Shown here piece after piece: positions 1 through 33,813 of a stretch of DNA of 33,813 nucleotides (position 1 is the stretch's first letter; each line of letters begins with the position of its first letter). Under the pieces are notes generated by a model that saw only the letters and a program-made list of their open reading frames with translations, was not told the DNA's origin and searched no databases. Position numbers and translations under genes: made by a program. Where the stretch lies: positions 1 to 33,813 of the forward strand of contig CAMOGP010000003.1 in assembly GCA_946614175.1 (NCBI GenBank), given 5' to 3'. This stretch comes from an uncultured Prevotella sp. (GTDB taxonomy: Bacteria > Bacteroidota > Bacteroidia > Bacteroidales > Bacteroidaceae).

Positions 1-2
1 CT

Positions 3-1721
3 GCCCACTTACTGGCTGAAGCACTCCAGGAATTGTATCCTGGCATTCAGTTCGGCTTTGGTCCTGCTGTGGAGAGTGGTTTCTTCTATGATGTACTTTT
101 GCCTAATGGTGAGAGCATCAAGGAGAGCGATTTTGCTACTATCGAGAATAAGATGCGTGAACTGGCCTCTAAGAAGGAACCTGTAGTTCGCAAGGAGGTG
201 GCCAAGGCAGATGCTCTGAAAGAGTTTGCCGCTAATGGTCAGACCTACAAGTGCGAGCATATTGAGCAGGATCTTGAGGATGGTACTATTACCACCTATA
301 CACAGGGCGCTTTCACCGATCTTTGTCGTGGTCCTCACTTGATGGATACGGGCGAGATAAAGGCTATTAAACTGACCTCTGTTGCCGGGGCTTTCTGGCG
401 TGGCGATGCCAACCGTGAGCAGATGCAGCGTCTCTATGGTATCTCATTCCCCAAAAAGAAGATGCTCGATGAGTATCTTGTGATGCTGGAGGAAGCTAAG
501 AAACGCGACCATCGTAAGATTGGTAAGGAAATGGAACTTTTCATGTTCTCCGACAAGGTTGGTAAGGGTTTGCCTATTTGGTTGCCAAAGGGCACGGATA
601 TGCGTCTGCGCCTTCAGGATCACTTGCGTAAGGTTCAGAAACGTTATGGCTATCAGGAGGTTATAACTCCTCATATTGGTTCTAAAAATCTCTATGTTAC
701 CTCTGGTCACTGGGATCACTATGGTAAGGATTCTTTCCAGCCCATCCAGACTCCTGAGGAGGGTGAAGAGTACCTGTTGAAGCCTATGAACTGTCCTCAT
801 CATTGTGAGATATTCGCTTGGAAACCCCGTTCGTATAAGGATCTGCCTCTGCGTATTGCTGAGTTTGGTACCGTTTACCGTTACGAACAGAGTGGTGAAC
901 TTCATGGCTTGACCCGTGTTCGTTCGTTCACTCAGGATGATGCTCACCTGTTCTGCCGTCCAGATCAGGTAAAGCAGGAATTCCTCAACGTGATGGATAT
1001 TATCAATGTAGTGCTTTCTGCTTTCGGCTTCAATTTCGAGGCTCAGATTTCTCTGCGTGACCCTAATAATCATGAGAAATATGTAGGAAGTGATGAAGAC
1101 TGGGCCTTGGCAGAGAAGGCTATTCAGGAGGCTTGTGAGGAGAAGGGCCTGCACGCTAAGGTGGAATACGGCGAGGCTGCATTCTATGGTCCTAAGCTTG
1201 ACTTTATGATTAAGGATGCTATTGGTCGTCGTTGGCAGTTGGGTACCATCCAGGTGGACTACAACCTACCTAAGCGATTCCAGTTGGAATATACCGACGA
1301 GGATAACCAGAAGAAGACACCTGTGATGATTCACCGTGCTCCCTTCGGTTCTATGGAACGTTTCACCGCTGTGCTCATCGAGCATACCAGTGGTCACTTC
1401 CCCTTGTGGCTTACTCCTGATCAGGTAGTTGTTTTGCCTCTGTCTGAAAAGTACAACGACTATGCCAAATCAGTGCTTGAGCAGTTCAACCAGCAGGGAG
1501 TTCGTGGTTCTATCGACTTGCGTAACGAAAAGTTGGGTCGTAAGATTCGTGATAACGAGTTAAAGCGTATTCCATACATGGTGATTGTCGGAGAGAAGGA
1601 AGCTGCAGAGGGACTTGTCTCTATGCGTCAGCAGGGTGGTGGCGAGCAGGCTACCATGACTATCCAGCAGTTCATCGACAAGATTAATGCTGAGGTTGCT
1701 GAGCAGACAAAGAATTTCTAA
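3..1721 (+). CDS. thrS: Threonyl-tRNA synthetase (5' truncated)
   Basis: Class II aminoacyl-tRNA synthetase that charges tRNA-Thr in the cytoplasm. The reading frame is open to the window edge: the codons before the track start read [11 protein letters not shown], the usual 'HxxAHLLA' editing-domain region, so the TTG at 33 is not the real start. About 572 residues are present and roughly 70-80 N-terminal residues (TGS domain) are missing. Visible landmarks are the editing-domain motif CRGPHL, motif 2 ([16 protein letters not shown] with FTQDDAH), the zinc-site cysteine in [10 protein letters not shown], motif 3 ([11 protein letters not shown]), and the C-terminal anticodon-binding domain ([14 protein letters not shown] onward). 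It ends about 20 bp before a strong terminator and converges with rpiB. Function is essentially certain from motif content. Confidence 0.97.
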
Positions 1722-1741
1722 TCTCAGAATTCTAATATAAT

Positions 1742-1780
1742 AAAAAGAGGTCACTTCATGATGAGGTGACCTCTTTTTTT
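1742..1780. terminator. Bidirectional intrinsic terminator between thrS and rpiB
   Basis: An 11-bp perfect stem (AAAGAGGTCAC / GTGACCTCTTT) with a short loop, followed by a T run on the plus strand and preceded by an A run that gives a T run on the minus strand. It lies between the convergent stops of thrS and rpiB, so it probably ends transcription from both sides. Confidence 0.9.
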
Positions 1781-1813
1781 ATACTTCTTTTTTCTCACTG
1801 AATCGCAATCTGC

Positions 1814-2254
1814 TTACTGGATTGCAATTTTGTCCACGCGCTTTTGGTGGCGACCACCTTCGAAACTTGCGGTGAAGAATTCATCCATAATCTTGCGTGC
1901 CATGTTGTTGTCGATAAAACGCCCTGGCATTACCAATACGTTGGCATCGTTATGCTGACGGATAAGGTGTGCAATCTCTGGTATCCAGCAAAGACCTGCG
2001 CGTACCTGCTGGTGCTTATTCAGTGTCATAGAAATACCCTCACCACTGCCACAAATGGCAATACCAGGGTAAACCTCACCACTTTCGATGCCCTTTGCCA
2101 AAGCATGACCGAAGTCAGGATAATCAACACTGGCATCGCTCCATGTGCCATAGTCTTTCACGGGATAGCCCTTCTCCTCCAGATACTGGAGTACAAACTG
2201 TTTCAAAGCGAAGCCTGCATGGTCGCAAGCAACTCCAACTGTTTTTACTTCCAT
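1814..2254 (-). CDS. rpiB: Ribose-5-phosphate isomerase B
   Basis: Interconverts ribose 5-phosphate and ribulose 5-phosphate in the non-oxidative pentose phosphate pathway. The 146-residue protein has the RpiB/LacA layout: N-terminal CDHAGFALK, catalytic-cysteine loop CGSGEGISM (residues near 68-76; the classical form is CGTGIG), and HNDANVLVMPGR. The CGSGxG variant with an NKHQ tail is, from general knowledge, common in Bacteroidota. It is the last gene of the kinase-tkt-rpiB unit and starts just after a 9-bp stem-loop. A LacAB-type galactose-6-phosphate isomerase is the alternative, but a single RpiB-like subunit beside transketolase favours RpiB. Confidence 0.93.
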   Translation of the reverse strand: MEVKTVGVACDHAGFALKQFVLQYLEEKGYPVKDYGTWSDASVDYPDFGHALAKGIESGEVYPGIAICGSGEGISMTLNKHQQVRAGLCWIPEIAHLIRQHNDANVLVMPGRFIDNNMARKIMDEFFTASFEGGRHQKRVDKIAIQ

Positions 2255-2271
2255 AGTCGTAAAATTTTAAA

Positions 2272-2296
2272 AGGCACGGATTTTGAGTCCGTGCCT
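2272..2296 (-). terminator. Stem-loop in the tkt-rpiB intergenic gap (terminator or attenuator)
   Basis: Perfect 9-bp inverted repeat AGGCACGGA / TCCGTGCCT with a 7-nt loop. On the coding strand it is followed by TTTTAAAATTTT and then, within about 20 nt, the rpiB ATG. The shape is that of an intrinsic terminator, but no room is left for a separate rpiB promoter after it. Partial readthrough or an mRNA-processing/stability role is therefore likely. Confidence 0.65.
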
Positions 2297-2316
2297 GATT
2301 ATTAGATTATTATAAA

Positions 2317-4329
2317 TTAACCCAGCAGGGCTTTAACCTGCTTGTAAACATTCTCTCCGGTGAAGCCGAGCTTCTCGTCGAGCACCTTGTAGGGAGCAGA
2401 GAAACCGAAGCTCTCCAGACCCCATACTGTACCGTCGGCACCTACCAGACCCTCGAGGTTGACAGGCAGACCTGCAGTGAGACCGAACTTCTTAACGCCA
2501 GCAGGCAAAATGCTCTGCTGATACTCCTTGCTCTGGCTGCGGAACAGACCCTCAGAAGGCACACTTACGATGCGAACCTTAACGCCATCCTCGCGAAGCA
2601 GTTTAGCACCAGCCTCGAGGGTAGAAACCTCAGAACCTGAAGCCAGCAGGATAACATCAAACTTCTCGTCTGAGCCTGCTACAACATAAGCACCCTTAGT
2701 AGCTTGGTTGTAGTCGTTGCCCTCGGGCAGCATCTCGATGTTCTGACGTGAGAAGATAAGTGCTGTAGGTGTATCTACATTTTCCATAGCCATGCGCCAG
2801 CAGACGGTTGTCTCCTCTGCATCAGCAGGACGAACAACCAATACGGAGTTCTTCCCGTGGTGGTTCTTCAACTTCTCCATCAATCGGATCTGTGCCTCCT
2901 GCTCAACAGGCTCGTGGGTAGGTCCATCCTCACCAACGCGGAATGCATCGTGAGTCCAGATGAACTTAACAGGCAGCTCCATCAGGGCAGCCATACGTAC
3001 GGCTGGCTTCATGTAGTCAGAGAATACGAAGAAGGTACCACAAGCGGGGATAACACCACCGTGTAGAGCCATACCGATACAGCAACATGCCATGGTGAGC
3101 TCAGCAACACCAGCCTCGAAGAAGGCACCGCTGAAGTCGCCGCGAACCATATCCTTAGTCTTCTTGAGGAAGCCGTTCGTGTTATCTGAGTTAGAAAGGT
3201 CGGCTGATGCACAAATCATGTTGGGCACTTGCTCAGCCAACTGGCCAAGAACGGTAGCCGATGCGTTACGTGTAGCGCAACCAGGCTTCTGCTCAACCTT
3301 GCTCCAGTCGATCTTTGGAGCCTTACCGCTGAACCACTCTTCCAGCTGCTTAGCCTTCTCGGGGTTAGCCTTAGCCCACTCAGCCTTCTCAGCGTAGCGC
3401 TCAGCAACAATCTTTTTCAGCTCCTCAGCACGCTTAGCATACATTTCCTTCACCTCTGGGAAAATTTGGAATGGATTCTCAGGATCAGCACCCAGGTTCT
3501 TCATAGTGTTAATGTAAGCGTCGCCACCAAGAGGTGCGCCGTGAGTAGCGCAGTTGCTCTCGTATGATGTGTTGTCGGCCTTGCGGGCACCTTTACCCAT
3601 CACACAGTGACCGATAATCAGACTTGGGCGCTCCTTTTCGGCCTGAGCCTTCTTGATGGCCTCACGAATCTGATCAACATCGTTACCATCGATCTTCTGT
3701 ACATACCAGCCCCATGCCTCGTACTTCTTAGCTGTGTCCTCGCAGGTCACAACCTCTGTCTTTGTAGAGAGCTGGATATCGTTAGCGTCGTAGAACATGA
3801 TGAGGTTGTCCAGACCCAGGTTACCGGCGATACGACCAGCACCCTGTGAAATCTCCTCCTGCACACCACCGTCAGAGATGTATGCATAGATGGTCTGATT
3901 CATAACGTTGCCCAGACGAGCCTTCAGAAATTTAGCGGCGATAGCAGCACCTACTGCGAAACAGTGTCCCTGACCAAGAGGACCAGAGGTGTTCTCGATG
4001 CCACGTTCAATCTCGCGCTCGGGGTGACCGGGAGTTACTGAGCCCCACTGACGCAGGTTCTTCAGATCCTCCAGTGTGAACTTACCAATCAGAGCTAGTT
4101 GGCTGTAGAGCATAGGAGCCATGTGACCGGGGTCAAGGAAGAAACGGTCGCGACCCTCCCATGCGGGATTCTCGGGATCGTAAATCAGGAATTCACTATA
4201 CAGTGTGTTGATGAAGTCAGCACCACCCATAGCACCGCCGGGGTGTCCAGACTTGGCTTTTTCAACCATAGAAGCAGCGAGGATACGGATATTATCCGCT
4301 GCCATGTTCATAACTTTGTTGTCGTTCAT
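2317..4329 (-). CDS. tkt: Transketolase
   Basis: Thiamine-diphosphate enzyme that moves two-carbon units between sugar phosphates in the cytoplasm. At 670 residues it is full length for a one-chain transketolase. The N-terminal half carries KSGHPGGAMGGADF, TPGHPE, GPLGQG and the ThDP-binding stretch ISDGGVQEE (classical GDGxxxEG). The pyrimidine-binding domain has FFEAGVAELTMA with the catalytic glutamate, and the substrate-phosphate region shows FRVGEDGPTHEPVEQ. It lies 35 bp after the upstream kinase gene on the same strand, consistent with one transcript that takes pentoses into central metabolism. Confidence 0.96.
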   Translation of the reverse strand: MNDNKVMNMAADNIRILAASMVEKAKSGHPGGAMGGADFINTLYSEFLIYDPENPAWEGRDRFFLDPGHMAPMLYSQLALIGKFTLEDLKNLRQWGSVTPGHPEREIERGIENTSGPLGQGHCFAVGAAIAAKFLKARLGNVMNQTIYAYISDGGVQEEISQGAGRIAGNLGLDNLIMFYDANDIQLSTKTEVVTCEDTAKKYEAWGWYVQKIDGNDVDQIREAIKKAQAEKERPSLIIGHCVMGKGARKADNTSYESNCATHGAPLGGDAYINTMKNLGADPENPFQIFPEVKEMYAKRAEELKKIVAERYAEKAEWAKANPEKAKQLEEWFSGKAPKIDWSKVEQKPGCATRNASATVLGQLAEQVPNMICASADLSNSDNTNGFLKKTKDMVRGDFSGAFFEAGVAELTMACCCIGMALHGGVIPACGTFFVFSDYMKPAVRMAALMELPVKFIWTHDAFRVGEDGPTHEPVEQEAQIRLMEKLKNHHGKNSVLVVRPADAEETTVCWRMAMENVDTPTALIFSRQNIEMLPEGNDYNQATKGAYVVAGSDEKFDVILLASGSEVSTLEAGAKLLREDGVKVRIVSVPSEGLFRSQSKEYQQSILPAGVKKFGLTAGLPVNLEGLVGADGTVWGLESFGFSAPYKVLDEKLGFTGENVYKQVKALLG

Positions 4330-4364
4330 AATTATTTAACTACTGTTTTTTATATTATAGATAC

Positions 4365-5957
4365 TTATTTCTTATTATCTACTGCTGCCTGCTCAATGGG
4401 GAGGCACTTCTTGTAGTTCTCGATGTATTTTTCGAAACCTGCCACATCTTCTGCAGTGGGTGCGATGCTCACACCTGTATTGCCAGCAAATACCACCGTC
4501 TCCAGATAGTCTGCCAGAGACAACTTGTTGGGATTGTTCACCACATAACCAGCCAGCAGGGCGATACCCCATGCACCACCTTCACCAGCAGTCTCCATCA
4601 CACTGATAGGACTATTCAAGGCTGCTGCCAACATACGCTGACCTACGCCGGCTGTCTTGAAGTAGCCACCGTGACCAGTAATACGATCCACGCGAATCAT
4701 CTCGTCCTTAAATAGGATATCGTTACCGATTTTCAGCACACCGATGGCACCATAGAGGTGGGCACGCATGAAGTTAGCCAGGTTGAACTTGTCATTAGCT
4801 GAGCGCACAAACATGGGGCGACCTTCGCTGAGGCCTGTAACAGGCTCACCGCTGACGTAGTTGTAGGCCATCAGACCACCACAGTCGGCATCACCTTCCA
4901 GTGCCTTGTTAAATAGTTTGCCGAACAGCTCGTTCATATCTACCTTCATGCCCATCAACTGCTGATACTCCTTAAACAGACCTACCCATGCGTTGATGTC
5001 AGAGGTACAGTTGTTACAGTGTACCATAGCCACAAGACTTCCGTCGGGGGTTGTCACCATGTCAATCATCTCGTAGGGCTTTGACAGGGGCTTCTCCAAT
5101 ACAATCATTGAGAAAGATGATGTGCCTGCGCTAACGTTACCCGTGCGCTGCTTCACAGCATTGGTAGCTACCATACCTGTGCCAGCATCACCTTCTGGAG
5201 GACATACCGGGCATCCAGGCTTCAGATGGCCACTTACGTCCAGTTTCTTGGCACCTTCGGGAGTCAGGAAACCCGCATTTTCGCCCGCATTCAGACTCTT
5301 AGGCAGAATGTCGAGCAGTTTCCAAGAGAAACCTTTTGGAGCCACCAGCTCGTCGAATTTCTTTACCATCTCAGCATCGTATGTTTTCGTAGCGGGGTCT
5401 ACAGGAATCATACCTGAAGCATCGCCTACGCCCAGTACAAACTCGCCAGTTACCTGCCAGTGCACGTAACCTGCCAGTGTTGTCAGGAATTTGATGTCTT
5501 TGACGTGCTCCTCATTGTCAAGGATACACTGATACAGGTGTGAGATGCTCCATCTCAGGGGAATGTTGTAATTAAACAATTCTGATAGTTTGGCAGCTGC
5601 CTTGCCTGTATTTGTGTTACGCCATGTGCGGAAAGGCACCAGAATCTGCTGGTCCTTGTCGAATGCCATATAGCCGTGCATCATGGCCGAGAAGCCGATG
5701 GCAGCCAATTGTTCAATCTCACAGTCATACTGTTTCTGCACGTCTTTGCGTAATTCAGCGTAACAGTCCTGCAGCCCGTACCATACAGCCTCGGTAGAGT
5801 AGGTCCACAGTCCGTCAATGAGCTGATTTTCCCACTCGTGTGAGCCCTGAGCAATGGGGTTGTTGTCTTGGTCGATAAGTACGGCCTTGATGCGTGTGGA
5901 ACCGAATTCGATTCCCAAAATGGCTTTACCAGCCTCAATGGTTTGTTTTGCGGTCAT
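4365..5957 (-). CDS. FGGY-family carbohydrate kinase (probable pentulose kinase, L-ribulokinase or xylulokinase)
   Basis: ATP-dependent sugar kinase, 530 residues from the ATG at 5957 ([10 protein letters not shown]). This start is preferred over the track's 6017 because the extra 20 residues overlap a good promoter and look non-coding. FGGY features: N-terminal phosphate-binding [12 protein letters not shown], substrate region [12 protein letters not shown] and WRNTNT, the central [13 protein letters not shown], and the C-terminal adenosine motif [17 protein letters not shown]. It is the first gene of a unit with tkt and rpiB, so its product should feed the pentose phosphate pathway. From memory, similar kinases sit beside tkt and rpiB in Bacteroides arabinose clusters, which suggests L-ribulokinase; xylulokinase is the main alternative. 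The exact sugar cannot be read from sequence. Confidence 0.85.
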
Positions 5958-5986
5958 TGTTTTTCTAAGTTTTGAAGTTTTGACTG

Positions 5987-6018
5987 CAAAGTTAACACTT
6001 ATTTTGCGAATGACCAAA
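5987..6018 (-). promoter_or_regulatory. Bacteroidota-type promoter for kinase-tkt-rpiB
   Basis: On the minus strand a TTTG (6015-6018) is followed after 20 bp by TAACTTTG (5987-5994), matching the -33/-7 pattern of the phylum. The predicted start lies about 25 bp upstream of the ATG at 5957. It also supports the shorter kinase start. Confidence 0.65.
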
Positions 6019-6048
6019 TTATTTCAAATAAATAATGAAAATGAATTG

Positions 6049-6150
6049 TTACTCTATGACTTTTAATGTCAACCCTATGGCTTTTAGTTCGTAACTCTAT
6101 GGTTTACGATGCGTAAACCTATGGTTTATGATGTGCTAACCTATGGTTTT
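6049..6150. repeat. Five phased CTATGG repeats upstream of the kinase promoter
   Basis: CTATG(G/A) occurs at 6054, 6075, 6097, 6119 and 6141, spacings of 21, 22, 22 and 22 bp. The better units carry dyad symmetry, AAACC-TAT-GGTTT, separated by variable sequence such as TAGTTCGTA or ACGATGCGTA. The array begins about 30 bp upstream of the -33 box of the kinase promoter and runs away from it. Spacing of two DNA turns places every unit on one helix face, as in a multi-site protein-binding region. No binding protein can be named. Confidence 0.7.
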
Positions 6151-6158
6151 CTCAAGGA

Positions 6159-6272
6159 GGGACAGATGGGACAGATGGGACACTGGTTTTTTAAGAACTC
6201 TTTGCGTACCGTGCGCATATATGTACGCGAAGAAACTCTAGAAATCCTCTGTCCCCTCTGTCCCCTGTCCCC
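6159..6272. repeat. Nested inverted repeat with GGGACAGAT arms, after uxuA
   Basis: The left arm (6159-6182) is GGGACAGAT in two full copies plus GGGACA. The right arm (6250-6272) is its approximate complement, three TGTCCCC units. Inside lies a second inverted repeat, CTTTGCGTAC / GTACGCGAAG (6200-6209 and 6223-6232), with one G-T mismatch. It begins 6 bp after the uxuA stop, so transcribed RNA could form one long hairpin. It could end or stabilise the uxuA transcript, or be a dispersed MITE/REP-like element. With the phased repeats it fills most of the 320-bp gap; no further gene is seen there. Confidence 0.7.
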
Positions 6273-6277
6273 AAAAA

Positions 6278-7531
6278 TTAGTCGAAGAAACCAGGTTGCT
6301 TATAAGGGATTCCTAACTCTCGGTCAACTGTTGCAAGGATGCCTTGAACCTGACCGAGTGCAAACATGCGTCCCAGAAGGGTGTAGCCGGCATTGTGTCC
6401 GTGACTGCTTTCGTCCATAATACCACCAGGTTCGTCAGTGAACGTCATACCGTGGTCAACACGCATAGGAAGTGCTGGGTTTTCTTTCTCGAAGATACGG
6501 CACAGTTCAATGAGGTCGGCACGTCCGCCTAGATGGGAAGCCTCGGTGAAGTCTCCGTTGGGGAAGATGTGACATGAGCGGAGGTGGACGAAGTGAGTGC
6601 GAGAGGCAAATTTCTTAGCTAACTCAACTACGTTATTGTAGGCACCGGCACTCAAAGAACCAGCACAGAAGGTTAAACCATTATGCTTGTTGGGCACTGC
6701 GTCGAGGAACCACTGAATATCCTCCTCGGTGCGTACGATACGTGGTAATCCGAGTATCTCGATTGGGGGATCGTCTGGATGTACGCACATGTTCATGTTG
6801 CACTCTTCGCAGACGGGCATGATGGCCTCAAGGAAGTATTTCATGTTTTCGCGTAACTGCTTCTTGTCTATGCCTTTATATAAGTCAAGGAACTCGCGGA
6901 ATTTCTGGATTGGAGCTTCGTCGTTTTCGCTGAAATTTCCAGATACAAAACCCTGTGTTTTGATAACGATAGTCTCTACCAACTTGTGGTCTTTTTCGGG
7001 TGTCATGGTCTTGGCAAGCTCGTCGCATTCGGCTATGACACTGCGACCTTCTCCCCAGCCTTCAGGAAACTGGAATTTCTCCCATTCCTCGCGAGCACCT
7101 GGACGTTTCAGAATGTAAATGTCGAAATAGGCGAACTCGGCATAGTTGAAGTAGAGGTTGGTGGCACCATTAGGATTATCGTGGAACAAGTCGGTGCGAG
7201 CCCAGTCTAATACAGGCATAAAGTTGTAGCAGATGCAGTGGATTCCTTCTGCGGCAAGGTTGCGCAGGCTTTCTTTGTAAACCTCGATTTGCTGGTCACG
7301 GTCAGGGCCGCCATACTTGATGGTTTCGACCACGGGGAGTGATTCTACTACGCTCCAGCGCATGCCGTAGCTTTCGATATATTCGCGCAGTTCGCGGATT
7401 TTTTCGCGAGTCCATACCTGACCAAGTGGTACGTCGTGCAGGGCTGTAACGATGCCCTCTACACCGATCTGTCTCAGTTGTGCAAGAGTTATCTTATCCT
7501 TCTTGCCAAACCATCTCCAAGTTCTTTCCAT
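6278..7531 (-). CDS. uxuA: Mannonate dehydratase
   Basis: Dehydrates D-mannonate to 2-keto-3-deoxy-gluconate in glucuronate catabolism. It has 417 residues from the ATG at 7531 (MERTWRWFGKKD); the track's extra 13 residues overlap the promoter region. UxuA-type features are MERTWRWFG and GVEGIVTALHDVP at the N-terminus, metal and active-site segments MNMCVHPDDPP, TFCAGSLSAG, HLRSCH and MRVDHG, and the conserved tail NAGYTLLGRMFALGQVQGI. It faces away from ileS and stands alone; the next gene on its strand, the sugar kinase, has its own promoter 250 bp on. No uxuB or uxaC is in the window. The full set of family motifs makes the call secure. Confidence 0.94.
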   Translation of the reverse strand: MERTWRWFGKKDKITLAQLRQIGVEGIVTALHDVPLGQVWTREKIRELREYIESYGMRWSVVESLPVVETIKYGGPDRDQQIEVYKESLRNLAAEGIHCICYNFMPVLDWARTDLFHDNPNGATNLYFNYAEFAYFDIYILKRPGAREEWEKFQFPEGWGEGRSVIAECDELAKTMTPEKDHKLVETIVIKTQGFVSGNFSENDEAPIQKFREFLDLYKGIDKKQLRENMKYFLEAIMPVCEECNMNMCVHPDDPPIEILGLPRIVRTEEDIQWFLDAVPNKHNGLTFCAGSLSAGAYNNVVELAKKFASRTHFVHLRSCHIFPNGDFTEASHLGGRADLIELCRIFEKENPALPMRVDHGMTFTDEPGGIMDESSHGHNAGYTLLGRMFALGQVQGILATVDRELGIPYKQPGFFD

Positions 7532-7567
7532 ATTGTTCTTTTTGTTAAAGGTTTTCGAAATTTCCTG

Positions 7568-7602
7568 CAAAGGTACTGGAAATATTCCATATCGCCATCA
7601 AA
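7568..7602 (-). promoter_or_regulatory. Probable uxuA promoter
   Basis: The minus strand reads TACCTTTG (7568-7575), 37 bp upstream of the uxuA ATG, a good -7 match. A TTTG lies 23 bp further upstream (7599-7602), slightly beyond the usual spacing, so the -33 assignment is weak. Confidence 0.5.
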
Positions 7603-7665
7603 AATTGACTCAAAAATATGTAAATTCGTTTACTTTTCACTAAAGCGTGAATATTTGTTTCATTT

Positions 7666-7699
7666 TTTGGTGGTATCAATTTTTCTTTGTACCTTTGCA
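7666..7699 (+). promoter_or_regulatory. ileS promoter
   Basis: TTTG (7666-7669), a 20-bp spacer, then TACCTTTG (7690-7697), a textbook -33/-7 pair about 30 bp before the ileS ATG. The 24 bp at 7676-7699 recur exactly in front of valS. Confidence 0.75.
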
Positions 7700-7729
7700 C
7701 GTCAAAAATAAAGTAAGTATTTATAAGAT

Positions 7730-10700
7730 ATGGCAAAGAGATTCGCCGAACATAACGGCTTGAACCTGACACAGGTGAATAACGAGATTTTGGAGAAGTG
7801 GATGAAGGAAGATATCTTTCATCGCAGCATTGATGAGCGCGAGGGTTGTCCTCAGTTTGTATTCTTCGAGGGACCTCCCTCTGCAAACGGTCATCCCGGT
7901 ATTCATCATGTGCTGGGCCGCTCGTTGAAGGATACGTTTAACCGTTACAAGACCATGCAGGGCTTTCAGGTAAAGCGTAAGGCTGGTTGGGATACTCACG
8001 GACTTCCGGTGGAACTGGGAGTCGAGAAGGAACTCGGAATTACAAAGGCTGATATTGACAATAAGGAGAGCAGTAAGTATATCTCTACGGAAGATTATAA
8101 CAAGAAGTGCCGCGAGAACGTGATGAAGTTTACGGCCGAATGGCGTGAACTGACAGAACGTATGGGTTATTTCGTTGATCTGGATAATCCTTATATTACT
8201 TACGATAATAAGTATATTGAGACCCTGTGGTATCTGCTGAAGAAATTTTATGAGAAGGGACTGCTTTATAAGGGTTATACCATTCAGCCCTACAGTCCTG
8301 CTGCTGGTACTGGCTTGTCAAGTCATGAGTTGAATCAGCCTGGTTGCTATCGTGATGTGAAGGATACAACCTGTACAGCCCTCTTCAAGATGAAGAATCC
8401 TAAGGCTGAGATGGCAGAGTGGGGTACACCTTATTTTATGGCTTGGACAACAACGCCTTGGACACTGGCTGCTAACTCAGCTCTCTGCGTAGGCCCAAAG
8501 ATTGATTATGTAGCGCTGCAAACTTACAATCCTTATACGGCAGAGAAGATCACCGTTGTGATGGCAGAGGCTCGTGTAGCTGCTTATTTCGATACTGCTG
8601 CAGAGATTACCGATGGCGGTGAGATGCCCGAATTCAAGAAGGGTGAGAAGTTCCTGCCTTACCGTGTTGTAGGTCGATATAAGGGTACCGATCTCGTAGG
8701 TATGGAATACGAACAACTGTTGGCTATGATTAAGCCTATGGGTGATGCCTTTAAGGTGATTCCTGGTGACTATGTAACAACTGAGGATGGTGCTGGTATC
8801 GTGCATATCGCACCCAACTTTGGTGCCGATGATGCCTTTGTGGCCAAGAAAGCAGGTATCTGTCCTATCGTGCTGATAGACAAAAAGGGTAATGAGCGTC
8901 CTGTTGTTGACCTGCAGGGTAAGTATTTCCTGATTGAGGATCTCGATACAGATTTCGTTAATAAATATGTAGATGTAGAGAAGTGGGGCAGATACGCTGG
9001 TCGCTACGTGAAAAACGCATACGATGAGAACCTCACGGATAAGGATGAGACTCTCGATATTTCCATTTGCATGGATCTAAAGGCTGAAGGTAAAGTCTTT
9101 AAGATTGAGAAACATGTTCACAATTACCCTCACTGCTGGCGCACGGATAAACCGGTACTCTACTATCCTTTGGATTCATGGTTCATCAAGAGTTCTGCTT
9201 GCAAGGAGCGTATGAGTCAGTTGAATACAACCATCGGCTGGCATCCCGAGTCTACTGGTTCTGGTCGCTTTGGTAATTGGTTGGAGAACCTAAATGACTG
9301 GAACCTCTCTCGTTCACGTTTCTGGGGAACACCGCTGCCGATTTGGCGTAGTGAGGATGGTGAGGAAAAGTGCATTGGTAGTCTGGAGGAACTCTATAAT
9401 GAGATCGAGAAGGCTGTTGCTGCAGGTGTGATGGCTTCTAATCCGTTGAAGGAAAAAGGCTTTGTGCCTGGTGATATGTCGAAGGAGAACTACGACAAGA
9501 TTGATATGCACCGTCCATACGTGGATTATATTATACTGGTGAGCGAAAGTGGCAAGCCCATGAAGCGTGAAAGCGATCTGATTGACGTATGGTTTGACTC
9601 TGGTTCTATGCCATACGCCCAGATTCACTATCCATTTGAAAATCGTGAGCTTATCGACAATAACAAGGCTTTCCCTGCAGACTTTATCAATGAGGGTGTG
9701 GACCAGACTCGTGGCTGGTTCTTTACACTTCACGCTATCGCAACGATGATTTTTGATTCTGTTGCTTTCAAGAACGTGATTTCTACGGGTCTTGTCCTTG
9801 ATGCCAAGGGTAATAAGATGTCAAAGCATGTGGGTAACGTCATCAATCCTTTCGAGATGATTGATAAGTATGGCTCCGATGCCGTGCGTTTCTACATGAT
9901 TACTAACTCAGAACCTTGGGATAACCTGAAGTTCGATCCTGAGGGCGTGGCTGAGGTTAGCCGTAAGTTCTTTGGTACCTTATATAATACATATTCGCTT
10001 TTTGCAATGTATGCCAATGTGGATGACTTTGATCCGAAGGCTCCACAGATTCCTGTTGAGAAACGTCCTGAGTTTGATAGATGGATTTTGTCTTGTCTGA
10101 ACTCTTTGGTGAAGGGTGTTGAGGAGGAGATGAATGGCTTTGATCCCACCCGTGCAGGACGACTCATTGATAAGTTTGTTGACGAGGACCTCTCTAACTG
10201 GTATGTGCGTCTGAACAAGAAACGCTTCTGGGGTAAGGAGATGGATGAGGATAAGTTGGCTGCATATCAGACGCTTTACGAGTGCTTGATGACTGTTTCT
10301 AAACTCCTGGCTCCGTTTGCTCCGTTCTTCGCTGATCGCATCTATTGCGACATGGGTGGCGAGATGGACAGCGTTCACTTGGAGAAATTCCCCGTAGCTA
10401 ATATGTCATTGGTGAATGCTGACCTGGAACAGCGTATGGAGATTGCTCAGCGCATTACTACCGTTGTGCTGTCACTGCGCAAGAAGGAAGGCATTGCCGT
10501 GAAGCAGCCTCTGCAGACCTTGATGATTCCACCCGTGGACGAGGCTCAACGCGTCGCAATCGAGAGCGTGAAGCAGATTTTCCTGCAGGAAGTGAACGTG
10601 AAGGACGTGAAATTTGTTGAGGGTCAGGGTATCCTGGTGAAGAAAGTGAAGTGTAACTTCCGTACGATGGGTAAGAAGTTTGGCAAGGACATGAAGGCTG

Positions 10701-11140
10701 TTGCTGCTGCTGTTACTGACATGACACAGGAGCAGATTGCTGAACTGGAGACCAACGGAAAGGTGCAGTTGGGTAGCTATGAGATTCTGGCCGAGGACGT
10801 TGAGGTAATCAGTGAGGATATTCCTGGATGGCTGGTTGGCAACGATGGTAACCTGACTATTGCTCTCGACATCACGCTGACTGACGAGCTGCGTGCAGAG
10901 GGTATGGCCCGTACGCTGGTGAACCGCATTCAGAACATTCGTAAGAAGAGCGGATTGGAGATTACCGACCGTATCCGCGTACAGATAGAACCCAACGCGG
11001 CTGTAATGAAGGCTGTGGAGGACTTTGGCGACTATATCGCCCGTCAGGTGCTGGCCGATGAGGTCAAGCTGGAGGCCAATGAGGGACAGTCTGTTGAATT
11101 TGATGATTTTAAACTAAATATCAATATTACTAAATCTTAA
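7730..11140 (+). CDS. ileS: Isoleucyl-tRNA synthetase
   Basis: Class I synthetase that charges tRNA-Ile and edits mis-activated valine. The 1136-residue length is that of the larger, eukaryote-like IleS. The HIGH signature appears as GIHH (residues 57-60, in GPPSANGHPGIHHVLGR), followed by KRKAGWDTHGLPVE. The CP1 editing domain includes the threonine-rich TTTPWTLAANSALCV. The second signature is KMSKH near residue 696. The C-terminal part holds the anticodon-binding helices and a tail (QLGSYEILAEDVEV). ATG at 7730 follows the promoter by about 30 bp. The following regulator gene begins 5 bp after the stop, so ileS heads a long operon. Some large-type IleS enzymes resist mupirocin, but this cannot be judged here. 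Confidence 0.97.
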   Translation: MAKRFAEHNGLNLTQVNNEILEKWMKEDIFHRSIDEREGCPQFVFFEGPPSANGHPGIHHVLGRSLKDTFNRYKTMQGFQVKRKAGWDTHGLPVELGVEKELGITKADIDNKESSKYISTEDYNKKCRENVMKFTAEWRELTERMGYFVDLDNPYITYDNKYIETLWYLLKKFYEKGLLYKGYTIQPYSPAAGTGLSSHELNQPGCYRDVKDTTCTALFKMKNPKAEMAEWGTPYFMAWTTTPWTLAANSALCVGPKIDYVALQTYNPYTAEKITVVMAEARVAAYFDTAAEITDGGEMPEFKKGEKFLPYRVVGRYKGTDLVGMEYEQLLAMIKPMGDAFKVIPGDYVTTEDGAGIVHIAPNFGADDAFVAKKAGICPIVLIDKKGNERPVVDLQGKYFLIEDLDTDFVNKYVDVEKWGRYAGRYVKNAYDENLTDKDETLDISICMDLKAEGKVFKIEKHVHNYPHCWRTDKPVLYYPLDSWFIKSSACKERMSQLNTTIGWHPESTGSGRFGNWLENLNDWNLSRSRFWGTPLPIWRSEDGEEKCIGSLEELYNEIEKAVAAGVMASNPLKEKGFVPGDMSKENYDKIDMHRPYVDYIILVSESGKPMKRESDLIDVWFDSGSMPYAQIHYPFENRELIDNNKAFPADFINEGVDQTRGWFFTLHAIATMIFDSVAFKNVISTGLVLDAKGNKMSKHVGNVINPFEMIDKYGSDAVRFYMITNSEPWDNLKFDPEGVAEVSRKFFGTLYNTYSLFAMYANVDDFDPKAPQIPVEKRPEFDRWILSCLNSLVKGVEEEMNGFDPTRAGRLIDKFVDEDLSNWYVRLNKKRFWGKEMDEDKLAAYQTLYECLMTVSKLLAPFAPFFADRIYCDMGGEMDSVHLEKFPVANMSLVNADLEQRMEIAQRITTVVLSLRKKEGIAVKQPLQTLMIPPVDEAQRVAIESVKQIFLQEVNVKDVKFVEGQGILVKKVKCNFRTMGKKFGKDMKAVAAAVTDMTQEQIAELETNGKVQLGSYEILAEDVEVISEDIPGWLVGNDGNLTIALDITLTDELRAEGMARTLVNRIQNIRKKSGLEITDRIRVQIEPNAAVMKAVEDFGDYIARQVLADEVKLEANEGQSVEFDDFKLNINITKS

Positions 11141-11145
11141 GACTT

Positions 11146-11532
11146 ATGGCGGAGAAGACACGCTACACTGACGAGGAACTCGAGGAGTTCCGTCAGATAA
11201 TCAATGAGAAGTTGGCCTTGGCCAAACGTGACTATGACCAAATGATGGCGTCGCTGACCAATCAGGATTCTAACGATGTGGATGATACATCACCCACCTA
11301 TAAAGCATTGGAGGAGGGTAGTGCTACACAGTCAAAAGAGGACTTGATTCAGTTTGCTGCTCGTCAGCAGAAGTTTATTCAGGGTCTCAAAGCTGCACTG
11401 GTACGCATTGAGAATAAAACGTATGGCATCGATCGTATTACAGGAAAACTGATTCCTGCAGAACGTCTGCGTGCTGTGCCTCATGCAACATTGAGCGTTG
11501 AATCAAAGCAGATTGAAAAGCAAAAGAAGTGA
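11146..11532 (+). CDS. TraR/DksA-family protein lacking zinc-finger cysteines
   Basis: A 128-residue protein of the DksA/TraR superfamily, whose members bind RNA polymerase through the secondary channel. It has an N-terminal helical coiled-coil region (residues 8-90, ELEEFRQIINEKL to AALVRIENKTYG) and a degenerate C-terminal finger, YGIDRITGKLIPAERLRAVPHATL. The position that is cysteine in many relatives (YGICR) is aspartate here, and the whole protein has no cysteine, so it cannot hold zinc in the DksA way. It sits 5 bp after ileS and its stop overlaps the GTG of lspA. The family is clear; a role in the stringent response is inference. Confidence 0.88.
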   Translation: MAEKTRYTDEELEEFRQIINEKLALAKRDYDQMMASLTNQDSNDVDDTSPTYKALEEGSATQSKEDLIQFAARQQKFIQGLKAALVRIENKTYGIDRITGKLIPAERLRAVPHATLSVESKQIEKQKK

Positions 11533-12164
11533 ATAAAGCTAAAGAAATCGTGACTAAAGGAAGATTGGCGATGATACTGATTGTCGCCATCCTCCTTATT
11601 GACCAATTCATAAAAATATGGGTTAAGACCCATATGGAGCTGCATGAGAGTATCCGGGTGACCAATTGGTTTTATATAGCCTTTATCGAGAATAACGGTA
11701 TGGCTTATGGTATGCAGATTGGTTCAAAGTTACTCCTTTCACTTTTTCGCGTATTTGCCATTGGGGCTTTGGGGTATTATATCTGGCTTCAGACACATAA
11801 ACCCAATGTTCGTTGGGGGTATATTGTCTGCTTATCTATGATATTGGCCGGTGCTGCGGGCAATCTTATCGATTGTATGTTCTATGGCTTATGCTTTGAT
11901 GCTTCGACGGTGGGACATGTTAGTCAATTTGTAGGCTTTGGAAATGGCTATGAGTCGTTTCTCATGGGCCGCGTGGTGGATATGTTCTATTTCCCTCTCA
12001 TTGTAACGACCTATCCTGATTGGTTTCCAGTTTATGGTGGCGAGGATTTTATTTTCTTCAGTCCTGTATTCAATTTTGCTGACTCAAGTATTAGTGTTGG
12101 AGTAGTAGCTTTATTGCTGTTCTTCAGAAAGGAAATCGGTCAGATTTCATTTAAGAAGAAATGA
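11529..12164 (+). CDS. lspA: Lipoprotein signal peptidase (signal peptidase II)
   Basis: Inner-membrane aspartyl protease that removes signal peptides from prolipoproteins. It has 211 residues with a GTG start overlapping the preceding stop (GTGA). Membrane helices lie near residues 13-32, 68-88, 96-116 and 186-200. Conserved blocks are LLIDQFIKIWV, ENNGMAYG, ILAGAAGNLID, GRVVDMFYFP (catalytic Asp near 151) and FNFADSSIS (catalytic Asp near 185). It is about 40 residues longer than the E. coli enzyme, owing to insertions around residues 118-145 and 158-178 on either side of the first catalytic Asp. A predicted lipoprotein gene follows with a 4-bp overlap. Confidence 0.95.
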   Translation: MNKAKEIVTKGRLAMILIVAILLIDQFIKIWVKTHMELHESIRVTNWFYIAFIENNGMAYGMQIGSKLLLSLFRVFAIGALGYYIWLQTHKPNVRWGYIVCLSMILAGAAGNLIDCMFYGLCFDASTVGHVSQFVGFGNGYESFLMGRVVDMFYFPLIVTTYPDWFPVYGGEDFIFFSPVFNFADSSISVGVVALLLFFRKEIGQISFKKK

Positions 12165-13105
12165 AAAAATATCTACTGTTTGCCGTTGGTGTCTTAACAA
12201 TAATGGTTGGATGTAAACCAGGTACACCGAGTGAGTACATCCAACCTGACGACATGGAGGATATCCTTGTGGAGTATCATATGGCTAAAGCCATGGCCGG
12301 TCAGTACAATGGTTCGTATGAAGATCGTAATTTTCATCAGGCTTTATATGTAGAGGCTGTATTGCGTAAACATGGCGTCACACAGGAAGAGTTTGATTCT
12401 TCGCTGGTCTATTATTATCGTCGAGCTGATAGGTTTGGAAAGCTATATAAGAATGTAGCCGACAGACTCGAGGAACAGGCGTTGTCACTTGGTGCTACGG
12501 AAGGTGAGATTGGTAAGTTTGCTTCTCTTAGTACCACAGGTGATACAGCGAATATATGGACAGAACGTTCTCGTTATGCGATGATGCCGGTTCCGCCCTA
12601 TAATCGCTGGTCGTTCGAGGTTGCTATAGATTCGACTTTTCATGAAGGCGATAGCTTCCTGATGCAGTTTATGTCAGACTTTATGTTCCAGGATGGTACG
12701 CGTAGTTGTACGTTGAATATGGCTGTGACCTATGATAACGATACGACAATTAGCAAAAATATTGTGTTTTCGTATGCTGGTCTGACACAGTTGCGTATTC
12801 CTGCTTTCGAAAATCATGTCGTGAAGCGGATCCGTGGATATTTCTATCTGGCTGGTGGCAGTGATCGTACAACGACAACACGTCTTTTATTTTTGGATTA
12901 TATCCAGTTGATACGTTTTCATAGAGAACAACATGAAGAGAATCAGAAAGATAGCATCGAATCAGATAGTGTTGGAGGACTATACCATCCTGACACAGTC
13001 GGTGGTAGAAATCTCCCAAGGACAGGTCTTAAAATGGTATCCCCTGACTCAGGAGTTACCCAACACGGAATGGTTAGGCGGACAAGTTTGCCTGGGAAGA
13101 GATAA
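12161..13105 (+). CDS. DUF4296-type lipoprotein
   Basis: A 314-residue predicted lipoprotein: short N-terminal hydrophobic segment ending in lipobox MVGC (Cys18). An alpha-helical region at about residues 27-110 (DDMEDILVEYHMAKAM, HGVTQEEFDSSLVYYYRRAD) matches DUF4296. A likely beta-rich segment follows (residues 150-250), then a polar tail from about 260 that looks disordered. Molecular function is unknown. It starts inside the lspA stop (ATGA), and the lspA-DUF4296 pairing suggests shared envelope context. Its last 173 bp overlap a second ORF in another frame, and the polar tail is encoded wholly in that overlap. Confidence 0.82.
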   Translation: MKKYLLFAVGVLTIMVGCKPGTPSEYIQPDDMEDILVEYHMAKAMAGQYNGSYEDRNFHQALYVEAVLRKHGVTQEEFDSSLVYYYRRADRFGKLYKNVADRLEEQALSLGATEGEIGKFASLSTTGDTANIWTERSRYAMMPVPPYNRWSFEVAIDSTFHEGDSFLMQFMSDFMFQDGTRSCTLNMAVTYDNDTTISKNIVFSYAGLTQLRIPAFENHVVKRIRGYFYLAGGSDRTTTTRLLFLDYIQLIRFHREQHEENQKDSIESDSVGGLYHPDTVGGRNLPRTGLKMVSPDSGVTQHGMVRRTSLPGKR

Positions 13106-13151
13106 TGATGGGGTGCTTAGAGCATATTATAATAATAAGCTATTAGTATAA
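12933..13151 (+). CDS. Small hypothetical protein overlapping the DUF4296 gene
   Basis: A 72-residue ORF starting at ATG 12933, in the +1 frame relative to the DUF4296 gene and overlapping its last 173 bp; the final 46 bp are unshared. Its sequence (MKRIRKIASNQIV, VVEISQGQVLKWYPL, ELPNTEWLGG) resembles the small beta-strand proteins annotated near lspA and DUF4296 genes in Bacteroidota, which look like the composite beta-domain of amidohydrolases. That resemblance is from memory. It fills the space before the next gene, which starts 22 bp after its stop. Function unknown; no signal peptide or membrane segment. It might instead be a chance ORF, but the residue pattern looks protein-like. Confidence 0.65.
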   Translation: MKRIRKIASNQIVLEDYTILTQSVVEISQGQVLKWYPLTQELPNTEWLGGQVCLGRDNDGVLRAYYNNKLLV

Positions 13152-13173
13152 ACAACTAAAAATCTATACGAAT

Positions 13174-14499
13174 ATGAATACAAAAGTGCGTTTGGCGGTA
13201 ATGAATTTCTTGGAGTTTGCTGTATGGGGAGCATACCTCACATGTATGGGTAACTATCTGGGAAAAGCTGGCCTGGGTGAAAGTATTGCATGGTTTTATG
13301 CCATACAGGGTGTCGTTTCCATCTTCATGCCTACTCTGATGGGTATAGTGGCAGATAAGTGGATTCAGCCACAACGACTGTTGGGCCTCTGTCATCTGAT
13401 TGCCGGTGCCTTTATGTTAGGCTGCTGGTGGATGGGTGTGCAGGCTGGATTTGGAAACCCACTGCTCAATAAGTCGGTCTTTATTGCAATGTATACTTTG
13501 AGCGTGGCATTCTTTATGCCAACTATTGCTCTTGCAAATACAACTGCTTTTTCTATTCTGAAGAAAAACGGTATGGATACAGTAAAGGATTTCCCGCCTA
13601 TTCGCGTGTTGGGAACTGTAGGATTTATTGCTACCATGTGGTTTGTCAACTGTGCCGTATGGGAAGATGGAACTTTCTCGTTCACCCTTGCGGAGAATTT
13701 ACATAAGTTCCAGTACACCTATATGCAGTTTTTTGTATCAGGTATGCTGAGCGTCCTGCTATGTATTTACTGTCTCACTCTGCCTGAGTGTCCATTGAAA
13801 AAGCAAGAAGAAGGAAAGAATACTTCTATCGTGGAGACTTTGGGATTGAATGCATTTAAGCTCTTCAAGACCAAGAAAATGGCTTTCTTCTTTATTTTCT
13901 CCGCTTTACTTGGTATGTGTCTGCAAGTGACCAATGGCTATGCAGGTCCGTTTATCACAAGTTTTAAGGGTAATCCTGATTTCGCGGATACATTTGCTGC
14001 TAATAACGCCACGTTGTTGACTAGTATCTCACAGATTAGTGAGGCATTATGCATTTTGATGATACCTTTCTTCCTGAAGCGTTTTGGTATTAAGATTGTA
14101 ATGTTGATGTCTATGTTTGCATGGGTATTCCGTTTCGGCTTCTTTGGCGTAGGTGATCCCGCAATGCCTGGTGTTATCTTCTTTGTTCTGTCATGTATTG
14201 TTTATGGTGTTGCCTTCGACTTCTTTAACGTGTCTGGTGGTATCTTCGTTGACCAGGAGTGTGCTCCGGATATAAAGGCTTCTGCACAGGGCTTGTTCAT
14301 GATGATGACAAACGGTATTGGCGCTACAATCGGAACATTGATAGCTGGTGAGGTGGTGAATCATTTTTGCCAGTGGAAAGGTGACTATCTGGTAGGCGAT
14401 TGGCAGAGCTGTTGGTTTATCTTCGCTGCTTTTGCATTGATTGTAGGCGTTTCATTTGCCTTGGTATTCAATCCTGGTAAGAATAAGACACAAGTATGA
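13174..14499 (+). CDS. MFS nucleoside:H+ symporter-like permease
   Basis: A 441-residue inner-membrane protein with about 12 predicted helices and a central cytoplasmic loop around residues 205-225 (LKKQEEGKNTS). The N-terminus MNFLEFAVWGAYLTCMGNYL and the segment GIVADKWIQPQRLLGLCHL fit the NupG/XapB-type nucleoside symporter family of the major facilitator superfamily. The C-terminal half includes AFDFFNVSGGIFVDQECAP and SAQGLFMMMTNGIGATIGT, also typical. It likely imports nucleosides by proton symport; the substrate is inferred from family only. Its stop overlaps the next start by 4 bp. Confidence 0.83.
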   Translation: MNTKVRLAVMNFLEFAVWGAYLTCMGNYLGKAGLGESIAWFYAIQGVVSIFMPTLMGIVADKWIQPQRLLGLCHLIAGAFMLGCWWMGVQAGFGNPLLNKSVFIAMYTLSVAFFMPTIALANTTAFSILKKNGMDTVKDFPPIRVLGTVGFIATMWFVNCAVWEDGTFSFTLAENLHKFQYTYMQFFVSGMLSVLLCIYCLTLPECPLKKQEEGKNTSIVETLGLNAFKLFKTKKMAFFFIFSALLGMCLQVTNGYAGPFITSFKGNPDFADTFAANNATLLTSISQISEALCILMIPFFLKRFGIKIVMLMSMFAWVFRFGFFGVGDPAMPGVIFFVLSCIVYGVAFDFFNVSGGIFVDQECAPDIKASAQGLFMMMTNGIGATIGTLIAGEVVNHFCQWKGDYLVGDWQSCWFIFAAFALIVGVSFALVFNPGKNKTQV

Positions 14500-15032
14500 A
14501 GCGTACGCTTTTGAGATTTGAAAACGTGCAACAGGTCGTTGGTGGCGACGGAATGGCTGTCATTATACTTACTGACGAGGAGCGTAAACGTGCCTTGTCC
14601 GTGGTATGCGACGAACCCATGAGTCAACAACTACAGATGCGTGTGGCAAATCCAAAGGCTTGCCGGAATATGTTGCCAGAGACGTTGCTGAGTCTTTTAC
14701 CAGAATCCTATGAGATGTTGGTTTGTGGTTTATTCGAGGGTCAGTATCAGGTAATGCTGATGAATAATATTGGCGATTCCGTGCGTTTACGCATGAGTGA
14801 TGCTGTGTTGCTGAGTCTCATATCTGATATCCCGCTTTATATTGAGGATAACCTGATGGAACGACAGTGTTTCCCTTTCGATGAGAATGCGCAAAAGATT
14901 GCGATTCCTATCAATACAATGGATGTTACCAAACTGCAGTCTGCTTTGGATGAAGCTATAGAGAATGAGAATTACGAACTTGCTTCACAATTGCGTGATG
15001 AAATAAAAAAGAGACATCATGAAAGAAATTAG
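14496..15032 (+). CDS. DUF151 bifunctional-nuclease-family protein with UVR motif
   Basis: A 178-residue cytoplasmic protein. Residues 15-130 form a DUF151/BFN domain (VVGGDGMAVIILTDEERKRALSVV, MSDAVLLSLISDIPLYIED). Residues 147-175 are a UvrB/UvrC-type helical hairpin (LQSALDEAIENENYELASQL). The founding plant BFN proteins have DNase and RNase activity; activity in this family of bacterial proteins is less certain. It overlaps the permease stop (ATGA) and the rsmE start by 14 bp, so the three are probably translationally coupled. Conserved in Bacteroidota, but its cellular role cannot be set from sequence. Confidence 0.85.
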   Translation: MKRTLLRFENVQQVVGGDGMAVIILTDEERKRALSVVCDEPMSQQLQMRVANPKACRNMLPETLLSLLPESYEMLVCGLFEGQYQVMLMNNIGDSVRLRMSDAVLLSLISDIPLYIEDNLMERQCFPFDENAQKIAIPINTMDVTKLQSALDEAIENENYELASQLRDEIKKRHHERN

Positions 15033-15741
15033 GTTTTTCTATGTACCTGATGCTGCTAAGCAAACAGAGTTGCCTGATGATGAAGCTGTTCATGCCGTCA
15101 GAGTGTTGCGTATGCAGGCTGGTGATGAGATGATGCTGATGGACGGACAGGGTTTTTTCTACCGTGCTGCTGTTACTCTCACTACGCAGAAACGCTGCCG
15201 GTATGAGGTCATCGAGGCGCTACCTCAGGAGCATCAATGGCAGGGCTGCATCCATTTGGCTATCGCACCTACGAAACTGATGGATAGAATTGAGTGGATG
15301 GCAGAGAAGGTTACAGAGGTAGGATTGGATAAGTTGTCATTTCTGGACTGTGCCTTTTCTGAACGTAAGACGTTGAAACTGCCTCGTATCGAGAAAATCG
15401 TTGTGTCGGCATTAAAACAGAGTCGTAAGGCTTATATGCCAGTATTGTCAGAGATGACTCCGTATAAGTCTTTTATTCAACAGCACACTGCAGGACGACG
15501 CTATATCGCACATTGCTATGACGAGGTGCCTCGTGTGAATCTGTTTGATGAGTTAAGAACTGCCAAGGTGGATGAAGAAACCTTGGTGATGATTGGTCCA
15601 GAGGGTGATTTTTCTATTGATGAAGTACGTATGGCTGTTGATGCAGGCTTTATTTCCGTTGATTTAGGAAAAAGCCGTCTGCGTACAGAAACTGCGGGGC
15701 TTTCGGCTGTGATGATGATGCAGCTTGCAAAACAATGCTGA
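15019..15741 (+). CDS. rsmE: 16S rRNA (uracil(1498)-N3)-methyltransferase
   Basis: SAM-dependent SPOUT enzyme that methylates U1498 of 16S rRNA in the 30S subunit. It has 240 residues, close to the family norm. An N-terminal PUA-like domain (HAVRVLRMQAGDEMMLMDGQG) is followed by the knotted methyltransferase domain with KLMDRIEWMAEKVTEVG, the SRKAYMPVL block, VMIGPEGDFSIDEV and the knot segment DLGKSRLRTETAG. It starts 14 bp before the end of the DUF151 gene. All conserved blocks are present. Confidence 0.95.
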   Translation: MKEIRFFYVPDAAKQTELPDDEAVHAVRVLRMQAGDEMMLMDGQGFFYRAAVTLTTQKRCRYEVIEALPQEHQWQGCIHLAIAPTKLMDRIEWMAEKVTEVGLDKLSFLDCAFSERKTLKLPRIEKIVVSALKQSRKAYMPVLSEMTPYKSFIQQHTAGRRYIAHCYDEVPRVNLFDELRTAKVDEETLVMIGPEGDFSIDEVRMAVDAGFISVDLGKSRLRTETAGLSAVMMMQLAKQC

Positions 15742-15769
15742 TGTTATAATCGACAAAAATATTGTTAAT

Positions 15770-16222
15770 ATGAAAAGGATATTGATATTTGTGCTTCTTG
15801 TTTGTTCTCATCTTTCATTGCAAGCCCAAGGTGATAGCCTGAATATCCGTGAGGCATTTAAGCAGATGCCAGACAGTTTGTTGCCTTATCTGACGCAGAA
15901 CAATAGGCTGGATATGATGGATTTCATGGATGCAAAGATGAAAGCCGCTGTTGACAATCTGTTAGGTGGTGAGAGTGAAATGCTGTTTCTCTCTGATGAC
16001 TCCCTATGTATCAAGATGAATGAGTCGATGAATATGGAACTGAAAATGCTCCGTGACGAAATTGAGCCTATTATCCTTATGAAGCGCACTTATAAAATAT
16101 CAGAACGCCAAAAGGAAATCCTGATTGGCAGGTATTCATCCTCTTGGCGTTCTATATCAGAAATCTCCGTGGTATCAACGCTTCTGAAGCGTGACGAAGA
16201 CGTGATTGAGAAATCTTTTTAA
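15770..16222 (+). CDS. DUF3256-family secreted protein
   Basis: A 150-residue protein from the ATG at 15770 (MKRILIFVLLV); the track start at 15725 adds 15 residues that would bury the signal peptide. The N-terminal hydrophobic segment ends near LSLQAQG, giving a cleavable signal peptide of about 20 residues. The mature part (AFKQMPDSLLPYLTQNNRLDMMDFMDAKMKA) fits DUF3256, a Bacteroidota family of unknown role. It is the last gene of the ileS run and ends only 9 bp from the convergent stop of the Spy-like gene, with no hairpin between. Confidence 0.8.
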   Translation: MKRILIFVLLVCSHLSLQAQGDSLNIREAFKQMPDSLLPYLTQNNRLDMMDFMDAKMKAAVDNLLGGESEMLFLSDDSLCIKMNESMNMELKMLRDEIEPIILMKRTYKISERQKEILIGRYSSSWRSISEISVVSTLLKRDEDVIEKSF

Positions 16223-16231
16223 TCTTATATT

Positions 16232-16726
16232 CTATTTCTGATGACTTTGTTGGCCGTGTCTTTGCTGTTGTGGCATATGCGGCCAATTGAACTGGGGCTT
16301 GTTGCGATTAAATCTTCTAAACACATGGCGATAGAATTTGTCCTCAGCTTTCAGTGCAGCATATACTTTTGATGCTGGTAATAAATCAAGAAAACGCTCG
16401 TGGTATGTTTTCTGAATGCGTTTCATCTCTAAATCGATATCATCACGTTCCTTGATAGCCTTCATGCAAGAAACCTCATCGTTGGGCATTATTGTTACCA
16501 ACTTGCGCTGGCGCTCATACAGCCCGCGTTGTTTGTTCTGCATTTCCCTGTATACAGGAAAGAATTTTGCAGCTTCTTGTGGTGATAATTTTGCCTCGTT
16601 GATGATGAAGAGATGCAGTTCAGCATCAAATTTCTCAGGCGAAAATTTTAACTCTTCCTGAGGCTCATTTGCATTGATCGTCAGGGTTGTGATAATCAGA
16701 ATTAAAAATATCAATCCTTTTTTCAT
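16232..16726 (-). CDS. Spy/CpxP-like periplasmic protein (sensor linked to ECF sigma factor)
   Basis: A 164-residue protein with a signal peptide (residues 1-19, ending INANE). The mature region is highly charged and helical: LHLFIINEAKLSPQEAAKF, YREMQNKQRGLYERQRKL, IQKTYHERFLDLLPASKV. The pattern resembles Spy/CpxP proteins, whose LTxxQ-like segments form a cradle that binds unfolded periplasmic proteins. The tail is rich in Gln, His and Asn (residues 140-164). It lies 15 bp after a membrane anti-sigma gene and two genes after an ECF sigma factor, so a link to envelope-stress signalling is likely. Chaperone or metal-sensor activity is inference. Confidence 0.7.
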   Translation of the reverse strand: MKKGLIFLILIITTLTINANEPQEELKFSPEKFDAELHLFIINEAKLSPQEAAKFFPVYREMQNKQRGLYERQRKLVTIMPNDEVSCMKAIKERDDIDLEMKRIQKTYHERFLDLLPASKVYAALKAEDKFYRHVFRRFNRNKPQFNWPHMPQQQRHGQQSHQK

Positions 16727-16741
16727 AGTATTTCTCTCTCC

Positions 16742-17101
16742 TTACATATCAGCCAATAGGCTAGCATAAATTTCATTGTTGTCGAACATGGCATAGTCAG
16801 TGGCTTCGTCAATATACGAGTCATTGTATTCTGTTGCATGTTGAGAGAAATTGCCTTTCATCGTCTCGTTTGTCTGCTTGTCCAGATTCTGGTAAATTAC
16901 CACACCAAAAACGGCTATGCAGACGCATGCAGCAGCATAGAGAAGCGGCCTAAGTCGCTTGATTAATGCGGGCTTCTGTTCCTTTTGTGCTGGTATCTTA
17001 TTCATGATATCGTCCGCCAACTGCTCAAAGTATCCTTCGGGCACTGTAAACGGGTTTTTATTACCCATTTTGTTTCTAATGTAATCCTCTTCGTAGTTCA
17101 T
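16742..17101 (-). CDS. Probable anti-sigma factor, single-pass membrane protein
   Basis: A 119-residue protein with a cytoplasmic N-terminus carrying NPFTVPEGYFEQL (residues 16-28), a segment seen in many Bacteroidota proteins encoded after ECF sigma factors. One membrane helix spans about 53-70 (LLYAAACVCIAVFGVVIY), followed by an acidic periplasmic tail. No HxxxCxxC zinc anti-sigma motif is present. It follows the sigma gene by 45 bp and precedes the Spy-like gene by 15 bp. The anti-sigma role rests on gene order and topology, not on a recognised catalytic or binding motif. Confidence 0.65.
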   Translation of the reverse strand: MNYEEDYIRNKMGNKNPFTVPEGYFEQLADDIMNKIPAQKEQKPALIKRLRPLLYAAACVCIAVFGVVIYQNLDKQTNETMKGNFSQHATEYNDSYIDEATDYAMFDNNEIYASLLADM

Positions 17102-17146
17102 AGTTTCGTGTCCTTTTTCTTTTTGACGTATAAAATTAATTATGGT

Positions 17147-17698
17147 TTAATCGAATTGTTTAAAAAACTCTGTGATTTTTTTGACGGCTATATGATAGGA
17201 GGCTTTTAAGGCTCCTTCTGATGTGCCGAGTGTCTTGCTGATGTCGCTGTATTTCATGTCATCGTAGTAGCGAAGCATAAATACTGTACGCTGAACTTCT
17301 GGGAGTGATGCGATAGCTTGTTGCAACTGTGCTTCTTTCTCGTCACCGTCAAAATATTCGTCAGCCATTAATTGGTTGACAATTCCTGTCTCTATATCAT
17401 CGGTACTTAGCGTCTGTCGATTCTTTTGCTTGCGCAGGAAATCGAGCGCCTCATTGATGGCTATTCGTGACAGCCACGTAATCAGTTTTGAATCACCGTG
17501 AAAACTATCAAGTGAACTCCATGCTTTAATGAATGCGTTCTGTAGCACGTCATTACTGTCTTCATGTGTGATGACAAGACGACGTACCTGCCAGTATAGC
17601 TGCTCGCTATATTGGCGCACCATTACTTCAAACCCCTTGCGTCGTGTGGCAGGGTCTTGAAGGAGCAACTTCAGTTGGTTGTCATCTGTTGTTGGCAT
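17147..17698 (-). CDS. ECF-type RNA polymerase sigma factor
   Basis: A 183-residue sigma-70 factor of the extracytoplasmic function class with only regions 2 and 4. Region 2 spans about residues 24-92 (HEDSNDVLQNAFIKAWSSL, ITWLSRIAINEALDFLRK), and region 4 about 125-178 (SLPEVQRTVFMLRYYDDM, YSDISKTLGTSEGALKASY). It begins 36 bp after the L,D-transpeptidase stop on the same strand, with no clear promoter between. Its order before an anti-sigma and a Spy-like gene suggests control by envelope state. Its own target promoters cannot be named from this window. Confidence 0.94.
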   Translation of the reverse strand: MPTTDDNQLKLLLQDPATRRKGFEVMVRQYSEQLYWQVRRLVITHEDSNDVLQNAFIKAWSSLDSFHGDSKLITWLSRIAINEALDFLRKQKNRQTLSTDDIETGIVNQLMADEYFDGDEKEAQLQQAIASLPEVQRTVFMLRYYDDMKYSDISKTLGTSEGALKASYHIAVKKITEFFKQFD

Positions 17699-17734
17699 TG
17701 TATCTGGTGTTCGTGCTTTAGTGATTAAGACGCC

Positions 17735-19318
17735 TTAGGGCATAAAAGGTTTAATTTGCCGAGCTATTTGTTTGTCATATTCATAGCGATCTGGCCATAT
17801 TTCCCATTTCCCCGTCTCCGGGTTGGGGTAGAGGGTATAGTAGTCAATAACTACTGGAATGTGGGGATTGACACTGATATAAGACATTTTAATACCTTTC
17901 AGTGGTTCCTCATCGTCTGCATGTTCGCGTTGATAGTTTTTTCCTTTATCGCTTTCAGGACTCATATCGATGTTCATCCGAATCTTGTCGAGTGTCCACT
18001 CCTGAGCGTCGGGCATCAGGTATTTCACTAGGTCGAATGGCCGTTGTATGCGTATACATCCATGAGAAAGCGTGCGTTTGTTATAGGTGAATGTATTCTT
18101 GTTGTTTGTGTCATGCAGATAGACGTCAAACTGGTTGTTAAAGCGAAAAATGATGCGCCCCAACGAGTTGCGTGGCCCACTATGTTGGGTCACGCGGTAT
18201 ACTCCACTGCGTAGTTGGGTGCTCGTGATTTTTTGGGGTGAAATAGTGTCACCGGAGCTTCTATGTACGATAAAGTAGTCGTTGCGTGCAAAGTAGGCCG
18301 AATCGCCAGCATGTGGACTTACCTCATCGCGCAGGATGCTGTTTGGGATATTCCATTCGGGATTCAGTTGTATCAGTCGTATCTTACTAGCTAGCAAGGG
18401 TGTTTTTGTATTCCATGCTCCACAGCAAATTCGCATGGAGAATATACTGTCAGGTCGAATAGCCCATAATTGTTGTGATGGGATGTTGACGAAGACATGA
18501 TTCTGCGTATGGTCAGTCTTTTGTATATGACGCCAGCGCAGACGTTCCATGTTGCAGAGTATCCGCAGTCGTCCGTCTGTCGTTGAATCCGTAGCTAAGC
18601 GTTCTTTTAACTGTTTATATATGGGATGCAGATTTTCCAGACCGGCTAGGTAAAGAGATGGATTCTCATCGTTAGCATGCGCTAATGCCTGTTTGGTGAA
18701 GTCCTTGTCAGGTTGCTCTATGTCAATATCATAAATGATGCGATATCCCCCTTCCTTACGCTTGTCGAGTCTGTTGAACACCTTATTGGGATTCATAAAT
18801 CCATAACGTTGTCCAAGGGCGTAACGCATATATGCTTTACTGAGGTGTAACTCCAATTCTGCCATTGTCTTCGTGACACTGGTATTCGTAGAGTCAAAGT
18901 CGAGTGTGCGGAAATGCTTTAACTCTTTCAGTATTTCTGTTGTATAAAAAGCTTTTGGTGTAAAACCTATCTTCTGGGCTTCATTCTCCAGAAAGTGGGC
19001 TGTCGTCTCTGCTTTTTGGATGAAATCTTCGTCCTTGCCGTCTAACCATACCCAGTTATTTCCTTCATGATAATAATCTCTGACTAACTTGTCTGCTTCT
19101 AGTGTGTCTGAATGACTAGAAATAAATAGCCCAAGACACTGTTGGGCATCTTGAGCGCTGTCTGCAAGTAGTTGCAGTCTAAGTTTTGCGGCCATGTCTT
19201 CCTGCGACATGAATATGTCGTTTTTGCAGGCCGTGATATTAAATAAAAGAGCGCAAGTTAAGAAACTTAACGCAATGTGATTTTTCGTACAGTTTTTCCT
19301 ACTTTCAGAATGTAGCAT
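17735..19318 (-). CDS. L,D-transpeptidase, YcbB/LdtD-like lipoprotein
   Basis: A 527-residue envelope enzyme. The N-terminus (HIALSFLTCALLFNITAC) gives a lipobox with Cys31, so it is probably a membrane-anchored lipoprotein. Residues 75-260 form the helical scaffold region of YcbB-type enzymes (WVWLDGKDEDF, EAQKIGFTPKAFY, GQRYGFMNP). Residues 275-435 are the YkuD catalytic domain with SHGCIRIQRP, catalytic Cys near 421. Such enzymes form 3-3 peptidoglycan cross-links. The start overlaps the preceding CTD gene by 52 bp; no later start keeps the signal peptide. Followed after 36 bp by the sigma factor. Substrate use is inferred from family. Confidence 0.9.
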   Translation of the reverse strand: MLHSESRKNCTKNHIALSFLTCALLFNITACKNDIFMSQEDMAAKLRLQLLADSAQDAQQCLGLFISSHSDTLEADKLVRDYYHEGNNWVWLDGKDEDFIQKAETTAHFLENEAQKIGFTPKAFYTTEILKELKHFRTLDFDSTNTSVTKTMAELELHLSKAYMRYALGQRYGFMNPNKVFNRLDKRKEGGYRIIYDIDIEQPDKDFTKQALAHANDENPSLYLAGLENLHPIYKQLKERLATDSTTDGRLRILCNMERLRWRHIQKTDHTQNHVFVNIPSQQLWAIRPDSIFSMRICCGAWNTKTPLLASKIRLIQLNPEWNIPNSILRDEVSPHAGDSAYFARNDYFIVHRSSGDTISPQKITSTQLRSGVYRVTQHSGPRNSLGRIIFRFNNQFDVYLHDTNNKNTFTYNKRTLSHGCIRIQRPFDLVKYLMPDAQEWTLDKIRMNIDMSPESDKGKNYQREHADDEEPLKGIKMSYISVNPHIPVVIDYYTLYPNPETGKWEIWPDRYEYDKQIARQIKPFMP

Positions 19319-19581
19319 CCTTTGGGCAGATTTAGTTCTACGCGTTGTGCAGGTCCTTCAATTTTGTATGATGCCACTGCTTTTCCTGTGAGAGAAACAA
19401 TCTCAAGCACCATACCATTTCCTCCTTGCACGGTGACGGCATTCTTATCTAGTTTTATTGTAGGCGTGGTTTCTTCTACTTGCTCTGCCACTCCCATCTC
19501 AGCAATCATTGTCATTGCCTGCGCAGGAATTGTGCATGCAAGTAATGCCGCTGTTGTGATTATGAGTAGTCTTTTTTGCAT
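19267..19581 (-). CDS. Small secreted protein consisting of a T9SS-like C-terminal domain
   Basis: A 104-residue protein with a signal peptide (residues 1-22, cut after IPAQA), a short linker, and a beta domain at about 42-104: VLEIVSLTGKAVASYKI, VELNLPKGCYILKVGKTVRKITLR. This fits the type A C-terminal sorting domain of the type IX secretion system (the 'G.Y.vkv' pattern), yet there is no passenger protein ahead of it. It has its own promoter and leads the ldt-sigma-anti-sigma-Spy run, overlapping ldt by 52 bp. It may be a secreted beta-sandwich peptide or a remnant of a larger protein. The CTD match is by eye. Confidence 0.7.
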   Translation of the reverse strand: MQKRLLIITTAALLACTIPAQAMTMIAEMGVAEQVEETTPTIKLDKNAVTVQGGNGMVLEIVSLTGKAVASYKIEGPAQRVELNLPKGCYILKVGKTVRKITLR

Positions 19582-19603
19582 AAGCGTAACATTTATTTGG
19601 GGG

Positions 19604-19635
19604 CAAAGATAAAAAAATATTTTGAACTTTCCAAA
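19604..19635 (-). promoter_or_regulatory. Promoter of the CTD-ldt-sigma operon
   Basis: Minus strand TTTG (19632-19635), a 20-bp spacer, then TATCTTTG (19604-19611), located 23 bp upstream of the CTD-protein ATG. This matches the housekeeping Bacteroidota pattern, so basal transcription need not depend on the ECF sigma factor. Confidence 0.65.
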
Positions 19636-19657
19636 TAATTCTTAGAAAAAAACGTTT

Positions 19658-20575
19658 TTATACGTCAAAGACCTTCATCTCGTCCGTCAGGTAGGTGCTT
19701 GGGAATACTTCTTGTGCTTCTTTTAATAGTATTGTCTCATCATTATAGCGTGCACTATAATGACCTAGTAATAGTTTTCCAACCTGTGCATCACGTGCCA
19801 CCATTGCTGCCTGTTGGGCCGTAGAGTGAAAATACTTTTCAGCACCATCTTTCTTGTCTTGGGCGTATGTACTTTCGTGATACAATGTGCTGACTCCTTT
19901 TACTATCTTATGTAGTTCGGGCATGTAACGCGTATCCGAGCAGTAGGCGTACGAACGTGGCGCATCTGCTGGAGTCACTAGTTTCTCGTGGGGGATAACG
20001 GTACCGTCTGGCAGTGTGTAACCCTGTCCGGCTTTGATGTTGTTAATCTGTGAGACGGGAATATCGTAGGTGTCAATCATCTCGCGTCGGATATGCGGGA
20101 GAGACGGCTTTTCACGAAACAGATAGCCGGCGCAAGGCATCCTGTGATTAAGGGGAATCGTTTCTACGGTGAGTGAACGGTCTTCATAGATCACTTGCTG
20201 CTTCTTGGTATCGACACCATGAAACTCCACCTTATACCCGATGTCATAGTTGAAGAACATGTTCAGTTGGGCTTCCAACATCGGTCTGAGCTCCTCTGGC
20301 GCATGGATATGTAGTGTTGCCATGCGTCCTAAAAGTCCAAAGGTGCTGATAATGCCAATAAGTCCAAAGCAATGATCGCCATGAAGGTGTGTGATAAATA
20401 TATGTCCTAATTTCTCAAATGATAAACCCGAGCGCCTCAGTTGTACCTGTGCCCCCTCTCCGCAATCTACCATGAAAAGTTTTCCTCTGCATTCTACGAC
20501 CTGCATGGACGACATATGTCGCAATGTTGGCAGGGCGCTTCCGCATCCTAATATATGTACACGAAACGGTTCCAT
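19658..20575 (-). CDS. rnz: Ribonuclease Z
   Basis: Zinc-dependent endonuclease that trims tRNA 3' ends. At 305 residues it is the short bacterial form. Metallo-beta-lactamase features are ILGCGSALPTLRH, FMVDCGEGAQVQLRR, the metal motif HLHGDH (residues 63-68), the exosite-region segment LHIHAPEE, AYCSDTRY, TLYHESTY and LLLGHYSARY. It starts 6 bp after the stop of the upstream lipoprotein gene, itself 12 bp after mazG, so the three form one transcript. Ends 76 bp before the CTD gene. Confidence 0.95.
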   Translation of the reverse strand: MEPFRVHILGCGSALPTLRHMSSMQVVECRGKLFMVDCGEGAQVQLRRSGLSFEKLGHIFITHLHGDHCFGLIGIISTFGLLGRMATLHIHAPEELRPMLEAQLNMFFNYDIGYKVEFHGVDTKKQQVIYEDRSLTVETIPLNHRMPCAGYLFREKPSLPHIRREMIDTYDIPVSQINNIKAGQGYTLPDGTVIPHEKLVTPADAPRSYAYCSDTRYMPELHKIVKGVSTLYHESTYAQDKKDGAEKYFHSTAQQAAMVARDAQVGKLLLGHYSARYNDETILLKEAQEVFPSTYLTDEMKVFDV

Positions 20576-20581
20576 TTATTT

Positions 20582-21262
20582 CTACATGTCAAATTCATCG
20601 TCGTAGCCTTCATCGAGTACTACGCCGTTAAGGTCTTCTTCTGTATATTCTTCACCTGCAGGATGTGTGTATTCATATGTCTCTTGGTCTTCGTCTGTTG
20701 ACCTGAGTGTCAATTCATTATCAGTCAGTTTAATGATATCATAAACCAGAATCTCCTCTGCATCGATGCCGTCCTCTCTGGTTATTGTGAATTGTAATTG
20801 GCCATTGAATATTCTCCACGATTTGTATACGATGGTGCTTTGGTCTATACTTTCAGCCACACCACCTCGCAGGATTCGTACGCCAGTCTCGTTACTGCCG
20901 TCCATGGGATTCGGCATCACCCAATCACCGTTGAGCATAGATTTATTAATCACAAGAATAGCCTGCGTTGTGTCAGAGTTGACTATCAGTGCCATCTCGT
21001 CTCCCACGGCATAGCCGCCTAGTATTTTTCCTTTCTCGTTGGCTCTTGCTGTGCTGACGGTAATGGTGTCACCACCGTCAGTAATAATCTGTAAGGTGTT
21101 CATGGCAGAGCCCTCTGCACAGAATCCATAAATAGCGGTGTCGCGTAAGAGATAGTCCACTTTTTCTTCTTCAGAAGCATTGCTGTTAGATGTCCCTTTC
21201 GGTCCGCAACTGATGCATAACACAATAGCAATAATTGCTGTTATGAATAAATTTTTTTTCAT
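20582..21262 (-). CDS. Acidic lipoprotein of unknown function
   Basis: A 226-residue predicted lipoprotein with lipobox CISC (Cys19). The linker GPKGTSNSNASEEEK is followed by a beta-rich region with alternating hydrophobics (LQIITDGGDTITVST, MALIVNSDTTQAILVI, LQFTITREDGI, IIKLTDNELTLRS), which recalls lipocalin-like lipoproteins of Bacteroidota. The last 25 residues are very acidic (EEYTEEDLNGVVLDEGYDD). It lies between mazG and rnz with gaps of 12 and 6 bp. No named family is certain; the operon position gives no clear functional clue. Confidence 0.75.
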   Translation of the reverse strand: MKKNLFITAIIAIVLCISCGPKGTSNSNASEEEKVDYLLRDTAIYGFCAEGSAMNTLQIITDGGDTITVSTARANEKGKILGGYAVGDEMALIVNSDTTQAILVINKSMLNGDWVMPNPMDGSNETGVRILRGGVAESIDQSTIVYKSWRIFNGQLQFTITREDGIDAEEILVYDIIKLTDNELTLRSTDEDQETYEYTHPAGEEYTEEDLNGVVLDEGYDDEFDM

Positions 21263-21274
21263 TGTTAGTCAGTT

Positions 21275-22126
21275 TTATTTTTCTTCTTTCTTTGCTTCAT
21301 TCCATAGTTTATCCATTTCTTCTAACGACATCTCTGTCAGAGGTTTACCAGCCTTTATACTGTGCTCCTCTATGTAGTTGAATCGATGGATAAATTTCCT
21401 GTTTGTACGTTCCAGTGCATCGTCAGGATTTAGCTTGTAGAGACGGGCTGCGTTGATGACAGAAAATAAGAAGTCACCCAGTTCGTTGGTCGATTTTTCC
21501 TTATCCTCTTTTGCCAACTCTTCCTCTAATTCTCTGAGTTCCTCGTGCACCTTGTTCCAAACATCCTCCTTCTGTTGCCAGTCGAAGCCCACGTTGCGTG
21601 CCTTGTCTTGAATACGATAAGCCTTGATGAGCGAGGGTAGGGCAGCTGGCACCCCGCTCAATACACTCTTGTTGCCGTCTTTCTCTTTCAGTTTAATCTG
21701 TTCCCAGTTCTGCAACACCTGTTCTGATGTCTTCGCATTGGCAAACTCGCGTTCCGAGTCATCCTCACCAAAGGGCAGAGGTTTTGGTTCAGGGGCACCC
21801 ACCTGCGAGGGGTGATAAATGTGTGGATGACGGAAGATAAGCTTGTCGGTCTCTGTGTTCAGTACGTCAGTGATATCGTAGAGGCCTTCCTCGCGTGCAA
21901 TCATTGCATAGAAACATGTGTGCATGAGTACATCGCCCAGTTCCTTCATCATATCGTGCGAGTCGCCACGCATGATGGCATCACATAGTTCAAAGGTTTC
22001 TTCAATCGTATTTGGTCGAAGACTTTCGTTTGTCTGTTTTTTGTCCCATGGGCATTTCTCCCTGAGTTGGTCCAGTACGTCAAGAAGACGTCCGAAGGCC
22101 TTCATTTGTTCTTCTCGTGTATGCAT
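21275..22126 (-). CDS. mazG: Nucleoside triphosphate pyrophosphohydrolase MazG
   Basis: Hydrolyses nucleoside triphosphates to monophosphates and pyrophosphate; it is thought to clean the nucleotide pool. The 283-residue protein has the two-domain form. The first MazG fold has LREKCPWDKKQTNESLRPNTIEET, FELCDAI and KELGDVLMHTCFYA. The second has RNVGFDWQQKEDVWNKVHEE, LRELEEEL and ELGDFLFSVINAARLY, each with the EExxE and ExxD metal-binding pattern. It is first in the mazG-lipoprotein-rnz unit and is divergent from valS. Confidence 0.94.
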   Translation of the reverse strand: MHTREEQMKAFGRLLDVLDQLREKCPWDKKQTNESLRPNTIEETFELCDAIMRGDSHDMMKELGDVLMHTCFYAMIAREEGLYDITDVLNTETDKLIFRHPHIYHPSQVGAPEPKPLPFGEDDSEREFANAKTSEQVLQNWEQIKLKEKDGNKSVLSGVPAALPSLIKAYRIQDKARNVGFDWQQKEDVWNKVHEELRELEEELAKEDKEKSTNELGDFLFSVINAARLYKLNPDDALERTNRKFIHRFNYIEEHSIKAGKPLTEMSLEEMDKLWNEAKKEEK

Positions 22127-22157
22127 ACCGTTTTTGTTATGAATTTATTTTATGATG

Positions 22158-22188
22158 CAAAGGTACGAAAAGTATTCCGAATGACAAA
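22158..22188 (-). promoter_or_regulatory. mazG operon promoter
   Basis: Minus strand TTTG (22185-22188), 19-bp spacer, TACCTTTG (22158-22165), 31 bp upstream of the mazG ATG. This is a very close match to the Bacteroidota consensus. Confidence 0.72.
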
Positions 22189-22234
22189 AGATATTTTTAA
22201 AATTAAACGGAGAAAAATCAGTCATTAAGTTTTC

Positions 22235-22264
22235 TTTGTTTCAATTTTTCTTTGTACCTTTGCA
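22235..22264 (+). promoter_or_regulatory. valS promoter
   Basis: TACCTTTG at 22255-22262, about 33 bp upstream of the valS ATG. The only nearby TTTG (22235-22238) is 16 bp upstream, shorter than usual, so the -33 box is uncertain. Bases 22241-22264 are identical to 7676-7699 before ileS. Confidence 0.65.
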
Positions 22265-22295
22265 GGCAAAATAGAGAAAGCATTTATAAATAGGT

Positions 22296-24998
22296 ATGGA
22301 AATAGCAAGTAAGTACGACCCAAAAGAGGTCGAAGGAAAATGGTATCAGTATTGGCTTGACAACAAATTGTTCAGTTCTAAACCAGATGGTCGTGAACCC
22401 TATACAGTTGTTATTCCGCCCCCCAATGTGACGGGTGTTCTTCATATGGGGCATATGCTGAATAACACGATTCAGGATATCTTGGTTCGCCGTGCCCGTA
22501 TGGAGGGTAAGAACGCTTGTTGGGTACCGGGTACCGACCACGCTTCTATTGCTACCGAGGCAAAGGTGGTAAAGAAGTTGGCCAGCGAAGGTATTAAGAA
22601 GCGTGACCTGACACGTGAACAATTTCTTGAACATGCATGGGATTGGACCCATGAGCATGGCGGCATCATTCTGAAGCAGTTGCGCCGTTTGGGCGCTAGT
22701 TGCGACTGGGACCGCACCGCCTTTACTATGGATGAAAAGCGTAGTGAAAGCGTTATCAAGGTTTTCGTTGATCTCTACAATAAGGGCCTGATTTATCGTG
22801 GTCTTCGTATGGTTAACTGGGATCCCAAGGCTTTGACAGCCCTGTCAACCGAGGAGGTTGTCTATAAGGAAGAACAGAGCCATCTGTTCCACCTGAAGTA
22901 TTATGTTGACGGTTTGACATCTCTTGACAATGAAGAGACCTTGAAGGCCGAAGGCAATGTTATCCATAAGGATGTTAAGGGCTACTACGCTGTTGTTGCC
23001 ACCACCCGTCCTGAGACTATCATGGGTGATACGGCTATGTGTATCAACCCCAAGGATCCCAAGAACCAGTGGCTCAAGGGGCGTAAGGTTATTGTGCCTT
23101 TGGTGAACCGTGTTATCCCTGTTATCGAGGACCGTTATGTGGACATCGAGTTCGGTACAGGTTGTCTGAAGGTGACACCTGCTCACGATACCAACGACTA
23201 TATGCTGGGTAAGACCCACAACCTTGAGACTATTGATATCTTCAATGCTGATGGTACTATTTCTAACCAGAGCACCCTCTATGTTGGCATGGACCGATTC
23301 GAGTGCCGTAAGCAGATTGCCAAGGACTTGCAGGAGGCTGGTCTGATGGAAAAAATCGAGGACTATGTCAATAAGGTTGGCTATTCTGAGCGTAACCCCG
23401 ATACCGCTATTGAGCCCCGTCTATCATTGCAGTGGTTCCTGAAGATGCAGCACTTTGCTGACATCGCACTGCCTCCTGTGATGAACGACGAACTGAAGTT
23501 CTATCCCGCTAAGTATAAGAATACCTATAAGAACTGGCTGGAGAATATTCAGGACTGGTGTATTTCTCGTCAGTTGTGGTGGGGACACCGTATTCCCGCT
23601 TATTATTACAATGATAACGACGACTATGTGGTAGCTGTTACCCGCGAGGAGGCTCTGAAGCTGGCTCAGCAGAAGGACGCTAACGTGACTGATGCCGACC
23701 TGCGTCAGGACGAGGACGCACTTGACACATGGTTCTCTTCTTGGCTGTGGCCTATCTCGTTGTTCGATGGTATCAACAATCCCGGCAACGAGGAAATCAA
23801 GTACTACTATCCCACCAGCGATTTGGTGACTGGTCCCGATATCATCTTCTTCTGGGTGGCTCGTATGATTATGGCCGGCGAAGAGTATATGGGTACTTTC
23901 CCCTTCAAGAATGTGTACTTCACCGGTATCGTCCGTGATAAACTGGGCCGAAAGATGTCTAAGTCGCTCGGTAACTCACCTGACCCCATCGACCTCATCG
24001 AGAAGTTTGGTGCCGACGGCGTGCGTATGGGTATGATGCTCTCTGCACCTGCAGGTAATGATATCCTCTTCGACGAGGCACTTTGCGAGCAGGGACGTAA
24101 CTTCAATAATAAGATTTGGAACGCCTTCCGTCTGGTTAAGGGTTGGCAGGTAGCTGACGGTTCTGCCTCAGCAACAAACAAGACTGCCGTTGCTTGGATG
24201 GAAGCTCGTATCAAGCAGGCCAACGAGGAGTTGAAGGACCACTTCTCCAAGTATCGTATCAATGATGCTCTGATGACTGTCTATAAACTCTTCTGGGACG
24301 AGTTCTCTCAGTGGTACCTTGAGATGGTGAAGCCCGCCTATAAGGATGGCGTGCAGCAGCCCATCGATTGCGAGACCTATGATGCCACCCTGCGTTTCTT
24401 CGAACTCTTGCTCAAGATGCTGCATCCCTTCATGCCTTTCATCACAGAGGAACTGTGGCAGGCGCTCTATGAGCGTAAGGAGGGTGAGAGCATCATGCGC
24501 GACAGCCTCGTGCTTGACGCTCCTACAGCAGAGGAACTGAAACTCATCGAGAATATTGAACTGGTGAAACAGGTTGTCTCTGGCGTTCGCACTGTTCGTA
24601 GTCAGAAGAACATTGCTCCTAAAGAGCAGCTTACACTCCAGACTATCGGTCAGAACCAGTTCGAGGTCTACAATGACGTCATCATGAAGATGGGCAACCT
24701 CTCTTCAATCGACGTGGTAGAGGCGAAAGACCCCTCAGCTTCTGCCTTCATGGTAGGAACTGATGAGTTTGCCGTTCCTCTGGGCGACCTTATCGACGTG
24801 GCTGCAGAGATTCAAAAAATGGAAGCACAACTCAAACACCTTGAAGGATTCAAGGCTGGCGTTGAGAAGAAGCTCTCTAACGAGCGTTTCGTTCAGAATG
24901 CGCCTGAGGCCGTGGTGGCTCTGGAGCGCAAGAAGTTGGCAGACTCAGAAGAGAAGATTGCCGCTCTGAAGGAATCAATTAATGCACTTAAGAAATAA
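22296..24998 (+). CDS. valS: Valyl-tRNA synthetase
   Basis: Class I synthetase that charges tRNA-Val and edits threonine. It has 900 residues. The first signature is HMGHM (residues 50-54, in [15 protein letters not shown]). The editing domain contains [17 protein letters not shown] and [14 protein letters not shown]. The second signature is KMSKS near residue 553 ([19 protein letters not shown]). The anticodon-binding domain follows, and the protein ends in the ValS-specific coiled-coil arm (residues 830-900, [20 protein letters not shown]). The AspT-like transporter gene begins 18 bp later on the same strand. Confidence 0.97.
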
Positions 24999-25016
24999 TA
25001 TTTATCAGGATAATTT

Positions 25017-26735
25017 ATGGAATGGTTTGTTAATCTATTTGCTAATACAAATTCGGTGGCGCACATCGCGTTGATATACGCCATCGTGATTGCCGTGGGT
25101 GTGTACCTCGGTAAAATAAAACTTTTTGGAATCTCATTGGGTGTCACCTTTGTGCTCTTCGCGGGTATCGTGGTGGGTCACATCTACAAGATCTACTGTC
25201 CGGAGTCAGAATTTGCTGCTCCGGGCGATACGCTGACCTTCATTCAGGACTTCGGATTGATTCTCTTTGTCTTCATGATAGGTCTGCAAGTAGGTCCTGG
25301 CTTCTTCGAGAGCTTTGGTAAGGCAGGTCTTAAACTCAACGCACTGGCTGCTTCGGCTATCGTGCTCAACATCGTAGTGATGTTTGCCTGCTACTTTATC
25401 TTCTTCTACCAGAAGCATGATGTCAACGATCTGCCTATGATGGTTGGTACCCTTTATGGTGCTGTGACCAACACCCCTGGTCTTGGTGCTGCCAACGAGG
25501 CCCTGAACTCAGTGTTTGGACAGTTGAACCTGCCCGTACCTCAGATTGCATCGGCCTATGCTTGTGCCTATCCTTTGGGTGTGCTTGGTATCATTGGTGC
25601 CACTATCCTGGTGCGTTATCTCTGTCGTGTGAAGCTCGAACAAGAAGAGGCTGTCCTTGAGGAGCAGGCTGGTGCCAATGCTAATCAGAAGCCTCACCAC
25701 ATGCACCTTGAGGTGTCTAACAAGTATCTTGAGGGCAAGACAGTGCTTCAGGTGCACAACTTCCTGAACCGTGATTTTGTGGTATCTCGTATTCTGCACG
25801 ATGGTCATGTGTCTATCCCTAATCGTGATACCGTGTTCCATGTGGGCGACCAGATGTATATCGTTTGTGCCGAGGCCGATTACGAGGCTATCGTTGCTTT
25901 CATCGGACCTGTTATCGAGGTTGACTGGGAACAGCAGGATCAGCCACTGGTTTCTAAGCGTGTACTGGTGACCAACCCCAAGATTAACGGTAAATCATTC
26001 GGTCAGATGCACTTCTCAAGTGTATATGGTGTCAATGTGACTCGTGTGACCCGTCACGGCATGGATATCTTCGCATCACCCAACCTTCCCTTGCAGGTAG
26101 GTGACCGTATTATGGTGGTAGGTCCTCAGGATGATGTTGACCGTGTGGCTAATATGATGGGCAACAGTATCAAGCGTCTGGATGCACCTAATATCGCTAC
26201 TATTTTCGTAGGTATCATCATTGGTATCATCTTCGGCTCACTGCCCTTCATCCCTGGCATGCCTCTGATGAAGCTGGGTATCGCTGGCGGTCCGCTGATT
26301 ATCGCCATCCTGATAGGTCGTTATGGCTATAAGATGAAGCTGGTGACCTATACCACCACTTCTGCTAATATGATGTTGCGCGAGATAGGACTGGTGCTCT
26401 TCCTTGCCTCTGTGGGTATTAAGGCAGGTGCCAACTTCTTTGATACGGTGATGACAGGCGATGGTGTGCTCTATGTGCTTACCGGTTTCCTTATCACTAT
26501 TATACCTATATTAATAGTAGGTCCTATTGCCCGTCGTATGAAGTTCAACTACTTCACCATCGCAGGTATGCTGGCCGGTACCTATACTGATCCCCCCGCA
26601 TTGGCTTATGCCAACAGCATCTGCTCTAAGGAGGCACCCGCAGTAGGCTATTCTACGGTTTATCCGTTTGCCATGTTCCTGCGCATCCTGACGGCTCAGC
26701 TCATTGTGCTGTTCTGCTGTGGGCAACTCTTTTAA
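25017..26735 (+). CDS. AspT/YidE-type transporter with two TrkA-C (RCK-C) domains
   Basis: A 572-residue membrane protein of the aspartate:alanine exchanger (AAE) family. It has two membrane blocks (residues 15-215 and 390-570), each with the YidE/YbjL duplication pattern ([39 protein letters not shown]). Between them are two TrkA-C regulatory domains ([46 protein letters not shown]). Conserved [13 protein letters not shown] and [12 protein letters not shown] are substrate-path segments by analogy to the family. Relatives exchange small carboxylates or amino acids; the substrate here is unknown, though genes for a sodium-pumping decarboxylase follow by 42 bp. Confidence 0.85.
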
Positions 26736-26777
26736 TGCTACGACCTATATAATAATACACGTTTAACAATTACCAAT

Positions 26778-27806
26778 ATGACAAGCTTAAGACTTATGCT
26801 AAGTTCGCTGACATTGCTTGGCTCGGTGGCGATGTTTGGACAAGGTGCCCGCAACATCGTCATCAGCGAGGTGATGACCAGCAACACGCAGAGCATTGAG
26901 GATGAGTTTGGTCATCGTGAGGCTTGGGTTGAGTTGGCCAATACATCTTACTCCACCTACAATGTGCGAGGTATGTATCTGACCACCAATCCCAAGGTCC
27001 TCGATGAATCGCTCTCTGCCCCTCAGCGCATCTCGATGATGAGTGTCATTCCTAATGGCGACGATCGCACCAATCTTGCTGCCCGTCATTATATGATGCT
27101 CTACTGTAACTCTAATCCTGCTCAGGGTAAGCTTCATCTATCTCTGCCTGTTGATAGTATAGGCTCCGTGTTTCTGGCGCTTTATAATGCCAATGGTGTA
27201 GAACTGATTGACTCAGTAACTGTGCCTACGCTTGGTGCTAACGAGAGTTATGCCCGTATTGATGGTCAATGGACGGTATGTGGAGTAGATGATGCTACTC
27301 CAGGTCATGACAACAAGGTTCAGGCTAACGCTGCCAAGGGAAAGATAGAGGAGTTCAAAGATAAGGATCCGCATGGTTTTGCTATGGCTATTATGGCTAT
27401 GGGCATTGTGTTTCTTTGTTTGGCTCTTTTGTGGATTTTCTTCACCGTATTTGGCATGATTATGCGTCATCTTGATACTGCCAAGAAGGTGGTTAACCAG
27501 CAACCTATCAAACCTATCACCAAGACTGTTGAGATGACGGCAGAGATAGGGCATAGGACCAGTAATCTCCTTCAGGAAGGTTTTGATAAGAAAGGTATTG
27601 ACATGGAGGTCTATATGGCAGTTATCGGCATGGCTCTCTCTCAGTACCAAGATAATATCCACGATGTGGAGAGTGGTATTATTACTATAAAACCCAAGGA
27701 CACTAGTTGGGATGATGAGTACACGCAGATGACTCAATTACACGACCCATTCCACCCTTCTGCCCCCCAAACTCAAATTATTCCTACAACCCCAGAATTA
27801 CACTAA
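26778..27806 (+). CDS. OadG-type decarboxylase gamma subunit with N-terminal lamin-tail-like domain
   Basis: A 342-residue membrane protein with a signal peptide (residues 1-23), then a likely lamin-tail (LTD) beta domain at about 25-175 (NIVISEVMTSN, REAWVELANTS, NGVELIDSVTVP, CGVDDATPGHDN). One membrane helix lies at 201-228 (FAMAIMAMGIVFLCLALLW), followed by a cytoplasmic tail. The helix plus following segment is the OadG pattern: it anchors the decarboxylase complex to the membrane. Classic OadG is about 80-100 residues, so the periplasmic LTD domain is an addition. It is 4 bp ahead of the biotin-carrier gene and is followed by the beta subunit. Confidence 0.82.
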   Translation: MTSLRLMLSSLTLLGSVAMFGQGARNIVISEVMTSNTQSIEDEFGHREAWVELANTSYSTYNVRGMYLTTNPKVLDESLSAPQRISMMSVIPNGDDRTNLAARHYMMLYCNSNPAQGKLHLSLPVDSIGSVFLALYNANGVELIDSVTVPTLGANESYARIDGQWTVCGVDDATPGHDNKVQANAAKGKIEEFKDKDPHGFAMAIMAMGIVFLCLALLWIFFTVFGMIMRHLDTAKKVVNQQPIKPITKTVEMTAEIGHRTSNLLQEGFDKKGIDMEVYMAVIGMALSQYQDNIHDVESGIITIKPKDTSWDDEYTQMTQLHDPFHPSAPQTQIIPTTPELH

Positions 27807-27810
27807 ACCT

Positions 27811-28266
27811 ATGAACAAATATCAATACAAGGTAAAAGGCGTAGACTACGAAGTAGAAATCGCCGAAGTAGAAGGCAATATTGCTAAAGTAAATGTCAAT
27901 GGCATCCCCTTTGAAGTGGAGCTCCAGAAACCTATCAATGCTGCTAAGCATCCCACGATGGGAACCCCCAAGGTTCAGACTCCTCAGTCAACGGCTCCTG
28001 CAGCTAAACCTATAATTGCTCAGCCTTCAGAAAATCCAGCTGTTCCTGTCGCTGGTATATCTGTTAAGGCTCCCTTGCCAGGTACTATCACCGATATCCG
28101 TGTGCAGGTTGGTCAGCAGGTCAATGCTGGTGATATCGTGTTGGTGCTCGAGGCTATGAAGATGCAGAATAATATTGAGGCCGAGGCTACTGGAAAGGTG
28201 ACCTCTATCTTAGTGAAACAAGGTGACAGCGTGATGGAAGGTTCTGTACTACTTACCATTGGATAA
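27811..28266 (+). CDS. Biotin carboxyl carrier protein of sodium-pumping decarboxylase
   Basis: A 151-residue protein. Residues 1-42 form a small beta region (YQYKVKGVDYEVEI), a Pro/Ala-rich flexible linker covers 50-80, and the biotinyl domain covers 83-151 with EAMKMQN (biotin-accepting Lys117) and the upstream APLPGTITDIRVQVG. It shuttles carboxyl groups from the carboxyltransferase to the membrane beta subunit. Neighbours (OadG-like before, beta subunit after) identify it as the decarboxylase carrier rather than AccB of acetyl-CoA carboxylase. Confidence 0.92.
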   Translation: MNKYQYKVKGVDYEVEIAEVEGNIAKVNVNGIPFEVELQKPINAAKHPTMGTPKVQTPQSTAPAAKPIIAQPSENPAVPVAGISVKAPLPGTITDIRVQVGQQVNAGDIVLVLEAMKMQNNIEAEATGKVTSILVKQGDSVMEGSVLLTIG

Positions 28267-28275
28267 TTGATAATT

Positions 28276-29427
28276 ATGTTCCAGTTTATCATTGACAATT
28301 TCAATGAGTTTCTCACCTATACAGGCTTTGCTAATGCATCGGTGGGCAACTTGCTTATGATTGTAGTAGGTGCAGTTTTTATCTATCTGGCTATCAAGAA
28401 AGATTTCGAGCCCCTGCTGCTGGTGCCTATTGGCCTGGGTATTATCTTGGGAAATATTCCCTTCCGATCTGATGCTGGTTTGGAGATTGGTCTCTATGAA
28501 GACAACTCCGTGCTGAATATCTTCTATCAGGGTGTGCGCCAAGGTTGGTATCCGCCACTTATCTTCTTGGGTATTGGCGCTATGACCGACTTTTCGGCTT
28601 TGTTGGCAAATCCTAAGTTGATGCTCATTGGAGCTGCGGCCCAGTTTGGTATCTTTGGTGCCTACATGCTGGCATTGGCCTTTGGCTTCGAACCCAATCA
28701 GGCTGCAGGTATTGCTATTATCGGTGGTGCCGATGGACCTACCGCCATCTTCCTCTCTTCTAAGTTGTCACCCAACCTCATGGGTGCTATTGCTGTTTGT
28801 GCCTATAGTTATATGGCGCTTGTACCACTGATTCAGCCCCCTTTGATGCGTCTGCTCACCACAAAGAAAGAGCGTGTCATTAAGATGAAACCCTCTCGTC
28901 AGGTCAGTCAGACCGAGCGTATCCTGTTTCCCATCATTGGTCTCTTAATTACGACCTTCATCGTGCCTTCAGCTTTGCCTCTATTGGGTATGCTGTTCTT
29001 TGGAAATCTGCTGAAAGAGAGTGGTAAGACCACTCGTTTGGCCAAGACGGCAGGCAATGCCCTGAATGATATCGTCGTGGTGTTGTTGGGTCTCACAGTA
29101 GGCTGTTCTACGCAGGCCAGCGAGTTTCTTACTCTTAACACCGTGTTTATCTTTGCCATTGGTGCCTTTGCTTTTGCTTTAGCTACCGCCAGTGGCGTAT
29201 GCTTCGTTAAGTTTATGAACCTCTTCCTGCCAAAGGATAAGAAGTTGAACCCGCTGATTGGTAATGCTGGTGTCAGTGCCGTTCCTATGGCAGCCCGTAT
29301 CAGCAATAATATGGGTCTGGAGTATGACCGTCACAACTTCCTCCTGATGCACGCTATGGGGCCAAATGTGGCTGGTGTCATCGGTTCTGCTGTTGCAGCT
29401 GGTGCTCTTCTAGGTTTCTTGTCGTGA
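28276..29427 (+). CDS. Sodium-ion-translocating decarboxylase beta subunit
   Basis: An integral membrane protein that decarboxylates carboxybiotin and exports Na+. It has 383 residues from the ATG at 28276 (MFQFIIDNFNEF); the track's start is a TTG three codons earlier. About 9-11 membrane helices are predicted. The conserved GIAIIGGADGPTAIFLSSKL holds the Asp needed for Na+ and proton transfer in the OadB/MmdB/GcdB family; VVLLGLTVGCSTQA and PLIGNAGVSAVPMAAR are also family blocks. Which acid is decarboxylated (methylmalonyl-CoA, oxaloacetate) is unknown because no alpha subunit is nearby. A strong terminator follows. Confidence 0.94.
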   Translation: MFQFIIDNFNEFLTYTGFANASVGNLLMIVVGAVFIYLAIKKDFEPLLLVPIGLGIILGNIPFRSDAGLEIGLYEDNSVLNIFYQGVRQGWYPPLIFLGIGAMTDFSALLANPKLMLIGAAAQFGIFGAYMLALAFGFEPNQAAGIAIIGGADGPTAIFLSSKLSPNLMGAIAVCAYSYMALVPLIQPPLMRLLTTKKERVIKMKPSRQVSQTERILFPIIGLLITTFIVPSALPLLGMLFFGNLLKESGKTTRLAKTAGNALNDIVVVLLGLTVGCSTQASEFLTLNTVFIFAIGAFAFALATASGVCFVKFMNLFLPKDKKLNPLIGNAGVSAVPMAARISNNMGLEYDRHNFLLMHAMGPNVAGVIGSAVAAGALLGFLS

Positions 29428-29446
29428 TTATTAGCTTCAAATATCA

Positions 29447-29487
29447 TGAGCCGCAATCTCTAATGTGATTGCGGCTCACTTTTTTTA
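29447..29487 (+). terminator. Intrinsic terminator after the decarboxylase operon
   Basis: An 11-bp perfect stem (GAGCCGCAATC / GATTGCGGCTC) with an 8-nt loop, followed by ACTTTTTTT, 20 bp after the beta-subunit stop. Confidence 0.92.
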
Positions 29488-29523
29488 TTCTGCTAATAGG
29501 GAGGGGGAGGATCTTTTTATTGA

Positions 29524-29562
29524 AACAAAAAAAGAGGATATATCACTAAGATATATCCTCAA
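29524..29562 (-). terminator. Intrinsic terminator of the small lipoprotein gene
   Basis: An 11-bp stem (GAGGATATATC / GATATATCCTC) with a 5-nt loop. On the minus strand it is followed by a T7 run. It lies about 20 bp after the stop of the 59-aa lipoprotein gene. Confidence 0.88.
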
Positions 29563-29582
29563 GTTTCCTTTAGTTCGCTAAA

Positions 29583-29762
29583 TTACTCAGCAACAACAGC
29601 TGTGTCAGCAGCAGTAGTGTCAACTGTAGCAGTAGTGTCAACGGCAACAGTAGTGTCTACCTCAGCGATTGAATCTGTAGCAACCTCCTCAGCGGGTTTG
29701 TTACCATTACCACAAGCTACGAACATAGCTGCAACTGCGAACATAAATGCAATCTTTTTCAT
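29583..29762 (-). CDS. Small lipoprotein, 59 aa, with VDTT repeats
   Basis: This gene is too short for the ORF track. ATG at 29762 opens a 59-residue frame: signal peptide MKKIAFMFAVAAMFVAC with lipobox FVAC (Cys17), then a short, acidic, threonine-rich mature part with repeats EVDTTV-AVDTTA-TVDTTA. No domain is recognised. A TACCTTTG promoter box and a dedicated terminator flank it, so it is a complete single-gene unit and may be well expressed. It could be a cell-surface or periplasmic lipopeptide; the repeated low-complexity mature part gives no hint of enzymatic function. Confidence 0.85.
   Translation of the reverse strand: MKKIAFMFAVAAMFVACGNGNKPAEEVATDSIAEVDTTVAVDTTATVDTTAADTAVVAE
29611..29664. 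repeat. Three 18-bp tandem repeats inside the small lipoprotein gene
   Basis: Units GCAGTAGTGTCAACTGTA (29611), GCAGTAGTGTCAACGGCA (29629) and a diverged ACAGTAGTGTCTACCTCA (29647). Each encodes one hexapeptide of the VDTT type, so copy number could vary between strains without a frameshift. Confidence 0.8.
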
Positions 29763-29815
29763 TTCTTTTTTGCTTTTTAAAACTGTAAAACAATCATTTG
29801 TTTATTAAAACGATG

Positions 29816-29823
29816 CAAAGGTA
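29816..29823 (-). promoter_or_regulatory. -7 box of the small lipoprotein gene
   Basis: Minus strand TACCTTTG, 53 bp upstream of the ATG. No clear TTTG at -33 is seen in the T-rich sequence behind it. The rest of the 258-bp gap to mtaB is AT-rich, with no further gene or repeat seen. Confidence 0.55.
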
Positions 29824-29992
29824 TACATTTTTTTGATACGATGATACATTTTTTTCAATTTTTTTTTGATGTTTTTTGTAACATTTTTATAAAACACTGT
29901 AAATCAATAAGATACGAAATGTTAAAAATAGTATATAAACAACACTTAAATGAAATTAAGACAAAAAAGCGTGTTTTTCGCTAATTAATGCG

Positions 29993-30000
29993 TACCTTTG
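29993..30000 (+). promoter_or_regulatory. -7 box of mtaB
   Basis: TACCTTTG 20 bp upstream of the mtaB ATG. A convincing -33 TTTG is not visible at the expected distance (a TTTTTCG run lies nearer), so the call rests on the -7 box and its position. Confidence 0.55.
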
Positions 30001-30020
30001 CAACATAGAAGATTAATGAT

Positions 30021-31361
30021 ATGATAGATACATCAGCCTTTCAAGGCAAAACAGCCGTATATTATACCCTAGGGTGTAAGTTGAATTTTTCTGAGACATC
30101 CACTTTTGGCAGGTTATTACAGGAGTTAGGTGTTCGTACAGTCCATAAGGGTGAACTGGCGGACATCTGTCTGATAAATACCTGTTCGGTTACCGATGTG
30201 TCCGATCATAAATGTCGTCAGGCTATCCATAGATTGGTGCGTGAGAATCCTGGTGCCTTTGTTGTAGTGACCGGATGCTATGCCCAGTTGGAAGCCGAGG
30301 CTGTGAGCAAGATAGAGGGTGTAAGCCTGGTATTGGGCTCCAACGAGAAAGCAAATCTCGTGCAGTTCCTGTCAGAGGCCTTTGTTAATCGCAGTTCCAT
30401 CGCGACATACAAGACCGAGAAAACCAAAGATATCAAGACTTTTGCACCGTCTTGTTCAAGAGGAAACCGTACGCGCTATTTTCTGAAGGTGCAGGATGGC
30501 TGTGACTATTTCTGTACCTATTGTACAATCCCGTACGCGCGCGGGTTCAGTCGTAATCCAACGATAGCCTCGCTGGTGGCACAGGCCCAACAGGCTGCAG
30601 CAGAGGGAGGCAAGGAAATCGTGCTAACGGGGGTGAATATAGGCGACTTCGGCAAGACCACAGGGGAGAAGTTCATTGATTTGGTTAAAGCCCTTGATCG
30701 TATAGAGGGCATCCGTCGTTATCGTATCAGCAGTCTGGAACCCGACCTGCTGAGCGACGAGCTTATAGACTACTGTGCCAAAGAGAGTCGTGCCTTTATG
30801 CCTCATTTCCATATCCCCTTGCAAAGCGGAAACGACGAAGTGCTGCGCCTGATGCATCGTCATTACGACCGACAACTTTTTGCAGATAAGATACTGCGTA
30901 TTAAGGAACAGATGCCTGATGCCTTTATCGGTGTGGATGTGATGGTGGGATGCCGTGGTGAGACCCCCGAATGTTTCGAGGATGGGTATGAGTTTATCAG
31001 GTCGTTGCCCATTACCCAATTGCATGTTTTCCCTTACTCAGAGCGTCCGGGTACGTCGGCTCTGAAGATAGACTATGTGGTGCCTGAGAAGGAAAAGAAG
31101 CAGCGTAGTAAGAGATTGCTGGAACTCTCTGACGAGAAGACTGTCAGTTTCTATGAGCAGTTTATCGGTCAGGAGGCTGAGGTACTCTTTGAGAAGGCTA
31201 CGCGCGGACGTGCCATGCATGGGTTTACCAAAAACTATATCCGCGTAGAACTGTTGCCTTCTGATGCCAAACCTGAGTATGACAATGAACTGATCAGGGT
31301 GCGTATGGGAGATTTTAATCATGACAAGACCGCATTAAATGCAACAATCATCAATGGATAA
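30021..31361 (+). CDS. mtaB: tRNA t6A37 methylthiotransferase MtaB
   Basis: Radical-SAM enzyme that adds a methylthio group to N6-threonylcarbamoyladenosine at tRNA position 37. It has 446 residues. The N-terminal UPF0004 domain carries three cluster cysteines (Cys19 in TLGCKLNFSE, Cys55 in NTCSVTD, Cys86 in TGCYAQ). The radical-SAM motif is CDYFCTYC (Cys161/165/168), followed by IPYARGFSRNP, then IVLTGVNIGDFG and HIPLQSGNDEVLRLMHRHY. The C-terminal segment from about 380 is TRAM-like. CKLNxxE and the absence of an RNA-targeting insertion fit MtaB rather than MiaB or RimO. The stop overlaps the glycosyltransferase start by 8 bp. Confidence 0.93.
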   Translation: MIDTSAFQGKTAVYYTLGCKLNFSETSTFGRLLQELGVRTVHKGELADICLINTCSVTDVSDHKCRQAIHRLVRENPGAFVVVTGCYAQLEAEAVSKIEGVSLVLGSNEKANLVQFLSEAFVNRSSIATYKTEKTKDIKTFAPSCSRGNRTRYFLKVQDGCDYFCTYCTIPYARGFSRNPTIASLVAQAQQAAAEGGKEIVLTGVNIGDFGKTTGEKFIDLVKALDRIEGIRRYRISSLEPDLLSDELIDYCAKESRAFMPHFHIPLQSGNDEVLRLMHRHYDRQLFADKILRIKEQMPDAFIGVDVMVGCRGETPECFEDGYEFIRSLPITQLHVFPYSERPGTSALKIDYVVPEKEKKQRSKRLLELSDEKTVSFYEQFIGQEAEVLFEKATRGRAMHGFTKNYIRVELLPSDAKPEYDNELIRVRMGDFNHDKTALNATIING

Positions 31362-32376
31362 GTTAGCTATTGTTATCTTAAACTGGAATGGCGCCAACAT
31401 GCTCCGCCAGTATCTGCCCAGCGTATTGGAATATTCAAGGGACGAGGCCGTGGTCTATGTAGCTGATAACGCCTCTACAGATGAGAGTATCACCTTGTTG
31501 AAGGAACTGTTCCCTGAAGTGAAGTTGATCCTGCTGGAAAAGAACTGGGGCTTTGCTGAGGGCTATAACAAAGCCCTGGAACAGGTTGATGCCGAGTATT
31601 ATCTGCTGCTGAATAGCGATATAGAGGTAACCAAAGGATGGCTGACGCCCCTGCTTGCATTTATGGACGCACATGCTGAGGTTGCAGCTTGTCAACCCAA
31701 ACTATTGAGCATTTATCAGCGCGACAGTTTTGAGTATGCAGGTGCATGCGGTGGCTATCTGGACCGTTATGGATATCCGTTCTGCCGCGGAAGAGTCTTT
31801 GATGTTGTCGAGAAAGACCAAGGACAATATGATGAGCCTGCAAAGATACATTGGGCTACAGGTGCAGCTCTCCTCGTGCGTGCGCGTATATATAAAGAGG
31901 TGGGCGGACTGGATGGCCGCTTCTTTGCCCATCAGGAAGAGATTGAGATGTGCTGGCGTATGCGTATCCGCGGTTACCAGCTCTACTGTCTGCCTGAGAG
32001 TAAAGTCTATCATGTAGGAGGTGGTACGCTGCCAAAGTCGAACCCCATGAAGACCTACCTGAATTTCCGCAATAACCTGACGATGCTGTACAAGTGCCTG
32101 CCAGAGAAAGACCTGAAGTCCGTGATGCGCTGGCGCTGGTTCCTGGATTACCTGGCTGCTTTCCAGACGCTGTTGCTGAAGCGTAACGTGGGCGACTTCA
32201 AAGCCATTTTCAGAGCCCGTCGCGACTTTAAGCGCTGGCGCAGGGATTTTAAAAACGACCGTCAGCAGATTCAGCAAAGTAGGGTAGCTGCCCATGATGC
32301 AGAGTTCGCGCCATTCCTGTTGCTTTGGCGATACTATGCAAAAGGCTGTAAGACGTTCAGTCAGTTAGGACAATAA
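31354..32376 (+). CDS. Family 2 glycosyltransferase
   Basis: A 340-residue GT-A glycosyltransferase from ATG 31354 (MDKLAIVILNWNG); an ATG five codons earlier at 31339 is also possible. Motifs: nucleotide-binding VILNWNGANML and YVADNASTDES, WGFAEGYNKAL, the metal-binding DxD-like LLLNSDIEV, CQPKLL, and the acceptor-site region GRFFAHQEEIEMCWRMRIRGY. The layout matches the rhamnosyltransferase-like (WbbL) group of GT2 enzymes that build surface polysaccharides. A basic C-terminal stretch (RARRDFKRWRRDFKNDRQ) may sit on the membrane. Donor and acceptor cannot be told from sequence. Confidence 0.9.
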   Translation: MDKLAIVILNWNGANMLRQYLPSVLEYSRDEAVVYVADNASTDESITLLKELFPEVKLILLEKNWGFAEGYNKALEQVDAEYYLLLNSDIEVTKGWLTPLLAFMDAHAEVAACQPKLLSIYQRDSFEYAGACGGYLDRYGYPFCRGRVFDVVEKDQGQYDEPAKIHWATGAALLVRARIYKEVGGLDGRFFAHQEEIEMCWRMRIRGYQLYCLPESKVYHVGGGTLPKSNPMKTYLNFRNNLTMLYKCLPEKDLKSVMRWRWFLDYLAAFQTLLLKRNVGDFKAIFRARRDFKRWRRDFKNDRQQIQQSRVAAHDAEFAPFLLLWRYYAKGCKTFSQLGQ

Positions 32377-32378
32377 AA

Positions 32379-32415
32379 ACAAGCGGCACTCATTTTCCAA
32401 TGGGTGCCGCTTTTG
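32379..32415. terminator. Bidirectional terminator between glycosyltransferase and beta-galactosidase genes
   Basis: A stem of about 12 bp with one G-T pair (AGCGGCACTCATT / AATGGGTGCCGCT) and a 4-nt loop. Flanking T runs lie on both strands (TTTTGTTGT on plus, GTTTTTATT on minus), between convergent stops. Confidence 0.88.
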
Positions 32416-32431
32416 TTGTATTGCCTTTCCT

Positions 32432-33813
32432 TTATTTCAAAGGCTTGATGGCAAATGTGAAGTCATACTCCTTGAAAGGAACACGATATTCGTTGCGAGG
32501 CCATGCACCCCATGAGTTCACGCAACCCAGGCCCAACTGACGCTGCTGGATATGAACGCTGGTGTAACCTGACGGAACCAGGTCGCCACTATGACGTCCC
32601 CAAGCCTTGTCCTTATGAGGACCGTCGTCAAGCTGGCCAGTGGTGTAGGGCAGGGCAGAAGCCTCCATCGGTGCGTTGGAATAGAACTGCAGCCCCTTTC
32701 CGCTTTGGTTGATGACTGAGAACCAGCGTACGTCAACGTGGTTACCACTCTCCTGTGGACGGATATACTCAAAATACTCATCCTTCACGGCATTCCTATA
32801 CACGCCCAGGAACTCAGAATCCTTACGGTCGCTGTAGGTCTCGACAGGACCACGTCCGTAATACTCCACCTGGTCGTACTGCTTAGGCATCTGGATACCC
32901 ATGCCAAAGCGGAACATCTCGCTCATCTTGGCTTCATCCTCAGGCTTCAGCTGCTCACGTACAATCACTTCACCATCAGCAGTGAGGGTGTAGGTCATTG
33001 TGAGGATGGCAAAAGCCGGACGACGCTCATCGCGGTTTCTTGGACCTGCCGTGCGAGTGGCGGGTTCGCGCAGTTCTATGGTGACGGTAACGGAATTGTC
33101 GCCTGTCTTGAAATCTTTCACCCTTGTCTCAGGACTCTTCCAGGCAGAGAAGCGATTCTGCAGCTGAGCACCATAGTCATTATCCGTTGGAGCACGCCAG
33201 AACTCAGGCACGATGCTCTCACGGAACTGCAACATATCCTGACCATCCACAGTCAGATAGTCTATCCATCCGTTCCAACGACCGATATAGAGATCGGTGC
33301 CTGCAGCAGAGAGTTTCACGTAAGTGTTGGTCTCTTCCTTCAGAACCTCAGCTGTCTCCTGTTTCAGTTCAGGATACTTGTACTCGTTGATGCAGAACTG
33401 CTGCTTTGCCAGTACCTGACCTTTCTCTATGAGAGGTGCACCGTTCTTTGACTTGAAGTAGAACGACACGAAAATCTCGTTGTCGCCATGATGACTCAAT
33501 ACGCGCTCAATGACCTTCTGCATCTCCTCTGAAGTGATCACCTTGCGCTGCTGTGGCTGGATGCCGCTGATGTCGATAGTGCCTTCGTGACCGAAGGTCA
33601 TACCGTTAGGACAGTTGACACTCTCGTGGTGATGGCTGCCTACGCCGCCTACAAACCATTCCAGTTGCAGGTCGTCGAGCGTCTTAAAGAAATTCTCATT
33701 GTAGATTTCAAACTTACCGGCCTTCAGGTCCACATCCTTCACCCATACGCTCTGATAGTAGTAGCCTACCTCGTAGGCATGAGGATTCAGGCGACGGTCT
33801 GGTGCGATGATAC
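32432..33813 (-). CDS. GH2 beta-galactosidase, C-terminal part (5' truncated)
   Basis: The frame is open to the right window edge: upstream of the track's GTG the sequence reads IIAPDRRLNPHAYEV, the conserved end of the GH2 catalytic barrel. About 459 residues remain of a protein that should exceed 1000. First comes an immunoglobulin-like domain (residues 25-110, KDVDLKAGKFEIYNENFF), then the beta-galactosidase small-chain domain (about 165-459) with QFRESIVPEFWRAPTDNDYG, YYGRGPVETYSDRKDSEFLG and VHIQQRQLGLGCVNSWG. These blocks define LacZ-type enzymes. The nucleophile and acid/base residues lie outside the window, so activity and substrate cannot be checked. Confidence 0.92.
   Translation of the reverse strand, partial: IIAPDRRLNPHAYEVGYYYQSVWVKDVDLKAGKFEIYNENFFKTLDDLQLEWFVGGVGSHHHESVNCPNGMTFGHEGTIDISGIQPQQRKVITSEEMQKVIERVLSHHGDNEIFVSFYFKSKNGAPLIEKGQVLAKQQFCINEYKYPELKQETAEVLKEETNTYVKLSAAGTDLYIGRWNGWIDYLTVDGQDMLQFRESIVPEFWRAPTDNDYGAQLQNRFSAWKSPETRVKDFKTGDNSVTVTIELREPATRTAGPRNRDERRPAFAILTMTYTLTADGEVIVREQLKPEDEAKMSEMFRFGMGIQMPKQYDQVEYYGRGPVETYSDRKDSEFLGVYRNAVKDEYFEYIRPQESGNHVDVRWFSVINQSGKGLQFYSNAPMEASALPYTTGQLDDGPHKDKAWGRHSGDLVPSGYTSVHIQQRQLGLGCVNSWGAWPRNEYRVPFKEYDFTFAIKPLK

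Follow-up and report, generated by a model that had tools for sequence, protein, structure and literature searches.

We found that the five-unit array between the uxuA and kinase genes of an uncultured Prevotella sp. is best explained, together with a long hairpin that adjoins it, as a single non-coding element that belongs, as a solo copy, to a dispersed family. The window, the whole stretch of 33,813 nucleotides that was analysed, carries this element in the spacer between the uxuA stop codon (6278) and the kinase start codon (5957), both genes being on the minus strand. The comparison of genome sequences established that the family is composite and dispersed, that it keeps a fixed period with a free unit sequence, that it is linked with vapE genes and that the window's array is absent at orthologous kinases. 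Since the architecture resembles that of SaPI/SCC origins, we read the module as origin-like, and the window element may well be a detached copy of a VapE-island module that has spread as a non-autonomous repeat. The coordinates are collected in Table 1.

Table 1. Coordinates of the element and of its neighbours in the window
Feature	Position	Strand	Remark
Five-unit array	6051..6150	-	period 21-22 bp, dyad units AAACC-TAT-GGTTT
Long hairpin	6159..6271	-	arms of 9-bp repeats around inner palindrome
Conserved hairpin core GCGTACCGTGCGCATATATGTACGC	6204..6228		invariant alignment columns
uxuA (mannonate dehydratase)	6278..7531	-	neighbour, outside the element
Kinase promoter and start	5955..6018	-	neighbour, outside the element

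The initial annotation had described five phased CTATGG repeats. Five units at steps of 21-22 bp were confirmed; they start at 6051, 6072, 6094, 6116 and 6138 (steps of 21, 22, 22 and 22 bp) and carry CTATG(G/A) at 6054, 6075, 6097, 6119 and 6141. The first unit reads CTATGA, and the exact CTATGG is present in four of the five. The dyad noted for the better units was seen in the best ones. TRF detected the array as two overlapping rows. At lag 22, 33 of 44 positions match, while the best score at any lag from 10 to 60 did not exceed 28 in dinucleotide shuffles of the spacer, and 33 was reached in 0 of 2000. On the minus strand the array reads AAACCATAGGTTTACGCATCGT, and this unit family, in this sense, is common to an array on another contig of the same genome (C48) and to the array of a vapE cluster in genome G034. 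By analogy, the geometry makes the binding of dimers on one helical face plausible.

Two sets of 9-bp repeats, left unconnected in the initial annotation, proved to be the arms of a single hairpin adjoining the array. One arm is GGGACAGAT at 6159-6182 and its complement lies at 6246-6266, continuing to about 6271, with the inner palindrome GCGTAC...GTACGC between them. Folded as single-stranded DNA, the hairpin reaches -30 kcal/mol (z -6.5), and none of 200 shuffles was as stable. The uxuA stop codon is about 5 bp away. A covariance model built from 13 seeds, the window copy among them, matches the window at 6163-6273. The Rfam search gave two weak matches far under the gathering score and none above it.

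Searching the same genome with the DNA sequence, we found the second array on C48, again near such a hairpin, and in both copies the hairpin adjoins the array. Two further genomes were matched via the hairpin and have arrays of other sequence beside it. The core pattern matches 15 of 200 genomes of the genus, some matches being different sequence. In the genus, the hairpin model matches 79 of 398 genomes and often finds several copies in one; among genomes of the family it matches 5 of 201, which belong to three genera. Most of the genomes are draft MAGs, and the completeness of the window's own is about 72%. Almost all named carriers are MAGs of Prevotella, Prevotellaceae or Bacteroidaceae from the ruminant gut. 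Four of 34 stretches came from other bacteria, were unmatched by the hairpin model and are about as many as expected by chance. Collections of plasmid and phage records gave no match to the element, and neither of two viral contig matches to the loose core pattern was matched by the hairpin model. Our literature search found no description of a hairpin-array element.

The structure of the hairpin persists while its arms change. Each of the 46 hairpins folded singly exceeded its shuffles in stability by a wide margin (mean z -10, weakest -4.1) despite differing arms. RNAalifold on the hairpin model gave only 9 pairs because the arm sequences differ between copies, and structure was therefore judged from folding each copy. 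Palindromic intergenic repeats of the ERIC or REPIN type are about 110-130 bp long, form one long hairpin and occur in several copies per genome. The element resembles them in size, intergenic place, single long hairpin and copy number; unlike them, its arms vary within one genome yet stay complementary, and many copies carry a phased array. Paired adjacent hairpins were seen at six loci (L169, L176, L194, L197, L222 and L223), with arm sequences that differ in some.

The hairpin and the array occur together far beyond the window. A 21/22-bp array lies within 300 bp of 45 of 74 hairpins, always on one side only. Control periods gave one array at 19-20 bp, two at 23-24 bp and none at the other periods tested; of 3000 windows of 300 bp drawn at random from the own genome, 10 contained a 21/22-bp array. 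The 74 hairpins are partly non-independent, some being from one genome, which leaves the period contrast unaffected. Near the other 29 no array was detected, and genome G236 has near-identical hairpins without arrays, so that hairpin and array are able to travel apart. In genome G128, a composite of about 470 bp, made up of two hairpins and an array, occurs at two unrelated loci in near-identical form except for its unit number, which indicates that the module was duplicated as such. Neither terminal repeats nor target duplications were evident by eye at one duplicated pair and the G236 and G479 copies; for the window copy, the differing gene order of the relatives offered no empty site for comparison.

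The proposal that the array regulates the kinase promoter did not hold up, and we regard it as highly improbable. In its favour are the same-face spacing, the dyad units and the distance from the promoter, where the gap to the -33 box (TTTG, 6015-6018) is about 33 bp, close to the 30 bp given initially; the -7 element TAACTTTG follows at 5987-5994 and the ATG at 5955-5957. The initial annotation had named conservation upstream of orthologous kinases as support for regulation and copies at many unrelated sites as its refutation. The window's array is absent at the orthologous kinase in 29 relatives, where the upstream gene order differs and uxuA is not beside the kinase, and relatives lacking it have similar kinase promoters. 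Other element or array sequence was found there in only two, a related element with a DUF4248/HTH-like start in G144 and an unrelated 22-bp array in G171. Copies of hairpin plus array lie at many unrelated loci, some of them with the window's own unit family, and the solo ones are in random orientation. Because the hairpin is near-symmetric and the model orientation uncertain, the array side was used in its place: where solo elements carry an array, the gene next to it has its start towards the array in 16 cases and its end in 17, which fits spread into intergenic space and not promoter control. These results are of the kind that the initial annotation had given as refuting its regulatory reading. 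Behind uxuA, three of the 29 relatives (G134, G034 and G144) have a hairpin and/or array of other sequence, the rest none, and this too argues against a kinase regulator. The element can thus be explained without any role in kinase control.

The spacer behind uxuA (window, L359, L364 and L365) or upstream of uxuB (L190) carries a hairpin and/or array in several species, with a different sequence in each. It is either a recurrent landing site or the place of an old copy with fast turnover.

The initial annotation's other suggestion, a short array of a dispersed repeat, was supported, with the difference that the unit sequence is not conserved among copies. Unit sequences are unrelated among many loci (for example AAGTATGATACTTAGACATCGT, GTTTGAAGCCTCCAAACGGGGC, TGAGTTAACTCAAATCATCGAT and AAAAGTGGCTCACTTTCGTATC), while the period of 21/22 bp and, often, the dyad symmetry persist. 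Dyad symmetry is enriched over 46 arrays (mean z 1.8, 19 individually below 0.05, none in some arrays), with a combined Z of about 12 that is approximate since the arrays are partly related. Non-coding tandem arrays of the own genome peak at periods 21 and 22, with nine each against at most three at any other period from 10 to 60; this survey covered about 1.44 Mb of 2.2 Mb and includes a few doubtful arrays at threshold level. Most of these arrays have neither hairpin nor vapE nearby, and in a search for strong hairpins near the other arrays of the genome only that of the window clearly stands out. The array surveys covered genomes within the order, and we do not claim confinement to Prevotella.

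The family is linked with vapE genes. Intact loci have the order vapE, hairpin, array (where present), a small DUF4248 or HTH gene, HU-HIG and amidase, and the hairpin overlaps or abuts the vapE stop codon. About 50 of 73 hairpin loci lack any gene of the vapE cluster, and the window copy has no vapE on the same contig. In some loci the tail of vapE or the start of DUF4248 is left (L214, L192), clusters such as L201 are visibly decayed, and decayed clusters and bare modules occur within the same genomes. Surveying vapE loci within the genus, where a few loci were fetched twice and many end short upstream, we found 22 arrays with a 21/22-bp period, whereas six other periods gave none. Eighteen of the 22 are no more than 700 bp from vapE and mostly precede it, usually by 30-170 bp or by about 400 bp as measured from its start. 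Tandem direct repeats adjacent to a helicase gene are thus a property of the family and not of the window copy. The VapE proteins belong to PF05272 and match phage helicase/primase families. The cluster VapE matches PDB 7pds ('Similar to D. nodosus vapE', E 6e-14), a SaPI Rep helicase. Units track the relatedness of their VapE proteins only weakly (rho 0.19, permutation p 0.004).

A 21/22-bp array accompanies each of the two vapE-like genes found in the own genome. One is a PrimPol-VapE fusion gene (L063, G000:C20, 8612-11913) that has the 21-bp array AATAAGGGCGGGTTATT about 43 bp upstream and is followed by a tyrosine integrase gene; the locus sits between two similar susC/TonB-type receptor genes and is probably an integrated island. 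Upstream of the second gene (L067, G000:C24, 17044-19300), at about 400 bp, is a TCCCANNNTGGGA array, and a DUF6078 gene follows behind; similar arrays are found at about the same distance in G031, G033 and G020. Genome G024 has four islands, about 95% identical over several kb, with an array just upstream of PrimPol-VapE. The genes behind them differ (L332-L335, G024:C1; by eye, for example, an ATPase-like gene and a HigBA-like pair) and are possibly variable defence cargo.

From these arrangements we infer protein binding, an origin function and a route of spread. In its full form the module occupies the intergenic space that separates a VapE-type replicative helicase gene from its neighbour in a small conserved cluster of rumen Prevotella. 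The 21/22-bp dyad units would act as iterons, bound on one helical face by a protein of the cluster, the candidates being VapE and its possible partners, for example DUF4248 or HU-HIG. The hairpin would serve as an inverted-repeat or single-strand start signal. Solo copies may have arisen where the genes were lost and only the module stayed, and also where the bare module was duplicated into new intergenic sites.

The pairing of hairpin and array, the period specificity, the order of vapE, hairpin, array and DUF4248 in intact clusters, the arrays flanking vapE and the match of VapE to 7pds support an origin-like module, as does published precedent. Origins of SaPI and SCC have short direct repeats directly downstream of the helicase gene, and SCC adds inverted repeats, possibly hairpins (PMC7581432). 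The likeness lies in repeats beside a replicative helicase gene and in the sequence relation of the helicases. The repeats here differ in being 21/22 bp long, mostly dyad-symmetric and wholly different between copies, many of which are solo, and the origin function is putative. Satellite iterons can be semi-palindromic, as are the PLE RepA_N iterons (PMC7145576), and plasmid and satellite iterons likewise form short arrays of semi-palindromic direct repeats in a replicon control region. Their initiator is of a different family, and the use of our element by any replicon is putative. The origin-like reading is weakened by arrays without hairpin or vapE, by hairpins without arrays and by the weak tracking of VapE. 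Specificity may be set by a partner protein, or the arrays may be satellites of another cause. A bolder extension, which we consider unlikely, is a large class of fast-diversifying origin modules in which geometry (the 21/22-bp period, the dyad units and the adjoining hairpin) is selected while the recognition sequence turns over from copy to copy as if evading cross-recognition by rival islands, and in which bare modules spread through Prevotella genomes by parasitising VapE replication.

A less probable explanation is a selfish non-coding repeat of MITE or minisatellite type with no origin function. Its hairpin would be the transposable part and be mobilised in trans, the array would be an adjoining satellite that expands and homogenises, and the vapE link would reflect only shared mobile-element neighbourhoods. 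Multi-copy bare hairpins, random orientation and the differing unit number of the two near-identical G128 copies all fit, and there is a precedent in the same bacterial order, the BrickBuilt elements of Porphyromonas gingivalis, in which a 23-bp minisatellite lies inside a MITE (PMC4596501). Both are intergenic and multi-copy and combine a tandem array of about 22-23 bp with non-repetitive flanks. BrickBuilt, however, has one repeat sequence, IS5-like terminal repeats and leader and tail segments, whereas in our family the unit sequence differs per locus, a hairpin forms the flank and inspection by eye showed no such terminal repeats. The family is thus multi-copy, intergenic and non-coding like a MITE and lacks one shared repeat sequence. 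Arrays that lie just upstream of vapE genes without this hairpin are not expected of a selfish repeat, and neither are a period fixed at 21/22 bp and an enrichment of dyads among unrelated sequences.

It is rather improbable that the arrays are tandem operators of the cluster's DUF4248/HTH gene, to which its product binds cooperatively, with solo copies as relics or imported regulation. At several intact loci the array reaches the start codon of this small gene, an arrangement that fits operators equally well as an origin. Dimers spaced by 22 bp on one face are also a known regulatory geometry, since BvgA dimers line one helical face beside a promoter, with site centres 22 bp apart (PMC7250471). 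BvgA sites share this phasing and differ in having one recognition sequence and a role in gene control, while the arrays here are dispersed, of unrelated sequence and random in gene orientation. Against operators, arrays at the other vapE genes mostly lie upstream of vapE itself, no array precedes most of the DUF4248 genes that were fetched, and the own genome has solo elements although DUF4248 was not found in it.

Our results connect an unexplained intergenic repeat of bacteria that are abundant in the rumen with small islands that encode a replicative helicase. Candidate origins of these islands can be sought by a simple signature, a 21/22-bp dyad array next to vapE. If the origin-like reading is true, the turnover of repeat sequence with kept geometry would make origin specificity and incompatibility testable over many natural variants. 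Such arrays should not be taken as regulators of whatever gene adjoins them.

Other repeats were observed alongside these. In the own genome (G000), arrays sharing the core CCACGACGTGG lie at three unrelated intergenic loci with no hairpin or vapE nearby (L024 19350, L081 13705 and L092 7327), and the palindrome ATTCACTCGAGTGA occurs at three intergenic loci (L097 12156, L075 1730 and L125 1480), once as a 22-bp array. Many short intergenic microsatellites with a 7-bp unit, (TAAGATG)n and (TCAAATC)n for example, were seen, as at L068 3505, L074 11039, L091 11206, L121 5462 and L125 1500 of this genome, and some DUF4248-linked hairpins of other genomes (L291, L292) have arms of similar short repeats. 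The window itself has an 18-bp tandem repeat, GCAGCAGTAGTGTCAACG, at 29602-29657, apparently inside a short coding sequence.

Follow-up and report, generated by a model that had tools for sequence, protein, structure and literature searches.

Sequence analysis of an ECF sigma, probable anti-sigma and Spy-like locus and its ctd-ldt neighbours in an uncultured Prevotella

The five genes and their products

The locus lies in a window of 33,813 nucleotides from an uncultured Prevotella sp. (GCA_946614175.1 CAMOGP010000003.1:1-33813), the window being the whole stretch of DNA that was analysed. An earlier note on this DNA had described a single envelope-stress module of five minus-strand genes, separated by an overlap or short gaps, between 16232 and 19581. 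All five open reading frames are found there (Table 1). The ctd and ldt frames overlap by 52 nt; the remaining gaps are 36 nt between ldt and sigma, 45 nt between sigma and asf, and 15 nt between asf and the gene of the Spy-like protein, called spy here.

Table 1. Genes and promoters of the locus, numbered from the first letter of the window
Feature	Position	Strand	Basis or context
Spy-like / CnrX-like periplasmic protein (spy), 164 aa	16232..16726	minus	ORF calling
asf, 119 aa, probable anti-sigma	16742..17101	minus	ORF calling
P2, predicted ECF-type promoter, TTAAACC-N16-GTCAAA	17122..17150	minus	overlaps sigma stop codon, upstream of asf-spy
ECF sigma factor, 183 aa	17147..17698	minus	ORF calling
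P1, predicted ECF-type promoter, TTAAACCTTT-N13-GTCTTA	17726..17754	minus	overlaps ldt stop codon, upstream of sigma
ldt, 527 aa	17735..19318	minus	ORF calling
ctd, 104 aa	19267..19581	minus	ORF calling
Predicted housekeeping promoter, TTTG-N20-TATCTTTG	19604..19635	minus	upstream of ctd-ldt
rnz (ribonuclease Z)	19658..20575	minus	outside circuit; conserved upstream neighbour in family

The sigma protein consists of region 2 and region 4 only, with Sigma70_r2 (PF04542) and Sigma70_r4_2 (PF08281) both above cut-off, and is by that domain content an ECF sigma factor. Asf has a single transmembrane segment with its positive side at the N-terminus, and exactly one such segment is predicted in 143 of 171 asf proteins. 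The cytoplasmic part bears the motif NPFxVPEGYF. None of the known anti-sigma models matches Asf above cut-off, and profile searches of Asf and of the Spy-like protein against solved structures gave chance-level matches only. Asf is nevertheless a probable anti-sigma factor, judging by its position, its topology, the logic of the promoters described below, and the analogy to Phocaeicola vulgatus.

The Spy-like protein is predicted to form a four-helix hairpin (pLDDT 89). The best solved-structure matches to that predicted fold include CnrX and Spy, and they are weak (best E 0.23). Chains of CnrX reach a probability of up to 0.98 and a TM-score of about 0.59, but their best E is 0.26. The Pfam family LTXXQ (PF07813) does not match the protein of the window, nor is it among the 25 families listed for 58 of its orthologues. 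The near-invariant positions of those 58 orthologues include no histidine and no internal methionine.

The ldt product is, by sequence, an L,D-transpeptidase lipoprotein of the YcbB/LdtD type. It has the Scaffold and YkuD domains and the S/T-H-G-C signature, here as the catalytic SHGC motif within SHGCIR, and it is related to E. coli YcbB/LdtD (PDB 6ntw, E 1e-25). It is the sole YkuD match in the assembled genome, which is a minimum count since the assembly is 71.8% complete.

The ctd product has a signal peptide, a linker and one domain resembling the type-A sorting domain of the type IX secretion system (T9SS). Against TIGR04183 it scores 22.9 bits, where the cut-off is 23, and 49 of 50 members of its family match that model at E<=0.01. 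Its fold, predicted with seven strands, most resembles the CTD of RgpB. No cargo domain precedes the CTD, and the protein does not classify as a T9SS cargo. SprA is present in the genome of the window, and across genomes ctd tracks the presence of SprA (46 of 67 against 3 of 29, P=1e-7), a correlation that is confounded by ancestry. Three genomes negative for SprA nevertheless carry ctd, as do B. nordii and B. cellulosilyticus (L218, L232). A role for ctd confined to T9SS is weakened both by the SprA-negative genomes and by the confounding.

Two kinds of predicted promoter and two blocks of genes

Comparison of the DNA upstream of sigma and of asf across loci exposes a shared element, TTAAACCTTT-N13-[GA]TC[TA]WA. 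The promoter scans are pattern searches, and the upstream counts allow at most one mismatch. The earlier note had reasoned that positive feedback by the sigma factor would need a promoter further to the one heading the unit; the window holds two copies of the element, P1 before sigma and P2 between sigma and asf, that could provide it. The -35 element of P1 is encoded within ldt by the codons for I-K-P-F. Upstream of asf, the element is found in 81 of 92 family loci, 78 of 79 loci from named genomes and 24 of 27 loci of the order-level sample, with 0.0 in shuffled sequence. Directly upstream of sigma it is found in 23 of 94, 17 of 80 and 7 of 28 of the respective loci (shuffled 0.0), and with only 23 of 94 family loci carrying it there, self-activation by sigma would not be universal. 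Some genomes of the order sample have further matches some 300-440 nt ahead of sigma; these were discounted, because they fall inside a gene with a transketolase-like translated end. The element was not found upstream of spy in the compared loci, and it is found in 0 of 16 paralogous sigma/anti-sigma/spy operons.

The ctd-ldt side of the locus is different. With at most one mismatch allowed, the element is found upstream of ctd in 0 of 49 cases and upstream of ldt in 0 of 25. The earlier note had also placed a housekeeping-type promoter at the head of the unit, and this was borne out: the site, of the Bacteroidota type, lies just upstream of ctd, and the pattern TTTG/TAnnTTTG recurs upstream of ctd in 41 of 54 relatives (shuffled 0.1). 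Sites of this type number 3 in the window against 0.13 expected. A scan with the sigma-70 consensus, which is uninformative for this phylum, found 16 sites with 11.6 expected. The DNA upstream of ldt has neither an ECF-type nor a housekeeping promoter (1 of 30). As to terminators, an intrinsic terminator stands between ctd and sigma in 14 of the 32 ctd-sigma loci that lack ldt (3.8 expected), and none was found in the interval from ldt to sigma in 21 loci. The promoter evidence thus makes ctd-ldt a separate unit of predicted constitutive expression, from which read-through may feed sigma.

The distribution of the genes was followed in a family set of 101 genomes, with sigma homologues counted at E<=1e-25 and 99 loci fetched. 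The gene ldt is present in 24 of the 101, and in 17 of those 24 it lies directly before sigma. The gene-order comparison across relatives that the earlier note had proposed therefore goes against the five-gene unit, ldt being absent from 77 genomes, most of which retain sigma. In most family loci rnz lies upstream, and in about half of them ctd lies between rnz and sigma; ldt, where present, is mostly between ctd and sigma. Among named genomes, ldt adjoins sigma in B. xylanisolvens, B. congonensis and B. nordii. Outside the family it is never beside sigma, in an order-level sample in which sigma is present in 81 of 119 genomes. By its promoters, terminators and gene distribution, then, the locus reads as two transcriptional blocks, ctd-ldt and sigma-asf-spy. 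What stands of the proposed single module is the sigma-asf-spy core; membership of ctd and ldt in the circuit is not supported.

How ctd-ldt should be regarded depends on how much weight is given to its position. It might be a mere neighbour, accompanying rnz or standing alone, with no functional tie to sigma of any kind, read-through included. Two genomes in which the search did not recover this sigma retain rnz-ctd-ldt (L148, L149), and in two others ldt has moved with ctd to other places (L150, L151); the separate promoter and the unlinked state of ldt outside the family point the same way. Against this, ldt and sigma adjoin in several genera, including the named B. xylanisolvens and B. nordii, with gaps of about 24 nt and no terminator. 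We put complete independence a little below even odds. Either way, the tie between 3-3 cross-linking and the sigma circuit that the earlier note had suggested is positional only. With a different, housekeeping promoter, ldt is to be regarded as adjoining the circuit and not as a demonstrated output of it.

Conservation of the core and its predicted distant targets

The remaining three genes keep together over a wide range. Sigma homologues are present in 95 of the 101 family genomes, and sigma, asf and spy occur together in 93 of 93 inspected sigma loci of that set, so the grouping is beyond chance. The usual order is sigma-asf-spy, with asf-spy-sigma in one genus. Nearly all of the named genomes inspected have the three-gene core, among them Bacteroides, Phocaeicola, Parabacteroides, Dysgonomonas and Muribaculaceae. 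Within the family the core is close to universal, and it is common in Bacteroidales at large. This conserved set, together with its ECF-type promoter, supports the part of the earlier description that had taken these genes for an envelope-stress circuit of sigma factor, membrane anti-sigma and Spy-like protein.

We also looked for the element away from the locus. In the family sample the exact element occurs in 49 genomes and the reversed pattern in 24, and 10% of the element's sites fall within genes on the same strand, against 81% of the control sites. The 43 proteins encoded downstream include 13 with CarboxypepD_reg, 5 of these with a recognisable outer-membrane beta-barrel, along with 7 of the Spy-type DUF4890 and 3 HlyD adaptors; some matches precede unrelated genes, such as those for a carboxylesterase and a rhamnosidase. 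The order sample gave 41 occurrences of the element and 6 of the control, and beta-barrel and LTXXQ proteins are again encoded downstream. Off-locus elements occur in 18 of the 81 sigma-bearing order genomes and in 0 of the 38 lacking sigma (P=7e-4); the samples are phylogenetically structured, so P values of this kind are indicative. From the positions of the promoters and this co-occurrence of element and sigma, both of which are observed, we infer that sigma recognises the element.

The genome of the window itself has an exact element upstream of a gene for a CarboxypepD_reg protein (at C13), and elements with one mismatch upstream of a DUF4890 gene (C59) and an OmpH gene (C76). The one-mismatch scan gave 18 sites against 14 for the control, so the DUF4890 and OmpH sites are individually weak, and at the completeness of this assembly the target list is a minimum. 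Our literature search found no paper on the promoter or the predicted targets of this locus; the element and the list of targets are predictions.

A proposed circuit and its known relatives

Our preferred reading, to which we give a probability of about three in four, is that sigma-asf-spy is an autoregulated envelope-stress circuit, and that ctd-ldt is transcribed separately and constitutively, ldt not being a direct target of sigma. In unstressed cells, the short cytoplasmic N-terminus of Asf would keep the sigma factor tethered to the inner membrane. Folding stress in the envelope would release sigma, which would then transcribe asf-spy from P2 and its own gene from P1. Since asf-spy would be driven by sigma, the inhibitor and the Spy-like protein would rise jointly and reset the response. 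Sigma would also activate distant genes for Spy-type chaperones, outer-membrane beta-barrels and OmpH/Skp. Meanwhile ctd-ldt would be expressed from its housekeeping promoter, apart from sigma, and as no terminator separates ldt from sigma, the basal level of sigma may be set by read-through. The inhibition by Asf, the nature of the signal and the feedback through Spy are steps that we infer. The locus is most likely a circuit that answers folding stress in the envelope and limits itself, with a build like that of CnrH-CnrY-CnrX and the recently described cirYZ-spy.

Operons of the sigma/anti-sigma/Spy kind are already known from P. vulgatus, where Elmekki et al. (2026, PMC13114119) describe cirY-cirZ-spy, with cirYZ as M0N98_01574-75, and a second such operon. 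The likeness lies in the order of sigma, membrane anti-sigma and co-transcribed Spy, in the link to envelope stress, and in their belonging to Bacteroidales. Deletion of the anti-sigma gene in an operon of this kind raises expression of the sigma and spy genes (PMC13114119). Self-activation, a property of cirYZ-spy, is here predicted from the conserved ECF-type motif before asf and sigma. CirY acts most strongly on its own operon and on a pair of peptidoglycan genes (PMC13114119), whereas outer-membrane proteins and chaperones make up the targets predicted here. Two or more paralogous sigma/anti-sigma/spy systems were found, and the comparison with P. vulgatus is one of kind, either of its two operons being a candidate orthologue of this locus. 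The genes around the paralogous operons, among them GH20, CBM9 and FGE-sulfatase genes but no glucosaminidase-LysM gene, did not single out one operon as cirYZ.

The gene set and architecture also resemble CnrH-CnrY-CnrX of Cupriavidus metallidurans, with an ECF sigma, a membrane anti-sigma and a periplasmic helical hairpin of apparently the same fold class (PMC7689651). This likeness, and the frequency of CnrX chains among the top structural matches, could mean that the Spy-like protein acts as a sensor, docking on Asf to set sigma free, and not as a chaperone that dampens the response. The structural matches are weak, however, and the profile search against the PDB detects no sequence similarity to CnrX. 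The near-invariant positions lack the conserved histidines of a CnrX-type metal site, and we rejected a role as metal sensor of that type because conserved ligands are lacking. The position of spy behind an ECF-type promoter, and the element upstream of unlinked Spy-type genes, fit an output, and we regard the docking sensor as unlikely. The predicted targets also differ, being envelope folding genes and not a metal efflux pump operon.

As read here, the locus resembles the sigma-E/RseA system of E. coli in being a self-limiting ECF circuit, and its predicted targets likewise include genes for Skp (OmpH) and for the outer membrane; Asf differs from RseA in being short and in matching no anti-sigma model above cut-off. 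Within Bacteroidales, EcfO-Reo of Bacteroides fragilis and P. vulgatus is another ECF sigma with an adjacent anti-sigma and a connection to envelope stress. Its regulon includes NigD proteins, and Reo, by its description, extends through every compartment as far as the cell surface, whereas Asf has 119 residues and one transmembrane segment.

The Cpx system of E. coli, with CpxP/Spy and LdtD, likewise combines a protein of the Spy type with an L,D-transpeptidase of the YcbB type (PMC4791840), but it is a two-component system, not a sigma/anti-sigma pair, and ldt here has no stress promoter. The control of ldtD by Cpx (PMC4791840) makes cross-linking as an output a reasonable idea to test, yet the expected promoter is missing. 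A five-gene stress operon with ldt, and perhaps ctd, as output of sigma in the manner of LdtD is very unlikely, in spite of the common direction, the short gaps, the adjacency in 17 of 24 genomes and the ldt/sigma interval free of terminators, given the lack of ECF-type promoters upstream of ctd and ldt, the conserved housekeeping promoter of ctd, the terminators that separate ctd from sigma in loci without ldt, and the many genomes that do without ldt.

Envelope responses like those of sigma-E and Cpx are not well characterised in Bacteroidota; according to a published survey, few ECF sigmas of the phylum have a recognised class I anti-sigma nearby (PMC7406223). We tentatively extend the preferred reading, at odds well short of even, to the proposal that this sigma could be the general, order-wide equivalent of sigma-E and Cpx in Bacteroidales, with its own -35/-10 signature and control over Spy-type chaperones, Skp/OmpH and beta-barrels; ctd-ldt would have been added upstream in some lineages, where its housekeeping transcription would feed the basal level of sigma. 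The analysis also corrects a tempting inference: adjoining a stress sigma does not by itself make a wall-crosslinking gene a member of the sigma's response. With a near-universal locus and a readable promoter signature, targets in hundreds of gut and oral species would become predictable from sequence.

Further occurrences of the TTAAACC element

The ECF-type promoter element (-35 TTAAACC, -10 GTCWWA) recurs in the window's own genome, where an exact site with the GTCATA variant lies at a gene for a 121-aa secreted protein (L341; C103:7544-7572). This protein has no Pfam match. At five loci (L430, L436, L437, L442, L443), the element sequence falls within a conserved gene upstream of sigma that is transketolase-like at its translated end; this intragenic occurrence is probably a coding coincidence.

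Other features of the window

The end of spy and the neighboring DUF3256 gene are separated by 9 nt.

Additional features located in the window
Feature	Position	Strand	Remark
Perfect housekeeping-type promoter	5987-6018	-	
Perfect housekeeping-type promoter	7666-7697	+	
DUF3256 gene	15725-16222	+	convergent with spy

Order variants and paralogs of sigma-asf-spy

One genus has the three genes arranged as asf-spy-sigma rather than sigma-asf-spy (L098, L115, L127, L154, L155), and a single genome (L143) carries asf-spy duplicated in tandem, the second copy after the first. The TTAAACC promoter is absent from a second sigma-asf-spy family (L288-L307), which has ~40% identity to that of the window. 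Two paralogous sigma-asf operons (L294, L307) contain two consecutive Spy-like genes, followed in L294 by genes encoding FGE-sulfatase-domain proteins.
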